Assembly: GCF_026625805.1 (NCBI RefSeq)
Contig: NZ_CP113064.1
Span: 2,272,657-2,336,656 of the forward strand
Reading direction: 5' to 3'
Source of the DNA: Brevundimonas sp. SL130
GTDB taxonomy: Bacteria > Pseudomonadota > Alphaproteobacteria > Caulobacterales > Caulobacteraceae
DNA: 64,000 nucleotides
The translations under genes were made by a program, and so were the position numbers. The first letter of the stretch is position 1. Every line of letters starts with the position of its first letter. Below are positions 1 through 64,000 of the stretch, piece after piece. Under the pieces are notes generated by a model. It did no database searches. It was given only the letters and a program-made list of their open reading frames with translations, and had not been told where the DNA came from.

Positions 1-1731
1 CTGATCGCCGACGACGGCAAGGGCATCCCGAAAGACGAGCTGCCCCTGGCCATCGAGCGCCACGCCACGTCCAAGCTGGAGCCCGACGACGCCGGTGATG
101 TGGACCTGTTGCGCATCCATACCTTGGGCTTCCGGGGCGAGGCCCTGCCCTCCATCGGCTCGGTCGCCCGCCTGTCGATCACCACCCGGTCGCGTGACGA
201 GGCCGAAGCCTGGGTCATCCAGGTCGAGGGCGGCGCGACCCGTCCCCTGGCCCCCGCCCCCTTCCCCGGCCCGCACGGCGCGCGGGTCGAGGTGCGCGAC
301 CTCTTCTACGCCACCCCCGCCCGGCTCAAGTTCATGAAGTCCGAACGGGCCGAGGCCATGGCCATTTCGGAAGAGATCAAACGCCAGGCCATGGCGCACG
401 AGGCCGTCGCCTTCACCCTGTCGCTGGACGGCAAGGTCGCCTTGCGCCTGCCCGCCGAACACCCCGGCGACGAGGGCCGGCTGAAACGGCTGTCCGCCCT
501 GCTGGGCCGCGACTTCGAGGCCAACGCCCTGCTGATCGATCAGGCGCGGGACGGGGTGCGCCTGACGGGCTACGCCGGCCTGCCCACCTATTCGCGCGGC
601 AATGCGGCGCATCAGTATCTGTTCGTCAACGGCCGCCCGGTGAAGGACCGGCTGCTGCAAGGGGCCCTGCGCGGCGCCTATGCCGACTTTCTGGCCAGGG
701 ACCGGCACCCGGCCGCCGTCCTGTTCCTGGACATCGACCCGCTGTACGTGGACGTCAACGTCCACCCCGCCAAGGCCGAGGTCCGGTTCCGCGATCCGGC
801 CCTGGTGCGTGGCCTGATAGTCGGCGCCCTGAGGCATGCGCTCCACGCCGCCGGCCACCGCGCCTCCACCACCGTCGCCGCCGACGCGATGGCGGGCTTC
901 CAGCCCCACACCGGCGTCACCACCGGACCGGCCTACAGCCCCAGTTCCCCGTCGGCACAGGGGTTCAGCGGCTGGACCGGCTGGTCCCAGCCCGCCGCCG
1001 CCGCCCAGGTCCTGCCCGGCCTCAACGAACGCAGCGCCCGCGTCGAACCCAGCTGGGACGGCCCCGCCTGGCCTCAGCCGTCAGCTGCACACGACCCGTC
1101 CGCTCACGACTCACGACTCACTAGTCACCCCACGCCCCAAGACCCCCTCGACTACCCCCTCGGCGCCGCGCGGGGCCAACTCCACGCCAACTATATCGTG
1201 GCCCAGACCCGCGACGGCCTAGTCATCGTCGATCAGCACGCCGCCCACGAGCGGCTGGTCTATGAGCGGATGAAGGCCCAGATGGCCGAGGGGTCCGTGA
1301 CCCGTCAGGCCCTGCTGACGCCCGAGGTGGTCGATCTGGACCCGGCCGAGGCCGAACGCGTCGCCTCGCGCGCCGAGGAACTGGCCGAGATGGGCCTGAT
1401 CGTCGAGGCCTTCGGCGCCGGCGCCGTCCTGGTGCGCGAGACCCCGGCCATGTTGGGCGACACGGACGTGCAAGGGTTGATCCGCGACATCGCCGACGAC
1501 TTGGCCGAACACGGCCTGGCCCTGTCGCTCAAGGAACGCCTCGCCGCCATCTGCGGCACCATGGCCTGCCACGGCAGCGTCCGCTCCGGCCGCATCCTCA
1601 CCGCCCCCGAAATGAACGCCCTGCTCCGCCAGATGGAGGCCACCCCGCATTCGGGCCAGTGCAACCACGGCCGGCCGACCTATGTGGAGCTGAAGCTGCA
1701 CGATCTAGAGAAGCTGTTCGGGCGGCGGTGA
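1..1731 (+). CDS. mutL: DNA mismatch repair protein MutL (5' end outside window)
   Basis: MutL is the ATP-dependent linker of methyl-independent mismatch repair; it couples MutS recognition to strand removal. The frame is open from base 1 and encodes the GHKL ATPase signatures (DDGKGI, then ATSKL and [12 protein letters not shown]), so only the N-terminal few dozen residues are missing. A low-complexity, Pro/Ser/Ala-rich linker spans about 880-1150. The C-terminal domain carries [12 protein letters not shown], which matches the DQHA(X)2E(X)4E endonuclease motif of MutL proteins from bacteria without MutH, and ends with the metal-site region [12 protein letters not shown]. The last 124 bp are repeated at 3575-3698, beyond an inserted gene. 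Confidence 0.97.
1608..1731 (+). repeat. Direct repeat copy 1: 3' end of mutL
   Basis: These 124 bp recur in the same orientation at 3575-3698 (offset 1967) with two mismatches, at 1638 (G/A) and 1707 (A/G). Both differences are synonymous in the mutL frame. Similarity stops just after the shared TGA stop codon. The copies flank the tannase-type gene. Confidence 0.95.
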
Positions 1732-1778
1732 AGGCTGAGCCTTCGCCATAACCCGCCGCCCGTCCTCCCCGCGACGCC

Positions 1779-3503
1779 CTATTCCAGGACCGACTTCAGC
1801 CAGCCATAGGCTTCCTGAACATCATAGTCGCCGCTGTGAGGCGTCATCCACGGCGTGGCGAAATTCACCTGTTTGACGTCCGCGTCGCCCGCCGCAGCCC
1901 GTGACAGGACCACCCCCACCGTAAAGCCGGTGTCGCGGTCGATCATCCCATGCCGGACATACCAGAAGGGGGCCGCCGCCGCCGTAGGCTGACCGAGATA
2001 GGTCAGGGGATCGATCAATCGGACCTGGTCCGCCAGTCCCGCTCCAGGTCCAGCGGTCCACTCCGACCAGCTCATGCCCGTGTCGTCGGGGCCGGAACCG
2101 TCGCCCGCGACCGTATTGTTCGCCCAGCCGTAGGGCGTGAAGTTCGAATAGGATTGATCGGCCGCCCCGAACAGGGTGTTTTCTCCGTCCGCGCCGTTGC
2201 CGGTGTTGCCGGTGCGGTCAAACGCCGGCACCGGCTTCAAGGCCGCCGTCTTGGCGACGAAGCGCAGGAAGTTCGCCAGATCGAGGCGCGTCACCTTGCC
2301 GTCGGCGACCTCAAGCCAGTCGTTCGCGATCTCCACCTGGCGGCCGCCCCCAGGCCCAAATCCACGCAGGGTGATCTGGAAATCATCGCCCAGGGCCGGA
2401 ACGGCGCCGCCGGCGGCGATATGGCGTTCGACCTCCAGCGCCACCTGTCGCGCGACCGCTTCCGGCATGGTCGCCGTCGTCAGGGAGCGACCGTCGGCCA
2501 GAGTGAGCTCCAGGCCCGCCAAATAGGCGGGATAGCCGGCGGCCAGCTCTGCGGACGCCGCCGCCTGCGCCGCGCCCCACACGCCCCCCGCCGTCGTCTC
2601 TGGAGCGCGCACATCGCGATAGAGCCATTCATAGGCCATGTCCGCATGGCCCAGATCAGTGATCGGGCAATAGGCGATCACGGCGAACACCCGGTCGGAC
2701 AAGGTGCTGCGTCCGTCGGCCGCCACCCCGGCCGCGCCGATCTCAGTCAGGAAAGGCAGGAAATCTCGACTGTCGCCAGAGGCGGCGACCACGGCCGACA
2801 ACCCGCCGCCGCCCGACGTGCCGGTCACCACGATCCGCTCGGCCGACCCCGCCAGCGCACCGTCATTCAGGCGCAGCCAGCGGATGGCCGCCTTCGTATC
2901 GACGACCGCCGCCGGCGCGTGGCCGGGGAATCCTCCATCCGCGCCGACCAGACCCCGCCCCCGTGTCCCGACATCGACATAGACATAGCCGGCGGCCAGG
3001 GCCGCGCCCGCCTTGTCGGTGTCGCTGGTGGAGGAATAGACCCCGCCGTCCGTAATCCCCGCCCTCAGCTCGCTGGCGAACCAGCCGGCGTTGTTGACGT
3101 TCAGGATGATCGCCGCCGTCTCGCTCGCCCCCTCCGGCACGAAGACGTACAGCGACTGATAGGTCAGCGGATCCTGAAGCGTCTGGCTGGCGGCGCCCGA
3201 CGGGCTGCCGCCCGGCCCCATCTTCCGGCTCGGTTGCTCAGCCGCCAAGGCCACAGGCTTGGCGACATAGGTCGCCCGATAACGCCGCACCATCAGGGGC
3301 GCCCCGTCCACCGTAACCGTGATCCGCGTGTAGGCTGTTGGATCCAGACGCAGCGCAGCATCGAACCCGCCGTTTGCGGGGGCCTGGGTCTGGCTCTGCA
3401 TCTGGCCTTGCGCGGGGGTGTCAGGCTGAGCGAGGGCCGCGCCCGACCAAAGCGCCAAGCCGGTCGCCAGCGAGGAGACGAGCGCGCGACGAATAGGGGA
3501 CAT
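1779..3503 (-). CDS. Secreted tannase-type (subtype B) alpha/beta hydrolase
   Basis: Predicted exported esterase of 574 aa. Residues 1-26 form a signal peptide ending ALA|QP. The serine elbow GTSGGGG places the nucleophile near Ser230 and is followed by a YCPITDLGHADMAYEW-type block. The C-terminal RHGMIDRDTG (about 517-526) and PHSGDYD (His near 556) fit the Asp and His of bacterial subtype B tannases such as the Lactobacillus plantarum enzyme. Substrates are probably galloyl or other phenolic esters; PHB-oligomer hydrolases are a less likely alternative. The reading frame is open to 3668 only because it runs through the antisense strand of the mutL duplicate, so the ATG at 3503 before the signal peptide is chosen. 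It lies antisense between the two mutL repeats, which suggests acquisition. Confidence 0.8.
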   Translation of the reverse strand: MSPIRRALVSSLATGLALWSGAALAQPDTPAQGQMQSQTQAPANGGFDAALRLDPTAYTRITVTVDGAPLMVRRYRATYVAKPVALAAEQPSRKMGPGGSPSGAASQTLQDPLTYQSLYVFVPEGASETAAIILNVNNAGWFASELRAGITDGGVYSSTSDTDKAGAALAAGYVYVDVGTRGRGLVGADGGFPGHAPAAVVDTKAAIRWLRLNDGALAGSAERIVVTGTSGGGGLSAVVAASGDSRDFLPFLTEIGAAGVAADGRSTLSDRVFAVIAYCPITDLGHADMAYEWLYRDVRAPETTAGGVWGAAQAAASAELAAGYPAYLAGLELTLADGRSLTTATMPEAVARQVALEVERHIAAGGAVPALGDDFQITLRGFGPGGGRQVEIANDWLEVADGKVTRLDLANFLRFVAKTAALKPVPAFDRTGNTGNGADGENTLFGAADQSYSNFTPYGWANNTVAGDGSGPDDTGMSWSEWTAGPGAGLADQVRLIDPLTYLGQPTAAAAPFWYVRHGMIDRDTGFTVGVVLSRAAAGDADVKQVNFATPWMTPHSGDYDVQEAYGWLKSVLE

Positions 3504-3574
3504 TTTTGACCGAGCCTGTGGCTGTTCGACCGCCACCCTATAGTCAGACCGCCCAAAGTAAACCGCGCCGCCCT

Positions 3575-3698
3575 CGAAATGAACGCCCTGCTCCGCCAGA
3601 TGGAAGCCACCCCGCATTCGGGCCAGTGCAACCACGGCCGGCCGACCTATGTGGAGCTGAAGCTGCACGATCTGGAGAAGCTGTTCGGGCGGCGGTGA
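3575..3698 (+). pseudogene. Duplicated 3' fragment of mutL (direct repeat copy 2)
   Basis: This stretch matches the last 124 bp of mutL with two synonymous differences and can encode only the final 39 residues plus stop (ATG at 3579). It has no upstream mutL sequence, so it is a remnant rather than a gene. Such a fragment is expected when DNA enters at the 3' end of a gene carrying its own copy of that end, or after a tandem duplication followed by deletion. The differences being silent hints that this copy came from a functional mutL allele. Confidence 0.93.
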
Positions 3699-3767
3699 GG
3701 AGATGGCGTTAAGGCGACCTCAAATGGACACATTGACAAATATACGTTAAAATGCGACACACAGACC

Positions 3768-4991
3768 ATGCTGTACCGTCTTGAACTCGAGAACTTCTAC
3801 TCTGTCCGCGATCAGCAGGTCATCGACGTGACCGTCGCTCCGAACGTACCGGATGACGAGGACAGATTCGGGCCTATTTTTACGGGTGCCACCGACCGTG
3901 CCCCCAAGGTGCTGGTCCTTTACGGACCCAATGCGTCGGGCAAAACGACCATCCTGCGCGCCTTGGAATTCGTCGCGATCTTCATCCGAGACAGCGCCCA
4001 AACGAACGGACCTGGCTTTCCGTGCCAGCGCTTCAACGACGACGAATGTTCCAACCGCCCGATCCGGCTCGCTGTCGAGTTCGGCGGCACAATGGATTTA
4101 TCGGAGGTGGTCGTCGAACGCGCTGAACACGGACTCGACGTCGAACATGGGCTCTATCGCTATGAACTGGAACTCAACGTGGTCGATGGCACGCCTGTGT
4201 CCGTTCGACTAGAAGCTCTGCGCCAGAAGCCACTCGGCAAGGGCAAGTGGCAGAGAGTGTTCGAGCGCATTGAGGGCGACGTCCAAGGTTCAAAGACCTT
4301 CGCCATTTCCGGCTATCGGCATCTGCTCAACACCCTGAAACCGAACGTCTCGGTGATCTCCTCCTTCGCCCAGTTTGGACACCCGACGGCGGAGTTGTTC
4401 GCAGATGTCGCAAGGACGGTCTATTCGAACATCGGGCGACAAGTACTAGGCGACGAGGGCATCCTCAACATCTTCCGGCAATCTTCGGACTTGATAAACC
4501 GGGTCACACGCGACCTAAACCGGATTGACGTCGGCATTGAGGGCATGCGCTTTGTCGATACACCGACCGGCCCGTTAGCGATGTTCAAGCACTCCGGCCT
4601 GACGCTCGAAATGCCTTGGCAGCTCCAGAGCGACGGGACCCGTTCTTTCATCCGTGCCTTCCCTTATCTGGCGCTGGCGCTGGAGCGCGGCGGCGTGGCG
4701 ATCCTGGATGAGTTTGACACCATGATACACGCTGTGGTCCTGCCCGACATTCTGAGGTGGTTCTACGACAAGCAAGTCCGGAATCAGGAGGACGCCCAAG
4801 CTTGGATCAGTGTACATTCTGCCTCGCTCCTCGATGACCTAGTCAAGGAACAGGTGATCTTGTGCGAGAAGGATGCGCTGGGTCGAACTCACGTCTTCAG
4901 CCTCATGGATGTTAAGGCCGTGCGGCGCGATGAGAACCTGTACAAAAAATACCTGAGCGGTGCGTTCGGCGCGCTCCCTCATATCGGATGA
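3768..4991 (+). CDS. AAA-family ATPase, AbiLi/RloA-like (COG1106 type)
   Basis: A 407-aa ABC/SMC-like ATPase and probable sensor or motor subunit of a two-gene defence cassette. The N-terminal LENFYSVRD is typical of these ATPases. Walker A is GPNASGKT (53-60), a signature-like QSDGTR lies at 287-292, Walker B is AILDEFD (311-317), and a switch histidine sits in SVHSASLLDD (His350). The C-terminal YLSGAFGALP (395-404) matches the YLxGxxGxxP end common in COG1106 proteins. The stop overlaps the RloB start by 4 bp (ATGA), so the two are co-translated. Base composition is visibly less GC-rich than neighbouring genes. The anti-phage role is inferred from family and pairing. Confidence 0.85.
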   Translation: MLYRLELENFYSVRDQQVIDVTVAPNVPDDEDRFGPIFTGATDRAPKVLVLYGPNASGKTTILRALEFVAIFIRDSAQTNGPGFPCQRFNDDECSNRPIRLAVEFGGTMDLSEVVVERAEHGLDVEHGLYRYELELNVVDGTPVSVRLEALRQKPLGKGKWQRVFERIEGDVQGSKTFAISGYRHLLNTLKPNVSVISSFAQFGHPTAELFADVARTVYSNIGRQVLGDEGILNIFRQSSDLINRVTRDLNRIDVGIEGMRFVDTPTGPLAMFKHSGLTLEMPWQLQSDGTRSFIRAFPYLALALERGGVAILDEFDTMIHAVVLPDILRWFYDKQVRNQEDAQAWISVHSASLLDDLVKEQVILCEKDALGRTHVFSLMDVKAVRRDENLYKKYLSGAFGALPHIG

Positions 4992-5551
4992 GCCGACGCC
5001 CGCCACATATTCCACAGCGGACGCCCATCTTCGTGGGATGCGAGGGTGAGTCCGAGGCCGCCTACGTCGCACTCTTACAAGACCTGTCGCTGGCGAATGG
5101 CGCACATGTTCATGTTCACATCGAAGCTCTCACGCCCGGCGCCGGCGACCCGTTGGCGCGCGTAGAACGAGCGATCGCCCGTCTGGATAGGTTGCGGGGG
5201 CGTCGGACACCGTTTGCCCACGCCTTCATCCTGCTGGACTCCGATCAACTGCAGTTAAGCCGTGACCGGGCCGAACGAGCCCGGCGCGAAGCCGACGCCT
5301 TTGGCCTAAACATGATCTGGCAAGATCCCTGTCACGAGGCTCTACTGCTACGGCATCTGGAAGGCCGCACCAACCGCCGACCGATGACTAGCCCACTATC
5401 GCTTCAAGCACTCCAGCGAGATTGGCCGGATTATCACAAACCGATGAGTCGACATGGCCTTCGACAGCGACTGGATTTAGCCGCCGTTCGCCGTGCCGGT
5501 GAAAGTCATCCCGACCTTTCGGCTCTACTCGCAGTTCTTGGCCTGCTTTAG
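4988..5551 (+). CDS. RloB-family protein (Toprim-like, AbiLii-type partner)
   Basis: A 187-aa protein of the RloB family, usually encoded beside an AAA ATPase and likely the effector of the pair. The N-terminal CEGESE (18-23) and the acidic LLDSDQ (83-87) resemble the metal-binding Glu and DxD motifs of Toprim-like nucleases. The block PCHEALLLRHLEG (114-126) corresponds to the PCFExWLLxHF motif typical of RloB. It starts inside the ATPase stop codon (ATGA overlap) and ends 2 bp before the phosphatase gene at 5554. Nuclease activity is an inference from motif positions. Confidence 0.82.
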   Translation: MSRRPPHIPQRTPIFVGCEGESEAAYVALLQDLSLANGAHVHVHIEALTPGAGDPLARVERAIARLDRLRGRRTPFAHAFILLDSDQLQLSRDRAERARREADAFGLNMIWQDPCHEALLLRHLEGRTNRRPMTSPLSLQALQRDWPDYHKPMSRHGLRQRLDLAAVRRAGESHPDLSALLAVLGLL

Positions 5552-5553
5552 CC

Positions 5554-6024
5554 ATGCCCTCCATCCTCTTCGTCTGCCTCGGCAACATCTGTCGCTCCCC
5601 CCTCGCCGAGGCCGCCCTCCGCGCCGAGGCCCAACGCCTGCGCTTCGATCTGATCGTCGAGTCCGCCGGCACGGGGAACTGGCATGTCGGCCATCCGCCC
5701 GATCCGCGCGCCCAGGCCGTGGCGCGCAAACATGGGATCGATATTTCCGGCTATCAGGGCCGGCAGGTGACGCCGGCGGACTTCCGCCGCTTCACCCACC
5801 TCATCGCCCTGGACCACGACAACCTGGCCAATCTCCGCCGGATTCAACCCGCCGACGCGGTCGCCGAACTCAGCCTGCTGCTCGACCACGTGCCCGGCCG
5901 CGAGGGCCAGGCCGTGACCGATCCCTATTTCGGCGACGACGCCGGGTTCGAGGTCACCTGGGCCGAGGTTACGGCTGCGGCGGAACAGCTGGCGGCGCGG
6001 CTTCGGGCGTCTCCCGTCCCGTGA
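5554..6024 (+). CDS. Low-molecular-weight protein-tyrosine phosphatase
   Basis: A 156-aa cytosolic phosphatase of the LMW-PTP family, which removes phosphate from tyrosine residues through a cysteinyl intermediate. The P-loop CLGNICRS places the nucleophile at Cys8 and the phosphate-binding Arg at 14. The general acid is Asp123 in VTDPYFGD. The length is typical. The start lies 2 bp after the RloB stop, so translation could be coupled although the gene looks like core genome. Its last 56 bp overlap the convergent small membrane gene. Confidence 0.93.
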   Translation: MPSILFVCLGNICRSPLAEAALRAEAQRLRFDLIVESAGTGNWHVGHPPDPRAQAVARKHGIDISGYQGRQVTPADFRRFTHLIALDHDNLANLRRIQPADAVAELSLLLDHVPGREGQAVTDPYFGDDAGFEVTWAEVTAAAEQLAARLRASPVP

Positions 6025-6295
6025 TCTTGCGCCAGATCCGCTTGCGCGCCTCGACCACCGACACCCCCAGCAGGGCCGCCGTGGTCCAGAACAGGGCCTC
6101 GGTCGTCACCGCCGCGACGATGGCCAGGGTGATGCGCGCGCCGCGATCCAGATCCAGATAGAGGCCCAGCCCGAACCCGGCCCAGGCGCACACCGCCGCC
6201 ACCAGCAGGGCCGCCGCCAGGGCCTTCAAAAATCCCTTGCCGCGCGTCAGCACGCCCTTTTTCGGCGTCTCTACGGTCCCTGTCTCAATGGTCAT
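5969..6295 (-). CDS. Small two-helix membrane protein, function unknown
   Basis: A 108-aa protein with two hydrophobic helices, one following KGFLKALAAALLVA and one following RITLAIVAAVTT, and a Pro/Ala-rich tail; no family recognised. The start at 6295 is supported by AAAGGAG eight bases upstream. Longer readings of this frame run through the opposite sigma-factor gene and are discarded. It is divergent from that sigma gene with about 100 bp between starts. The 3' end overlaps the phosphatase gene by 56 bp tail to tail. Confidence 0.72.
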   Translation of the reverse strand: MTIETGTVETPKKGVLTRGKGFLKALAAALLVAAVCAWAGFGLGLYLDLDRGARITLAIVAAVTTEALFWTTAALLGVSVVEARKRIWRKITGRETPEAAPPAVPPQP

Positions 6296-6393
6296 GGCGA
6301 ACTCCTTTGTTTTTCTACGCCTGACCTGAAAGTCTCGGCCCTTCCTCGAGTCTTTCATCCCGACCGACGATTTTTTCACGGAGACCGCCGCGC

Positions 6394-6908
6394 TTGGGAC
6401 GCGACCAGACCTTTGAGGCCCTGCTGGCCGAGCACGGCGGCATGCTGCGCCGCATCGCCTCGGCCTATGAGGCGGATCGCGAGCGGCGGCGCGAGCTGGA
6501 GCAGGACATATTGCTGGCCGTCTGGCGCGCCCTGCCCAAACACCGGGGCGAGGCCCCCTGCGCCATTTCATCGCCCGCGTGGCCCACAACCGCGCCGTCA
6601 CCCATGTGGCGCGCGAGGCGGCCGAGCCGCGCCGCCAACCTCTGGACGAGGCCGCCCCGTCGGACGCCCCCACCCCGCACGAGGCGGCCGAGACGCGGGA
6701 TCTGCACGACCGACTGGGCCAGGCGGTGCGCGCCCTGCCCCTGTCGCTGCGCCAGCCGGCTCTATTGACCCTGGAAGGTTTCGCCCCGGCCGAGATCGCC
6801 GACATGCTGGGGATGAACCCCAACACCGTCTCCATCCGCCTGACCCGCGCCAAGGCCGCGCTGCGTGAGGCCCTGAACCCCGCTCCATCGCAAGAGGTCC
6901 GCTCATGA
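6394..6908 (+). pseudogene. ECF-type RNA polymerase sigma factor, split by a 1-bp frameshift
   Basis: The first reading frame (TTG at 6394) encodes sigma region 2 (LLAEHGGMLRRIASAYE, then DILLAVWRALPKHRGEA). The sense then jumps to another frame that reads RHFIARVAHNRAVTHV and continues into region 4 (LPLSLRQPALLTLEGF, then MLGMNPNTVSIRLTRAKAAL) to the stop at 6908. Adding one C to the run of five C at 6554-6558 restores a continuous protein of about 171 aa (EAPLRHFIARV). It is either a genuine inactivation, a phase-variable homopolymer, or a sequencing error. Its end overlaps the downstream membrane partner by 4 bp (ATGA). Confidence 0.85.
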
Positions 6909-7477
6909 CCCGCCCTGATGACGACTGGACCGACCTGACCCAGGCCTGGACCGAGACCCCCGACCTCGAACCCCGGCTGGACGCCGGTTTCATCCGGTCC
7001 TTACGCCGCCGCGACCGGCTGGCCCGGCTCAATTTCTGGCTGGAGATGGGCGGCGGGGTCGTCGTGATGGGGGTCATGGGCTGGGCCGTGCGTCGCGGCG
7101 TCCCCCTGCCCGCCGCCGGCGCCGCCCTGGTCTTCGTCCTGTTCGCCATGGGCCTGACCCTATGGTCCCGGCGCGGCCATCCCGGCCTGTTGACCGAGAC
7201 ACCTCAGGCCGTGCTGCGCTCGGCCCTGGGCCAGGCCCGCACCGGCTACCGCTGGGCTCTATCCGGGGTGGCGATCAGCGTCGCGGCCATGATCTTCCAG
7301 GGGATCATCCTGACGACGGTCGATCCCGCGCGGGGGCATATCGAGGCCGTCACAACCGCAGTGTTCGCCTTCCTGCTGATCTGCATCGGCTACTACCTGC
7401 GCCACGCCCGCCGCTGCCGCCGTCGGATGGCGGCGCATCGGGCGGCGCTGGAGGCGTTGGAAATGGACGCCTCGTAG
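6905..7477 (+). CDS. Membrane protein paired with ECF sigma factor (possible anti-sigma)
   Basis: A 190-aa protein with a soluble N-terminal stretch (about 1-45), two membrane helices around 48-90, and two more around 120-165, ending in a basic, Arg-rich segment. The start overlaps the sigma-factor stop (ATGA), the usual arrangement for a sigma/anti-sigma pair. The cytosolic N-terminus contains no HxxxCxxC zinc anti-sigma motif, so the anti-sigma role is inferred from position only. No named family is recognised. Confidence 0.65.
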   Translation: MTRPDDDWTDLTQAWTETPDLEPRLDAGFIRSLRRRDRLARLNFWLEMGGGVVVMGVMGWAVRRGVPLPAAGAALVFVLFAMGLTLWSRRGHPGLLTETPQAVLRSALGQARTGYRWALSGVAISVAAMIFQGIILTTVDPARGHIEAVTTAVFAFLLICIGYYLRHARRCRRRMAAHRAALEALEMDAS

Positions 7478-7484
7478 GTCCGGA

Positions 7485-8048
7485 TTAGGCGACCTGGAGG
7501 AACAGCACCCGCGCCGCCCCATAATCCCGCGCGTCCAACCGTTGATAGCCGGGCGTGTCGATGTCCGGCTCGTCCGACCCGCGCTCGAACACCACCAGGG
7601 CGCCGGGCTTCAGCCAGTTGCCCTCCAGCAGCCGCGCCAGCGTCTGCTCCCCCAGCCCCTTGCCATAGGGCGGGTCCAGGAAGGCGATGTCGAAGGCCTC
7701 GCCGTCTGATCCGGGCCGCACGCCCAGGTCGGTCGCGCTGCGCCGATGAACGCGCGTGCGGCCCATCACTCCATAGGCGTCGGCGTTCTCGCGGATCGCG
7801 CCCCGCGCCCCGTCATCGGTCTCGACGAACAGGCAGAAGCCCGCCCCCCGGCTGATGGCCTCGAAGCCCAGAGCGCCCGATCCGGCGTACAGGTCGATGA
7901 CCCGCGCGCCGTTCAGGCTCTCGGCCCAGGCGGCGTGTTCCAGCACATTGAACACGGCCTGCCGCGCCCGGTCAGAGGTCGGGCGCGTGCCCTGCCCCTC
8001 GGGCGCGACGATGGCCCGGCCCTTCAGGCTTCCCGCAACGATCCGCAA
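7485..8048 (-). CDS. rsmD: 16S rRNA (guanine966-N2)-methyltransferase RsmD
   Basis: A 187-aa class I methyltransferase that methylates G966 of 16S rRNA during 30S assembly. It begins MRIVAGSLKGR, typical of the family. The SAM-binding motif is DLYAGSGALG (52-61) and the N-methylation catalytic motif is DPPY (125-128). It lies 3 bp after the RluB-type synthase on the same strand and is very likely co-transcribed with it. Confidence 0.95.
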   Translation of the reverse strand: MRIVAGSLKGRAIVAPEGQGTRPTSDRARQAVFNVLEHAAWAESLNGARVIDLYAGSGALGFEAISRGAGFCLFVETDDGARGAIRENADAYGVMGRTRVHRRSATDLGVRPGSDGEAFDIAFLDPPYGKGLGEQTLARLLEGNWLKPGALVVFERGSDEPDIDTPGYQRLDARDYGAARVLFLQVA

Positions 8049-8051
8049 GCC

Positions 8052-9626
8052 TCAGCTCCGGGGCGTGCGGGGCTTGCCCCCCGGCGCGCGGCCGCCCGGC
8101 TTGAGCCCGCTGGTGCCCGAAGGTCCGGCCGGCTTGCCGCCGCCTGTCCGTGGCGGCCGGGTTTCGCGTCCGCTGGGCGAGGCTGCGCCGAAGCCGCGGG
8201 GTTTGAACTCCCGCTTGCCCGCGTCGGCGCCAGCCGTGCGCGGCTTGTACTCGCGCTTGGGCCCGTCGCTGCTGCGAGCCGGAGCCCCCTCGCGCGGCGT
8301 ATAGGCGCGAGCGGGACGGTCGCCCTCTTCACGCGGCTTGTAGACGCGGGCCGGACGTTCGCCGTCGGTCGGCGCGCCTTCGCGCGGCTTGAAGGTCTTC
8401 TTCGGATGGACGGTCTTGGGCGTCGCCTTGGCCCAGCCTTCCTTCTTGGGCGGACGTTCGCGGCGCTCGACCGCGTCGGCCTGGGCCGTTTCGGCGGCGC
8501 GGACGCGGCTGGGCTTGCGCGACGGGTCCGACATGGCCGAGCCCGAGTTCCCCTTGAGGATCGGCGTGGACACGCGACGACCGGGGATGGGCGCAGGCGT
8601 CTCGACCGTATTGCCGGTCGGCAGGTTCTCGGGCCGGATGTAGTCGGCCAGCAGTTCGCGGATCACGCGCGGCCCGATTTCTTCGACCGAGCCGACGGGC
8701 AGGACGTCAAGACGGAACGGGCCATAGGCCAGGCGGATCAGCCGGTTGACCGTCAGGCCGACAGACTCCAGCACCTTGCGGACTTCGCGGTTCTTGCCCT
8801 CGGTGATCGAGACCGAGATCCACAGGTTGCTCGGCGTGCGGCCGTCCTCGGATTTGGACTCCTTGGCCTTGTCCAGCGTCGCCACCATGGGACCGTAGGA
8901 GATGCCCTCCACGACGGCGCCGTTCTTCAGCTCGTCCAGTTGCGCCTGGGTGATCTTGCCCCGCGCCCGCGCCCGGTACTGACGCACCAGCCCGGCCGAG
9001 GGCAGCTCCATCGCCCGGCTCAGTTCGCCGTCGTTGGTCAGCAGCAGCAGGCCTTCGGTCGACAGATCCAGCCGTCCGATGGAGATCACGCGCGGCAGGC
9101 CGGCCGGCAGGGCGTCGAACACCGTCGGACGTCCGGTCGGATCCCGATGGCTGGTCAGCAGGCCCGCAGGCTTGTGATAGCGCCAGACGCGCGTCGCCTG
9201 GGTCGAGCCGATGGGCTTGCCGTCCACAGTAATCACGTCGTCGCGCGTCACCAGGGTGGCGGGCGTGTCCAGGATGCGGCCGTTGACCGCCACCTTGCCC
9301 AGACCGATCAGCCGTTCGACCTCGCGCCGCGAGGCGATGCCGGCGCGGGCCATGGTCTTGGCGATTCGCTCGGCGCGCAGCGGCGTGTCGGACTTGCCCG
9401 AACCGGACGACGGCTTGCCGTCCTTGCCGGCGCGCGGCCGGTCGCCTCGGTCCGGCTTGTCGCCGAACCGCTTGGGGCCGTCGTCGCGAGGGCTGCGCGG
9501 CTTGTCGCCGAAGGAGGTCTTCCCGTCGCCGCTCTTGCGAGGACCGGAGGATTTAAAGGGCCGAGGCGACCGTTCGTCTTGACGGGCGCGGGGCTTCTTG
9601 TCGTTGTCGTCTGTATGGCGGACCAT
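8052..9626 (-). CDS. RluB/RsuA-type rRNA pseudouridine synthase with long charged tails
   Basis: This 524-aa enzyme likely converts a 23S rRNA uridine to pseudouridine. A Lys/Arg/Ser-rich disordered head of about 75 aa precedes an S4 RNA-binding domain (AKTMARAGIASRREVERLI) and the RsuA-family catalytic core with GRLDLSTEGLLLLTNDG, where Asp is the nucleophile. After the core, about 180 aa of low-complexity basic sequence repeat KPRE-like units (FKPREG, YKPREE, YTPREG, YKPRTA, FKPRGF). The start at 9626 gives MVRHTDDND and overlaps the divergent tadA start by 12 bp; a start further inside the disordered head is possible. Confidence 0.9.
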   Translation of the reverse strand: MVRHTDDNDKKPRARQDERSPRPFKSSGPRKSGDGKTSFGDKPRSPRDDGPKRFGDKPDRGDRPRAGKDGKPSSGSGKSDTPLRAERIAKTMARAGIASRREVERLIGLGKVAVNGRILDTPATLVTRDDVITVDGKPIGSTQATRVWRYHKPAGLLTSHRDPTGRPTVFDALPAGLPRVISIGRLDLSTEGLLLLTNDGELSRAMELPSAGLVRQYRARARGKITQAQLDELKNGAVVEGISYGPMVATLDKAKESKSEDGRTPSNLWISVSITEGKNREVRKVLESVGLTVNRLIRLAYGPFRLDVLPVGSVEEIGPRVIRELLADYIRPENLPTGNTVETPAPIPGRRVSTPILKGNSGSAMSDPSRKPSRVRAAETAQADAVERRERPPKKEGWAKATPKTVHPKKTFKPREGAPTDGERPARVYKPREEGDRPARAYTPREGAPARSSDGPKREYKPRTAGADAGKREFKPRGFGAASPSGRETRPPRTGGGKPAGPSGTSGLKPGGRAPGGKPRTPRS

Positions 9627-10097
9627 GATGAGCGGTTCATGCGCATGGCGCTGGACCAAGCGCAAGCGGCGGCGGACGCAGGAGAGGTGCCTGTAGGTGC
9701 AATTCTTGTCGATCCGGCCTCAGGTGAGGTAATTTCGACCGGCGCCAACGGCCCGATCGGCGCCCACGACCCTACGGCCCATGCCGAGATCGTCGCTCTG
9801 CGCCGCGCGGCGACCGCGTTGGAGAACTATCGGCTGACCGGCTTGACCCTCTATGTGACGCTCGAACCCTGCGCCATGTGCGCCGGCGCCATAAGCCACG
9901 CCCGAATCGGGCGCGTCGTCTGGGCCGCCGACGATCCGAAGGGCGGCGCAGTGATCCACGGCCCGCGCCTGTTCGAACAACCCACCTGCCACTGGCGCCC
10001 GGCGACGGACTCGGGTCTGTTGGCGCAAGAGGCGTCCGCGCTGCTGAAATCCTTCTTCCGTCAACGGCGGGGAACGGCGGCGAGCGGCGCACGTTAG
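9615..10097 (+). CDS. tadA: tRNA-specific adenosine deaminase TadA
   Basis: A 160-aa zinc deaminase that converts adenosine 34 to inosine in tRNA-Arg(ACG). The zinc and catalytic motifs are HAE (56-58) and PCAMC (85-89). The N-terminus ERFMRMALDQA aligns with the family start, supporting the ATG at 9615. The reading frame is open far upstream, but only antisense to rsmD and rluB. The start codon lies inside the opposite gene's first codons, so the two promoters must lie in each other's coding region. Confidence 0.94.
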   Translation: MADHDERFMRMALDQAQAAADAGEVPVGAILVDPASGEVISTGANGPIGAHDPTAHAEIVALRRAATALENYRLTGLTLYVTLEPCAMCAGAISHARIGRVVWAADDPKGGAVIHGPRLFEQPTCHWRPATDSGLLAQEASALLKSFFRQRRGTAASGAR

Positions 10098-10136
10098 ATC
10101 GCCGCGCCAAGCGGCGCCGTTGTGAGGAGTATCGCC

Positions 10137-10562
10137 TTGTCCAAGCCGGGCCTGCCGCCGTCGATCATGTTCAGCGGTCTCGCCGCCGCCCTTCTCCTGA
10201 CGGCCTGCGGTCCCGACCCCGACAAGGCCCCCGCCACCGGTGACGAGGTCAAGGAGCGCGCCATCGAGGCCCAGACCGCCCGCCAGCGCACCGGCGCCGA
10301 GATCCAGGACCGCTCCCTGAACCGCGTCGTCCACACCGTCTATCTGTGCGACAACGGCGAACGCCTGTCGGTCGATTTCGACAACCCCCGCCAGATGGCC
10401 ACCATCCGCAACTCGTCCGGCGAGGCCACAGACCTGTATCAGGAGCGCGCCGCCGACGGCATCTGGTACCGCGCCTCCAACGTCGAACTGCGCGGCAAGG
10501 GCGTCCTGGCCACCTGGTCCGTCGAAGGCCGTCAGCCGACGCAGTGCCGCGCGGTGGATTAG
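10137..10562 (+). CDS. Lipoprotein with MliC-like (lysozyme inhibitor) domain
   Basis: A 141-aa predicted lipoprotein. The signal peptide ends in the lipobox LTAC (LLLTACGPD), so mature protein begins at Cys and is membrane-anchored. The C-terminal part (VYLCDNGERLSVDF to TQCRAVD) resembles the MliC/PliC c-type lysozyme inhibitor domain, with a Cys near each end that could pair. The TTG at 10137 is preferred because GAGGAG lies about 7 bases upstream; the in-frame GTG at 10122 has no such site. The exact inhibitory role is inferred from the domain resemblance. Confidence 0.75.
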   Translation: MSKPGLPPSIMFSGLAAALLLTACGPDPDKAPATGDEVKERAIEAQTARQRTGAEIQDRSLNRVVHTVYLCDNGERLSVDFDNPRQMATIRNSSGEATDLYQERAADGIWYRASNVELRGKGVLATWSVEGRQPTQCRAVD

Positions 10563-11146
10563 GCGAAACCCGCCAGCCGTTGATCCAAGCCGTCACGAAC
10601 CACCGGCCAGTCATCGTCAATCACCGCGAACACCGCCGTGTCCCGCGCGCGCCCAGTCCAGGTGATCTTGTGCTTCCTCAGAACGCCTTCGGCCTTGGCG
10701 CCCAGCTTGAGGATCGCCGCCTGGCTCCGGGCGTTGAGGGCGTCGGTGATGATCTCGACCCGCACCGCGCCTGCGTTGAAGGCGTGGCCAAGCAACAGCC
10801 GTTTGCAGGCCGGATTGATCGGTCCGCCGCGCACTTCGGGCCGATAAAAGGTCGAGCCGATCTCGCAGCGGCGATAGGCCGGGTTGATCTCGTACAGGCT
10901 GGTCGTGCCGACCACCGCCCCGTCTGAGCGCCGCCGCACCGCATAGGCGATCCGAGTCCCGGCCCGCATGGCCGTCAGCGCGCTCTCCCACCAGCCGTCG
11001 AAATACTCACCCTGGGCCGAGCCGACCATGGCCGCCCAGGCCTCGGGATCGCAGTCCAGCGCCGCGCGGACCTCGTCTTTCAGCCTGTCCTCGAACGGCT
11101 CCAGCCGCACGAACCGATCCTCCAGCGGGACCTTAGCGATCCGCAT
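10559..11146 (-). CDS. GNAT acetyltransferase, RimJ/RimL type
   Basis: A 195-aa N-acetyltransferase of the GNAT fold. Core segments include VVGTTSLYEINPAYRRCEIG, a 'GP.NP.CK.LLL' helix before the acetyl-CoA loop, and the strand VRVEIITDALNARSQAAILKLG characteristic of RimJ/RimL relatives. The substrate is unknown. The ATG at 11146 overlaps the aroB stop (TGATG), placing it as the last gene of aroK-aroB-GNAT. The 3' end overlaps the convergent lipoprotein by 4 bp. Confidence 0.85.
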   Translation of the reverse strand: MRIAKVPLEDRFVRLEPFEDRLKDEVRAALDCDPEAWAAMVGSAQGEYFDGWWESALTAMRAGTRIAYAVRRRSDGAVVGTTSLYEINPAYRRCEIGSTFYRPEVRGGPINPACKRLLLGHAFNAGAVRVEIITDALNARSQAAILKLGAKAEGVLRKHKITWTGRARDTAVFAVIDDDWPVVRDGLDQRLAGFA

Positions 11147-12252
11147 CACGCCGTCGCGCCTTCCTCGATCAGGAAGGCGCGCACCTTGTCCGCATCCACG
11201 CCCTTGGCCACAAAGGCCTGGCCGACGCCGCGCGCCAGGATCAGGGTCAGCGCCCCGCCCTCGGCCTTCTTGTCCCCCGCCATCAGGGCCAACAGCCGGT
11301 CGGCCGCAAACGACCCCGCCTGATCCAGCCGCGTCGGCAAGCCCGCAGCTGCAACCACCGCCTCGACCCGCGCCACGTCCTCAGCCGAACACAGTCCCTC
11401 GCGCGCCGAATAGCGGAAGGCCATACAGCACCCCAAGGCCACGGCTTCGCCGTGCGCCAGCGCGCCTTCGTCGAACCCGACCTCGGTCTCCACCGCATGG
11501 CCGAAGGTGTGGCCCAGGTTCAGCAGGGCGCGACGCCCCGCCTCCTTCTCGTCTTCGCCGACCACCGCGCTCTTGATCTCGACCGAGCGGATCACCGCAC
11601 GCTCCAGCGCCGCCGGATCGCCGGCCGCGCCCGCGGCTCCCTCGCCCGCCAGCCAGTCGAAGAAGGCTGCGTCGCAAATCAGCCCGTGTTTCAGCACCTC
11701 GGCCCAGCCGGACTTTACCTGACGCGCCGGCAGGGTCGCCAGCACGTCTATGTCGGCCAGCACCAGTCGCGGCTGATGGAAAGCCCCGACCAGGTTCTTG
11801 CCGCGTGGCGTGTCGATGGCCGTCTTGCCGCCAACGGACGAGTCCACCTGCGCCAACAGAGTCGTTGGGATCTGAACGAAGTCGATGCCGCGCATGAACA
11901 GCGCCGCCGCCAGACCGGCCAAATCCCCCACGACCCCGCCGCCCAGGGCGATGACCACGTCCTTGCGGTCCAGCCCGATCTCCAGCAGCCGGTCCAGAAC
12001 GCGCTCAAGCTCGGCAAAGGACTTCGACCCCTCGCCCGCCGGCACGGCCACGATCTCGCTCTTCACGCCCGCCGCCGTCAGCGACGCCGTCAGCGCCTCG
12101 GCATGGATGCCCGCCACCGTCTCGTCGGTGACGATGACGGTACGGCCCTTGGCCAGGGGGGCGATCCGTTCACCCGCCTGAACCAGCAGTCCACGCCCCA
12201 CCATCACGTCATAGGCCGCAAAGGCCCCGCCGCTGACCGGAATGATTGTCAC
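11146..12252 (-). CDS. aroB: 3-dehydroquinate synthase
   Basis: A 368-aa NAD-dependent enzyme of the shikimate pathway that converts DAHP to 3-dehydroquinate. Recognised by [21 protein letters not shown], the [19 protein letters not shown] block and the metal-binding GHTFGHAVE motif. Length is normal. It starts inside the aroK stop (ATGA overlap), so the two consecutive shikimate steps are co-translated. Confidence 0.97.
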
Positions 12253-12815
12253 GTCTTCGTCTCCGCGCGCCGTCTCTGGCGCCAGTGCCGGCGCAGGTTC
12301 TTGTGAATGGCGTCCACCGCCTGACCGTGAGAGCCCTGCCCAACGTCCACGGCGACGTCCGCCTCGCCATAGATTGGATAGCGGACCTCGGCCAAGTCGG
12401 TCAGCACCGTCAGCGGGTCCTTGCCGCGCAGGAGCGGCCGGGTGTCGCGCCGCGCCACCCGTTCGGCGATGACCTTCAGATCAGCCCTCAGCCAGACCGT
12501 GTCGGCCCGTTCCTTCAGCAGAGCCCGCGTCTCCGCATTCATCATCGCCCCGCCGCCGGTGGCGAGAACGATGGGCGGCCCCTCCAGCAGGCGGCGGATC
12601 ACCCGCGCCTCGCCGGCCCGGAACTCTTCTTCCCCCAAAGCAGCGAAGATTTCGGACACGGTCATTCCCGCCGCTGATTCGATCTCCACATCCCCGTCGG
12701 CGAAGGGCAGCCTCAGTCGGTTAGCCAGTCGGCGGCCCACCGAAGATTTGCCCACCCCCATCAGGCCGACCAGGGCTATGGTGCGGGTCGGTCCCGGATT
12801 CGCGCGCCGCCTCAT
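12249..12815 (-). CDS. aroK: Shikimate kinase
   Basis: A 188-aa P-loop kinase that phosphorylates shikimate. The Walker A is GLMGVGKSS (about 17-25), followed by DGDVEIE for shikimate binding and the ATGGGA block. The ATG at 12815 is chosen because GGAG lies a few bases upstream and the frame before it has no kinase character. It is first in an operon with aroB and the GNAT gene, divergent from xerD across about 125 bp. Confidence 0.95.
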
Positions 12816-12915
12816 CCGGCGGCTCCGGCGGAACAGACGGTCGAAGGAACGGCGAAGGCGAAGGCGCAGGCGGACATGATCCTGAAAACCTCTACACCAA
12901 GCCTGACGACACGCC

Positions 12916-12934
12916 ATCCGTTCGCGGAACGGAT
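12916..12934. promoter_or_regulatory. Palindrome just upstream of xerD
   Basis: The sequence has 8-bp arms ATCCGTTC and GAACGGAT around a central GCG, ending 6 bp before the xerD ATG in the aroK-xerD divergent region. It could be an operator or an mRNA hairpin near the xerD ribosome-binding region. It does not fit the alphaproteobacterial LexA direct repeat GTTCN7GTTC. Confidence 0.4.
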
Positions 12935-12940
12935 TGCAGC

Positions 12941-13843
12941 ATGACGCCGCAGATCGAGGCGTTTCTGGAGATGATGGCGGTCGAACGGGACGCCTCGCCC
13001 CACACCCTGTCCGCCTATGGCCGCGACCTGGCTGATGCGGAGGCCGCTCTCTCAGACGCCGGCGGACTGATGAAGGCGGACGCCGCGGCGCTGGAAGTCT
13101 GGTTCGCCGACCTGTCGCGACGCGGCCTGTCCGCCGCCACCGCCGCCCGACGCCGGTCCTCCGCCCGGCAGTTCTATCGCTTCGCCCTGGCTGAAGGCTG
13201 GCGGACCGACGATCCATCGCGCCGCCTGGACGCCCCCAAACAGGGCCGCCCCCTGCCCAAGCTGCTCAGCCGTGACGAGATCGACCGACTGTTGGCCGCC
13301 TCGGCCGCCCGCGACGCGGCGGCAGGCCTGCGCCTGGTCGCCCTGGTCGAGATGGCCTATGCCTCGGGCCTGCGGGTGTCGGAACTGCTGGGGCTCAAGG
13401 TCGAGGCTGTCCGCCGCGACCCCGCCTATCTGATCGTGCGCGGCAAGGGCGGCAAGGAACGCCTGGCCCCGCTAAACACCGCCGCCCGCGAGGCCATCAA
13501 GGCGTGGCTGATCGCCCGTGACGCGAAGCGCAAGCCGGAGACACCCGACAGCCCCTGGCTATTCCCGTCATCCGGCCGCACCGGCCACCTGACCCCGCGT
13601 CGCTTCGCCCAGCTTCTGGACGAGGCGGCGCTGGTCGCCGGGATCGACCCCACCCGCGTCAGCCCCCACGTCCTGCGTCACGCCTTCGCCACCCACCTGT
13701 TGGAAGGCGGCGCCGACCTTCGCGTCGTCCAGACCCTGCTGGGCCACGCCGACATCGCCACGACCCAGATCTACACCCACGTCGCCACCGACCGCCTGGC
13801 CCAGGTCGTCCAGCAAAACCACCCCTTGGCGCGGGATGATTGA
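12941..13843 (+). CDS. xerD: Tyrosine recombinase XerD
   Basis: A 300-aa site-specific recombinase that resolves chromosome dimers at dif with XerC. The N-terminal SAM-like domain (about 1-90) precedes the catalytic domain. The catalytic set is visible as Arg145 (SGLRVSEL), Lys172 (GKGGKER), His243 and Arg246 (HVLRHAFATHLL), His269 (LGHADIATT) and the nucleophile Tyr278 (IYTHV). The length and its place beside aroK indicate the chromosomal Xer protein rather than a phage integrase. Confidence 0.93.
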   Translation: MTPQIEAFLEMMAVERDASPHTLSAYGRDLADAEAALSDAGGLMKADAAALEVWFADLSRRGLSAATAARRRSSARQFYRFALAEGWRTDDPSRRLDAPKQGRPLPKLLSRDEIDRLLAASAARDAAAGLRLVALVEMAYASGLRVSELLGLKVEAVRRDPAYLIVRGKGGKERLAPLNTAAREAIKAWLIARDAKRKPETPDSPWLFPSSGRTGHLTPRRFAQLLDEAALVAGIDPTRVSPHVLRHAFATHLLEGGADLRVVQTLLGHADIATTQIYTHVATDRLAQVVQQNHPLARDD

Positions 13844-13929
13844 ACCCCGCTTGCCCCGTCGCCCCGACCTCTCTAGTTTCCCCCGCCTTCCCTAGGGGCG
13901 GTTTCCCGCCTGCAGTCCCGGACGCCTTT

Positions 13930-14877
13930 ATGGCCACGCACTATCTCGATTTCGAAAAGCCGATCGCCGATCTGGAAGCCAAGATCGAGGAACTGTCGGC
14001 CCTGTCCGAGACCTCCGGGGGTTTCGACGCCGAGATCGCCGGCCTGCGCAAGAAGGCCGAGCAGATGCGCAAGAAGACCTATGCTGGCCTCGACCCCTGG
14101 ATGAAGACCCAGGTCGCGCGTCACCCGCAGCGGCCCCACTTCATCGACTATGTCGAGAGCCTGTTCACCGACTGGAACGAACTGCACGGCGACCGTCAGT
14201 TCGGCGACGACCAGGCTATCCTGGGCGGCCTGGCTCGATTCCGGGGTCGTCCGGTCGTGATCATGGGCCACGAGAAGGGTCACGACACAGCGACCCGCAT
14301 CACCCACAATTTCGGCATGGCCCGGCCTGAGGGCTATCGCAAGGCCGTGCGCCTGATGGACATGGCCGAGCAGTTCGGCCTGCCCGTCCTCAGCTTCATC
14401 GACACCGCCGGCGCCTATCCGGGTCTAGGCGCCGAAGAGCGGGGCCAGGCGGAGGCCATCGCCCGCTCGACCGAACGCTGCCTGACCCTCGGCGTGCCCT
14501 CCATCGCCACGATTACGGGCGAAGGCGGATCGGGCGGCGCCATCGCCATCGCGGCCGCCAGCCGCGTGCTGATGCTGGAACATTCGATCTATTCGGTCAT
14601 CTCGCCGGAAGGGGCCGCCGGCATCCTGTGGCGCGACGGCGCGCGGGCCAAGGACGCCGCCATGGCCATGAAGATCACCGGCCCGGACCTGATGAGCCTC
14701 AAGATCGTCGATCGGTTGATCGAGGAACCTATCGGCGGCGCTCACGCCGACCGCGAGGCCGCAATGGCCAATGTCGGCGACGTATTGGTCGAGGAGCTGA
14801 AGGCCTTCGAGGGCCTGTCGCCCCAGCAGATCAAAAAGCAGCGCGCCGACCGCTTCTACGCCATCGGCGCCCTCTGA
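13930..14877 (+). CDS. accA: Acetyl-CoA carboxylase carboxyltransferase subunit alpha
   Basis: A 315-aa alpha subunit of the carboxyltransferase that transfers the carboxyl group from biotin to acetyl-CoA, the committed step of fatty acid synthesis. Recognised by the start MATHYLDFEKPI, GHEKGHDT, SFIDTAGAYPG and ITGEGGSGGAIAI. The frame is open to 13840, but the family N-terminus begins at the ATG at 13930. Confidence 0.97.
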   Translation: MATHYLDFEKPIADLEAKIEELSALSETSGGFDAEIAGLRKKAEQMRKKTYAGLDPWMKTQVARHPQRPHFIDYVESLFTDWNELHGDRQFGDDQAILGGLARFRGRPVVIMGHEKGHDTATRITHNFGMARPEGYRKAVRLMDMAEQFGLPVLSFIDTAGAYPGLGAEERGQAEAIARSTERCLTLGVPSIATITGEGGSGGAIAIAAASRVLMLEHSIYSVISPEGAAGILWRDGARAKDAAMAMKITGPDLMSLKIVDRLIEEPIGGAHADREAAMANVGDVLVEELKAFEGLSPQQIKKQRADRFYAIGAL

Positions 14878-14914
14878 CCGAACGGCGTTAATCGCCCATC
14901 CATCAAATCAAACG

Positions 14915-14943
14915 ACTTTCCCGGCCTAAACGGGCGGGAAAGT
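14915..14943 (+). promoter_or_regulatory. Hairpin enclosing the likely RBS of the receiver gene
   Basis: The arms ACTTTCCC (14915-14922) and GGGAAAGT (14936-14943) form an 8-bp perfect stem. The right arm contains the only purine-rich stretch (GGGAAAG) upstream of the ATG at 14951, at normal spacing. Folding would hide the ribosome-binding site. It could instead serve as the accA terminator, although no T-tract follows. Confidence 0.45.
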
Positions 14944-14950
14944 ACCGGAC

Positions 14951-15493
14951 ATGACGACGGGCGACGCCCTGAGAGACAGCGCGGTTTTCAACCTGGGCGG
15001 CACCATCGCCATGGTCGTCGACGACTCGCCCTTTTCGCTGACCCTGACGACCGGCGTCCTGGCGGGTTTCGGCGTCCGACCAGCCTTCAGCCTCGAACGA
15101 AGCGTCGAGGCGCGACGCATTTTGCAGGAAAAGCCGGTCGATCTGCTGTTGGTCGATACCGACATGCCGGACATCGATGGATTCGAACTGGTGCGATGGC
15201 TGCGTCGGTCAGGGCCGAACCCCAACGCCTTTACCCCCGTCATCATGACCGCCAGCCACATCCGCCGGGGCCGGGTGGCTGAAGCGCGCGACTGCGGCGC
15301 CAACTTCGTCGTCACCAAGCCCTTCAGCGCCGCAATGCTGCTGGAGCGTATCCTTTGGGTCGCCCGCGACGATCGCCCCTTCCTCGAGGTGGGCGACTAC
15401 CTGGGGCCAGACCGTCGCTTCCGACACGAGGCCTATAAAGGCGAGGAACGGCGCGGCCGTGTCAAACGCCAGGAGACGGTGGAGTTCGCATGA
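14951..15493 (+). CDS. Single-domain response regulator (CheY-like) with C-terminal tail
   Basis: A 180-aa receiver protein. The acidic pair sits in MVVDDSPF, the phospho-acceptor Asp in LLLVDTDMPDIDGFEL, the conserved Thr/Ser in VIMTAS and the Lys in VVTKPFS. After the receiver a short basic tail (GPDRRFRHEAYKGEERRGR) replaces any DNA-binding domain, so it probably works by protein contact, as CheY proteins do. It overlaps the next gene by 4 bp. In Caulobacter a CheY-type receiver precedes cheE in the chemotaxis cluster, which is the likely parallel. Confidence 0.85.
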   Translation: MTTGDALRDSAVFNLGGTIAMVVDDSPFSLTLTTGVLAGFGVRPAFSLERSVEARRILQEKPVDLLLVDTDMPDIDGFELVRWLRRSGPNPNAFTPVIMTASHIRRGRVAEARDCGANFVVTKPFSAAMLLERILWVARDDRPFLEVGDYLGPDRRFRHEAYKGEERRGRVKRQETVEFA

Positions 15494-15972
15494 CGGTCAT
15501 CACTCATCCCCGACGTCCTTCGCGCCTAGCCGAGATGATTGATCGACCCGGCGGGGTCAGCGTCGGCGTCGCCCTGATGCAGGCCAAGGCCAATCTGGAC
15601 GCGCTGAAAGACCAGGGCCAAGCCATCATCGTGGAAAACATCGCCGCCTTGCTGGCCGAACCGGAGCCAGACATTTCCGAAGACGCGCGGCTGGATCATG
15701 CCTACGCCGCGTCGAGTCAGATCATCGACGCCGCCAGCCCCTTCGCTCTGGACGACCTTTGCACTGCGGCCAAGGGCCTGTGCGATCTGCTGGACGCTGC
15801 GTCGCGCGAGGGCGGCTTCGACTGGCGTATCGCCACGGTCCATGCCCAGGCCATGAAGCTGTTGCTGGCCCTTCCGGCCGACGCCCCCGAGACGCCCGAA
15901 GCGCGCGCGGCCATTGTGACCAACCTGGGCGAGGTCGTGCGGCGCAAACTGCCGCCGGCGCCTGCGGTCTAG
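15490..15972 (+). CDS. Small helical protein, possibly CheE-like
   Basis: A 160-aa, mostly helical cytosolic protein that starts inside the stop codon of the receiver gene (ATGA). It begins MTVITHPRRPSRLAEMI and has no transmembrane segment or enzyme motif. Its size and coupling to a CheY-like protein resemble CheE of Caulobacter chemotaxis clusters, from memory of that gene order; this assignment is tentative. The end overlaps the convergent ABC exporter by 4 bp. Confidence 0.55.
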   Translation: MTVITHPRRPSRLAEMIDRPGGVSVGVALMQAKANLDALKDQGQAIIVENIAALLAEPEPDISEDARLDHAYAASSQIIDAASPFALDDLCTAAKGLCDLLDAASREGGFDWRIATVHAQAMKLLLALPADAPETPEARAAIVTNLGEVVRRKLPPAPAV

Positions 15973-17864
15973 GTCTGAGCGGCCCTGCCCGTCCGCGTCT
16001 GCTTGCGCCACAGGGCCGCATATTCCCCGCCCAGCCGCGCCACCAGCTCATGGTGCGCGCCTCGCTCGACGATCCGACCGGCCTTCAGCACCAGGATCTG
16101 ATCGGCGTCCGCCACCGTCGACAGCCGGTGCGCCACCACCAGGGTGGTGCGGCCGGCGCTGACCCGCCTCAGGGTTTTCTGGATCGCGGCCTCGGTGCGG
16201 CTGTCCAGGGCGCTGGTGGCCTCGTCCAGGATCAGGATACAGGGGTCGGCCAGCAGGGCGCGGGCGATCCCCACTCTCTGGCGTTCTCCCCCTGAAAGCT
16301 TCAGCCCGCGTTCGCCGACCCGCGTCGCCATGCCGTCGGGCAGGCCGCGAATGAAGTCTGACAGCTCGGCCGCCTCGGCCGCCGCCCACACCTGGGCGTC
16401 TTCAGCATCCGGGCGGGCGAAGCCGATATTGGCGTACAGGGTGTCGTTGAACAGGGCCACGTCCTGCGGCACCAGGGCGACCGCCGTCCTCAGCGAGGCC
16501 TGGGTCACCGCCCGCGCGTCATGGCCATCGATCAAGACCCGTCCCTCCTGAGGGTCCAGCAGCCGCAGCGCCAGCTTGACGATGGTCGATTTGCCGGCGC
16601 CCGAAGGTCCGACCAAGGCCGTGGTCGTTCCCGGCGCGGCGACGAAGCTGACGTCTTCCAGACCATTGGCCCGGGCGTCATGGCGGAACCCGACATGCTG
16701 GAACTCGACCGACGCGCCGCGCGCGTCCGCCGGGCGCGGCAAGGGCGTCGCCTGGGCCGCGTCGGCGACCTGCGGCGTCTGGCGCGTCACCTTCAGCATC
16801 TCCTCCATGTCGATGAAGGACTGACGAATCTCGCGATAGGCGAAGCCCAGGATGTTCAGCGGCGCGTACAGCGAGATCATGATCAGCACCGCCGCCGTCA
16901 CATCGCCCGGGCCCATCCGACCCGCCGCCGCCTCGAACCCGGCCATGACCGCCATGACGCCCAGGCCCAGGTTCATGATCAGGGCCTGAACCCCGTTCAA
17001 CAGAGCCAGTGAACTATTGGCCTTCAATGAAGCCTGGGCGTAGTCGCCCAACGCCCGGTCATAGGTCTGGGCCGCTCGACTTTCGGCTCCGAAGGATTTG
17101 ACCGTCTCATAGTTCAACAAGGCGTCGACCGAGACGCCGGCCGCCTCGGAATCCGCGGCGTTCATCACGCGTCTATGCTCCAGCCGCCAGTTGGACAGGG
17201 CGAAGGTCGCGACCGTGTAAACGACCACCACCGCCACCGCGACCGCCGCGAACCGCCAGTCGTATTTGCCGCCCAGCACGGCCGCCGCCAGAATCAGCTC
17301 CAACCCTGTCGGAACCAGGTTGAAGGCCAGGATGCGCAGCAGGAAATCCACGGCCCGCGACCCGCGATCCATCGTCCGCGACAAGGCGCCCGACCGCTTG
17401 GTCTGGTGGAAATCCAAGGACAGGCTGAGCGCATGGGCGAAGGCCTCGGCCGCCGTCGTCCGTTGCGCGGCTGCGCGAACGGGCGCGAACACGACATCCG
17501 ATATCTGCGGCGCGGCCGCCGACAGGAACCGCACGAAAGCCCAACCCACGGCGAAGGCGGCAAAGCCCCAGCCGACGGCGACGGCCGCGCCTTGCCCGGC
17601 CGCCAGACGGTTGACCGCAGCCCCCAGCACCAGGGGCGCCAGCACGCCCAGCCCCTTGCCCGCCAAGGTCAATCCGATGGCGGACACCAGCCGCACGCGA
17701 AGATGCGGAGCCCCCGAACGGCCGACCAGCCGCACCAGATCCGCCAACGCCTTCAGCGTTGGGGGGCCTTCCGTCTTTTCCTGCATGCTCCCCGCCTGTT
17801 GCGCCTTGACCATAGGATCGCGCCGGCCGCCGGAGCGCTCTCCGCGCATCGCCATGATCCGCAT
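15969..17864 (-). CDS. Atm1/HMT1-type ABC exporter (fused permease-ATPase)
   Basis: A half-transporter of up to 631 aa, expected to work as a homodimer in the inner membrane. The transmembrane domain contains NYETVKSFGAES and TMDRGSRAVDFLL, both typical of the Atm1 family, which in bacteria exports glutathione-linked metal or sulfur species. The ATPase part has Walker A GPSGAGKST, signature LSGGERQR and Walker B ILILDEATSALD. The start is uncertain: ATGs at 17864, 17813 and 17786 are in frame and none has a well-spaced ribosome-binding site. Confidence 0.9.
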   Translation of the reverse strand: MRIMAMRGERSGGRRDPMVKAQQAGSMQEKTEGPPTLKALADLVRLVGRSGAPHLRVRLVSAIGLTLAGKGLGVLAPLVLGAAVNRLAAGQGAAVAVGWGFAAFAVGWAFVRFLSAAAPQISDVVFAPVRAAAQRTTAAEAFAHALSLSLDFHQTKRSGALSRTMDRGSRAVDFLLRILAFNLVPTGLELILAAAVLGGKYDWRFAAVAVAVVVVYTVATFALSNWRLEHRRVMNAADSEAAGVSVDALLNYETVKSFGAESRAAQTYDRALGDYAQASLKANSSLALLNGVQALIMNLGLGVMAVMAGFEAAAGRMGPGDVTAAVLIMISLYAPLNILGFAYREIRQSFIDMEEMLKVTRQTPQVADAAQATPLPRPADARGASVEFQHVGFRHDARANGLEDVSFVAAPGTTTALVGPSGAGKSTIVKLALRLLDPQEGRVLIDGHDARAVTQASLRTAVALVPQDVALFNDTLYANIGFARPDAEDAQVWAAAEAAELSDFIRGLPDGMATRVGERGLKLSGGERQRVGIARALLADPCILILDEATSALDSRTEAAIQKTLRRVSAGRTTLVVAHRLSTVADADQILVLKAGRIVERGAHHELVARLGGEYAALWRKQTRTGRAAQT

Positions 17865-17910
17865 ATGGACAGTCTATGCGACCGAGGAAAGGCCGCCGGC
17901 GCGCATGGTC

Positions 17911-18927
17911 TCAGTTGAGGCCCGCGATCGCCTCGATCAGTTCATCCACGGCGTCTGCCTGGGTCGCCCATGAGCAGACGAAACGCACCGACCCGTCGTC
18001 GAACCGGTAGCAGGCCCAACCCAGGGCGTTCAGCCTCTGATGCGCCTCGGCCGGTATTCGCACGAACACGGTGTTGGCCTCGACCGGATGGGCCAGCACA
18101 TAGGGCGAGCGCGCCGCCACGCCCGCCGCCAGACGCTGAGCCATCAGATTGGCGTGGGCGCCGCCCGACTCCCAGTCGCCGCTTTCCAGAAGGCCCAACA
18201 TCGGCCCGGCCAGCAGCCGCGCCTTGGACGCCACCTGCCCGGCCTGTTTCAGCCGATTGTCCAGCCGCCGCGCCAGGCTCTTGTCGAACAGGACCAGGGC
18301 TTCGACACAGTTCGCGCCCGCCTTGGCCCCGCCGAACACCAGAATATCCACCCCAAGGCGCGGAATATCCTTCAGGTCGAAGCCCGCCGCCGCGGCATTG
18401 GCCAGCCGCGCCCCGTCCATATGGACGCCGTATCCCGCCGCCTTCACCGGCTCGATCAGATGGCGCAGTTCTTCCTCGGTATAGACCGCGCCGTATTCGG
18501 TGGCCTGAGTCAGGGACAGGGCCGCCGGAGGCTGTCGATGACCAACCTCGGGCTCGGCCATTTGCGCCTTCAACGCCAAGGGGTCGATCCGCCCGGACAG
18601 GCCCGGCAGGCCGATCAAGCCCATGCCCTGGCCGAAGAACCCCGGCGCCCCCGTCTCGTCGGTGCAGACGTGGGCGGTATGGTGCGCCAGCACCGCCTCG
18701 AACGGAAACGCCAGCATCGACAGGGCGATGGCGTTCGCCGCCGTACCGCTGAAGACGAACCGAATGTCTGCGTCGGCGTCCAGCCTCTGGCGGATCTGAT
18801 CTGCGGCCTGGGCCGTAACCTCGTCGGCCCCATAGGAGGGGGCGAAGCCGGCGTTCGCCCGCACCAGACCTTCGACGGCGCTCGGCGCCATGCCGGCGGT
18901 GTTGTCGGAACCAAAATCGTAACGCAT
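17911..18927 (-). CDS. Low-specificity L-threonine aldolase
   Basis: A 338-aa PLP enzyme that splits threonine or allo-threonine into glycine and acetaldehyde. It begins MRYDFGSDNTAG and shows the SGTAANAIAL block and VHMDGARLANAAAA. The PLP lysine lies in FGGAKAGANCVEA, where many relatives have GGTKNG. The ATG at 18927 overlaps the upstream mscS stop (TGATG), so the two are translationally coupled. Confidence 0.92.
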   Translation of the reverse strand: MRYDFGSDNTAGMAPSAVEGLVRANAGFAPSYGADEVTAQAADQIRQRLDADADIRFVFSGTAANAIALSMLAFPFEAVLAHHTAHVCTDETGAPGFFGQGMGLIGLPGLSGRIDPLALKAQMAEPEVGHRQPPAALSLTQATEYGAVYTEEELRHLIEPVKAAGYGVHMDGARLANAAAAGFDLKDIPRLGVDILVFGGAKAGANCVEALVLFDKSLARRLDNRLKQAGQVASKARLLAGPMLGLLESGDWESGGAHANLMAQRLAAGVAARSPYVLAHPVEANTVFVRIPAEAHQRLNALGWACYRFDDGSVRFVCSWATQADAVDELIEAIAGLN

Positions 18928-19874
18928 CAGCTCTTCTTCACCGTCAAATCGCGCGCGCCATCCTCGACTGTCCGCAGGCGGACCACCGGCATGACATCCT
19001 CGTCGCCATAGGGCACGGCGACCTGATGGGGGAAGGGAATCTCGATCCCGGCGGCGTCCAAGGCCTCCTTGCCGCCCTGCATCAGATCGGCCTGGGTCTG
19101 CCACCAGTCCTCGACCTTGACCCAGGCGTGCAAGGTCACCTGAACCGAGCTGTCCAGCAGAGCCGTGACGCCCGTCCATGGATGCGGATCGTCCAGCACC
19201 TTCTCATGCGCGGCCGCCATGTCGGCCAGAACGCAGCGCGCCTTGTTCAGGTCGTCGCCGTATCCGACGCCGAAATTGATCTCGATCCGCCGCGTCTGCT
19301 GGCCCGTCAGATTGGTCAGGGGGTCGCTCAGAACCTTGGAGTTCGGAATGACGATCTTGTGGTTGTTGGCGTTCGACAGCTGGGTCGTGAACAGATCCAG
19401 ACGCTGCACCGTGCCGGCCATGCCGCCCACATCCACCACGTCACCCACCCGATAGGGCCTCAAGATCAGCAGCATGATCCCCGAGGCCACGTTTGAAAGC
19501 GTCCCCTGCAAGGCCAGGCCGACGGCCAGGGATGCGGCGCCCAGCACGGCGATGATCGAGGTCGTCTGCACGCCCAGCCGCTGCAAGACGGCGATCATGC
19601 CGATGATGATCACGATCACCCGCACCACCTGGACGGCGAAACTCAAAACCGTCGGATCGTGGCGGAAACCCCGCAACCGCGACAGAGCCTTGCGCGACGC
19701 CCGCGACGCCCATTTCGCTGCGAACAGCGTCGCGGCGAAGATCAGAACCGCGATGGTCAGATTGATGGCGAAGTCGCCCGCCATGTCGGTGATCTTGGCG
19801 ATCATGGCGGAATCGACGGCGACGGCCTGACGCCCGGCGGCGACGGCTTCTGCAATAGGAGAGGCGCTCAACAT
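18927..19874 (-). CDS. Small-conductance mechanosensitive channel (MscS family)
   Basis: A 315-aa inner-membrane channel that opens on membrane tension to release solutes in osmotic downshock. Three helices (around 35-55, 75-95 and 105-130) precede the pore helix VLGAASLAVGLALQGTLSNV and the beta domain beginning RPYRVGDVVDVGGMAGTV. Length and architecture match MscS of the E. coli type. The stop overlaps the aldolase start. Confidence 0.93.
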   Translation of the reverse strand: MLSASPIAEAVAAGRQAVAVDSAMIAKITDMAGDFAINLTIAVLIFAATLFAAKWASRASRKALSRLRGFRHDPTVLSFAVQVVRVIVIIIGMIAVLQRLGVQTTSIIAVLGAASLAVGLALQGTLSNVASGIMLLILRPYRVGDVVDVGGMAGTVQRLDLFTTQLSNANNHKIVIPNSKVLSDPLTNLTGQQTRRIEINFGVGYGDDLNKARCVLADMAAAHEKVLDDPHPWTGVTALLDSSVQVTLHAWVKVEDWWQTQADLMQGGKEALDAAGIEIPFPHQVAVPYGDEDVMPVVRLRTVEDGARDLTVKKS

Positions 19875-19932
19875 GGGGCGGGTCTAACGCCTGAAGCGCC
19901 GATTGGAACCCCTGCGGGCGTCAATACTCGGC

Positions 19933-20832
19933 TTATTGCGCCCACTCAGGCTTGCGCTTGTCCAGGAACGCCCTCACGCCCTCCTGGCCTTCGGGCGAGA
20001 CGCGGGCGCGCGCAATGCGCTTGGCCGTATCGTCCAGCAAGCCGCCGTCGATCTTGTGGCCGGCGATGTCGTTGACCAGTCGTTTGGCCTCGCCCATGGC
20101 GCCGGGCGCGTTTCCGGTCAGGCTGTCCGTCAGCATGGCGATGAACTCGTCCACTGAGCCCTCTGGCAGGACCAGATCGATCAGACCGGCATGGGCGGCG
20201 TAGTCAGCATCGAAGCTGTTGCCGGTCAGGAACAACTGGCGCGCGCGCCGCGCGCCGACAGCCTCGATGACATAAGGGGCGATGGTCGCCGGGATCAGGC
20301 CCAGCTTGACCTCCGAGAAGGCAAAGCGCGCTCCCTCGACCGCCACCGCCATGTCGCAGGCGGCGACGATGCCGGCCCCGCCACCCATGGCCGCGCCCTC
20401 GACCAGGGCGACCGTCAGGGCCGGGACGTCGTGCAAGGCTTTGAGCATCCGGGCCAGACCCAGGGCGTCGTCGCGATTGTCGGCCTCGGACCAGTCGGCG
20501 GCGTCGCGCATCCAGTTCAGATCGGCCCCGGCGCTGAACGTGCCGCCGGCGCCGCGGATGAAGACCGCGCGCACATGGTCAGCGCCGTGCAGGGTCTCGA
20601 ACGCCTCGTGCAGGGCGGCGATCGTGGCGGCGTCGAAGGCGTTCTTCTTCGCCGGACGATTAATGGTGATGAAGACCACGCCGTCCGTGGTGGCGTCGAT
20701 CTGAACCAGGTCGTCGTTGGCGTCCGGCGCGGGATCGGCCAACAGCGGATGCGAGATACTGTTGATCTCCGCCGCTTCGGCGTCGATGACGTCCAGGGCG
20801 TTGAGGTCGGCGTCGGTGGGTTGATCGGCCAT
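19933..20832 (-). CDS. Enoyl-CoA hydratase/isomerase family protein, likely methylglutaconyl-CoA hydratase
   Basis: A 299-aa crotonase-fold enzyme. Core motifs are INRPAKKNAFD, the oxyanion loop GAGGTFSAGADLNWM and EGAAMGGGAGIVAACDMAVA. An unusual acidic extension of about 40 aa precedes the fold. It sits 50 bp downstream of a methylcrotonoyl-CoA carboxylase beta gene on the same strand, which suggests the LiuC step of leucine breakdown. The ATG at 20832 has GGAG six bases upstream; an in-frame TTG at 20844 is less likely. Confidence 0.85.
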   Translation of the reverse strand: MADQPTDADLNALDVIDAEAAEINSISHPLLADPAPDANDDLVQIDATTDGVVFITINRPAKKNAFDAATIAALHEAFETLHGADHVRAVFIRGAGGTFSAGADLNWMRDAADWSEADNRDDALGLARMLKALHDVPALTVALVEGAAMGGGAGIVAACDMAVAVEGARFAFSEVKLGLIPATIAPYVIEAVGARRARQLFLTGNSFDADYAAHAGLIDLVLPEGSVDEFIAMLTDSLTGNAPGAMGEAKRLVNDIAGHKIDGGLLDDTAKRIARARVSPEGQEGVRAFLDKRKPEWAQ

Positions 20833-20882
20833 GGTCGTCTCCAAATTTAGGGTCCGCTCCCAACGAAGGGCGGAAGAATAGG

Positions 20883-22475
20883 TTACATCCGGAAGAGGCC
20901 GAACGTGGTCTCCGGGATCGGCGCGTTCAGGCTCGCCGATATAGCCAGACCGAGCACATCCCGTGTTTGCGCAGGATCAATGACGCCGTCGTCCCAAAGC
21001 CGCGCCGTCGCGTAATAGGGATTGCCTTCGTCCTCATACTTCTGACGGATCGGCGCCTTGAAGGCCTCGGCGTCTTCCGCGCTCCAGGTCTCCGCGTCGC
21101 GGTGGACCGTGGCCAGGACCGAAGCCGCCTGTTCCCCGCCCATCACGCCGATCCGGCTGTTGGGCCAGGTGAAGAGGAAACGCGGGCTATAGGCCCGACC
21201 GCACATGCCATAGTTCCCAGCGCCGAAGCTGCCGCCGATCAAGACGGTGAACTTGGGCACCTCAGCCGAAGCGACGGCGGTGACCAGTTTGGCGCCGTCC
21301 TTGGCGATGCCGCCGGCCTCGTACTTGCCGCCGACCATGAAGCCCGAGATGTTTTGCAGGAACAGCAGCGGGATCTTGCGCTTGCAGGCCAGCTCAATGA
21401 AGTGGGCGCCCTTCTGGGCGCTTTCGGAGAAGATGACGCCGTTGTTGGCCAGGACCGCGACCGGATAGCCCCAGAGGCGGGCGAAGCCGCAGACCAGGGT
21501 CGAGCCGTACAGAGCCTTGAACTCGTCGAACTCGGAGCCGTCCACCAGCCGGGCGATGACCTCGCGCACATCATAGGGGGCGCGGACGTCGTCAGGGATC
21601 AGGCCGTACAATTCTTCGGCCGCGAAGGCCGGCGCGCGCGGTTCGCGCACGTCCATGTCCACGGACTTGGTCGTGTTCAGATTGGCGACGATGGACCGCA
21701 CAATCTCCAGCGCATGCTCGTCGTTCTCAGCCACATGATCCACCACGCCCGAGCGACGTCCGTGGGTCTCCGCCCCGCCCAGTTCCTCGGCCGAGATGAC
21801 CTCGCCGGTGGCGGCCTTCACCAGAGGCGGGCCGGCCAGGAAGATGGCGCCCTGGTTGCGCACGATGATCGTCTCGTCCGACATGGCCGGCACATAGGCG
21901 CCGCCGGCGGTGGACAGACCCATGACGCAGGCGATCTGGGCGATGCCCTTGGCGCTCATCCGGGCCTGGTTGAAGAAGATGCGGCCGAAGTGGTCGCGGT
22001 CGGGGAAGACCTCGGCCTGGTGCGGCAGATTGGCCCCGCCGGAATCGACCAGATAGACGCACGGCAGACGGTTCTGCTCGGCGATCTCCTGGGCGCGCAG
22101 GTGCTTCTTCACCGTCATGGGGAAGTAGGCGCCGCCCTTCACCGTCGGGTCGTTGGCGACGATCATGACCTCGCGGCCCGAGACGCGACCGATGCCCGCG
22201 ATCACCCCTGCGGCAGGCGCCTCTCCGTCATACATGCCATGCGCGGCCAACTGCCCGACCTCGAGGAAGGGCGAGCCGGGATCCAGCAGCCGCTCGACCC
22301 GGTCGCGCGGCAACAGCTTGCCGCGCGAGACATGACGCTCACGCGCCTTGTCGGACCCGCCGCGCGCGGCCTTGGCCACATGATCGCGCAACTCGGCGAC
22401 CAGGGCGCTGTTGTGCGCGTGCAGGGACTTGTATCTGGGGCTCTGCGGATCGACCGCTGACGTCAGCTTCGGCAT
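20883..22475 (-). CDS. Methylcrotonoyl-CoA carboxylase beta (carboxyltransferase) subunit
   Basis: A 530-aa carboxyltransferase that carboxylates 3-methylcrotonyl-CoA in leucine catabolism. Both crotonase-like halves are present ([37 protein letters not shown], and the later [15 protein letters not shown] with [20 protein letters not shown]). The DSGGANLP and NISGFMVG motifs separate it from propionyl- and acetyl-CoA carboxylases. Its biotin-carrying alpha subunit and the dehydrogenase are not in the window. Confidence 0.93.
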
Positions 22476-22769
22476 GGGGTTGGTTTAGGGGCGCTGGGTG
22501 AAAAGTGCTAGTGAGCGAGAAGTGAGCCCAGTGCGGCTTTCGCTCACCCCTTGCTCACTAGCACTTTTCACTGAAGCCATTCAGCCAACCATCGCTGTCC
22601 TTGCCTCCCCGCCCCTTTTCCCCTATAGGCCCCGCCTTTCCAGGGCTTCGGTCCTGTCGTGGAACACCAAAGGGTTGGACGTTCGGTCCGGCCGCCGCGA
22701 CAGGAGCCATCGTGGGGATCGACTTAACCCGGTCGTTTCCACGCCGACGCCCACAAGGGAGACTACCGC
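22476..22769. promoter_or_regulatory. Divergent promoter region mccB / rpsF
   Basis: This 294-bp non-coding region separates two divergent operons. It holds a perfect 19-bp inverted repeat at 22498-22571 next to the carboxylase start, then the rpsF leader with ribosome-binding site GGGAG shortly before ATG 22770. Leaders of rpsF operons often bind the S6:S18 complex; a matching structure cannot be confirmed by eye. Confidence 0.6.
22498..22571. repeat. Perfect 19-bp inverted repeat with nested GTGAGC motifs
   Basis: The arms are 22498-22516 (GTGAAAAGTGCTAGTGAGC) and 22553-22571 (its exact reverse complement), around a 36-nt spacer. Within the spacer another GTGAGC and a GCTCACC occur, giving a second, inner pairing. 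No T-tract adjoins. It begins 23 bp upstream of the carboxylase start codon, so it may be an operator or a structured leader, or a small mobile or REP-type palindrome. Confidence 0.85.
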
Positions 22770-23156
22770 ATGGCTCTTTACGAGCACACGGTCATGACGC
22801 GCCAAGATATCTCGGCGCAGCAGGCCGAAGCGCTGAACGACACCATCAAGGACCTGATCGTGCAAGGTGGCGGTTCCGTCGCCAAGATCGAGTACTGGGG
22901 TCTGCGCAATCTGACGTACCGCGTGAAGAAGAACCGCAAGGCTCACTATTCGCTGCTGGCCGTCGACGCCCCTCCGGCCGCCATGGCCGAAGTCGAGCGT
23001 CAGCTGGGCATCAACGAAGACGTGCTGCGTTGGCTGACCGTCCGCGTCGAGGAACTCGACCTGGAACTGTCGCCGCTGCTGGCCCGCCGCGAGCGTGAAC
23101 GCGAGCGTGAGCGCGAGCGCACCCCGCGCGACGACGCCGCCGCCGACGCCGAATAA
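22770..23156 (+). CDS. rpsF: 30S ribosomal protein S6
   Basis: A 128-aa S6 that binds S18 on the 30S platform. It begins [15 protein letters not shown] and contains [17 protein letters not shown]. The C-terminus is an extended Arg/Glu run ([13 protein letters not shown]) before an acidic end, longer than in E. coli before modification and common in alphaproteobacteria. It is first gene of rpsF-rpsR-rplI. Confidence 0.98.
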
Positions 23157-23168
23157 GGAACCCGGAAC

Positions 23169-23447
23169 ATGACCGATACTACTGCCCCGACCCCGGGCGC
23201 ACCGGCGGGCTCCGGCGCCGCCGGCCGCCGCCCCTTCTATCGTCGCCGCAAGGTCTGCCCGTTCTCGGGCGCCAATGCACCGAAGATCGACTACAAGGAC
23301 GTGAAGCTGCTGCAGCGTTACGTCTCCGAACGCGGCAAGATCGTGCCTTCGCGCATCACCGCCGTCTCCCAGAAGAAGCAACGCGAACTGGCCAAGGCCA
23401 TCAAGCGCGCCCGCTATCTGGCCCTCCTGCCGTATGTGGTGAAGTAA
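23169..23447 (+). CDS. rpsR: 30S ribosomal protein S18
   Basis: A 92-aa S18. After a Pro/Ala/Gly-rich head come [10 protein letters not shown] and the core [19 protein letters not shown], ending in [11 protein letters not shown]. Ribosome-binding site AAGGAA lies upstream. It is 12 bp behind rpsF and 1 bp before the rplI start. Confidence 0.98.
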
Positions 23448-23448
23448 G

Positions 23449-24033
23449 ATGAAGGTCGTTCTGCTGGAACGCGTCGAGAATCTCGGCGCCATCGGCGACG
23501 TCGTGTCCGTCAAGGACGGCTTCGCCCGTAACTTCCTTCTGCCGCGCGACAAGGCCCGTCGGGCCACCGCCGCCAACCTGAAGGCGTTCGAACTCGACCG
23601 CGTCGCCATCGAGCAACGCAACGAGAAGAACAAGGCCGATGCACAGAAGGTCGCCGACAAGATCGACGGCCAGACCTACATCATGATCCGTCAGGCCGGT
23701 GAAACCGGTCACCTGTACGGTTCGGTCGCGGGCCGCGACGTCGCCGAGGCCATCCAGGCCGAAGGCGGCAAGGTCGAGCGTTCGCAAATCGTCCTGAACA
23801 CGGCGATCAAGAACCTGGGCGTCCACGAAGTGCCGGTCCGCCTGCACGCCGAGGTCCGCGCATCGGTCAAGATCAACATCGCCCGTTCGATGGATGAAGC
23901 CGAGCGTCAAGCCAAGGGCGAGGACGTGATCCGCAGCCAGTTCGACGATGAGCGCCAGGCCGCCGAGCAATCGGCCCAGGAACTGATCGAAGGCGGCGCC
24001 GGTCAACAAGAAGGCTTCAGCGACGAAGCCTGA
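23449..24033 (+). CDS. rplI: 50S ribosomal protein L9
   Basis: A 194-aa L9 starting MKVVLLERVENLGAIGDVVSVKDG, with KDGFARNFLLPRDKARRAT and a C-terminal domain (GSVAGRDVAEAIQAEGG). About 40 aa of acidic, Glu/Gln-rich sequence extend beyond the 150-residue core, as in other alphaproteobacteria. It is the last gene of the operon, followed by a terminator at 24076. Confidence 0.98.
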   Translation: MKVVLLERVENLGAIGDVVSVKDGFARNFLLPRDKARRATAANLKAFELDRVAIEQRNEKNKADAQKVADKIDGQTYIMIRQAGETGHLYGSVAGRDVAEAIQAEGGKVERSQIVLNTAIKNLGVHEVPVRLHAEVRASVKINIARSMDEAERQAKGEDVIRSQFDDERQAAEQSAQELIEGGAGQQEGFSDEA

Positions 24034-24075
24034 TCCAGACCCGGCCCTTAAGGGTCGGATCGCCGGAAACATCAG

Positions 24076-24106
24076 GGGCGCGTTCCGCAAGGGACGCGCC
24101 CTTTTT
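24076..24106 (+). terminator. Rho-independent terminator after rplI
   Basis: The stem GGGCGCGT / ACGCGCCC with a 10-nt loop is followed directly by TTTTT. It sits 43 bp after the rplI stop and ends the ribosomal protein operon. Confidence 0.92.
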
Positions 24107-24371
24107 GCTGCGCGGTCCCTCGGAAGGATTGAAGGCGCGCCGCCACGCAATTCACGACAAGTTTGCAACAGATGTCACGGCTTGGTGCGGCCACGAAGAC
24201 CTCATGCAAACTCCTTTCTTGACCAACACAAAAAGCGGTGAACATTCTCAATTCAGGCCGAGATTTGTGCATCGCGCGACAATTTTATTGCACCCTTCAA
24301 CTCGGCCAGGGCGCCGAAATCGTGGCCGGTCGTCGCCCCTCCCAATAGGCCGCTGTCATTTGGGGATAGTC
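24107..24371 (+). promoter_or_regulatory. Leader/promoter region of TonB receptor 1
   Basis: This stretch has lower GC than the flanking genes and no supported gene. A weak promoter-like pair (TTGACC at 24219 and CATTCT at 24243, 18 bp apart) is visible. No riboswitch fold (cobalamin, for instance) was recognised. Readings of this stretch as an N-terminal extension of the receptor are rejected because the signal peptide starts at 24372. Confidence 0.35.
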
Positions 24372-26843
24372 ATGAAGCTGATTTCCGGTCGTTCCGTCTT
24401 GTTAGCCTTCGTATCCACAAGCGCGCTGATGTCCGCGCCTGCCGCCTTCGCTCAGGAAGCGACATCGGCGGATGACACCGCCGACGTCGGCGAGATCGTG
24501 GTGACCGGCACGCGCGCCATAGGTCGGACCCGGCTGGACACAATCGCCCCCGTGGACGTGATTACCGGCGAGACCCTGACCCGCAGCGGAACGGGCACGG
24601 AGACCGCCGCCGCCCTGGCCGCCGCCGCCCCGTCGATCAACTTCCCCCGCCCCGCCATCTCGGACGGCTCGGACCACGTCCGGCCGGCGACCCTGCGCGG
24701 CCTGGCCCCCGACCAGACCCTGGTGCTGATCAACGGTCAGCGGGGCCACGTCGGAGCCCTGGTCAATGTGAACGGGGCTTTGGGACGCGGATCCACGGCC
24801 TTCGATCTGAACACCATTCCTTCGGTCGCCCTCGGCTCGGTCGAGGTGCTACGCGACGGCGCCTCGGCCCAATACGGCTCGGACGCGATCGCGGGGGTGA
24901 TCAACCTGCGTCTGCGCCAGGCCCGCGACGGCGGCGGTCTGACGCTGAACTATGGGCGTTACGACACAGAATACGACACCGCGCGCGGATCGCATGAGGC
25001 CACGGACGGCGAGCAAACGTCTCTAGCCGGCTGGATCGGCCTGCCGCTGGGCGAGGACGGCTTCGTCACCGTGTCGGGCGAACTGCAGAAGCGCGATCCG
25101 ACCAACCGTTCGGACTACGCCGCGCCTTCGGCCGTGGTCGGCAATACCTCCACGAACACGGTCCTGGGCCGGTTCGGCGATCCGGCGGTGAAGTCGCAGT
25201 CGCTGTGGTTCAATGCCGGCAAGCCGATCAATGCCGGCTGGGAAGCCTATGCCTTCGGCGGCATCCAGCACAAAGAGAGCGAATCCGGCGCGACCGCCCG
25301 CGCCTACAACAACGCCAACAATGTTCTGGCCATCTATCCCAATGGCTTCCTGCCGCTGATCAACACCGAGATCGTCGACTACAACCTGTACGGCGGCGTC
25401 AAGGGCGAGGCGGCCGGGATCGATTGGGACGTCTCGGTCGGATACGGGCGCAATGTGCTGGACTACCGCGTCACCAACTCTTTGAACGCCTCGTATGGCG
25501 CGGCGTCGCAGCAGGAGTTCAAGGCCGGGGGGCTGAAATATGATCAGCTGACCTTCGGCATTGACGGGGTGAAGCCGTTGGAGCTCGGCCTGTACGAGCC
25601 CGTCAACCTCGCGTTTGGCTTGGAGTATCGCACAGAAGGCTTCGAGGTTTATGCTGGCGAACCCGCCTCCTACAATCGTGGAACGGGTGGAACAGCGACC
25701 GCCGGTCTCGGCTCACAAGGGTTCCCCGGCTTCTCGCCCGCGCATGTGGCAGACGAGGACCGCAATAACTGGAGCGCCTATGTGGATCTTGAAGGCAAGC
25801 TCACGGAAGGTTTAACCGTCGGCATCGCGGGGCGTTACGAGGACTATTCCGACTTCGGCGATCAAGTCACCGGCAAAATTTCGGCACGTTACGACTTCTC
25901 GCCTGCCTTCGCCCTGCGCGGCGCGGTGTCCACCGGCTTCCACGCCCCAGCACTGCAACAGCAGTTCTTTAGCTACACCGCCACCAATCTCGTCACGACA
26001 ACCGCTGGCACTGCACTGATCCAGGCGGGAACCTTCCGCGTCGATGATCCCATCGCGATTTCGCTGGGTTCGCGCCCATTGGAACCGGAGACCTCGGTCA
26101 ACTATTCGATCGGGGGCGTCTTCCGCGCCGCAGGTCTGGAGCTGACCATCGACGCCTATCGGATCGAGCTGGACGATAGGATTGTCTATTCGGAAAACCT
26201 CGGCGGGACGGGCGCTCGGCTCGGCCAGACCGCCGCCCAAGCCTTGACCATCAGCAATCAGCTTCAAGCCGCCTATGGCGTCAGCGCCGCGCGCTTCTTC
26301 CTGAACGGCGTGAATACGGTGACAGAGGGCGTGGACGTGGTCGGGCGCTATCGGCTGCCCACAGACTACGGCCGTTTCGACTTCACACTGGCCGGCAACT
26401 TCAACAATACCGAAGTGACCGCCACGCCGACACCGGCTGCGGGCGCGCCTTCGACGTCGGAGTTCTTCCTGTTCGACCGAGCCAATATCCTTGCGTTCGA
26501 AGAAGGGACCCCAGGCACAAAGGTCGTCGGCGGAATAGACTGGAGCATGGGCGGGTTCGGCGTCTCGGCCAAGGCGACCTATTATGAAAGCGTCCTGGTC
26601 GCGAACAACTCATCCACTCTCGACTACGAAACCGGCGACAAGACGCTGATAGACCTCGAAGGCCGCTATCAGTTCCCAGCAGGCGTGGGCCTGGCGGTGG
26701 GTGTAAACAACCTATTCGACGAATACCCGGAGTACACGCCGACCGCGAACAACGGCGCGACCGGGTCGGTGGGCTTCCCCAGCTATTCGCCCTTCGGCTT
26801 CAACGGCCGCTTCCTATATGCGCGGCTCAGCTACAGCTTCTGA
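24372..26843 (+). CDS. TonB-dependent outer-membrane receptor 1
   Basis: An 823-aa outer-membrane beta-barrel for active uptake. A signal peptide (about 1-26, ending AFAQ) precedes the plug: GEIVVTGTRAIGRTRLDTIAPVD resembles the TonB box and plug start, then LRGLAPDQTLVLINGQR and VEVLRDGASAQYGSDAIAGVINL. The barrel ends in the aromatic C-terminus LYARLSYSF used for BAM assembly. Substrate cannot be told. No partner regulator is adjacent. Confidence 0.93.
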   Translation: MKLISGRSVLLAFVSTSALMSAPAAFAQEATSADDTADVGEIVVTGTRAIGRTRLDTIAPVDVITGETLTRSGTGTETAAALAAAAPSINFPRPAISDGSDHVRPATLRGLAPDQTLVLINGQRGHVGALVNVNGALGRGSTAFDLNTIPSVALGSVEVLRDGASAQYGSDAIAGVINLRLRQARDGGGLTLNYGRYDTEYDTARGSHEATDGEQTSLAGWIGLPLGEDGFVTVSGELQKRDPTNRSDYAAPSAVVGNTSTNTVLGRFGDPAVKSQSLWFNAGKPINAGWEAYAFGGIQHKESESGATARAYNNANNVLAIYPNGFLPLINTEIVDYNLYGGVKGEAAGIDWDVSVGYGRNVLDYRVTNSLNASYGAASQQEFKAGGLKYDQLTFGIDGVKPLELGLYEPVNLAFGLEYRTEGFEVYAGEPASYNRGTGGTATAGLGSQGFPGFSPAHVADEDRNNWSAYVDLEGKLTEGLTVGIAGRYEDYSDFGDQVTGKISARYDFSPAFALRGAVSTGFHAPALQQQFFSYTATNLVTTTAGTALIQAGTFRVDDPIAISLGSRPLEPETSVNYSIGGVFRAAGLELTIDAYRIELDDRIVYSENLGGTGARLGQTAAQALTISNQLQAAYGVSAARFFLNGVNTVTEGVDVVGRYRLPTDYGRFDFTLAGNFNNTEVTATPTPAAGAPSTSEFFLFDRANILAFEEGTPGTKVVGGIDWSMGGFGVSAKATYYESVLVANNSSTLDYETGDKTLIDLEGRYQFPAGVGLAVGVNNLFDEYPEYTPTANNGATGSVGFPSYSPFGFNGRFLYARLSYSF

Positions 26844-26861
26844 TCAAGTCTGAAGTGACGA

Positions 26862-26887
26862 AAGGGGCGCTCGCAAGAGCGCTCCTT
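26862..26887 (+). terminator. Hairpin after TonB receptor 1
   Basis: An 11-bp stem with one G-U pair (AAGGGGCGCTC / GAGCGCTCCTT) and a GCAA tetraloop lies 18 bp after the receptor stop. The tail is only weakly T-rich, so termination is likely but may be partial. Confidence 0.7.
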
Positions 26888-27000
26888 GCTCGTTGACGGC
26901 CCACAGGAAGATTACCAAAGTTTCAGAACCACACGGCATTCGCGCCGTCGTTGCGCCACATATCGCCGCTCAATCTCGACCTCTTGTTCGGAGGGGATCA

Positions 27001-27366
27001 ATGAAGACTAGGATCATCGCGGGCGTCCTAGCCCTGTCGCTTATCGCGGGGGCGGCGCAGGCCATGACGGTGCAGGAATTCCTGACCACCGCCGCCGGCA
27101 TTCCCCAAAACCCTACCGCCCTGCTTCGATCCGATACGCGGCGGCTGATGGGCGAATTTCGCGGCGCGGCGCGGACGGTTCGCGCCGAACAGACCGCGGC
27201 GACGGCGGCGGGACGCGCCCCCGCCACCTGCATGCCGGACAAGGTCGGCTTCTCGCCGGACGAAATCCTGGGCCGGTTCAACACCATTCCCCAGGCCCGA
27301 CGGAACATCAGCGTGACCCAGGCCATGCGGGAATGGATGATCGAGAAATATCCCTGCCCGGGCTGA
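27001..27366 (+). CDS. Small secreted protein, Rap1a/Tai-like
   Basis: A 121-aa exported protein. Signal peptide residues 1-20 end AAQA|MTV. The mature part has a Cys in ATCMPDKVGF and a C-terminal W..EKYPCP, a spacing seen in Rap1a/Tai4-type immunity proteins and related small periplasmic proteins; the match is by eye. A strong GGAGG site lies upstream of ATG 27001. No T6SS effector gene is beside it, so immunity is speculative. Confidence 0.65.
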   Translation: MKTRIIAGVLALSLIAGAAQAMTVQEFLTTAAGIPQNPTALLRSDTRRLMGEFRGAARTVRAEQTAATAAGRAPATCMPDKVGFSPDEILGRFNTIPQARRNISVTQAMREWMIEKYPCPG

Positions 27367-27492
27367 TCCAGCCAAGTTCGGCGCGCCGCGACTACGGAAT
27401 TCCAGTTCACCCACAGGGTGGACGATCTGTCCACGGTCGCGGCGACGTCCCGGACTGACGCAGGCGCGCGTCAGGGATAAGGCGTTAAGACA

Positions 27493-28983
27493 ATGAACGC
27501 TTTCGCCCCCATGCCCTTCTCGTCCTCGCCGATGGATTCCAGCGGCGTCGCCTCGATGCCCCATAACCTGGAGGCCGAACAGGCTCTGCTGGGGGCGCTG
27601 ATGTTCGACAACGGCGTGTTCGAAAGACTCAGCGACCGCCTGCGCGGCCCGCATTTCTACGAGCCCTTCCATCAGCGCCTGTTCGAGGCGATCGAGGACC
27701 ATATCCGCCAGGGCATGCTGGCCGAACCGACGATCCTGATGGAGCGGTTCAAACAGGATCCGGCCTTCCAGGAATTCGGCGGCCTGCGCTATTTCGCCGA
27801 TCTGGTCGACCGCGCCCCACCGGCCGCCAACGCGCCGGACTATGCGCGGGTGGTCTATGACACGGCCCTGCGCCGCGACCTGATCCGCATCGGCGGCGAG
27901 ATCATCAAGGAGGCGCCCAATCCCGAGACGCCGGCCGACGAACAGATCGAACAGGCCGAACAGACCCTGTATTCGCTGGCCGAAACGGGCAAGCCGTCGT
28001 CCGGTTTCGTCAGCTTTTCCCACGCCTTGTCCGGCGCCGTTCAGATGGCGGCCGAAGCCTATCAGCGCGAAGGCAAGCTGGCGGGGCTGGCCACCGGCCT
28101 GAACGACCTCGACCGAAAACTGGGCGGGCTGCACCCGTCCGACCTTTTGATCCTCGCCGGCCGTCCGTCGATGGGCAAGACGGCGCTCGCCACCAACATG
28201 GCCTTCAACGTGGCCCGCGCCTATCAGTGGGAACCGACGCCGGAGGGCCGCAAGACGGTCAATGGGGGCGTCGTGGCCTTTTACTCGTTGGAAATGAGCG
28301 CCGAACAGCTGGCCATGCGGATCCTGGCCGACGCCTCGGGCGTGTCCTCGGACAAGCTGCGCAAGGGCGAGATCGACGCTTCGGACTTCGGCAAGCTGCG
28401 CGACGCGGCGGTCGAGATCGGCGAGAGCCCCCTGTACATCGACGACACCGGCGGCCTGTCCATGTCCAAACTGGCCGCACGGGCGCGACGCCTGAAGCGG
28501 ATGGAGCAGGGACTGGACCTGATCATCGTCGACTACCTGCAACTGATCACAACCGGCAATGCCGGCGGCCAGAAGAACCGGGTCCAGGAAGTGTCCGAGA
28601 TCACCGGCGGCCTGAAGGCCCTGGCCAAGGAACTGTCGGTGCCGATCATCGCCCTGTCGCAGCTGTCGCGTCAGGTGGAACAGCGCGAAGACAAACGGCC
28701 ACAACTGTCCGACCTACGCGAATCCGGCTCGATCGAGCAGGACGCCGACTGCGTGATGTTCGTCTATCGCGAAAGCTACTACCTGGGCCGGGCCGAGCCG
28801 CGCGAAGGCACCGAGGAACACCTGCAATGGCAGCAGGACATGGACCGGCTGCAAGGCCAGGCCGAGGTCGTCATCGGCAAACAACGCCACGGCCCCATCG
28901 GCATCGTCAAACTGGCCTTCGACGCCGACACCGTCCGCTTCGGCAACCTGGCGCACGGCTATGAGGAAGTCAGCTACGAATAG
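27493..28983 (+). CDS. dnaB: Replicative DNA helicase DnaB
   Basis: A 496-aa hexameric helicase that unwinds the replication fork. The N-terminal domain begins PHNLEAEQALLGALMFDN. The RecA-like motor has Walker A GRPSMGKT (223-230), a Walker B-type LIIVDYLQLI and the Arg-finger region DLRESGSIEQDADCVMF. No intein or insertion interrupts it. Confidence 0.97.
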   Translation: MNAFAPMPFSSSPMDSSGVASMPHNLEAEQALLGALMFDNGVFERLSDRLRGPHFYEPFHQRLFEAIEDHIRQGMLAEPTILMERFKQDPAFQEFGGLRYFADLVDRAPPAANAPDYARVVYDTALRRDLIRIGGEIIKEAPNPETPADEQIEQAEQTLYSLAETGKPSSGFVSFSHALSGAVQMAAEAYQREGKLAGLATGLNDLDRKLGGLHPSDLLILAGRPSMGKTALATNMAFNVARAYQWEPTPEGRKTVNGGVVAFYSLEMSAEQLAMRILADASGVSSDKLRKGEIDASDFGKLRDAAVEIGESPLYIDDTGGLSMSKLAARARRLKRMEQGLDLIIVDYLQLITTGNAGGQKNRVQEVSEITGGLKALAKELSVPIIALSQLSRQVEQREDKRPQLSDLRESGSIEQDADCVMFVYRESYYLGRAEPREGTEEHLQWQQDMDRLQGQAEVVIGKQRHGPIGIVKLAFDADTVRFGNLAHGYEEVSYE

Positions 28984-29018
28984 TTGACCTGGGCCGCGAA
29001 CAGGCCCCTTGGGTGCGG

Positions 29019-29270
29019 ATGGCCAGCGAAACCGTCTACATCCTCCAGACCTATGTTCAGGGCCGCGGCAAGGGGCTGAAGGCCGAGCCGCAGGTGGGCT
29101 GCAAGGACGCCGAGGAGGCGCGGCGCAAGGCCGAGCGGCTGGCGCCCCTGCGGCTGGGCGTGGTGGCCTTTTCGGTCTCGGCCGACACCGAGATGGGCGA
29201 CTACGACGAAGAACCGACCATCATCTTCAAGTCCGGACGACTGCCCCCGCCGTTCAGCGACGAGGATTGA
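29019..29270 (+). CDS. Conserved-looking small protein, unknown function
   Basis: An 83-aa soluble protein (MASETVYILQTYVQGRGKG to PPPFSDED) with no signal peptide or membrane helix. An upstream in-frame GTG at 29013 is an alternative start; neither has a clear ribosome-binding site. It lies between dnaB and alr on the same strand. No family recognised. Confidence 0.7.
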   Translation: MASETVYILQTYVQGRGKGLKAEPQVGCKDAEEARRKAERLAPLRLGVVAFSVSADTEMGDYDEEPTIIFKSGRLPPPFSDED

Positions 29271-29319
29271 TCGGCGTCAGGCCTTCCATCGTCGGGAAGT
29301 TGCGCCAATAAGGGCCGCC

Positions 29320-30372
29320 ATGCCCTCCCCCGCCCTGCTGTCCGTCGATCTGAACGCGCTCGCCCGCAATTTCCACACGCTGGAGGCTCTGACGGGCGTT
29401 CCCGTGCATCCCGTGGTCAAGGCGGACGCCTATGGCCTGGGCGCCGAGGCCTGTGCGAAACGGTTGATGGCCGAAGGCGCGCGGACCTTTTTCGTGGCGC
29501 GGGCGGGCGAAGGCGCAGCCCTGCGAACGGCGTTGGGCGCCGAGCCCGTCATCTATGTGCTGGACGGATGCCATGGCGAGGCGGCGGGCCTTTTGAAGGC
29601 GGCGGACCTGCGGCCCGTGCTGAACCAGCCGGCGCAGATGAAGGCCTGGACCGAGGCCGGCGGCGGGGCTTGCGGGCTACAGATCGACACCGGCCTGAAC
29701 CGGCTGGGCTTTCGCCCCGAAGACGCGCCCGAAGCCTTTGACGGGCTGAGCCTGGTCATGAGCCATCTGGCCTGCGGCGACGAACCGGATCAGCCGATGA
29801 ACCGGCGCCAGCGCGACCGGTTTGCGGGCGTCGTTGAACGCTATCCGGGCGTGACGCGATCCTTCGCCAATTCGGGCGGGTGTTTTCTGGGGCCGGACTA
29901 CAGCTTCGACGCGGTGCGGCCCGGCGTCTGCCTGTATGGCGGCGGGCCGCAGGGGCGGCCGGACGACCGGATCGCCCCGGTCGCTACGCTGACGGCGGAG
30001 GTTCTGCTGGTGCGGGATGTGCGATCGGGCGAGAGCATCGGCTATTCGCGGGGTTTCGTAGCCGAGCGGGCGGTGCGGGCGGCTGTGGTCGCGGCGGGTT
30101 ATGCCGACGGGGTTCTGCGCGCCTATGGGCCGCACGGCGCGGTCTGGGTCGCGGGCGAGACCCGGCCGCTGTTGGGCCGGATCTCCATGGACGTTTGCAC
30201 GGTCGATGTGACCGATCTGGACGTCGCAGTCGGCGACCGGGTCGAACTGTTCGGCGCCCACCGCCCGCTGGACACGGTCGCCGCGGCGGCCGGCACCATC
30301 AGCTATGAACTGCTGACGGCCGTCACCGCCCGCGTTCCCCGCGCCTATATAGGGCGCCACGACCGATCCTGA
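29320..30372 (+). CDS. alr: Alanine racemase
   Basis: A 350-aa PLP enzyme that interconverts L- and D-alanine for peptidoglycan. The PLP lysine is in VVKADAYGLGA near the N-terminus and the second catalytic base (Tyr) in SIGYSRGF; GRISMDVCTVDVT is a further family block. AAGGG lies upstream of ATG 29320. It follows dnaB, an order seen in many bacteria. Confidence 0.96.
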   Translation: MPSPALLSVDLNALARNFHTLEALTGVPVHPVVKADAYGLGAEACAKRLMAEGARTFFVARAGEGAALRTALGAEPVIYVLDGCHGEAAGLLKAADLRPVLNQPAQMKAWTEAGGGACGLQIDTGLNRLGFRPEDAPEAFDGLSLVMSHLACGDEPDQPMNRRQRDRFAGVVERYPGVTRSFANSGGCFLGPDYSFDAVRPGVCLYGGGPQGRPDDRIAPVATLTAEVLLVRDVRSGESIGYSRGFVAERAVRAAVVAAGYADGVLRAYGPHGAVWVAGETRPLLGRISMDVCTVDVTDLDVAVGDRVELFGAHRPLDTVAAAAGTISYELLTAVTARVPRAYIGRHDRS

Positions 30373-30445
30373 CGTAGAAGGCGGCCATGAGCAGGCAGGA
30401 CACGGGCACATCCCCCGGCGCCCCGCCCGTCTGCTAAGGAAGCCC

Positions 30446-31825
30446 ATGGCTCGCGATTCCGCCCTCTACGTCTGTCAGTCCTGCGGCTCGGTCCACGGCA
30501 AGTGGTCGGGCCAGTGTTCATCATGCGGACAGTGGAACACCTTGACGGAAGAGCGCCAGTCGGCGCCCCCCGGCGCGATCAAGCCGTCGGCGGCCGCCTC
30601 GGCGCGCGGACGCGGCCTTCAGTTCGAGACGCTTCAGTCCGACACGCCCGAGCCGCCGCGCATCACCACAGGCGTGGCCGAGTTCGACCGCGTCTGCGGC
30701 GGGGGCGTGGTGCCGGGATCGGCCATCCTGCTGAGCGGCGATCCAGGGGTGGGCAAGTCCACCCTGCTGCTGGAAGTGGCGGCCAAGGCAGCCCTGCGCG
30801 GCGCACGCATCGCCTATATCTCCGGCGAGGAGGCCGTCGAACAGATCCGCGCGCGGGCCAAGCGGATGGGCCTGGAACAGGCGCCGGTCAATCTGGCGGC
30901 GGCGACGGCCCTGCGCGACATCCTGGGCACGCTGAAGCGCGAACAGTTCGACATCGTCATCGTCGATTCGATCCAGACCCTCTGGTCCGATGTCCATGAG
31001 AGCGGACCCGGCTCGATCACCCAGGTCCGGGCCTGCGCCGGCGAGATGGTGCGACTGGCCAAGACCCAAGGCGTCGCGGTCGTCCTCGTCGGACATGTCA
31101 CCAAGGACGGCCAGGTCGCCGGGCCGCGCGTGGTCGAACACCTGGTTGACGCCGTCATGACCTTCGAGGGCGAGCGCGGCTATCCGTTCCGCATCCTGCG
31201 CGCCGGCAAGAACCGGTTCGGCGCCACCGACGAGATCGGGGTGTTCGAAATGGGCGACAGCGGCCTGCGCGAAGTCGCCAATCCGTCGGCCCTGTTCCTG
31301 GGCGACAGCAAGGACCGGGCGCCCGGCGCGGCGGTCTTCGCCGGGATCGAGGGATCGCGGCCGGTGCTGGTCGAGATCCAGGCCCTGGTGGCCCCGTCCG
31401 CCTATGGTACGCCGCGTCGGGCGGTGGTCGGCTGGGATTCCGGTCGCCTGGCCATGCTGCTGGCGGTGCTGGAGGCCCGGTGCGGCCTGGGGTTCGGGGA
31501 CAAGGACGTCTATCTGAACGTCGCCGGCGGCCTGCGGATCAATGAGCCGGCGGCGGATCTGGCGGCGGCGGCGGCCCTGATCAGCTCGGCGCTGGACATG
31601 CCCCTGCCCCAGGGCTGCGTCGTGTTCGGCGAGATCGGCCTGTCAGGCGAGGTCCGCAGCGTCGGCCGGGCCGAAGCGCGCGTTCGGGAGGCCCAGAAAC
31701 TGGGCTTTGAACATGTGCTCTGCCCGCCCCTGGCCCAGAACGGCGGCAAGACCAAGGGGGTCAAGGTGACGTCGGCGACACGATTGACGGATGTGGTCGA
31801 ACGAATCTCGCAAAACCGCTATTAG
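30446..31825 (+). CDS. radA: DNA repair protein RadA
   Basis: A 459-aa ATPase that drives branch migration in recombination. A zinc finger at the N-terminus uses Cys10, Cys13, Cys24 and Cys27 (CQSC, CSSC). Walker A is GDPGVGKS (98-105) and the RadA-specific KNRFG motif follows (GKNRFGATDEIG). The C-terminal third is the Lon-like domain. Full length. Confidence 0.97.
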   Translation: MARDSALYVCQSCGSVHGKWSGQCSSCGQWNTLTEERQSAPPGAIKPSAAASARGRGLQFETLQSDTPEPPRITTGVAEFDRVCGGGVVPGSAILLSGDPGVGKSTLLLEVAAKAALRGARIAYISGEEAVEQIRARAKRMGLEQAPVNLAAATALRDILGTLKREQFDIVIVDSIQTLWSDVHESGPGSITQVRACAGEMVRLAKTQGVAVVLVGHVTKDGQVAGPRVVEHLVDAVMTFEGERGYPFRILRAGKNRFGATDEIGVFEMGDSGLREVANPSALFLGDSKDRAPGAAVFAGIEGSRPVLVEIQALVAPSAYGTPRRAVVGWDSGRLAMLLAVLEARCGLGFGDKDVYLNVAGGLRINEPAADLAAAAALISSALDMPLPQGCVVFGEIGLSGEVRSVGRAEARVREAQKLGFEHVLCPPLAQNGGKTKGVKVTSATRLTDVVERISQNRY

Positions 31826-31854
31826 ATCGTACGCAACAGCCGCTGGACCTCTGA

Positions 31855-32451
31855 GTGACCGGTTACGACGTCTTCGCCATCGTGGTGATCCTGTTCTCCG
31901 CCGCCGCCGGCTGGGTGCGCGGCGGCGTGCGCGAGATCATCACCCTGCTCAGCGCCCTGCTGGCGGCCTTGGTCGCCCTGGTCACCCTGCCGTGGACGGC
32001 GATGCTGGGGCGGGCCCTGGTCAATCCGGACTGGGCGGGGACCATCCTTGCGGCCATCGTCGCCTTCCTGATCGTCTATTTCGGCATCCGCGTCTTCGGC
32101 TCCTATCTGTCGAAACAGGCCCAGTCGCATCCGCAGTTGGGCGGGATCGACCGATTCATCGGCGTCTTCGTCGGAACCGGCCGGGCCCTGGTGCTGCTGG
32201 GCGCCGTCCATCTGGTCATCGTCGCGGCCATGCCGGGCGAGCGGACGCCGCGCTGGCTCAGCGAAGCCGCCCTCTACAAGGTCAGCGCCGTGGGCGCTCG
32301 GGCCATTCAGATCATCCTGCCCGGGATCGGGCGGGGCGCCGATGCGATCACGCCTGTGGTGGATTCATCCGTGCGCAAAGGGTTTTCGAACGACGAAGCC
32401 TTGCCTCGGACGCAATCCGAGACTAACTCGCCGCGCGAAGCCGCCCCGTAA
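31855..32451 (+). CDS. cvpA: CvpA family membrane protein
   Basis: A 198-aa inner-membrane protein with four hydrophobic helices (about 4-24, 28-48, 60-82 and 102-125) and a soluble tail. It starts at GTG 31855 (MTGYDVFAIVVILFS). In E. coli cvpA precedes purF, and the same order is kept here, 26 bp before purF. Its biochemical role is not settled. Confidence 0.9.
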   Translation: MTGYDVFAIVVILFSAAAGWVRGGVREIITLLSALLAALVALVTLPWTAMLGRALVNPDWAGTILAAIVAFLIVYFGIRVFGSYLSKQAQSHPQLGGIDRFIGVFVGTGRALVLLGAVHLVIVAAMPGERTPRWLSEAALYKVSAVGARAIQIILPGIGRGADAITPVVDSSVRKGFSNDEALPRTQSETNSPREAAP

Positions 32452-32477
32452 GTTTCCCCGGTCATCGGAGCCCCACG

Positions 32478-33983
32478 ATGCGCCACCATATCGCCGATCC
32501 CGTCGTTCACCGCGAGCACTGGCGCGAGCCGGAGGATGACCAGCTCCGCCTCGAGTGCGGCGTCTGCGGCGTCTGGGGCGCCGACGAGGACGAAGGCTCG
32601 GCCGTCGTCGCCCTCGGTCTGCACGCCCTGCAACATCGCGGCCAGGAAGCCTGTGGCATCGCCAGCGTCAAGGACGAGCGGTTCCACACCGAACGCCACC
32701 AGGGTCTGGTCGGCGAGGCCTTCGGCGGCGCCGACCTGATGACCCGCATGCCCGGCCGCGCGGCCGTGGGCCACACCCGCTATTCCACCGCCGGCGGATC
32801 CTTCCTGCGCAACATCCAGCCGATGTTCGCCGACCTGGACCAGGGCGGCATCGCCATCGCCCACAACGGCAATCTGACCAACTTCAAATTCCTGCACAGC
32901 CAGCTGGTCAGCGAAGGCGCCATCTTCCAGTCCACGTCGGACTCAGAAGTCATCCTTCACCTGATCGCCCGCAGCCGTAAGGCCAAGATCGTTGATCGCT
33001 TCATCGACGCCCTGGCGCGGATCGAGGGCGGCTACGCCCTGGTCGCCCAGACCCGTCACAAGATGATCGGCGCCCGCGATCCCCTGGGCATCCGCCCTCT
33101 GGTGCTGGGCCAGGTCGGCGAGGCCTGGGTTCTGGCGTCCGAGACCTGCGCCCTGGACATGATGGGCGCCACCTTCGTGCGCGACGTCGAACACGGCGAG
33201 GTCGTGGTCATCGACGAGAACGGCGTGGAGTCGATCAAGCCCTTCCCCGCCCGCGCCGCCCGCCCCTGCCTGTTCGAATACGTCTATTTCTCGCGCCCCG
33301 ACTCGGTGGTGAACGGCCGCTCGGTCTATGAGGTCCGCAAGGAGATGGGTCGCGGCCTGGCCCGCGAACTGGGCGTCGAGGCCGACATCGTCGTGCCGGT
33401 GCCGGACTCGGGCGTGCCCGCGGCCTTGGGCTATGCTCAGGAGAGCGGCATCCCCTACGAGATGGGCATCATCCGCAGCCACTATCTGGGCCGCACCTTC
33501 ATCCAACCCAGCCAGGGCGCCCGTCAGAAGGGCGTGCGGATGAAGCACAGCCCCAACAAGTCGGCTTTGGCCGGCAAGCGGGTCGTGCTGATCGACGATT
33601 CCATCGTGCGCGGCACCACCTCGGTCAAACTGGTCCGCGCCGTCCGCGCCGCCGGCGCGACGGAGGTCCACCTGCGCTCGGCCAGCCCGCAGATCCTCTT
33701 CCCCGACTTCTACGGCATCGACATGCCGGAACGGGCCCAACTGCTGGCCGCCAACAAGACGCTGGAAGAGATGCGCGAACTGCTCGAGGTCGATTCCCTC
33801 GGCTTCCTGTCCATCGACGGCCTGTACCGCGCCATGGGCGAGACCGGCCGCAACAACGCCGCGCCCCAGTTCACCGACCACTATTTCACCGGCGACTATC
33901 CCACCCGCCTGCTGGACCGCGAGATCGAGGAAGGCGGCCGGGAATTCGGCGCCAAGCAGTTGTCCTTGCTCGTCAGCGCCTGA
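32478..33983 (+). CDS. purF: Amidophosphoribosyltransferase
   Basis: A 501-aa first-step enzyme of purine synthesis: glutamine plus PRPP gives phosphoribosylamine. A 26-residue propeptide is followed by the catalytic Cys27 (ECGVCGVWG). The PRPP-binding loop is VVLIDDSIVRGTTS. GGAG lies upstream of ATG 32478. Full length, with Bacillus-type propeptide and Cys pattern. Confidence 0.97.
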   Translation: MRHHIADPVVHREHWREPEDDQLRLECGVCGVWGADEDEGSAVVALGLHALQHRGQEACGIASVKDERFHTERHQGLVGEAFGGADLMTRMPGRAAVGHTRYSTAGGSFLRNIQPMFADLDQGGIAIAHNGNLTNFKFLHSQLVSEGAIFQSTSDSEVILHLIARSRKAKIVDRFIDALARIEGGYALVAQTRHKMIGARDPLGIRPLVLGQVGEAWVLASETCALDMMGATFVRDVEHGEVVVIDENGVESIKPFPARAARPCLFEYVYFSRPDSVVNGRSVYEVRKEMGRGLARELGVEADIVVPVPDSGVPAALGYAQESGIPYEMGIIRSHYLGRTFIQPSQGARQKGVRMKHSPNKSALAGKRVVLIDDSIVRGTTSVKLVRAVRAAGATEVHLRSASPQILFPDFYGIDMPERAQLLAANKTLEEMRELLEVDSLGFLSIDGLYRAMGETGRNNAAPQFTDHYFTGDYPTRLLDREIEEGGREFGAKQLSLLVSA

Positions 33984-33992
33984 CCGACCTCA

Positions 33993-34277
33993 CTACCGAT
34001 CTTGCGCCGAATGGAACAGGCGCAGGATCTGGACCTGCCCTCCGTCGGCGCCGTCTGCAAGGGCATAAACAATAAGGTACGGCGTCTCGGTGACGCGCTT
34101 CTCATAAGTCCCGGGCTGCTTGCCCGGACGACCGATGGGACGCTTGGATAGGGTTTCAGTCGTCTCGAGAATGCGCCGTTCGATCCTCTGAGCTGCGATC
34201 AGATTTCTCTGGGCCAGATAGTCGATGGCATGGGTCAGTTCCAGCAGGGCGCGCCGCGACCAGACGACCGCGCGCAT
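33993..34277 (-). CDS. ParE/RelE-family toxin
   Basis: A 94-aa toxin of the RelE/ParE fold: VVWSRRALLELTHAIDYLAQRN at the start and YLIVYALADG...VQILRLFHSAQDR at the end. ParE relatives poison DNA gyrase, RelE relatives cut mRNA; the sequence fits ParE better. The ATG at 34277 overlaps the antitoxin stop (TGATG), the usual antitoxin-first order. Confidence 0.9.
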   Translation of the reverse strand: MRAVVWSRRALLELTHAIDYLAQRNLIAAQRIERRILETTETLSKRPIGRPGKQPGTYEKRVTETPYLIVYALADGADGGQVQILRLFHSAQDR

Positions 34278-34528
34278 CAGGATTCGTGTTTGGCGATGGT
34301 CTCGCGAATCCGACGCATGGCCTCGTCGTGCGGAACGACATCACCGGTGCGAAAATCCTCCAGCCCTTCTTCGACGGCTGTCATCATTTCCAGTTCACGC
34401 TCCACATAGGTTGCGATGGCGCGTTCGGCGAGAAATGACTGGGTACGCTGGGTCTTCTGGGCAAGCAGACCCAGCATTTCCTTGAGTGTCCCGCTCATGC
34501 GGACAGTAACGGTCGTGCTTGTGGCCAT
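34277..34528 (-). CDS. Ribbon-helix-helix (CopG/ParD-like) antitoxin
   Basis: An 83-aa antitoxin. The N-terminal VTVRMSGTLKEMLGLLAQKTQRTQ is a ribbon-helix-helix DNA-binding unit; the acidic tail (EGLEDFRTGDVVPHDEAMRR) would wrap the toxin. The start at 34528 has AGGAG seven bases upstream; longer readings run into the SDR gene region and are rejected. It is translationally coupled to the toxin and probably represses its own operon at the palindrome upstream. Confidence 0.9.
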   Translation of the reverse strand: MATSTTVTVRMSGTLKEMLGLLAQKTQRTQSFLAERAIATYVERELEMMTAVEEGLEDFRTGDVVPHDEAMRRIRETIAKHES

Positions 34529-34546
34529 TGCGATGCTCCTGTGCAC

Positions 34547-34561
34547 ATCTGAACACCAGAT
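34547..34561. promoter_or_regulatory. Candidate toxin-antitoxin operator
   Basis: ATCTG and CAGAT arms around a 5-nt spacer lie 19 bp upstream of the antitoxin ATG, where an autoregulating RHH antitoxin would bind. The arms are short, so this is a suggestion only. Confidence 0.4.
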
Positions 34562-34602
34562 AACACATTGACCGGTCGCATCGCCACTCCTACCACCCCA
34601 TA

Positions 34603-35358
34603 ATGACCGACCTCCTGCCCCTGAAGGATCGTATCGCCCTCGTCGTCGGGGCCTCGCGCGGCATTGGCTATGAAAGCGCCCTGGCGCTGGCCAAGGCCGG
34701 GGCGCATGTCGTCGCCACGGCGCGGACGCAAGGCGGGCTTGAGGAACTGGACGACGCCATCTTCGCCGCAACCGGCAAACACGCGACCCTGGTCCCGTTC
34801 GATCTGGTCGATGGCGGCGGGATCGACCGACTGGGCGGGGCCATCTTCGAACGCTTCAAGAAGTTGGACATCTGGGTCCAGGCGGCGGCGACCATGGGAC
34901 CGTCAGGCCTGACGCCCGTGGCCCACGCCGAACCCCGCGAGTTCGCCAAGGTCGAGAAGGTCAATTTCACCGCCGTCTATCGACTGATCCGCTCGCTGGA
35001 GCCCCTGCTGAAGGCCTCCGAGGCCGGACGGGTCATCCATTTCACCTCAAGCGTCGCGACTGCGCCCCGCGCCTTCTGGGGCATGTACGCCGCGACCAAG
35101 GCCGGCGCCGAGGCCCTGATGAAGGCCTGGGCGGACGAGGTGGAGAGCACCCCGATCCGCGTCAGCATCGTCGATCCCGGCCGGATGCGCACGGCCATGC
35201 GCGCCCAGGCCTTCCCCGGCGAAGACCCGCAGACCCTGCCCCACCCGTCCGAGATCGGCCAACTGGTCGTCGACCTGGCGCGCGGCGACGCCACGCCCCC
35301 GCCGACGATCCGCTTCCGCGACTGGAAGGCCGGACCGACGGCGGAAGCCCTGGTCTAG
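34603..35358 (+). CDS. Short-chain dehydrogenase/reductase
   Basis: A 251-aa Rossmann-fold NAD(P)-dependent oxidoreductase. The cofactor motif is VVGASRGIGYE, catalytic Ser is in HFTSSVATAP and YAATK carries Tyr and Lys. The usual NNAG motif reads AAATMGP, a departure seen in some classical SDRs. Substrate unknown. It is divergent from the toxin-antitoxin pair. Confidence 0.9.
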   Translation: MTDLLPLKDRIALVVGASRGIGYESALALAKAGAHVVATARTQGGLEELDDAIFAATGKHATLVPFDLVDGGGIDRLGGAIFERFKKLDIWVQAAATMGPSGLTPVAHAEPREFAKVEKVNFTAVYRLIRSLEPLLKASEAGRVIHFTSSVATAPRAFWGMYAATKAGAEALMKAWADEVESTPIRVSIVDPGRMRTAMRAQAFPGEDPQTLPHPSEIGQLVVDLARGDATPPPTIRFRDWKAGPTAEALV

Positions 35359-35365
35359 GCCGAGG

Positions 35366-36250
35366 TCAGCCCCAGGCGCCGGCGCCCGGCTCCTCACGGA
35401 AAGCGAAGTCGCCGTCGGTGGAGGCGGACAGGTCGCGCCAGGCCTCCAACTCCGTCGTCAGCCCGGCGATCTTGCCCTCGATCATGCCCACGGCGTCCGT
35501 CCCGGCCGCCCATCGCAAGGGCGGATTTTCGGCATTGGCCAAGGCCACCAGAGCCTGACCCAGCCTTGCCGGATCCCCCGCCTGGTTATGGCTGCGCGCC
35601 TCATAGAATCCGCGAAGCGCGGCCGAGGCCTGAGCATAGTCGGCGATGGGATGGGCGGCGTAGACGACCGATGAGGCGTCCAGGAAGTCGGTGCGGAAGA
35701 AGCCCGGCTCGACAATGGTCACATGGACGCCAAAGGGACTGACTTCCTGGGCGATGGACTCGCTGAAGCCCTCGATGGCGAACTTGGAGGCGCAATAGAT
35801 CGCGCCGGACGCCCCGCCGACCATGCCCCCCACGGACGAGACGTTGAACACATGCCCCGAACCCTGGGCCCGCATGACCGGCAGGACGGCGCGGGTCATG
35901 TCGAACAGGCCGAAGACATTGGTGTCGAACTGGATGCGCGCGTCGTGGCTGGTCGTCTCCTCGAAGATGCCCAGGTGGCCATAGCCGGCGTTATTGACCA
36001 GCACGTCGATACGGCCAAAGCGGGCCATGGCGGCCTCGACAGCGGCGGCGACGGCGGCCGTGTCGGTGACGTCCAGCGCCACGGACAGGACGATGTCGCT
36101 ATCCGGCCCGAAAGTCTTGACCAAGGCGTCCCGGTTTCGACCGGCGGCGACGACGCGATCGCCGGCGTCCAAGGCCGCCCGAGCGATGCCAGCGCCCAAA
36201 CCACGGGCCGCGCCGGTGACGAACCAGGTCTTTTGAGTGGTCGTTGTCAT
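35366..36250 (-). CDS. Short-chain dehydrogenase/reductase beside an AraC regulator
   Basis: A 294-aa classical SDR with cofactor motif VTGAARGLGAG, LVNNAGYGHLG, catalytic Ser in NVSSVGGMVG and YCASK. GAGGAG sits seven bases before ATG 36250. It is divergent from an AraC-family gene across about 140 bp, a frequent regulator/target pairing. The substrate is not evident. Confidence 0.92.
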   Translation of the reverse strand: MTTTTQKTWFVTGAARGLGAGIARAALDAGDRVVAAGRNRDALVKTFGPDSDIVLSVALDVTDTAAVAAAVEAAMARFGRIDVLVNNAGYGHLGIFEETTSHDARIQFDTNVFGLFDMTRAVLPVMRAQGSGHVFNVSSVGGMVGGASGAIYCASKFAIEGFSESIAQEVSPFGVHVTIVEPGFFRTDFLDASSVVYAAHPIADYAQASAALRGFYEARSHNQAGDPARLGQALVALANAENPPLRWAAGTDAVGMIEGKIAGLTTELEAWRDLSASTDGDFAFREEPGAGAWG

Positions 36251-36394
36251 TGGAAGTCTCCTCTGTCTGACAAGGTGGAGAAGACGCCGTTTCGGCCGCC
36301 CCGCGTTAGGGCGATCCGAGCGTTCTCTTGTACAATCCTGTCAAACTCTGCTCGTCGGCTTGCGCGAACGTGACGACGAGCGTTGGATGCGTTC

Positions 36395-37300
36395 ATGAGC
36401 CTCTTGCCCGAAATGACCGACATCGTCGCGCGCCACGCGCCGCCGGACCTGTCGCGCTCCGCCGTGCCTGGCCTGCGCCTGTATGGCAGCGACGCGCAGA
36501 CGCGAATGATCGCCGTCGCCTATGATCCCATGCTGTGCCTGGTGGTGTGCGGGGCCAAACAGACGATCCTGGGCGAGATGGTCTATTCCTATCGGGCCGG
36601 GGACTGCCTGGTGGTGTCGGCCGAACTGCCGGTGTGCGGCAGCATCGTAGAGGCGCCCTATCGCGCCCTCAGCTTCGACCTGAACCCCGCGACCATCGCC
36701 GGCCTGATGCTGGAGATCGACGCCCCTGCCGCCTCGGATCAGCCGCCGCCATCCGGCATCCATGTGACGCGGTTGGAGGGCGAACTGCTGGAGCCCATGG
36801 CCCGCCTGTTGCGCCTTCTGGACCGGCCCGCAGAGATCGCCGTAATGACGCCGATGATCGAGCGCGAGCTGGTCTGGCGGCTGCTGCACAGCCGGTACGC
36901 CGCCACCGTGCGTCAGATCGGCTCGACCGAAAGCCGCCTGTCGGGCGTCAGCCGCGCCATCAATTGGATCCGCGCCCACTACGCCGAACCAATGCGGCTG
37001 GAGGCCCTGTCGGACCTGGCGGGCATGAGCCTGTCGACCTTCCACCGGCATTTCCGCACGGTGACGACCATGAGCCCGCTGCAGTTCCACAAACAGGTGC
37101 GGCTGCGAGAGGCGCGCGCCCGACTGTTGAGCGGCGGCGACGGCGCAGCCGAAACCGGCTTCGCCGTCGGCTATGACAGCCCGTCCCAGTTCAGCCGCGA
37201 ATACGCCCGCCAGTTCGGCCTGCCGCCAGGTCGCGACGCGGCGCGGATGCGCGAAAGCCTGACGGTCGGCAGACCGTTCGTCCCCAACGGCTGCATCTGA
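36395..37300 (+). CDS. AraC-family transcriptional regulator
   Basis: A regulator of about 301 aa. The N-terminal sensing domain (VYSYRAGDCLVVSAELPVC) belongs to the AraC N-terminal type common in regulators of adjacent oxidoreductases. The C-terminal two-HTH domain reads LEALSDLAGMSLSTFHRHFR and AETGFAVGYDSPSQFSREYARQFG. The ATG at 36395 is taken; TTG 36383 in frame is an alternative. It probably controls the divergent SDR. An 8-bp palindrome TTGTACAA at 36328 lies between them. Confidence 0.9.
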   Translation: MSLLPEMTDIVARHAPPDLSRSAVPGLRLYGSDAQTRMIAVAYDPMLCLVVCGAKQTILGEMVYSYRAGDCLVVSAELPVCGSIVEAPYRALSFDLNPATIAGLMLEIDAPAASDQPPPSGIHVTRLEGELLEPMARLLRLLDRPAEIAVMTPMIERELVWRLLHSRYAATVRQIGSTESRLSGVSRAINWIRAHYAEPMRLEALSDLAGMSLSTFHRHFRTVTTMSPLQFHKQVRLREARARLLSGGDGAAETGFAVGYDSPSQFSREYARQFGLPPGRDAARMRESLTVGRPFVPNGCI

Positions 37301-37347
37301 TCCCTGGCGCCTTGCCGCAGGTCGAGAGCAGCGGTCATGGGCCGGAC

Positions 37348-38013
37348 ATGACCCTGTTCCAGCCCTTCCTCGTCCTGCACATCTCGACCGGCATGGCCGC
37401 CGTCCTGGTTGGCTTCGGCCCCCTGCTGACCGCAAAGGGTTCGCGCGCGCATCGGCTGTGGGGCCGCGCCTTTGTGGTGCTGATGACGATCCTGCTGGCC
37501 TGCGCCTGGGTGATGACGGCTTTGCACTTCAACACCTATTTCCTCGCCCTCTCGGCCACGGCCTCGCTGACGCTGTTTTCAGGCGTAAGGGTGTTGGGGC
37601 GCAAACGGCCCGACATCCACCCCCAGGACCGGGCCAGGCCGATGGACTGGGCGGCGACGCTCGGTGCCCTGGGCGTCGGCGTCTGGGTGCTGGCCTTGAT
37701 CGCCCTGGGCCGCTCGGACGGCCCGCCCGTGGTCTCTGAAGCCTTGGCCTATGCGGCGCTGTCGGTCGCGGCGTGGGACCTGTGGCGGTTTTTGCGTCCA
37801 CGAGACTGGCCATTCTCGCCGGACTTGTGGAGATACGAGCATCTGGTGAAGATGCTGAGCGCCTATGCTGCGGTCCTGAGCGCCTTTTCCGGCAATTTCC
37901 TGACCGTCCTGCCCCAGCCCTGGAGCCAGCTCTGGCCGTCCGTCCTGTTCCCGTTGATCGCCACACTCTGGACGGCGACCCTGATCCTGCGGCGGCGCGC
38001 CCAGCCGGCATGA
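37348..38013 (+). CDS. DUF2306-type multi-pass membrane protein
   Basis: A 221-aa protein with about six to seven hydrophobic helices, starting MTLFQPFLVLHISTGMAAVL; the histidine and the GSRAHRLWGRAFV loop are typical of DUF2306. The function of that family is not known. An in-frame start at 37312 is possible. Its stop overlaps the next gene's start (ATGA), linking it to a membrane-bound LytTR regulator. Confidence 0.78.
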   Translation: MTLFQPFLVLHISTGMAAVLVGFGPLLTAKGSRAHRLWGRAFVVLMTILLACAWVMTALHFNTYFLALSATASLTLFSGVRVLGRKRPDIHPQDRARPMDWAATLGALGVGVWVLALIALGRSDGPPVVSEALAYAALSVAAWDLWRFLRPRDWPFSPDLWRYEHLVKMLSAYAAVLSAFSGNFLTVLPQPWSQLWPSVLFPLIATLWTATLILRRRAQPA

Positions 38014-38825
38014 GGAGGCCGACGGTCGCCGTCGTGATGGCGGGATTCACCGCCTATTCCTACGCGGCGACGGTGGCGTCGGTGGCCTGGTATCTTCGGC
38101 GGGACCGGCCGGAACTGGCGATCTCGACATCATTGCTGTGGGCCGGCCTGTCCTATGCGCCCTGGCTGGGCGTCGCCGCCCTGGTCTGGGGTGCGATCCG
38201 GCTGTGGGGATTGGGGTGGAAGACAGCAGGCGTCCTGAGCGCAGCGACAATTCTCGTCGTGCCCCTGGTCTCGGCCTTCGACACACGGCTTGACCTCGCC
38301 TTTCTGAACAGGGTCGTCATGCCGGGCGGCTGGATGGAGAGGACCATCGACCGGCTGCCGATCGCCCTGCTGCTCTACACGGCGATCATCGCCGCCGGTA
38401 TGGCCGCCGCCCATTGGCGCAAGGCGCGTGAAGCCCAAGACCGGATCGACCGCATCACCCAAGCCCTGGCCGTGGCCAAAGACCTGCGGGACGACGCTCG
38501 CCTGCTCGTCTCGACCGGACGAAACCGCACTTCGGTCGATCTGCGGGCCGTGGAGTGGTTCGCCTCGGCAGGCAATTATGTGGTCGTGAACTGGGACGGG
38601 CGCGAGGGCCTGGTGCGTGACACCCTTCAGGCGCTGGAGACACGTCTGGATACGCGCCTGTTTGCCCGCATCCACCGTTCCACCCTGGTCAATCTGGCGC
38701 GGGTCGAGGGGGTGCAGCCCCTGTCGGACGGATCCTGGCGGCTGACGATGCACAGCGGCGCAGAACTGGTGGTCAGCCGCACCTATCGCGACGCCGTTCT
38801 GGTACGGCTGGGTCGCCCCCTTTAG
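38010..38825 (+). CDS. Membrane-anchored LytTR transcriptional regulator
   Basis: A 271-aa protein with four predicted transmembrane helices (about 6-27, 42-66, 73-90, 116-134), a short helical linker, and a C-terminal LytTR DNA-binding domain (about 165-268, including FARIHRSTLVNLARV at 218-232 and LVVSRTYRDAVL). There is no receiver domain, so it would sense through its own membrane part or the co-encoded DUF2306 protein. It overlaps the preceding gene by 4 bp and the convergent methyltransferase by 4 bp. Confidence 0.87.
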   Translation: MRRPTVAVVMAGFTAYSYAATVASVAWYLRRDRPELAISTSLLWAGLSYAPWLGVAALVWGAIRLWGLGWKTAGVLSAATILVVPLVSAFDTRLDLAFLNRVVMPGGWMERTIDRLPIALLLYTAIIAAGMAAAHWRKAREAQDRIDRITQALAVAKDLRDDARLLVSTGRNRTSVDLRAVEWFASAGNYVVVNWDGREGLVRDTLQALETRLDTRLFARIHRSTLVNLARVEGVQPLSDGSWRLTMHSGAELVVSRTYRDAVLVRLGRPL

Positions 38826-39448
38826 GGCAGGCGCGCCAGAACCCGCAGCCAGCCCTCGGCCTGGGCCAGGTCGATGGCTTCGAACAGCGGGATCGCCAAC
38901 AGGAAGACCAGACCGTCGCGGATGGTCGTCAGGAAGAAGGACGGCCGCACCGACAGTTCCGCCTCGTCGCGCCACAGCGAAAACCGCGGTATGAACCGCA
39001 GCGTGCGGGCCTTGTACGCCATATAGTCGGCGCCGAAAGCCGCGCCCAGCCAGGCCTCCTCACGGCGCACCGTCAGATAAAACACCGCCAGAGACGCGAG
39101 AGTGAACAGCATGGCCAGGGTGAGGCTGCCACTCTGGGCGCCGATGCCAAAGGCGCCGAAGAAGCTGAAAATATAGAGCGGATTGCGACTGATCGAATAG
39201 GGACCGCGCGACACGATCTCGGCCTTCTTGCGTCCGCCGATATAGAGCGAGCACCAGGCGCGGCCGACGATGGCGAATATGATGGCGGCCAGGCCGACGG
39301 CCTCGACGCCTTCATGAACGGGACTATTCGGACCAGAGGCCGACTGAGACACCATGGTCAAGCCGACCAGGACCACCAAGGCGACGAGAACAGCGCCCTT
39401 GCGGATCTTCTGAACCGCCTGAAGGTCGAACGCTTGGATCATAGCCAT
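38822..39448 (-). CDS. Membrane methyltransferase, isoprenylcysteine/phospholipid type
   Basis: A 208-aa integral membrane protein of the ICMT/PEMT family. The diagnostic motif is GPYSISRNPLYIFSFFG, followed by RREEAWLGAAFGADYMAYKARTLRFIP, which binds SAM at the membrane face. The target is unknown. The ATG at 39448 has GGAG six bases upstream; the longer frame upstream has no membrane-methyltransferase character. Confidence 0.85.
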   Translation of the reverse strand: MAMIQAFDLQAVQKIRKGAVLVALVVLVGLTMVSQSASGPNSPVHEGVEAVGLAAIIFAIVGRAWCSLYIGGRKKAEIVSRGPYSISRNPLYIFSFFGAFGIGAQSGSLTLAMLFTLASLAVFYLTVRREEAWLGAAFGADYMAYKARTLRFIPRFSLWRDEAELSVRPSFFLTTIRDGLVFLLAIPLFEAIDLAQAEGWLRVLARLP

Positions 39449-39552
39449 AAATCGCTCCGGATTGTCCCCAAATCCAAGCGCCGGTTTCACCGGGCGAGCA
39501 AGCGGTATGTTTGCGAGCGAAAATCGGTCTCGAATGGCCGGAGACGCAAGGG

Positions 39553-40014
39553 TCAGAGGCTCGAAAGCAAATCCGCCAACTCTGCGGGCCAGATCGTCTC
39601 CGTCGAGGCCCGGATATCGGCGAGGCTCCACCAGCGATGCGCCACCAGGATGTTCCGTTCCTCCTCGGTCCAGCCGGTGGAGGACAGGTCGAACGCCTCG
39701 GTGCGAAGCAGGAAAAACCGCTGATCCACATCGGCCATACGGCCGTCGGGCAGGCGAAAACTGACCCTGACCCGGCCGACCTGGGGGCCGGGATCGTCGA
39801 TGATCAGGCCGGTTTCCTCAACCAGTTCGCGGCGCGCGGCGTCCTCATAGGTTTCGCCCGGTTCGCAGCCGCCGCCGGGCGTGGCCCAGAAGGCCGTGCC
39901 GGTCAGAGGCCCGTCGGAAAAGACGAAATGGAACAGCAGCACCCGCCCCTGCCCGTCCAGAATCAGCCAGCGCGAGGTCGGCCGCTCGGGAAGGACAGGC
40001 GCGACTGCGCTCAT
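39553..40014 (-). CDS. Nudix hydrolase
   Basis: A 153-aa hydrolase of nucleoside-diphosphate-linked substrates. The Nudix box is complete: GGGCEPGETYEDAARRELVEETGL with the metal-binding REXXEE set. It lies 4 bp downstream of der on the same strand. The substrate is not predictable. Confidence 0.93.
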   Translation of the reverse strand: MSAVAPVLPERPTSRWLILDGQGRVLLFHFVFSDGPLTGTAFWATPGGGCEPGETYEDAARRELVEETGLIIDDPGPQVGRVRVSFRLPDGRMADVDQRFFLLRTEAFDLSSTGWTEEERNILVAHRWWSLADIRASTETIWPAELADLLSSL

Positions 40015-40018
40015 GGCG

Positions 40019-41638
40019 TCACTTCTTGGCGCCGCCCTTTTGCCCGGTGCGGATACGGCCGGAGCGCGAAACCTGGCGGGCGCCGCCGCGGGCGCCCTTC
40101 TGGACCGCCACCGACGATCCGGCCTTCTTGGACGCGCTGGACTTCAGCCCGCCCAGGACCTTTGGCTGGGCCTTGCGGGTCTTCTTCTGCTCCAGCGCCT
40201 TGCCGGGCAGTTTGGACAGGGCCTCTTCCTTCTCGGCCTTCTTGATCCGGCGCGGCGCGGTCTTGGCGTCGCCCTTATAGCGTTCCGGTCCCGACTTGGC
40301 GCCGCCCTCGGCATACGGGTTCACGCCGCTGGACTTGACGTTCAGACGGATCGGCGTGCCCGGCAGGTCAAAGCTCTCGCGGATCGAGTTGACCAGATAA
40401 CGCTTGTAATGCTCCGGCATCGACTCGGCGCGGTTGGCCATCAGCACGAAGGTCGGCGGACGGGCCTTGGTCTGGGCGATGTATTTCGGCTTGATCCGCT
40501 TGCCGTCCACGGCGGGGGGCGGGTGCCGCTGGGTGGCCATGGACAGCCAGGTGTTCAGGTCCTTGGTCTTCACCTTGACCGACCAGGTGTCATAGGCCTG
40601 AAGCACGGCGGGCATCAGCCGTTCGACGCCCCGGCCCGAGTGCGACGACAGGGCCACGAAGGGCGAGCCCTTCAGCTGGGGCAGCTTGTCCTCGGCCATG
40701 CCCTTCAGCTTGGCCATACGGGCCTGGGGCTCGTCTTCCAGGTCCCATTTGGACGCGACATAGACCAGGGCGCGGCCCTCGCGCTCGACCAGGTCGGCCA
40801 GCTGCAGGTCCTGGGTGTCGAAGGCGTCGTCCTTGTCCATCATCAGGATGACGACTTCGGCGAAGGTGATGGCGCGGATGGTGTCGGCGACCGACAGCTT
40901 CTCCAGCTTCTCCTGGACCCGCGCCTTACGCCGCATGCCGGCCGTATCGACCAGACGGATGTTCTTGCCTTCGAACTGCCAGTCGACCGAGATGGAGTCG
41001 CGGGTGATGCCCGCTTCCGGCCCGGTCAGCAGGCGGTCGTCGCCGATCAGACGGTTGATCAGGGTCGACTTGCCGGCGTTCGGACGGCCGATGACGGCGA
41101 TGCGGATCGGCTTGTCCGGCTCATCAACCTCTTCGATGAAGATGTCTTCGGACGCTGCGCGGATGGCCTTGTACAGGTCGGCCATGCCCTCGCCGTGCTC
41201 GGCCGAGATGGCGACCGGCTCGCCGAAGCCCAGAGCATGCGCTTCACCGACGCCGCCGCCGCTCTCGCGGCTTTCGGACTTGTTGGCCAGCAGGATGATC
41301 GGCTTGTGCACCTTGCGCAGGCGCTCGGCGAAGATCCTGTCCAGCGAGGTGACGCCCTCACGGGCGTCCATCATGAACATGACCAGTTCGGCGTCGTCCA
41401 GCGCGGCCTCGGTCTGCTCGCGCATCCGGGCTTCCAGGCTGTCGTCGGTGACATCCTCGTAGCCGGCCGTATCGATCAGCGTCAGATCCATGTCGCCGAT
41501 ATTGCCGTCGGCGTAGCGCCGGTCCCGGGTCACGCCGGGGCGATCATCGACAAGCGCAAGACGCTTGCCGACGAGGCGGTTGAACAGTGTCGATTTGCCC
41601 ACATTGGGGCGGCCGACAATCGCGACCTTCAGAGCCAT
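40019..41638 (-). CDS. der: Ribosome-associated GTPase Der (EngA)
   Basis: A 539-aa essential GTPase for 50S maturation with two G domains: GRPNVGKSTLFNRLVGKR and, later, GRPNAGKSTLINRLIG, each with its own switch and NK/SKWD motifs. A KH-like domain follows. The C-terminal tail of about 90 aa is Lys/Arg/Ala-rich (KTAPRRIKKAEKEE and beyond), longer than in E. coli. Confidence 0.97.
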   Translation of the reverse strand: MALKVAIVGRPNVGKSTLFNRLVGKRLALVDDRPGVTRDRRYADGNIGDMDLTLIDTAGYEDVTDDSLEARMREQTEAALDDAELVMFMMDAREGVTSLDRIFAERLRKVHKPIILLANKSESRESGGGVGEAHALGFGEPVAISAEHGEGMADLYKAIRAASEDIFIEEVDEPDKPIRIAVIGRPNAGKSTLINRLIGDDRLLTGPEAGITRDSISVDWQFEGKNIRLVDTAGMRRKARVQEKLEKLSVADTIRAITFAEVVILMMDKDDAFDTQDLQLADLVEREGRALVYVASKWDLEDEPQARMAKLKGMAEDKLPQLKGSPFVALSSHSGRGVERLMPAVLQAYDTWSVKVKTKDLNTWLSMATQRHPPPAVDGKRIKPKYIAQTKARPPTFVLMANRAESMPEHYKRYLVNSIRESFDLPGTPIRLNVKSSGVNPYAEGGAKSGPERYKGDAKTAPRRIKKAEKEEALSKLPGKALEQKKTRKAQPKVLGGLKSSASKKAGSSVAVQKGARGGARQVSRSGRIRTGQKGGAKK

Positions 41639-41670
41639 TTCGGCTTTCTAGCTTAATTCGGGCTGAAGAG

Positions 41671-43050
41671 TCAGCGGATACAGATCAGCTGGCCGTTGTC
41701 GGTCAGCACGTACAGGGCGCCGTTATAGGCGGCGGGCGCGATATAGGCGGGCGCGCCCAGTTTCAGCGTGGTCTGCGCCACCCCGGTCTTGGGATCGAAC
41801 GCGACGGCCTCGCCGTAAGAGTTGACCATCACCAGGCGGTTGGAGGCCAACAGAGGCCCCGACCATTGCGGATAGATGGTGCGACGCCCGAAGCGCAGGA
41901 AGCCGCCGACCTTGCGCTGGCGTCCTTCGTTCAGCTCGCGGGTCCAGTAGATCTGGCCCGTGTCGCGGTTGGCCGTGATCAACTCGCCCGACTTCGACAC
42001 GACGAAGACAACGTCGCCGACCGGCAGCGGCGCGTTCACGCCGGTGACCGGCAACTGCCACTTGGGCTGGCCCGAGCGCAGGTCCAACGCCGACAGCACG
42101 CCCGAATGGCTGACGCCATAGACCATGCCCCGGCTGACGACCGGGCGGCCGGCGACATCGCGCACTTCGGACAGGGCGCTGGTGCGGCTGGTGCGCGACA
42201 GGGTCTGTTCCCAAAGCGTCTGACCGTTCAGAGCGCTCAGCGCGACCAACTGGCCCGAGGCGAAGGGCGCGATGACCGTATTGCCCGTCACGGCCGGGCT
42301 GGAGGCGCGCATGACACGCGCCGGTTCGGCGATGCCGCGATAGGTCCAGTCCTGTGCGCCCGTATTGACGTCAAAGGCGAACAGCTGGCTGTCCACATCG
42401 ACGACGAAGACGTGGGCGCCGACGACCGTCGGGGCGCCGTGGATCGGGGAATCGACCTGCTGGGTCCAGACGACGGCCCCGGTGCCGGCGTCGAGCGCGG
42501 TCATCGAGCGATAGCCGGACGAGACGAACAGCTTGCCGCCGGCGTAGGCGACGCCGCCGCCGAAGCCGCCGTTGCGGTCACGGTCGGCGTCCTTGACATT
42601 GGCCTTCCACAGGACGGCTCCGGTGTCGGCGGACACAGCCGAGACGGTCGATTCACCGTCCAGCACGAAGATCTTGCCGTCGGCGGCCACGATCGGCGCC
42701 ATGACATTGCCGACCCGCGCCGAGCCTTCACCGATGCTGCGCTTCCAGGCGATCTGGAAGTTCGGCGCGGCGATGACATGCTCGACCAGGTTCTCGGAGG
42801 AACCGCCCGGCTGGGTCCAAGCCGTCGCGGCCTGGGGGCCCGGCAGGAAGAAGTCGCGGCCGGACAGGGCGGCCGACGGGGCCAGCTGCTGTTCGAACTC
42901 CAGCACCGAGATACGGTCGCCGGCCGATGCGGTCGCTTTCGGGTCGTCCTTCTTGCCCAGACCAAAGGGCAGGTTGCGACTGACCGCGCCGCACGAGGCC
43001 ATGGTGGTGGCGACGCCGCAAATCAGCGCGACTTTCAGAACTCGGTTCAT
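41671..43050 (-). CDS. bamB: Outer membrane assembly lipoprotein BamB
   Basis: A 459-aa lipoprotein of the BAM complex. The signal ends in the lipobox MASC. The rest is a PQQ-like eight-bladed beta-propeller with repeated 'G.VLW' and 'ALDAGTGAVVW' type blades. The ATG at 43050 is used because the signal peptide begins there; a start at 43077 would overlap the upstream gene. It sits between a YfgM-like gene and der, the order known from many proteobacteria. Confidence 0.93.
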   Translation of the reverse strand: MNRVLKVALICGVATTMASCGAVSRNLPFGLGKKDDPKATASAGDRISVLEFEQQLAPSAALSGRDFFLPGPQAATAWTQPGGSSENLVEHVIAAPNFQIAWKRSIGEGSARVGNVMAPIVAADGKIFVLDGESTVSAVSADTGAVLWKANVKDADRDRNGGFGGGVAYAGGKLFVSSGYRSMTALDAGTGAVVWTQQVDSPIHGAPTVVGAHVFVVDVDSQLFAFDVNTGAQDWTYRGIAEPARVMRASSPAVTGNTVIAPFASGQLVALSALNGQTLWEQTLSRTSRTSALSEVRDVAGRPVVSRGMVYGVSHSGVLSALDLRSGQPKWQLPVTGVNAPLPVGDVVFVVSKSGELITANRDTGQIYWTRELNEGRQRKVGGFLRFGRRTIYPQWSGPLLASNRLVMVNSYGEAVAFDPKTGVAQTTLKLGAPAYIAPAAYNGALYVLTDNGQLICIR

Positions 43051-43073
43051 CTTGGGCGTCCTGTAAGGGGTCG

Positions 43074-43820
43074 TCACTGTTGGGCCGGGGCCGCGAGAGT
43101 GGGCGCATTGGCGGCGCCGGCGGCTGGCTGAGCCGCGGTCTTCGCCGCATTCGCAATGTCCTTGAGCGCACCCGCCGTGCCGGCGTCGATCGTGGCGACG
43201 GCGATATTGGCGCGCTGACGAACATCGTCAGGCACGTCCTGTCCCAGTTGCAGCAGGACGAAGGCCTCGCGGGCCTCTTTCGTCTTGCCGTGCTGGAGAC
43301 GCGCCAGGGCCAGGGCTTCCTGGGCGAAGGCGTGCAGGGGGCGATCATCCTCGGCCAGCGGCGTCAGCCGCTTTTCGATATCGGCCAGGGGCGCGGTGTC
43401 CATGACCAGGAAAGCGGCCTTGAGCGCGGGCGGATCGGACAGAATCGGGTCGCTGGACGCCTTTGCGGCCTCATCGAACAGGCGAACGGCGTCGGGGATC
43501 TTGTCGGCGGTCACCGCCAGGCCGGCCTGCTGCTGCAAGGCCAGGACCTTGTAGGCGCCATTGCCTTCCTTGACCGCTTCCTCGAAGGCGAGGCGGGCGT
43601 CGGCGGGGTTGTCGGCCCGCAGGGCCTCCATGCCGCGATCATAGGCCTCGGCGGCCTTGCCGGCCTTGCTCGAGTTCAGGCTGTCCCAGCCCCACCAGCC
43701 CAGGGCGGCGACCAGAGCGACCACCAGAACGACGCCCACAACGGGCAGCCATGTGCGGGCCAGGCGCTTGTACCGGTCGGAGCGAAGCTCCTCCTCGACC
43801 TGCTCGAAGACATCAACCAC
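43074..43820 (-). CDS. YfgM-like membrane-anchored TPR protein
   Basis: A 248-aa protein with a short cytosolic N-terminus (VFEQVEEELRSDRYKRLARTW), one transmembrane helix (about 25-45) and a periplasmic TPR-like region. This matches the YfgM/DUF2133 family, periplasmic partner of Sec and chaperones in E. coli. The start is GTG at 43820. It leads the operon with bamB and der. An Ala/Pro-rich tail ends the protein. Confidence 0.88.
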   Translation of the reverse strand: MVDVFEQVEEELRSDRYKRLARTWLPVVGVVLVVALVAALGWWGWDSLNSSKAGKAAEAYDRGMEALRADNPADARLAFEEAVKEGNGAYKVLALQQQAGLAVTADKIPDAVRLFDEAAKASSDPILSDPPALKAAFLVMDTAPLADIEKRLTPLAEDDRPLHAFAQEALALARLQHGKTKEAREAFVLLQLGQDVPDDVRQRANIAVATIDAGTAGALKDIANAAKTAAQPAAGAANAPTLAAPAQQ

Positions 43821-43899
43821 TGAAACGTCGCCCCAAAATCGCTAAAAGCAAACCGGCGCGGACCCTAGAAGGTCGGCTCCCCGCCCGCAACGCCGTCCG

Positions 43900-44736
43900 T
43901 TACTGCGAAGCCGGCTTTTTAGAGAAGTAGGTCTCGACTTCGGCAGGAAAACGGCGGGTTTTCACATCATTGGCGAAAGCGGCCGCCGCGCGGTCGATCT
44001 CGGTGCGCAGATCGGCGTATTTCCGCACGAACTTCGGCGTCCAGTCGAACATGCCCAGCATGTCGTTCACCACCAGAACCTGGCCGTCACAGGCCGCCGA
44101 GGCGCCGATGCCGATCGTGGGAACGTCAATGCTCTCGGTGATTTCCCGCGCCAATGATTCGGCCACCCCCTCGATGACGATGCAGAAGGCGCCGGCCTCA
44201 GCGGTCGCCTTTGCTTCCGCCATGACACGGTCCCGCTCGAAATCGGTGCGTCCCTTGGCCTTGAAGCCGCCCTCGGCCAGAATCGCCTGGGGCCGCAGTC
44301 CCACATGGCCCATGACCGGAATGCCGCGCTTGACCAGAAAGGCGACGATCTCGGCCAGTTCGACGCTGGTCTCCAGCTTGACCGCCTGGGCCCCCGTCTC
44401 CTTCATCACCCGCACGCAGTTGTCATAGGCGGCCGCCTTGCCGCCCTCGTACGAACCGAAGGGCATATCGACCACCACCAAGGCCCGCCGCGAGCCCCGC
44501 ACCACCGCTTGGCCGTGCAGGATCATCATCTCCAGCGTCACCCCGACCGTATTCGGCAGGCCATGGACCGCCATGCCCAGACTGTCCCCGACCAGCAGCA
44601 CGTCGCAATGCGGATCCAGCAAGCCCGCCATGGGGGCGTCATAGGCGGTCAGACAGACAATGGGCTCGCCGCCTTTACGGCCTGCGATATCGGGCACGGA
44701 GACGCGCTTGATCGTCTCCTGGGTGTGAACGGACAT
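43900..44736 (-). CDS. panB: 3-methyl-2-oxobutanoate hydroxymethyltransferase
   Basis: A 278-aa enzyme of pantothenate synthesis, adding a hydroxymethyl group to alpha-ketoisovalerate. Recognised by [28 protein letters not shown] and [14 protein letters not shown] lies seven bases before ATG 44736. Length is normal. panC is not adjacent. Confidence 0.96.
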
Positions 44737-44795
44737 CGAGAGGCCTCCTGACGTGAAGACCGGTCAGATAGGCCCCGCAACCTCGCAAGTCACCC

Positions 44796-45197
44796 TCACA
44801 CGTCCTGGGACAGTTTCACCAGGCCCGCCGCCAGCAGGGCGACCAGCGCCCCCGCCACGATCCAGAAGGCCATCATGCCCGACCCGTCCATCAGATCGAA
44901 CGACCCAACGCCGAGCCCCTCCAACCCGGACTGAGCCGCGCCCTGGGCCGTCGCCGCCGCCGTCCGCACCCCTTGCGTCAGGGTCGTCTCGCCACCAGCG
45001 GAGATGTTGAAATTGACCCCTTCCCTCACCGCCAGAACACCGCCGACCAGGCCGGCGCTGGTCAGAGCCAGGGTGCGCCAACGCGACCGCTTCTCCATAC
45101 TGGCCTGAACCGTGGCCAGGAACAGGGCCTCATCGGCCATTCGAGGCGTCTGCGCGAACAGCCGCTCGATCATCGGATCGAATTCATCAGCCGACAT
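44796..45197 (-). CDS. Membrane partner of ECF sigma factor (probable anti-sigma)
   Basis: A 133-aa protein with a cytosolic N-terminus (MSADEFDPMIERLFAQTPRMADE), a hydrophobic segment at about 40-58, a glycine/threonine-rich middle, and a second helix near the C-terminus (MAFWIVAGALVALLAAGLV). It overlaps the sigma gene by 11 bp, so co-translation is likely. No zinc anti-sigma motif is present. The role is inferred from position. Confidence 0.7.
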   Translation of the reverse strand: MSADEFDPMIERLFAQTPRMADEALFLATVQASMEKRSRWRTLALTSAGLVGGVLAVREGVNFNISAGGETTLTQGVRTAAATAQGAAQSGLEGLGVGSFDLMDGSGMMAFWIVAGALVALLAAGLVKLSQDV

Positions 45198-45744
45198 GGG
45201 TCGACCTCCCGCCTGATGCCTGCGCCGGCTGAAGCCGGGCGCGGAGTTTATCCAGACCACGTTTGACATGGGACTTCACCGTGCCGAGCGGCAAATCCAT
45301 GGCCGCCGCGATTTCGGGATGGGACATTCCTGCGCCGTGGCACAGGGACACGCACACACGCTCGGTCTCGCTGAGAGTCTTCAGGGCCTCGTCCAGGTCC
45401 ATGACCCCCGCCCGATCAACGACGACGTCGGCCTCATCAGCCTCGACCTCGGCGACATAGCGGGCCTCGCGGGCGACGCGCTTCAGATAGAGGCGCGCGG
45501 CGATCTTCTTGATCCAGCCCGCAAACGTCCCCTGCCCCCTAAACTCCGAGCAGCGTTGGAACCCCTGCAAGAAGGCGTCCTGGGCCACATCGTCGGCCAG
45601 GGACGGCGCCGCGCCCATGCGGCGCAGAAGCCCCCGGACCGCCGAACCATGCCGGCGGACCAGTTCGCCATACTCCCGCCGGCCGCCGGCCGCCGCCTGG
45701 GCGGCCAGCTCCACGTCGTGGAGATCGCGCAAGGACTTGCTCAT
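45187..45744 (-). CDS. ECF-type RNA polymerase sigma factor
   Basis: A 185-aa sigma-70 family protein with region 2 (YGELVRRHGSAVRGLLRRMG, DDVAQDAFLQGFQRC) and region 4 (LSETERVCVSLCHGAGMSHPEIAAAMDLPLGTVKSHV). The start at 45744 precedes MSKSLRDLHDVELA; longer readings lack sigma character. It lies between a DUF6249 membrane gene upstream and its probable anti-sigma partner. Confidence 0.93.
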   Translation of the reverse strand: MSKSLRDLHDVELAAQAAAGGRREYGELVRRHGSAVRGLLRRMGAAPSLADDVAQDAFLQGFQRCSEFRGQGTFAGWIKKIAARLYLKRVAREARYVAEVEADEADVVVDRAGVMDLDEALKTLSETERVCVSLCHGAGMSHPEIAAAMDLPLGTVKSHVKRGLDKLRARLQPAQASGGRSTHVG

Positions 45745-45766
45745 GACCTCTCCCCCGCGACCGACC

Positions 45767-46162
45767 TCAGGCCTTATTGGGGTTAAATAGGCCCAGGATG
45801 ATGAAGGCGACGCCGATGGCCACGGGGATACAGGCGAGGCCCAACAGTGCGCCTTCCCCATTGCCGCCCCAGTCACGGCTGGCATTGTCAACCGCCAGCG
45901 CAAAGCCGGCGATGCCGACGCCTGCGGCCAGGCTGAGCACACCCTTGCGAATATCCTTGGTGCGAGACGGCAAGCCCTTCTCCACGTCCTTGGTCATGGC
46001 GTCGATCAGCTCGGGCGGCAGGGTCTGGCCCTTGTCCACCGCATGGCGGACGGTCAGCTGCATCTCGCGGCGCTCCCGATTTTTCAGGAAAGACGGCCCG
46101 ACGATCACGGCCACGATGGACGAGAAGATGATGAAGACGACGAAGATAGGTGTCAGGTCCAT
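45767..46162 (-). CDS. DUF6249-type membrane protein in ECF operon
   Basis: A 131-aa protein with an N-terminal helix (MDLTPIFVVFIIFSSIVAVIV) and a two-helix hairpin at the C-terminus, with a basic/acidic segment between (KDVEKGLPSRTKDIRKG). Small proteins of this kind are often found with ECF sigma genes. It lies 22 bp upstream of the sigma gene and is probably first in the operon. Confidence 0.78.
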   Translation of the reverse strand: MDLTPIFVVFIIFSSIVAVIVGPSFLKNRERREMQLTVRHAVDKGQTLPPELIDAMTKDVEKGLPSRTKDIRKGVLSLAAGVGIAGFALAVDNASRDWGGNGEGALLGLACIPVAIGVAFIILGLFNPNKA

Positions 46163-46348
46163 GATGAACTCTCTTTTGATCCGGTACGACAGCCTGATGC
46201 GGCGGCCTTCTGATCACAAGAGGCTGCGGGACGCCCCCATGGATGCGCAGGCCGACGTGAAATCTTCGTAAGGTCGAAAGACGAGCGACATGACGCGCGG
46301 GCCGGTTCGGCCTAGGGTCATGGCCCTACCCCCAAAAGGAGCGCTTCC

Positions 46349-46588
46349 ATGGCCCATGTCACCTATCGCATCGTCGAGCACGACGGCGGCTGGGCCTACC
46401 AGTCTGGAGGCACATATTCCGAAACCTTCGCCAGCCATGACGACGCCAAGGCCGCGGCGATCCGCGCCGCGCGCGAGCAAAAGGCGCCGGGCGAGAACGC
46501 GGCCATAGAATATGAAACCGCCGACGGCCGCTGGGTCACGGAAAGCGCCGACGGCCACGACCGGCCCATCACCGACGTGGAAGGCTGA
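46349..46588 (+). CDS. DUF2188-family small protein
   Basis: A 79-aa soluble protein. The pattern VTYRIVEHDGGWAYQSGGTYSETFASHDDAKAAAI matches the DUF2188 repeat-like fold of small bacterial proteins of unknown role. A strong AAGGAG site precedes ATG 46349. Confidence 0.82.
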   Translation: MAHVTYRIVEHDGGWAYQSGGTYSETFASHDDAKAAAIRAAREQKAPGENAAIEYETADGRWVTESADGHDRPITDVEG

Positions 46589-46594
46589 CGCGGT

Positions 46595-46945
46595 CTAGTC
46601 TCCGAGAGCGGCGGCGTAGGCCTCTGGCTTGAACCCCACGAGGCGGCGGTCGCCCAAATCCAGCACCGGCCGTTTGATCATCGACGGCTGGGCCAGCATC
46701 AGGGCGATGGCCTTGTCACGGTCCAGGTCAGTCTTGTCCGCGTCGGCCAGCTTCTTGAACGTCGTGCCGGCGCGGTTCAGCACCGTCTCCCAGCCATGCT
46801 CATCAATCCAACGCCCCAGAGCGCCCGCGTCGGCGCCCGCCTTCTTGTAGTCATGAAAGACGTAGTCGACGCCCTGCTGCTCCAGCCAGACACGCGCCTT
46901 TTTGACGGTGTCGCAATTGGGAATGCCATACAGAACGACAGCCAT
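46595..46945 (-). CDS. ArsC/Spx-family reductase (YffB-like)
   Basis: A 116-aa thioredoxin-fold protein. The single-Cys motif VLYGIPNCDTVKKARVWL and the later RAGTTFKKL match the YffB branch of the ArsC family, which is glutathione-dependent and not clearly an arsenate reductase. It is convergent with the DUF2188 gene. Confidence 0.9.
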   Translation of the reverse strand: MAVVLYGIPNCDTVKKARVWLEQQGVDYVFHDYKKAGADAGALGRWIDEHGWETVLNRAGTTFKKLADADKTDLDRDKAIALMLAQPSMIKRPVLDLGDRRLVGFKPEAYAAALGD

Positions 46946-47065
46946 CGGAGATCCATGCTGAGGAGGAGATTTCAGCCGCCTAGATAATCATCCTGATCGG
47001 TCCTGAAAGACATTTTTCATCGGAAGAGCCGTAAGACGCGTCAGACGCTGACATACGGTTCCCAA

Positions 47066-48865
47066 ATGACGATCTCCGTCCCGACGGCTCGCCTTCGGGC
47101 CTTGATCCAGACGCGGGCGGCGCGCTCCGCCCTGGCCATGTTGGCGACGATGACGGCGATGGTCGCGGTCTTGTTGCTGGTGGTCTGGGCCAATCTCTCC
47201 ACGCTCAACTCAGCCGATGAGTCCGTCAGGCACACGGCGATGGTGGAACGTGCAGCGGCCAATCTTTTGACGGCGGCTCTTGATCAGGAAACGGGCGTCA
47301 GAGGCTATGTAGAGAGCGGCGGCGACGGAAATTTCCTACCGCCCTACATCAAAGGCCAGCAGAAATTTTCTGACGAGCTTCAGACCTTGTCCCGGCTGAC
47401 GTTGGGCAATCCCTCCCAGAAGGCTCAGCTCGACGGCGTGCGGACGGCGATGGAAACCTGGCGAACGGTCTACGCCGAACCTCGACTGTCGAGCTTGAGC
47501 GACAAGGGCGCCGACCCCGTCCTGGCGATCGAGGGACAAGTCGCGATGGACGAGCTTCGCCGCCGGCTGGAAGCCCTTCGTGCACAAGAGGCCGCCATGA
47601 CGCTTGAACGCGAGGGCGCGCGCAATCTTGCCTATGCGACCGCCCGGGTCACAATCGTCGCTGTCGGTATGGCCGCACTCGGCTTCGGCGCCGGCATGGG
47701 CCTTTGGGCCGTTCGCACCACCGACCGACGCGAACGCGAGGTTCTGGCCTTCGCCAAGTCCAAGACGCGAATGCTGGCCATTGTCAGCCACGAGATTCGC
47801 ACCCCGCTGAACGGCATGCTGGGCATGTTGCAGGTCATGGCCGGCGAGCCGATGGATCCCGCGCAGAAGCAGAGGCTGGAGGTTGCTCTGGAGTCTGGTG
47901 AAACCCTGACGTCCCTTCTCAACGACCTCCTGGACGCCTCGAAGATCGAAGCCGGCAGACTGGAACTCGTAGAGGCGGACTTCGACCTGGCGCGGTTGCT
48001 GGATCGCATGAAGGCCGCTTTCGGCGAAGTCGCCCACAAGAAGGGGGTCGCTTTGAGGATCGAAGTGACGCCGGACGCCGCCGGCGACTGGATCGGCGAC
48101 AAGGTTCGGATAGGGCAGATCCTGGCCAATCTGATTTCCAACGCCGTCAAGTTCACCGCACGTGGCGAGGTCCTCGTCGCCGTCTCAGCCTCGGGAGCGG
48201 GCGGGCTTCGCGTTGATGTGCGCGACAGCGGCATCGGGATGGACGAGACTGCGGTCGGGCGACTGTTCGCCCCCTATGTCCAGGCCAGCGCCGAAACCTC
48301 TCACACCCACGGCGGCACGGGGCTTGGCCTTTCCATTTCCCGGTCGCTGGCCCGTATGATGGGGGGCGACATCACCGTGGAGAGCACGGCCGGACAGGGC
48401 TCCTGTTTCACGGTCCAGCTGCCGCTTGAGCGCGGTCGAGCCTCCACCTCCGAAGCGGATAGCGCGCCCAGCCTCGCCGGACTCCGGGTGCTGGCCGCCG
48501 ACGATAATGCGGTTAACCGCAAGGTTCTGGCCACCATCCTGCCGAACCTCGGCATGGAGGTCACGGTTGTGGAGGACGGCGACCAGGCCGTCGCCGCATG
48601 GCGTGACGACTCCTACGATATGGTCCTGCTGGACCTTCGCATGCCGGTCTGCGACGGCTTCGAGGCCACGCGCAGGATCCGCGCGGAAGAGGCTGACGGA
48701 CGCCGCACCCCGCTGATCCTACTCTCCGGCGATGTTTCGGCGTCGGTTCGCGACCAAGGACGCGAAGCGGGCCTCGACGGCTTCGTGGCCAAACCGCTGG
48801 ACGTCCATGCCCTGATCGAGGCGATGAGCGCCGCCCTGCCCCCGGCCCGCCCCCTCGCGGCCTGA
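47066..48865 (+). CDS. Hybrid sensor histidine kinase with CHASE3-type sensor
   Basis: A 599-aa kinase. A membrane helix (about 19-44) and a second near 190-212 flank a periplasmic CHASE3-like region (LDQETGVRGYVESG, FLPPYIKGQQKF). Then come the phospho-accepting HisKA (IVSHEIRTPLNGMLGML), the ATPase domain (ISNAVKFTARGEV, DSGIGM, GGTGLGLSISR) and a receiver (AADDNAVNRKV, LLDLRMPVCDGFEATR, FVAKPLD). No phosphotransfer partner lies nearby. Its stop abuts the stop of TonB receptor 2. Confidence 0.95.
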   Translation: MTISVPTARLRALIQTRAARSALAMLATMTAMVAVLLLVVWANLSTLNSADESVRHTAMVERAAANLLTAALDQETGVRGYVESGGDGNFLPPYIKGQQKFSDELQTLSRLTLGNPSQKAQLDGVRTAMETWRTVYAEPRLSSLSDKGADPVLAIEGQVAMDELRRRLEALRAQEAAMTLEREGARNLAYATARVTIVAVGMAALGFGAGMGLWAVRTTDRREREVLAFAKSKTRMLAIVSHEIRTPLNGMLGMLQVMAGEPMDPAQKQRLEVALESGETLTSLLNDLLDASKIEAGRLELVEADFDLARLLDRMKAAFGEVAHKKGVALRIEVTPDAAGDWIGDKVRIGQILANLISNAVKFTARGEVLVAVSASGAGGLRVDVRDSGIGMDETAVGRLFAPYVQASAETSHTHGGTGLGLSISRSLARMMGGDITVESTAGQGSCFTVQLPLERGRASTSEADSAPSLAGLRVLAADDNAVNRKVLATILPNLGMEVTVVEDGDQAVAAWRDDSYDMVLLDLRMPVCDGFEATRRIRAEEADGRRTPLILLSGDVSASVRDQGREAGLDGFVAKPLDVHALIEAMSAALPPARPLAA

Positions 48866-51481
48866 TCAGAAGCGTTTTGTAAGGCCCAGGCTGAACACGC
48901 GCCCGCGTGGATCCGCCACCACCGGGTCATAGCCAAAGGCATACTGCGCCAGCGGCGGCGCCTTGTCGGCCAGATTGACGACGCCCAGCGCCAGTTCAAG
49001 ATCGGCGCCGAAGGCGCGGCTGTACAGAAGGTCAATCGTCGTCTGGCTGGCGATGGTCGTGTCCGTGACGCCGCTGCGGTCATTGTCATAGCCGGCGGTA
49101 TAATGGACCAGCCCGGTCACCGAATGGACGCCGCCGCTCCACCCCAGGACGAACTCCCCGCGATTGCGCGGCAGCGACCGGCCGATGTTGTTCAGATTGG
49201 TCGAACCGACGCCGGACACTTCCGCCGCGCCGTCATTCAGGCGGATGTCGTAGCGATCCACATAGGTCCAGGTCGCCGACGCCGTCGCCTGACCGCCCCA
49301 AAGCCCATGACCATAGCGGGCCGAGACATCCACGCCCTGGGTCTCCACCGACGACGCATTGATGAAATACAGCTGGACAAAGGTCAGGGCGCCGCTGGCC
49401 GAACGCGTCAGTCGCGACTGGGCGTCCGTGCCCGTCAGGCCGGCCGCAGTATCAGCCGCCGCCTGGTTGATGATCGCCTGAGCCGATTCCTTGACGACCT
49501 GATCGGTGTAGTCGAACCGCCAGGCGTCCACGCCCAGTTCGAGGCCCTGAACGGGCCGCCATTGCACCCCGAAGGTCAGGCTCTCGGACTTCTCGGGCTT
49601 CAGGTCCGCGTCGCCCGAGGTCAGGGTGTTGACGAAGACATAGGCGCCGCGATCAAACACCGACGGCTGTGACGCCTGGGCCCCGGACTGCGCATAGACC
49701 GACGGCGCGCGGAAGCCCTGCCCCCACGACGCCCGCAGCGCGACGGTTTCGAGCACATCCCAACGCACAGCGGCCTTCGGACTGAACCGCCCCTCGCCGT
49801 CATAGGACTCGTATCGTCCGGCCAGTTGCGCCTCGATCCGATCGCCCAGATGGAGGCGTCCTTCGGCATAGGCGGCCAGGGTCTGCTGATCGCCGGCGAA
49901 ATCGGGCGAATAGCCCGCCGTCAGCAGATCACCGGCGTTCACCAGATCGCTCCAGTCATGGCGGAAGGCGCTGCGCCGGTACTGGACGCCGAGCGCGACA
50001 TCGACCGAGCCGCCGGACCAGTCGAACGCCTGACCGCTGGTGGACGCGTCTGCGGTCGTCAGGCTGGCGGAACCGCGCAGGCCCGCGGAGCCGATCAGAC
50101 TGTCGATCAGTTCGTCGCTGTTCGCCGTGCCTGTGCCCAGATAGGCGCTGCCGAACGGATTATAATACTGGCAGGCGCCGACCCCGGGCGTGCCGGTGGC
50201 GGCGTCGCAGCCCGCGCCGCCCAGGCCGTTCAGCGCATTCTGCAATGCGCTTCCGATCACATCGGGCTTGTCATAGGCGACATGCTGACGGCTGGCGGTG
50301 GCGGCGAGGCTCCAGCTCCAGCCATTGGCGAAACCACCCTCCAGCCCCGCGGCCAGACGCCAGGTCTCATAGTCGAACTCCGCCTTCGACGCCCCGGCCT
50401 CTGCGCCCAACAGCCGCCCCCGGAACAACACGTTCTCGCCGAACGGATTGTCTGGATGGGACGCCGGCACAGTGATCGACTGCGCCAGGATCGGCAGGGA
50501 CGGCGTCTGTCGCGCGACGGTCCCGGTCGATGACCAGGCCGCCTGCAACGACAGGGTCATGTCGCCGATGGGGCGGCGATAGTCGGCGAACACCTGCGTC
50601 CGCGTCTCTTCCGGCGTCAGGTCGAAAAAGTCAGAATAGTCGAGACGGCAGAACGCATCGCTCGCACTGTTGCGATAGGCGGCGTCGAAGGCGGGGTTGT
50701 CGCAGTCGGGGTCCGGCGCATAGGCGTTGGCGCTCGGCCGATAATAGGATCCCGGCTGCCCATAGCTGGTCACGGCGGTCCAGGACGCGCGGTCGTAGCC
50801 TTCGGCCTGGGTGAAGTCGCGTTCGTCCGTGCTCAGGGCCGATCTGTGAAAGTACGAGGCCGCCAGGGTCAGGTCGCCGCCCAGCAGCCCGAACCCGCCG
50901 ATGGCCTGGACCACGCTCTCTTCCGACCCGTCGGCGACCGCATATTTGGCGCTGATCTCGGGTCGGGCCACATCATGCCGCGTGATGAAATTGACCACGC
51001 CGGCCACGGCGTCGGAGCCATAGACGGCGGATGCGCCGTCCTTGACCACCTCGACCCGCTGCAAGGCGATCATGGGAACGAGCGAGTTGATGTCGACGAA
51101 GGCCGAACCGTCGGTGGCCACCACGGCGCTGGACGTCCAGCGCTGACCGTCGACCAGCACCAGGGTCGAGCCCAGGCCGAGATTGCGCAGGTTGAACTGG
51201 GCCGTGCCCGAACTCTGGGGTTGGTTCAGTTGGTCCACCTGCGCCTCGGAGCCCGAGTTTGCGGTGACCAGCCGGACCAGTTGCGAGGCGTCGGCGATCC
51301 CGGCGGCGGCGATGGCCTCACGCCCGACGGTCTCGACCGGCGCGATCCGGTCCCCGCCCGCGATCCGCGAACCGGTGACGACGATATCGTCGATCTGAGC
51401 CTGAGTCTGTGCCTGTGCCTGCGCCACGGCGGCCAGCCAGGCGAGCGACGCCGTCGCCATCAGGATTGAACGCTTCGCCAT
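48866..51481 (-). CDS. TonB-dependent outer-membrane receptor 2
   Basis: An 871-aa receptor. The signal peptide ends AQAQ; the plug has IDDIVVTGSRIAG, LRNLGLGSTLVLVDGQRW and VEVVKDGASAVYGSDAVAGVVNF, and the barrel ends FSLGLTKRF. The QAQAQTQAQ run after the signal is unusual. A strong GGGGAG site precedes ATG 51481. It is convergent with the hybrid kinase, stop against stop. Substrate unknown. Confidence 0.93.
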   Translation of the reverse strand: MAKRSILMATASLAWLAAVAQAQAQTQAQIDDIVVTGSRIAGGDRIAPVETVGREAIAAAGIADASQLVRLVTANSGSEAQVDQLNQPQSSGTAQFNLRNLGLGSTLVLVDGQRWTSSAVVATDGSAFVDINSLVPMIALQRVEVVKDGASAVYGSDAVAGVVNFITRHDVARPEISAKYAVADGSEESVVQAIGGFGLLGGDLTLAASYFHRSALSTDERDFTQAEGYDRASWTAVTSYGQPGSYYRPSANAYAPDPDCDNPAFDAAYRNSASDAFCRLDYSDFFDLTPEETRTQVFADYRRPIGDMTLSLQAAWSSTGTVARQTPSLPILAQSITVPASHPDNPFGENVLFRGRLLGAEAGASKAEFDYETWRLAAGLEGGFANGWSWSLAATASRQHVAYDKPDVIGSALQNALNGLGGAGCDAATGTPGVGACQYYNPFGSAYLGTGTANSDELIDSLIGSAGLRGSASLTTADASTSGQAFDWSGGSVDVALGVQYRRSAFRHDWSDLVNAGDLLTAGYSPDFAGDQQTLAAYAEGRLHLGDRIEAQLAGRYESYDGEGRFSPKAAVRWDVLETVALRASWGQGFRAPSVYAQSGAQASQPSVFDRGAYVFVNTLTSGDADLKPEKSESLTFGVQWRPVQGLELGVDAWRFDYTDQVVKESAQAIINQAAADTAAGLTGTDAQSRLTRSASGALTFVQLYFINASSVETQGVDVSARYGHGLWGGQATASATWTYVDRYDIRLNDGAAEVSGVGSTNLNNIGRSLPRNRGEFVLGWSGGVHSVTGLVHYTAGYDNDRSGVTDTTIASQTTIDLLYSRAFGADLELALGVVNLADKAPPLAQYAFGYDPVVADPRGRVFSLGLTKRF

Positions 51482-51528
51482 CTCGATACTCCCCGCGATT
51501 GGTGGCGGGCTTTTATCAGCGTTGCGGT

Positions 51529-51560
51529 TTTGCGAAAGCCAATTTTTACAACTTCGCAAA
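51529..51560. promoter_or_regulatory. Inverted repeat upstream of TonB receptor 2
   Basis: TTTGCGAA (51529-51536) and TTCGCAAA (51553-51560) face each other across 16 bp in an A/T-rich stretch about 50 bp upstream of the receptor start. It may be the operator or part of the promoter of this receptor. Confidence 0.4.
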
Positions 51561-51632
51561 TTCAACCGACAGATTGACATGCGGGTGTCGCTGCGAGACG
51601 GTTACATAAAATAACCAACCCAGGGGCCGCCC

Positions 51633-52277
51633 ATGAAACTCTTCGCCCACCCCTTCTCCTCCTACTGCCAGAAGGCGCTGACCGCGCTTTATGAGACTGA
51701 GACGCCATTCGAGTATCTTCACCTGGAGTCACCGGGCGTGATGGCCGAAATGACAGCGCTTTGGCCGATGAAGCGGTTCCCGATCCTGACCGACGGCGAA
51801 ACCACCATCGTCGAGGCGACCAGCATCGTCGAATATGTCGATGCGCGGCACGGCGAAGGCCGGTTGATCCCCCGCGATCCCCTCGCCGCCGTCGAGGTGC
51901 GGATGATGGACCGGGTGTTCGATAACTACATCAACACGCCCCAGCAGAAGTTCATCTTCGACACCCTGCGCCCCGAAGCCGACCGCGATCCCTATGGCGT
52001 CGAGGAGGCGCGAAAAATACTCGACACCGCCTATGCCTGGCTGGACCAACGGCTGGCCGGCAGGGAATGGGCGACCGATCACGGCTTCACCCTGGCCGAC
52101 TGCGCGGCGGCGCCCGCCCTGTTCTACGCCGACTGGACCCACCCCATTCCCGAACGCTTCGAAGCGCTGAGGGCCTATCGCGCGCGACTGTTGGCCCGGC
52201 CTTCCTTCGCGCGTTGCGTCGATGAGGCGCGGCAGTATCGCCACTATTTCCCGCTAGGCGCGCCCGACCGGGACTGA
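51633..52277 (+). CDS. Glutathione S-transferase family protein
   Basis: A 214-aa GST. The thioredoxin-like N-domain begins MKLFAHPFSSYCQKALTALYE and has the cis-Pro region KRFPILTDGETTIVEATSIVEYV; the helical C-domain has the N-capping-type GFTLADCAAAPALFYADW. The SxxC near the N-terminus suggests a Ser/Cys-type enzyme. Confidence 0.92.
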   Translation: MKLFAHPFSSYCQKALTALYETETPFEYLHLESPGVMAEMTALWPMKRFPILTDGETTIVEATSIVEYVDARHGEGRLIPRDPLAAVEVRMMDRVFDNYINTPQQKFIFDTLRPEADRDPYGVEEARKILDTAYAWLDQRLAGREWATDHGFTLADCAAAPALFYADWTHPIPERFEALRAYRARLLARPSFARCVDEARQYRHYFPLGAPDRD

Positions 52278-52314
52278 TCGCGCCTGAGACGTCTCGCGCC
52301 ATTGATCCTGCGAT

Positions 52315-52326
52315 GTAACCGGTTAC
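52315..52326. promoter_or_regulatory. LacI-type operator palindrome
   Basis: GTAACCGGTTAC is a perfect 12-bp palindrome with the central AACCGGTT favoured by LacI/GalR-family sugar regulators. It ends 39 bp upstream of the ABC ATPase gene. No LacI gene lies in the window. Confidence 0.7.
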
Positions 52327-52365
52327 GGTGCGGCAAAATAGAAACGGCTCAGGGAAGCGGGAAGC

Positions 52366-53465
<1,100 letters not shown>

Positions 53466-53469
<4 letters not shown>

Positions 53470-53822
53470 CCGCGCTTCTCGTCTCCACCGATGAAGGCGC
53501 CGGCGATCCAGCTGACGACGCCGGTGACAATGGCCGCCCCGACTCCCGCCCACAGACCCTGGACAGCGAAGCCGTCCAGAAAGACGGCCGTCAGACCGAT
53601 CATCGCCGCATTCACCACCAGCAGGAACAGGCCCAGAGTCACAACCGTGATCGGGAAGGTCAGCACGACCATGATCGGGCGCACCACGGCGTTGATCAGC
53701 CCCAGGATGACGGCGGCCGCGATCAGTGAACCGGTGCTGGTGAAGCCGACGCCCGGCACGACCTGGGCGGCGAGCCAAAGACCAACCATGGTGACGACGG
53801 CCTGGATGATGAAACGGATCAT
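53466..53822 (-). CDS. Phage holin family IV-like small membrane protein
   Basis: A 118-aa protein with four hydrophobic helices (starting [18 protein letters not shown]) and a short charged end GGDEKRG. It fits the large 'phage holin family 4' group common in chromosomes, whose normal role is not known. GAGGA precedes ATG 53822. Its stop overlaps the convergent ABC ATPase by 4 bp. Confidence 0.85.
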
Positions 53823-53945
53823 GGTGTCCTCAAGCGAATATGAAGCGTCACCTTAACGCCTGATGTCGAGTAAGGCTCCCCCTCGCCGTCCGGCGCTGCT
53901 AACCAGTCCGCAGATCAAGATCGCGACATACAGACGGAGACGGCC

Positions 53946-54383
53946 ATGAGCCTTCACGGCGCCTACGACCCCGACAACATCTTCGCCAAGATTCTGCGCG
54001 GCGAGATTCCTTCGGTGAAGGTGTGGGAAGACGACCACGTCCTGGCCTTCATGGACGTCTTCCCCCAGTCAGAGGGCCATGTCCTGGTGATCGCCAAACA
54101 GTCGCAGGCTCGGACCCTGCTGGAGATTGAACCCGAGGTTCTGGCCCGTCTGACCGCCGCCCTGCAACGCACGGCCAAGGCCGTCGCGAAGGCCCTGAAA
54201 CCTGACGGGATCTCGGTCATGCAGTTCAACGGCGAAGCGGGCGGTCAGACCGTCTTCCACCTGCATTTCCACATCATCCCCCGCTGGGCCGATCGGCCGA
54301 TGAAGGGGCATGGGCACGCGCCGATGGCCGAGGCCGCCGTCCTGAAGCCCCTCGCTCAGCAGATCGCAGCGGAACTGGACTGA
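53946..54383 (+). CDS. HIT-family hydrolase
   Basis: A 145-aa nucleotide hydrolase. The histidine triad is HLHFHIIP and the N-terminus DNIFAKILRGEIPSVKVWEDDH is typical of HinT-type AMP-lysine hydrolases. GGAG precedes ATG 53946. Confidence 0.94.
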   Translation: MSLHGAYDPDNIFAKILRGEIPSVKVWEDDHVLAFMDVFPQSEGHVLVIAKQSQARTLLEIEPEVLARLTAALQRTAKAVAKALKPDGISVMQFNGEAGGQTVFHLHFHIIPRWADRPMKGHGHAPMAEAAVLKPLAQQIAAELD

Positions 54384-54451
54384 ATTCACGCCTGCGCCAT
54401 CTTGCACCCGCTACGATCCGTCCGCATAAGGCCTGCTGTCTCGAGGACGGC

Positions 54452-54527
54452 GCCGGTTTAGCTCAGTTGGTAGAGCGCCAGTTTTGTAAACTGGATGTCG
54501 CGGGTTCGATTCCTGCAACCGGCACCA
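54452..54527 (+). tRNA. tRNA-Thr (anticodon TGT)
   Basis: 76 nt including encoded CCA. The acceptor stem GCCGGTT pairs with AACCGGC; anticodon loop TTTGTAA (54483-54489) has anticodon TGT at 54485-54487; the T-arm reads GTTCGATTC. It is 68 bp after the HIT gene. Confidence 0.97.
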
Positions 54528-55141
54528 TTCCCCAGGCCGCCGTCTCGCGACGCGGCCCTACTCCCGGCATACAGGCCTGGCCCGACCCGCGCCCCCTCCC
54601 CCGCGCCCCCTCCAACGGGCGTAGCCGACCGTCTGGCCCATCTCTTCGCCTCCCCCCGCCCAGCACCCGCCCACCCGCGCCGGTCGGCCGTATTCGTCTA
54701 GATGTTGACGTTGGTCATCGTGCCAGAGGCCGTGGTGCGGGCCATGATCGAGCCCTGTCGGCCCACCAATTTCTAGCCGGATCGCCGCTCGACGATGCGG
54801 CCACGAGTCTCGCTGGGCGCTCCAGCGCCTGCTGGAAATGACTCGCCGTCACGTCACCGGCGAAGTCGCCCGAATGGGCATGATCGCACGGCCCAAGAAG
54901 GCCTGAACAGCCCCCTCCACAAGCCATGTCGAACGCGAGCAGGCGCGTCCTTCAAACAGCAATTCCCCAGCAACAACTACGTACTTTTACCGCATTCCAG
55001 TAAGGTTATTGCTTAAAAGAATGCGGCGAAGAAACATACGCACGACACTTCGACACAACGAGTCGTCGATTCGCAGATGAACAAAACCAACAATGATACA
55101 ACTCGTTGTAAAAACAACGATACAGACATCGGGGCTGGCCA
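54528..55141. other. Gene-poor stretch after tRNA-Thr, with coding debris
   Basis: No intact gene is supported here. The C-rich half (54528-54700) is followed by short broken readings, including one from about 54811 to 54906 that ends VARMGMIARPKKA and one from 54702 ending at 54776; neither has a recognisable family. From about 54950 the base composition drops and the promoter of TonB receptor 3 begins. It may be the decayed edge of an inserted region. Confidence 0.5.
55055..55120. promoter_or_regulatory. Repeated ACAACGA motifs upstream of TonB receptor 3
   Basis: ACAACGAGT (55055-55063) is the exact reverse complement of ACTCGTTGT (55101-55109), and a further ACAACGA follows at 55114-55120, forming a TCGTTGT/ACAACGA hairpin with an AAAA loop. 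The set ends 21 bp before the receptor start, in A/T-rich DNA, and looks like an operator. Confidence 0.55.
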
Positions 55142-57676
55142 ATGCACACTAAGAAACGCTTACTGCTGCTATCCGTAACACTCCTTACATTTTCTTCTCC
55201 TGCAATGGCGCAGATCACACCTGCCGCCGGTCAGGCTCTCGCAGCCGGTGCAGATGCGGCGGAGCGTTCTCGTCCGGCGACCATGTCGTCCGACGCTAGC
55301 CAGCCCAATCAAGAAGCGACCGCGCCCGCCAACAAGGAATCCTTCTCCACCGGGGTGGCGAAGGCGCGCGACCAACTCGACAGTGCGACGTCGACCAGCA
55401 TGTTGGACAGCGAAACCATCAGCAATTTCGGGCTGCGCGACGTTCCAAACATGCTCCGCTTGATCCCCGGCGTTCGCACCGAAGCGAGTTCGGGCGAAGG
55501 ATATGCGAATGTGACGATTCGCGGCCTGCCGCTGTCGGCGAACGGCGCAAAATATGTCCAGTTTCAAGAAGATGGCCTGCCCGTCTTTGAATTCGGCGAT
55601 ATCGGCTGGGCGAGCAGCGACGAGTTCTTGAGGTCTGATCTCAATCTCGCCGGCGTGCAGGCGATCCGCGGCGGCTCGGCCTCTACATTCGCGTCCAACT
55701 CGCCGGGCGGCGTGATCAACCTGATTTCGAAGACCGGCGTCGCAGAGGGCGGCGCGATCGCCACGACGATCGGTCTCGACTTCGAACGCTATCGCCTGGA
55801 CTTCGACTACGGCGGCAGGCTGTCAGACACTTTGCGGATGCACATCGGCGGCTTTTATCGCCAAGGCGACGGTCCGCGCGCGATAGGCCTCGACGGTGAA
55901 CGCGGCGGCCAGGTCAAGCTGAACATCACCAAGGAATTCACCGGCGGCTACATCCGCTTTTACGGAAAATATCTGGACGACCGCACCCCGGCCTACAGTG
56001 TCGCGCCGATCGCCATCACCGGCAGCAACGCCAATCCGAAATATCGCGCCGTCGCCGGCTTCGATCCGACGCACGACACGTTGATGTCAAAATATGTGAC
56101 CGGCTTGCTGACGCTTGACGGCAACAATCAGCTGGCGAGCTATGATCTGACCGACGGCCAGCACCCGGTGGTCAAGTCGGTCGGCTTCGAGACGCAGTTT
56201 GATCTCGCCGGATGGACCATCACCAACCGCACCCGCTATTCCGACATTTCCGGCGGTTTTCGTAGCGCCGAGCAGGTCGTGATCAACACGGCGACGGCGG
56301 TCGCCACGCAATATGGCGGCGCGGGCGCGACGTTGAGCTACGCCAATGGCCCCAATGCCGGTCAGGTTATCGCCAATCCCGCGACGCTCAATGGCAATGG
56401 ACTGCTGGTGCCGATCAATTTTGGCAATCTGGATTTCCACAGCCTCAATAATTTCACCAATGACGTGCGCGCCAGCCGGACCTTTGCCATGGGCAAGACC
56501 GAACTCACGCTGACCGGAGGCTTCTACAAATCGCGCCAGGACATCGACGTCGACTACCTCTTCGGGTCCGTCCTGTCCGAAGTCAAAAGCGACGGTGAGG
56601 CGGCCTTGATCAACCTGACGAGAGCCAACGGGACGGCGGTTACGCAGAACGGCTACTACTCGTACGGGCCGGGGTTCGGCTCGGTCCGCCTTGGCCATTT
56701 GAGCATGAAGTCCACCTATGATGTCGCCGCGCCCTATGCCTCCGCCAACATAAAGCTCGGAAAGCTCTCGGTGGGCGGCAGCCTTCGCTACGACTTCTTC
56801 GACGCCGAGGGGAGCTATCGCCGCGCGACCGGCTATTCGTCGCTCGACGTGAACGGCGACGGGATAGTGTCGTCTGCGGAAACGCGGGTTTCGCAGTTCG
56901 ATCTGACGACATCGTCCCCCCTCGATTATTCGACCGAGTATCTCTCCTATTCGATGAGCGCGAACTATCGCTTTTCGCAAAGCCTGTCCGGCTTCTTGCG
57001 CTACAGCCGGGGCGGTCGGGCGAATGCTGAACGCCTCATCCGCAACAGCTTCGTCGACCTGACGAGCGGCGAATTGATCGACAGCAGCGCCGCCGTCGAT
57101 ACCGTCAAACAGCTCGAAGGCGGCGTAAAATACCGCAACAATGGGGTGACGCTGCAAATCACGGGCTTCTCCGCCGAGGCCGACGACACCAACGGGTTCC
57201 GCGGTACGCCGTTCACCCGCACCTATGAGACCAAGGGCTTCGAATTTGAGGGCGAGTTCCAGCGCGGGCCGTTCCGGCTCAACACCGGCGCAACCTATAC
57301 CGACGCCGAGATTTCCGCTGACAATCTGACTCCGTCGAACGTCGGGCGTAAGCCCGGCCGCCAACCGGACTGGATTTTCCAGGCGACGCCGCAGATCACC
57401 ACGAAGAACTTCAGCGTGGGCGCCGCCTTCATCGGAACGACCGGCAGCTTCACCGATCCGTCCAACCAACTGCGTCAGCCGGGCTACATTACGACAGACG
57501 CTTTCGCGCGGTATAATCTTACCGACTATATCACCGTGTCGGTCAATGCGAACAATCTGTTCGACGTGCTCGCGATCACTGAGGTGAACGATACGACGAT
57601 CCCCGCCTCCGGCGTCGGATTGGCGCGCGTGCTGAACCCTCGCGCAATCTCCGCGACCTTGAGCTACGCGTTCTAA
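55142..57676 (+). CDS. TonB-dependent outer-membrane receptor 3
   Basis: An 844-aa receptor. A signal peptide of about 22 aa ends AMAQ; the plug has LRDVPNMLRLIPGVRTEA, VTIRGLPLSANGAKYVQFQEDG and VQAIRGGSASTFASNSPGGVINL. The barrel ends ISATLSYAF. Base composition and codon choice (for example more AAT and GAT) differ from the neighbours, and the upstream region is A/T-rich, so recent transfer is plausible. No partner gene lies beside it. Confidence 0.93.
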   Translation: MHTKKRLLLLSVTLLTFSSPAMAQITPAAGQALAAGADAAERSRPATMSSDASQPNQEATAPANKESFSTGVAKARDQLDSATSTSMLDSETISNFGLRDVPNMLRLIPGVRTEASSGEGYANVTIRGLPLSANGAKYVQFQEDGLPVFEFGDIGWASSDEFLRSDLNLAGVQAIRGGSASTFASNSPGGVINLISKTGVAEGGAIATTIGLDFERYRLDFDYGGRLSDTLRMHIGGFYRQGDGPRAIGLDGERGGQVKLNITKEFTGGYIRFYGKYLDDRTPAYSVAPIAITGSNANPKYRAVAGFDPTHDTLMSKYVTGLLTLDGNNQLASYDLTDGQHPVVKSVGFETQFDLAGWTITNRTRYSDISGGFRSAEQVVINTATAVATQYGGAGATLSYANGPNAGQVIANPATLNGNGLLVPINFGNLDFHSLNNFTNDVRASRTFAMGKTELTLTGGFYKSRQDIDVDYLFGSVLSEVKSDGEAALINLTRANGTAVTQNGYYSYGPGFGSVRLGHLSMKSTYDVAAPYASANIKLGKLSVGGSLRYDFFDAEGSYRRATGYSSLDVNGDGIVSSAETRVSQFDLTTSSPLDYSTEYLSYSMSANYRFSQSLSGFLRYSRGGRANAERLIRNSFVDLTSGELIDSSAAVDTVKQLEGGVKYRNNGVTLQITGFSAEADDTNGFRGTPFTRTYETKGFEFEGEFQRGPFRLNTGATYTDAEISADNLTPSNVGRKPGRQPDWIFQATPQITTKNFSVGAAFIGTTGSFTDPSNQLRQPGYITTDAFARYNLTDYITVSVNANNLFDVLAITEVNDTTIPASGVGLARVLNPRAISATLSYAF

Positions 57677-57683
57677 AGCGCTC

Positions 57684-57719
57684 CGCCCGCCTGCGACGCC
57701 TCAGCGTCGCAGGCGGGCG
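57684..57719. terminator. Long perfect hairpin between TonB receptor 3 and rsgA
   Basis: A 16-bp perfect stem (57684-57699 with 57704-57719) closes a CTCA loop, 8 bp after the receptor stop. There is no T-tract on either side. It may end transcription from both directions, or be a REP-like palindrome. Confidence 0.75.
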
Positions 57720-57908
57720 TCCGGCTCACCTCGGGCGACGGGTCAAACCATCGCAATGGATTATCGAAACTGGCCCTGCGGCCAATCAAACGGCCCCGCT
57801 GCGAGGCGCAAGCCCTTGGTGCTGGCCGTTGGCGGGCTGGCCGTTACGTCTGAAACAGGCTCAAATCCGGTGAGAGCGGCGGCTGGTGACGCGCCCCCCC
57901 CCGGTCGA

Positions 57909-58982
57909 TCAGCCGGCGCCCCCCCGGTCGTTCCTCTTCGTGGCGCGGTACGCCTTCTGAAGCGCGCCGAGCCGGCGGCGTTCGACCGCCTTCGCCGCCC
58001 GCTCCTGTTCGTGCTGGGCCGCAGCCGCTTCGAGCGTCAATTTCTGGTAGTGCGCCCACCGGGCGGGATCGAGCGCTCCGCTCTGCACGGCGGCTTTTAC
58101 GGCGCAGCCCGGCTCGTTGGCGTGACCGCAGTTGCTGAACCGGCAGGCCTGGAGAAGAGTTTCGACATCTTCGAATACGGCGCTCACGCCCTCTTCGGCG
58201 TCGATCAGCCCAACCTCGCGAATACCCGGCGTGTCCAGCATCAATCGACCGCCGGGAAGCAGGATGAGCTCGCGGTGGCTGGTGGTGTGCCGGCCCTGAT
58301 CGTCGGTCTCGCGGATCGCCTGGGTGGCCATCCGGTCTTCGTTCAGGAAGGCGTTCACCAGGGTGGACTTGCCGACGCCGGACGAGCCGATCAGCACGCA
58401 GGTCTCTCCCCTCCCCACCTGGGCGAGCAAGGCGTCGAGACCCACGCCTTGGCGGGCCGACACCATCAGGACGGGACAACCCGGTTCCGATGCGACGATG
58501 CGCGCGACCTGGCCTTGCGGATCGTCGCACAGGTCCGATTTCGTCAGCACCAGGACAGGTCGGGCCCCGCTCTCCCAGGCCGCCGCCAGATAGCGCTGGA
58601 TCCGGCGCAGGTTGAGATCACCGTTCAAGGATGTGACGATAAACGCCACATCGACGTTTGCGGCCAGAATCTGCAGTTTCCGCGTGCTGTCGGCCGCCCT
58701 GCGGACGAACGCCGTGCGGCGCGGCAAGACGGCGTGAATCGTGGCCGCCCGCTCCTGTGCGCTCAGCGAAAGGGCGACCCAGTCCCCGACCGCAGGATGC
58801 CCGTTTTCGCCCGCCTCATGACGCAGCCGGCCCGAAACCTTCGCGCGTATGTCTCCGTCGTCTGTCGCAACGACGTAGCCGTCCCGCTGGTGGAGGATGA
58901 TGCGTCCCGGCGCGCGGCCTTCACGCTCATAGGGCGCGAAGGCCTCCGCCAGAGACTCAGACCATCCATAGTGTTCGATCAA
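57909..58982 (-). CDS. rsgA: Ribosome small subunit-dependent GTPase A
   Basis: A 357-aa circularly permuted GTPase that assists late 30S maturation. After an OB-like domain the G motifs appear in permuted order: NVDVAFIVTSLNGD, LTKSDLCDD, the P-loop GSSGVGKSTLVNAFL and LDTPGIREVGL. The zinc end reads CRFSNCGHANEPGC. The start is taken at TTG 58982 (LIEHYGWSESLAEAF); the frame is open to 59159. Its 3' end has runs of seven and nine C around the stop. Confidence 0.9.
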   Translation of the reverse strand: MIEHYGWSESLAEAFAPYEREGRAPGRIILHQRDGYVVATDDGDIRAKVSGRLRHEAGENGHPAVGDWVALSLSAQERAATIHAVLPRRTAFVRRAADSTRKLQILAANVDVAFIVTSLNGDLNLRRIQRYLAAAWESGARPVLVLTKSDLCDDPQGQVARIVASEPGCPVLMVSARQGVGLDALLAQVGRGETCVLIGSSGVGKSTLVNAFLNEDRMATQAIRETDDQGRHTTSHRELILLPGGRLMLDTPGIREVGLIDAEEGVSAVFEDVETLLQACRFSNCGHANEPGCAVKAAVQSGALDPARWAHYQKLTLEAAAAQHEQERAAKAVERRRLGALQKAYRATKRNDRGGAG

Positions 58983-59198
58983 ATCAAGGGATCCCTGCTG
59001 GCTGCGACGACATCGTCCTGCCGTCGCCTTGAAACCCTTTAGCAGGCGTCTCAGCACTCGAGGGCGCCCACACCCTATCACTTCCTCGGCCCAGCCTACG
59101 ACGTCCGAATTATCGCACTGCGAGCGTCCGACATCCGTCCCGGGGCAACGCATGACCACTGCAACGAGGGAGGATCACAGCACCGTCTGACATCCCCT

Positions 59199-59669
59199 TC
59201 ACACCGGTAGGGCCGTTTCTGATTTCACGCACGACAGCGCAAAGTGCGAACTGGCGGTGGCGACAGCCTCATGGCGTAACAGGACGCGCATCAGGAACCG
59301 CTCGTAGTCGGCGATGTCGGCGGCGACGACACGCAGAAGATAGTCCCAGTCGCCGGACATGGAATAGCAATCCAGGATGTTCGGCTGCTGTCGCACGAAC
59401 CGCTCGAAGGCGGCGCCCAGTGATTCCTCATGCGACTTCAGCCGGACATGGCAAATCACGTCGACGGGACAGCCGACCTGGTTGCGATCAACCAGTCGCA
59501 CGGAGCGCCCCAGCACGCCCGCCGCCTCCAGGGACCGTACGCGCCGCCAGCATGAGGCTGCTGAACTGTGAACCCGCTCGGCCAACTCCGTCTGGGAGAC
59601 AGTCGCATCCGACTGCAGCACCCGGAGAATGCGCCGACCGAGATCATCGAGTTGAAATTTTTGTTTCAC
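59199..59669 (-). CDS. Lrp/AsnC-family transcriptional regulator
   Basis: A 156-aa regulator with an N-terminal winged HTH (LDDLGRRILRVLQSDATVSQTELAERVHSSAASCWRRVRSLE) and a C-terminal ligand-binding RAM domain. It starts at GTG 59669. It is divergent from an aminotransferase-exporter pair and a near-perfect 23-bp palindrome lies between, so it likely senses an amino acid and controls both. Confidence 0.93.
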   Translation of the reverse strand: MKQKFQLDDLGRRILRVLQSDATVSQTELAERVHSSAASCWRRVRSLEAAGVLGRSVRLVDRNQVGCPVDVICHVRLKSHEESLGAAFERFVRQQPNILDCYSMSGDWDYLLRVVAADIADYERFLMRVLLRHEAVATASSHFALSCVKSETALPV

Positions 59670-59701
59670 TATTTGCCAATATCAGAAAGCGGAACACAGG
59701 G

Positions 59702-59724
59702 AAATCGCCATTTAATGGCTATTT
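59702..59724. promoter_or_regulatory. Probable Lrp-type operator
   Basis: A 23-bp palindrome centred on 59713 matches in 10 of 11 base pairs (AAAT.GCCATT-T-AATGGC.ATTT). It lies between the Lrp gene and the divergent aminotransferase gene, the expected place for a regulator that binds palindromes of this size. Confidence 0.75.
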
Positions 59725-59763
59725 GAACGCCTGAAATCGCGCCGAACCGATACAAACCTCTTC

Positions 59764-60930
59764 ATGTTTGATATCGCAACGCTTCCGCCCCGGCCCGCCG
59801 ACCCCCTTCTCGCGCTGATCGGCTCTTTCCGCTCTGATCCCCGCGTCAAAAAGATCGACCTCGGCGTGGGCGTCTATCGCAATTGCGAGGGACGAACGCC
59901 GGTCATGGCGGCGGTCAAGGCGGCCGAGCGACTGCTGGTCGACCGCCAGTCCAGCAAGGCCTATCTCGGCCCGGAAGGCGATCTGGGCTTCGTCACGGCG
60001 ATCGCCGACCTGATCTTCACCAGCGCGGATGGACTCGCCCATCGCCGAGGCGTTCAGACCCCCGGCGGAGCGGGGGCGCTGCGGCTTGCAGCGGAGCTCC
60101 TGGCGGAAAGCGGGGTTGGCCGCATCCATGCGGCGGCCCCGACCTGGCCGAACCACGCGGCGGTGTTCCAGGCCGCCGGTCTGACGCTGGAGACGACCTC
60201 CGTCTTCGACCTGAAGGCGCAGACCCTGAACGGAGAAGCCTGGATCGCAGCGCTGGAAACGGCGCCCGAGGGCGACGCCGTCCTTTTGCACGGCTGCTGT
60301 CACAACCCGACCGGCCTGGATCTGTCGCCGGCCCTGTGGGCGGCGACCACCGAGGTGATTGCACGACGCAATCTGCTGCCGGTGATCGACCTGGCTTATC
60401 TGGGGCTGGGAAAGGACCTGGACGCCGACGGCGCCGGCATGCGTCTTCTGCTGCGTCAGATTCCCTATGCCTTGATCGCCGTCTCCTGCGACAAGAATTT
60501 CGGCCTTTACCGCGAACGAACCGGCGCCCTGTTCGTCCAGGCGCCCACCGCGACCCGCTCCGCATCCTTGATGACCAATCTTTGCGCCCTGGCGCGCGCC
60601 AACTGGTCCATGCCGCCAGACCACGGCGCCGCCATCGTCCGCACCATTCTCGAGGACCCTGCGCTCAAGAAAAATTGGAAGACTGAACTCCAGGCGATGC
60701 AGACGCGAATCGCCGGTGTTCGCAGCGCCCTCGCCGCAACCAGCCCTCAGCTGTCAGGGCTGCGCGAAGGACGCGGCATGTTCGCCAATCTGGCCGTCTC
60801 GTCCGAACAGGTGCAACGCCTGAAGACCGAGCACGCCGTCTATATGGCCGGGTCCGGGCGCATCAATCTGGCCGGACTGTCAGACAGCAGCCTGCCGATC
60901 TTCGCCGATGCTCTGCGGGCTGTGTCGTGA
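59764..60930 (+). CDS. Aromatic/aspartate aminotransferase (class I)
   Basis: A 388-aa PLP transaminase of the AspC/TyrB type: KIDLGVGVYRNCEGRTPVM near the start, LHGCCHNPTGLDLS and the PLP lysine in SCDKNFGLYRERTGAL, where SFSKNFGLY is the commoner form. It would interconvert aromatic or acidic amino acids and 2-oxo acids. The stop overlaps the exporter start by 4 bp (GTGA). The divergent Lrp regulator probably controls it. Confidence 0.93.
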   Translation: MFDIATLPPRPADPLLALIGSFRSDPRVKKIDLGVGVYRNCEGRTPVMAAVKAAERLLVDRQSSKAYLGPEGDLGFVTAIADLIFTSADGLAHRRGVQTPGGAGALRLAAELLAESGVGRIHAAAPTWPNHAAVFQAAGLTLETTSVFDLKAQTLNGEAWIAALETAPEGDAVLLHGCCHNPTGLDLSPALWAATTEVIARRNLLPVIDLAYLGLGKDLDADGAGMRLLLRQIPYALIAVSCDKNFGLYRERTGALFVQAPTATRSASLMTNLCALARANWSMPPDHGAAIVRTILEDPALKKNWKTELQAMQTRIAGVRSALAATSPQLSGLREGRGMFANLAVSSEQVQRLKTEHAVYMAGSGRINLAGLSDSSLPIFADALRAVS

Positions 60931-61865
60931 CCGCCGAAGCCGCCCTGGCGCGGGGGCCAGAGTCGCGTATTCTGACTCGGCTCTGGCGCGCCCCCTATCT
61001 GCTGCTGTCCTGCGCCGCCTTTTTATGGGCCAGCAACTTCGTCGTGGGGCGGTTGATGTCGTCGGGCCTGCCGCCGGTCAGCCTGGGCTTCTGGCGCTGG
61101 GCCCTGGCGGCTCCTCTGGTTCTGCCCCTGGCCTGGCCGCACCTGAAACGCGACTGGCCCGCGCTGCGCAAGGGCTGGCCCCTACTGCTGGTTCTGGCGA
61201 CGACGGGGCTCGCCGGCAGCAATCTGCTGGCCTATGTCGGCCTGACCACGGTCCCGGCCACCACAGCCCTGCTGGTGCAGTCGGCCCTGCCGGTCGCCAT
61301 ACTTCTGTTCGGGCTGATCGTCTTCCGCGAGCGCCCGACCGGACGTCAGATCGGCGCGACCGTCCTGTCCATTTTCGGGGTCGGCGCGATTGTCGGCCTG
61401 GCCGGTGTCGGCGCCGCTACGCCGTGGCTAGGCCTGGCCTGCGTCGTCGGGGCGATGATCTCCCAGTCGCTGTACGCCACCCTGTTGCGTCTGCGTCCCA
61501 GGGTCCACGCCACGAGCTTTCTGTTTGTCACCGTCGCTCTGGCGGCCCTGGTGACGGCGCCGCTGCAACTGGTCTGGGGCGCGCCTCTGCCGCTGGAGCA
61601 TCCACAGGCCCTGGCGGGCGTCGTCTTTGTGGCCGTGGGGCCGTCGATCGCGGCCTTCTTCCTGTTCAATCGCGGCGTCGAACTGATCGGCGCGGCGCGC
61701 GCCTCGATCTTCTTCTACCTGATGCCGGTGTTCGGCAGTCTGCTGGCGGTTCCCTTCCTGGGCGAACGTCTGGGTCTTGGACCGATGGTCGGCTTCGCCC
61801 TGATCGGCGCGGGCTTCCTGCTGGTCCTGACCGGACGTCAGCCGCAGAGAACCCAAAAGACCTAA
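60927..61865 (+). CDS. EamA/DMT-family transporter
   Basis: A 312-aa inner-membrane carrier with ten hydrophobic helices in two EamA repeats (LLLSCAAFLWASNFVVGRLM and MISQSLYATLLRLRPR). Such proteins often export amino acids. GTG 60927 overlaps the aminotransferase stop, so the two form one operon, and an amino acid exporter fits an Lrp-linked unit. Confidence 0.92.
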   Translation: MTAEAALARGPESRILTRLWRAPYLLLSCAAFLWASNFVVGRLMSSGLPPVSLGFWRWALAAPLVLPLAWPHLKRDWPALRKGWPLLLVLATTGLAGSNLLAYVGLTTVPATTALLVQSALPVAILLFGLIVFRERPTGRQIGATVLSIFGVGAIVGLAGVGAATPWLGLACVVGAMISQSLYATLLRLRPRVHATSFLFVTVALAALVTAPLQLVWGAPLPLEHPQALAGVVFVAVGPSIAAFFLFNRGVELIGAARASIFFYLMPVFGSLLAVPFLGERLGLGPMVGFALIGAGFLLVLTGRQPQRTQKT

Positions 61866-62074
61866 CGCGGCAAGGTCGAGGTGAAGGCCCTCACAGCGTG
61901 AAGGCCCTCACCGCCTCATTGAACCGCGTCAGAGCGTCGTCGCCGTCCTAGACGCCATGCGGCCAAGGACGCCGCTCCGCCAACGACCGAACCGTTCCGA
62001 TCGCACCCGTCGCTGACCAAATAAACCCGCCTCCCTCAGGAGGGGTCAAAAGCGCTTAAATCCAGGGAGGGCGG
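61866..62074. other. Intergenic, with a tandem duplicate and possible gene remnant
   Basis: GTGAAGGCCCTCAC occurs twice (61881-61894 and 61898-61911). On the minus strand, 61894-61947 reads DDALTRFNEAVRAFTL and then a stop, just after an in-frame TAG, which looks like the end of a lost gene. Nothing else is recognised before the tRNA. Confidence 0.3.
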
Positions 62075-62148
62075 TGGCTGGGGAACTAGGACTCGAACCT
62101 AGAATGACGGTACCAAAAACCGGAGTGTTACCATTACACCATTCCCCA
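62075..62148 (-). tRNA. tRNA-Gln (anticodon TTG)
   Basis: 74 nt on the minus strand including CCA. The acceptor stem TGGGGAA pairs with TTCCCCA, the discriminator is G, the T-loop reads GGTTCGAGTCC and the anticodon loop TTTTGGT carries TTG. The top pair of the anticodon stem looks mismatched (C-T) in this reading. Confidence 0.93.
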
Positions 62149-62359
62149 GCAGGTCCGGCGACCGCTGCGCTCTCGCGCGGCGGAGGCGGTCAGATAGGCC
62201 AAACCGTTTTCGGATGCAACACCCTCTTTCAGGACTATTTTCGTCGCGCGCCAAGCCCCCTGCAAAGAAGGTCGAAATGGGTGCTTGCGGGGTCGGAAAC
62301 CCATGGCTATAAGCCGCGTCCTCACTTCGGGGCGACGCCGCCAGGCCAGCCCCCACGGT

Positions 62360-62436
62360 CGGAGTGTGGCTCAGCCTGGTAGAGCACTGCGTTCGGGACG
62401 CAGGGGTCGGAGGTTCGAATCCTCTCACTCCGACCA
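62360..62436 (+). tRNA. tRNA-Pro (anticodon CGG)
   Basis: 77 nt including CCA. Acceptor stem CGGAGTG pairs with CACTCCG; anticodon loop TTCGGGA within CTGCG/CGCAG has CGG; T-arm AGGTTCGAATCCT. Divergent from tRNA-Gln across 211 bp, in which nothing else is seen. Confidence 0.97.
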
Positions 62437-62498
62437 TCTTCTCTTTTTGCAAAATCCAATAATCATCACCCTCGGGCCCGCCCCGAGGATGACGAAGC

Positions 62499-63542
62499 CT
62501 ATGTGCGTGTGTCGTCGTTCGCCGCCGTCTCGCGCGCCAGACGCGCCACCTCGTTCAGATGCGCCCCCACCGCCTCGATCGGCCGCCGCCCCAGGGCCCC
62601 GCGCCGCGCCAGCAGGTCGGGCGAGCCGGCGTCGTAATCCGCCATCAGGGCCCGCACGAAGCCCCCGCCCTGCACCTCGGCCAGCACCTGGTCCATGACG
62701 GCGCGCGAGGCGGCGTTGATGATGCGCGGCCCGGTCAGATAGGCCCCGTATTCGGCCGTATTGGAGATCTTGGCGAAGGCGCCGGCTATGCCGCGCTCAT
62801 ACATCAGGTCCGTGACCAGCTTGGCCTCATAGAAACACTCGAACCAGGCCACCTCCGGCGGATAGCCGGCCTCGACCAGTTTCATGAAGGCCGAATCGAT
62901 CAGCTCGGCGATCCCGCCGCACAGCACCACCTGTTCCCCGAACAGATCGCTCTCGCACTCGTCCCTCATCGTCGTCTCGAGGATGCCCTTGCGCCCGCAC
63001 CCCAGGGCGGCCGCATAGGACAGGCCCAGGGCGTGGGCGCCGCCCGTGGCGTCCTGATGCACCCCGAACAGGCAGAAGACCCCCTCCCCGGCCTCGTACA
63101 GGTCACGGATGCGCGGTCCGATCCCCTTGGGCGAGGCCAGGATGACGTCCAGGTCGGCGCGGGGCTCCACCAGGCCGAACCGCACCGACAGGCCGTGGGC
63201 GAAGACCAGGGCGGCCCCCGGCCGCACATTCGGCGCCAGCTCGTCGCGCCACAGGTCGCGGTGGGCCTCGTCCGAGGTCATGACCGCGATCACATCCGCC
63301 CCCGCCGCCGCCTCGCCCGCCGTCATCACCGCGAATCCGTCGGCCTGGGCGCGTTCCCGCGTCTTCGACCCGACTTTCAGACCCACGACGATGTCGGTCA
63401 CGCCCGAATCGCGCAGATTCAGCGCATGGGTCCGCCCCTGGCTGCCGTAGCCGATCATGGCCACGCGCTTGCTTCGGATGATAGAAAGGTCGCAGTCGCG
63501 GTCATGAAAGACGGGAAGCGGATTGGATAGGATCTGGCTCAT
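62499..63542 (-). CDS. ilvC: Ketol-acid reductoisomerase, divergent class I type
   Basis: A 347-aa NADP-dependent enzyme of branched-chain amino acid synthesis. The Rossmann motif GYGSQGRTHALNL (31-43) and the loop VGLKVGSKTRERA (53-65) bind NADPH. Metal and substrate residues are kept: Asp199 and Glu203 (DLFGE), Glu235 and Glu239, Ser260, with His116 and Lys139. Several usually strict segments differ (CFYEAKLVTDLMYERGIAGAF). ATG 63542 is chosen; in-frame starts lie up to 63614. No ilvB or ilvH is adjacent. Confidence 0.85.
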   Translation of the reverse strand: MSQILSNPLPVFHDRDCDLSIIRSKRVAMIGYGSQGRTHALNLRDSGVTDIVVGLKVGSKTRERAQADGFAVMTAGEAAAGADVIAVMTSDEAHRDLWRDELAPNVRPGAALVFAHGLSVRFGLVEPRADLDVILASPKGIGPRIRDLYEAGEGVFCLFGVHQDATGGAHALGLSYAAALGCGRKGILETTMRDECESDLFGEQVVLCGGIAELIDSAFMKLVEAGYPPEVAWFECFYEAKLVTDLMYERGIAGAFAKISNTAEYGAYLTGPRIINAASRAVMDQVLAEVQGGGFVRALMADYDAGSPDLLARRGALGRRPIEAVGAHLNEVARLARETAANDDTRT

Positions 63543-63614
63543 GACCGCCTTCATAGCCCCATCCGACGTCGTCGCCTTCTGGAAAGCGGCCGGTCCCGAA
63601 AACGGGTTCGACAA

Positions 63615-64000
63615 GCACGAGGCCTTCGACGCGGCGTTTCACGCGGAGAGGTGACGCCGCCTCACTCACCTCCCCGTCGGCGAAGGCCGGCGGGGAGGAC
63701 AGGCGGGAGCGTCAGCGAACGCCAGGAGGGGGCGACTCGGCGCCAGACGCTGGCAAGGGGCATGCCCACCGCCGGAGCAGCAGCCCCTCCCCCGCTTGCG
63801 GGGGAGGTGGCCCGGCGTCCGCGCAGCGGACCAGGGTCGGAGGGGGAAGTCTTGCTCGAACTAGAAGACTTCCCCCATCGTCAGGCGTGTCGCTTCGCGC
63901 CACGACCTGACACTTCCCCCGCAAGCGGGGGAAGGTCTGTGATGGTCGATCACATGGCCCAGCGCGCACAATGACGCTGGTCCGTTCCTAAAGATTTCAA
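63615..64000. other. Non-coding end with a cluster of GC-rich hairpins
   Basis: No gene is supported. Four perfect stems occur: CCTCCCCG/CGGGGAGG (63669-63698), CCTCCCCCGC/GCGGGGGAGG with a TT loop (63786-63807), GGGGGAAGTCTT and its complement (63842-63876), and CTTCCCCCGC/GCGGGGGAAG with an AA loop (63913-63934). This is a REP-like intergenic repeat cluster. Confidence 0.75.

Follow-up and report, generated by a model that had tools for sequence, protein, structure and literature searches.

Does a DUF2306 membrane protein gene that runs into the gene of a membrane-bound LytTR regulator share a function with it, and if so, which of the two acts on the other? Such a pair lies in a 64,000-nucleotide stretch of the Brevundimonas sp. 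SL130 genome, hereafter called the window. The original prediction had read the overlap as the mark of a sensory unit. From comparison of the sequences we incline to a somewhat different reading, in which the two genes would form an autoregulated membrane circuit and the LytTR protein would control DUF2306. Below, we set out the conservation of the pair, a predicted operator, related clades and protein models, together with the rival explanations on which each of them bears.

The overlapping gene pair

The overlap itself was confirmed: the 3' end of the DUF2306 gene and the start of the LytTR gene have 4 bp (ATGA) in common. The features of the locus are collected in Table 1.

Table 1. Position of the gene pair, its predicted operator and its neighbours within the window.
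Feature	Position	Strand	Details
AraC-type gene	36383-37300	+	Upstream of the pair, same strand
Predicted LytTR operator	37277..37304	+	Box 1 TTCGTCCC (37277-37284); 12-bp spacer CAACGGCTGCAT, with GCTGC inside; box 2 CTGATCCC (37297-37304)
DUF2306 membrane protein gene	37348..38013	+	221 aa; ATG 37348; TGA 38011-38013
Membrane-anchored LytTR regulator gene	38010..38825	+	271 aa; ATG 38010; stop ending 38825
LytTR protein, predicted membrane helices	38025-38480	+	Residues 6-157
LytTR protein, LytTR domain	38499-38813	+	Residues 164-268, approximately
PEMT/ICMT-like gene	38822-39631 (ORF)	convergent	Downstream; overlaps the LytTR gene by 4 bp

In a Pfam scan of the 221-aa protein, DUF2306 (PF10067) was the sole family above its curated cut-off, with 36.3 bits against 31.6, and DUF6954 and CcmF_C appeared as rows below cut-off. 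The LytTR match (PF04397) scored 74.9 bits against a cut-off of 22.6 and covered residues 175-263 of the second protein, from whose Pfam matches an MHYT domain was absent at E values up to 1. NCBIfam gave no match for DUF2306, and for the LytTR protein its LytR and BtsR models stayed far below their cut-offs. PADLOC returned nothing for the LytTR protein; its 14-bit match to DUF2306 (E 0.0076) was taken as chance.

Conservation and movement of the pair

We use "type A" for full-profile matches to the DUF2306 kind or the LytTR kind of the window. Across 101 Brevundimonas genomes, 17 held both type A proteins, adjacent in every case, 84 held neither, and none held a single one. In these 17 genomes the DUF2306 matches scored 323.6-397.9 bits (next match 56) and the LytTR matches 322-418.2 bits (next match 65.5). 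Among 99 genomes of the family, an identical set of 10 held both proteins (348-393 and 396-453 bits, respectively). Four more family genomes held a diverged LytTR protein (236.5-268 bits), each time with a DUF2306 gene directly 5' of it. All nine strong type A DUF2306 matches in a sample of 150 genomes from the order fell inside the family. Eight diverged DUF2306 rows group with type A, and for five of them (L135, L136, L139, L142 and L150) the locus, taken with flanks of about 1.5 kb, contained no LytTR gene.

A species-level scan with the DUF2306 alignment as query (84,980 species, one genome per species) returned 30 DUF2306 loci, a set from which distant kin may escape because the pattern step demands exact conserved peptides. 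A LytTR gene adjoins DUF2306 in 29 of the 30, downstream on the same strand in 28 and divergently in one (L080), and all 29 paired loci are titled Caulobacter, Brevundimonas, Caulobacteraceae or Caulobacterales. The original prediction would have taken the pairing for likely chance had it been absent from other genomes. The pairing recurs elsewhere, and DUF2306 with its membrane LytTR regulator stands as a real conserved unit. The sole unpaired locus comes from an Armatimonadota MAG (L082, 4874-5575). Its DUF2306 is 40% identical to that of the window, no LytTR gene lies within the 11.5-kb locus, and it may represent distant kin, transfer or contamination.

Could the two genes be unrelated and have stayed together merely by shared descent of their neighbourhood, with no functional link? 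Strong type A matches are found only in Caulobacteraceae or Caulobacterales, which is what such a history would leave behind, and for this reason the pairing counts given above are not independent. The neighbourhood, however, differs widely from locus to locus. The immediate neighbour families of 35 type A loci, each from a different genome, fell into 21 combinations (from locus maps, with missed pair genes added and a spurious antisense family dropped; L036, at a contig end, is without an upstream neighbour). When combinations with a common wider neighbourhood were merged by hand, the unrelated chromosomal sites came to about nine or more; one of them, in Caulobacter, adjoins purD and a response regulator gene. 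The direct repeat described below recurs across these sites in all but one of the loci, and separate DUF2306 clades also lie beside LytTR genes. We strongly disfavour the shared-descent explanation, which we regard as barely credible; the comparison of sites indicates that the DUF2306-LytTR pair moves as one unit. The Caulobacter pair is possibly CC_0294/CC_0295, as we presume.

The neighbour families bear equally on a second explanation, namely that the pair forms the last part of an operon headed by the AraC-type gene and is chiefly under the control of that upstream regulator. The AraC-type gene shares the strand of the pair and leaves a gap of 47 bp to the DUF2306 ATG, as such an operon would have it, but the AraC family is found upstream at only 3 of the 35 type A loci, and we consider this explanation very unlikely. 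Downstream, the PEMT/ICMT-like family is the neighbour at 5 of the 35.

A third explanation is the one favoured by the original prediction, an LRS-like sensory complex. Here DUF2306 would bind the LytTR protein at its membrane domain and either hold it inactive or signal to it, and relief of the hold would switch on both genes, giving autoregulation. Strict co-occurrence across the genus agrees with such a complex, and so do the stop and start codons, which overlap or touch in several of the same-strand loci inspected (16 in all). Translational coupling is lost, however, in L047/L080, a single locus in which the pair has been inverted to a divergent layout with the genes still together. Taken with the evidence below, we see the LRS-like complex as possible rather than probable.

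A predicted operator upstream of DUF2306

The predicted operator stops 43 bp short of the DUF2306 start codon and takes in the final codons of the upstream AraC-type gene, its stop included, so that one stretch of DNA may be both coding sequence and operator. A direct repeat TTCG[T/C]CCC-N12-TTCG[T/C]CCC, matched at 13 or more of 16 positions, was present upstream of DUF2306 in 34 of the 35 type A loci. At the same threshold, block-shuffled sequence gave 0.7% and real 130-bp windows from 31 loci gave 9/3470. Since the consensus had been read from the same sequences that it scored, we also ran a motif-free test: 8-mer repeats with at least 7 of 8 matches occurred at a period of 20 in 23 of the 35 regions, and at the other periods from 13 to 30 in 0-4 of 35. 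The distance from the end of box 2 to the start was 41-44 bp in 18 of the 19 Brevundimonas loci and 67 bp in L047. For 14 of the 16 other loci, box 2 ended 46-54 bp before the position used, which is not always the start codon. Upstream of DUF2306 in the inverted pair L047/L080, a 13/16 repeat is still found. Paired diverged loci from other genera gave the repeat in L133 (14/16) and L134 (15/16); it was absent from the stretch examined of L137 (10/16), a paired diverged locus as well.

We searched for further sites with a pattern fitted to the window site and its kin. In the window's own genome, the window site was the sole exact (0-mismatch) match. Over the 101 genus genomes, a tolerance of one mismatch gave 13 matches, 12 of them directly before a type A pair, and the reversed pattern gave 7. 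At this tolerance 12 of the 17 type A genomes match, the other five having more diverged repeats. The one genus match that does not precede a type A pair (1 mismatch; G033:C35:21284-21311, L226) is inside a predicted ORF. With up to three mismatches, the own genome had 19 matches against 34 for the reversed control, and weak extra targets are beyond judgement because the control exceeds the pattern. Overall, the regulon search in the own genome and the genus found nothing beyond the own operon above the reversed-pattern control. By these patterns, the LytTR regulator would have one clear target, its own operon headed by DUF2306, and the direct repeat is predicted to be a LytTR operator layout.

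Other clades of DUF2306 and LytTR

Counting the best 150 LytTR matches in a genus-wide Pfam search, at least 40 of 81 DUF2306 matches lay no more than 3 kb from a LytTR match, at least 15 of these neighbours on the same strand and at least 25 divergent. By our estimate, chance would give well under one such case, a 3-Mb genome having two to three LytTR genes. The association is uncommon across Alphaproteobacteria at large: of 190 genomes from the class, 42 encode DUF2306 (counting that of the window), and a LytTR gene was in the locus for 4 of the 40 DUF2306 matches fetched out of 48 outside the window's genome.

A tree of 130 DUF2306 domains, built by a quick method, grouped type A with its diverged kin (43 rows, SH-aLRT 98). 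Two further clades have a divergent layout, the short type B (11 rows, SH-aLRT 94) and type C (12 rows, SH-aLRT 94), and L102, L120 and L122 are single class-level cases outside all three. LytTR genes were found in 11 of the 12 type C loci, the twelfth (L010) having none within its 2.2 kb, and in none of the next 13 best-scoring genus DUF2306 loci (L015-L027, 1.5-kb flanks).

The tree of 92 LytTR domains was built from few columns and many of its forks are unresolved. Type A and diverged type A LytTR domains formed one group (31 rows, 81/91) with no unpaired row, type C formed one clade (100/98), and within type B the DUF2306-linked and unlinked rows were intermixed; the row L047_10311, labelled A in this tree, is a second, unpaired LytTR of L047. 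According to this grouping, type A LytTR proteins are always paired among the rows sampled and type B proteins are not. A type A group made up of DUF2306-paired rows only is a further point for an LRS-like complex. Against that complex stand the type B LytTR genes without DUF2306, one of which (L220) encodes a LytTR domain identical to that of the DUF2306-linked L191.

Thirteen loci (L205, L208, L213-L223) hold a type B LytTR gene without DUF2306, and in several of them the neighbours are genes for what we take to be TetR-like, DUF2141-like and Tat-like-signal proteins. In seven type B loci (L195-L201), an extra gene for an apparent small secreted protein, presumably DUF2141-like, lies between DUF2306 and LytTR. 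Outside the window, the own genome carries a second DUF2306/LytTR module, of the divergent type B (G000:C1:620223-621610, L001). In another genome of the genus, modules of both types, A and B, lie within about 8 kb of each other (L045, G060:C1:390000-407500, 4862-12289).

Types B and C have an intergenic repeat CGTTSRCGMA with a period of 21, in 12 of 21 regions for type B and in 7 of 11 for type C; three of the type B regions in this count (L028, L032 and L189) are overlong, their gene start having been misjudged. Type C also showed period 20 in 4 of 11 regions, and the remaining periods were found in 0-6 of 21 (type B) and 0-3 of 11 (type C). No clear repeat period was seen in the seven type B loci with the extra gene between. 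The only exact match of the type B pattern in the own genome, at 621048-621078, falls between the genes of the type B pair. With up to three mismatches, this pattern gave 58 matches in the own genome against 14 for its reversed control, one of them exact and one at 1 mismatch.

Structure prediction for the two proteins

The AlphaFold2 model of the LytTR protein (29 sequences, mean pLDDT 92.4) has four long helices at residues 6-32, 38-66, 70-99 and 116-157, and then, with residue 164, a LytTR fold. The PDB entry that matches it best is the LytTR domain 3d6w_B, with a TM-score (by target length) of 0.91. The four N-terminal helices are predicted to place the regulator in the membrane.

DUF2306 was modelled from 29 sequences with a mean pLDDT of 82.5; seven long helices are predicted, and comparison of the model with the PDB gave nothing convincing (Foldseek best E 0.35). 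A profile search of solved sequences with DUF2306 found nothing credible, its single row being a phosphatase at E 0.36. The best VIA-align match was a designed nanopore (Z 9.1). We also considered a heme/b561 identity by fold: 4o6y_B (Z 7.0, rmsd 5.6, 151 aligned) ties with unrelated helical proteins, and because this tool gives values such as Z 7.0 to helical models that have no true counterpart, we make no heme or b561 claim from the fold.

Over 130 homologous domains, three DUF2306 histidines are near-invariant: H11 (129/130), H35 (129/130) and H165 (130/130). The membrane region of the LytTR protein was searched for conserved His, Cys or Met and none was found, so any metal or heme site would belong to DUF2306. 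This confinement of cofactor-like residues to DUF2306 is also what an LRS-like complex would lead one to expect. A redox or heme role for DUF2306 is suggested by these conserved histidines only, no fold match having risen above noise. Positively charged loops of DUF2306 are at about residues 28-36, 85-97 and the C-terminus, which by the positive-inside rule suggests an N-out, C-in topology; this would bring H35 and H165 close to the cytoplasmic side, with H11 nearer the periplasm.

Discussion

The autoregulated circuit that we favour would work as follows. The membrane-bound LytTR protein would bind the direct repeat ahead of DUF2306 and set the level of DUF2306, as well as its own, in answer to a membrane-borne signal. 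DUF2306 would be the output of the circuit, probably a histidine-dependent (metal or heme) redox-type membrane protein. Its activity would alter the signal that the LytTR regulator reads and thereby close a homeostatic loop. As to polarity, we prefer activation from just upstream of a promoter for a short-leader or leaderless mRNA, with repression as the alternative. The most direct pointer to the DUF2306 gene as the regulator's target is the predicted operator before it, together with the divergent layouts in the other clades.

Within this pairing, DUF2306 may be either an enzyme kept in balance or the sensing part. The Armatimonadota DUF2306 without LytTR, the LytTR-free groups and the fungal protein PraC tilt us towards the effector reading (PMC12895699). 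PraC is a membrane protein of the same Pfam family, a likeness by family only; it is needed for epoxidation in pramanicin biosynthesis, and in the available text no link of PraC to LytTR is seen (PMC12895699). On the sensing side, DUF2306 would be a membrane sensor with a bound metal or heme and would gate the LytTR protein directly, reading for example redox, a diatomic gas or quinone state. The pair would then be a split CoxC, with sensor and regulator on separate chains and in control of their own operon. CoxC of Afipia carboxidovorans is a membrane-bound one-component LytTR regulator that binds direct repeats, as is predicted here (PMC11347149). CoxC senses CO with copper through a fused seven-segment MHYT domain, whereas here the seven-helix protein is a separate chain and the membrane domain of the LytTR protein is without conserved His, Cys or Met (PMC11347149). 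We hold such a directly gating sensor to be unlikely.

Comparison with LRS operons cuts both ways. Streptococcal LRS such as HdrRM and BrsRM are, like the window pair, two-gene units that join the gene of a LytTR regulator to that of a membrane protein (PMC6193735). Their direct repeats before the operon are mostly 12 bp apart (11-13), and here the spacer between the 8-bp boxes is also 12 bp; autoregulation has been shown for them and is predicted here (PMC6193735). This likeness in operator spacing and autoregulation counts for an LRS-like complex, in which DUF2306 would play the part of the LRS membrane protein that inhibits its regulator (PMC6193735). Against it, the gene order is opposite and the regulator itself is membrane-anchored: LRS encode a soluble regulator first, whereas here the regulator gene is downstream and its product has predicted membrane helices (PMC6193735). 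The membrane partner also differs, being mostly DUF3021 or DUF2154 in LRS (four of the five in S. mutans) and DUF2306 here (PMC6193735). The Bacteroides LRS-like operon Btheta7330_RS19920/RS19915 described by Zou et al. (2018) likewise has a membrane protein gene 5' of a LytTR regulator with multiple membrane segments, but that membrane protein carries an NfeD-like domain and DUF2154 rather than DUF2306 (PMC6193735).

The original prediction had singled out the membrane anchor of the LytTR domain as the unusual part, and in this it does not hold: earlier publications describe LRS and LRS-like operons as well as alphaproteobacterial LytTR regulators of the membrane (PMC13384398, PMC10269533, PMC11347149, PMC6193735). 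LytTR proteins of Caulobacter crescentus have been noted as membrane proteins (PMC13384398, PMC10269533). One of them, HigX, comes from the same bacterial order and has the architecture seen here, four membrane helices and a C-terminal LytTR domain (PMC13384398). HigX nearly always adjoins a COG4188 hydrolase gene and, in Caulobacter, ctrA, whereas the neighbours in the window are AraC-type, DUF2306 and PEMT genes; its ChIP motif is an inverted repeat, and it has many ChIP peaks (PMC13384398). The word DUF2306 is absent from the main text of the HigX paper (PMC13384398).

In the literature searched, which covered few subscription journals, the DUF2306-LytTR partnership and its operator appear new; DUF2306 and LytTR were found together there merely in a table of gene clusters. 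The first functional assignment in the widespread DUF2306 family is a step of a fungal pathway (PMC12895699). A dedicated regulator with a predicted operator would provide a handle on bacterial DUF2306, as whatever switches the promoter may reveal what DUF2306 handles. The pair would also be a proteobacterial counterpart to the LRS-like operons, in the cultured genera Caulobacter and Brevundimonas, which makes it directly testable whether a membrane LytTR regulator takes its signal from a partner protein or straight from the membrane.
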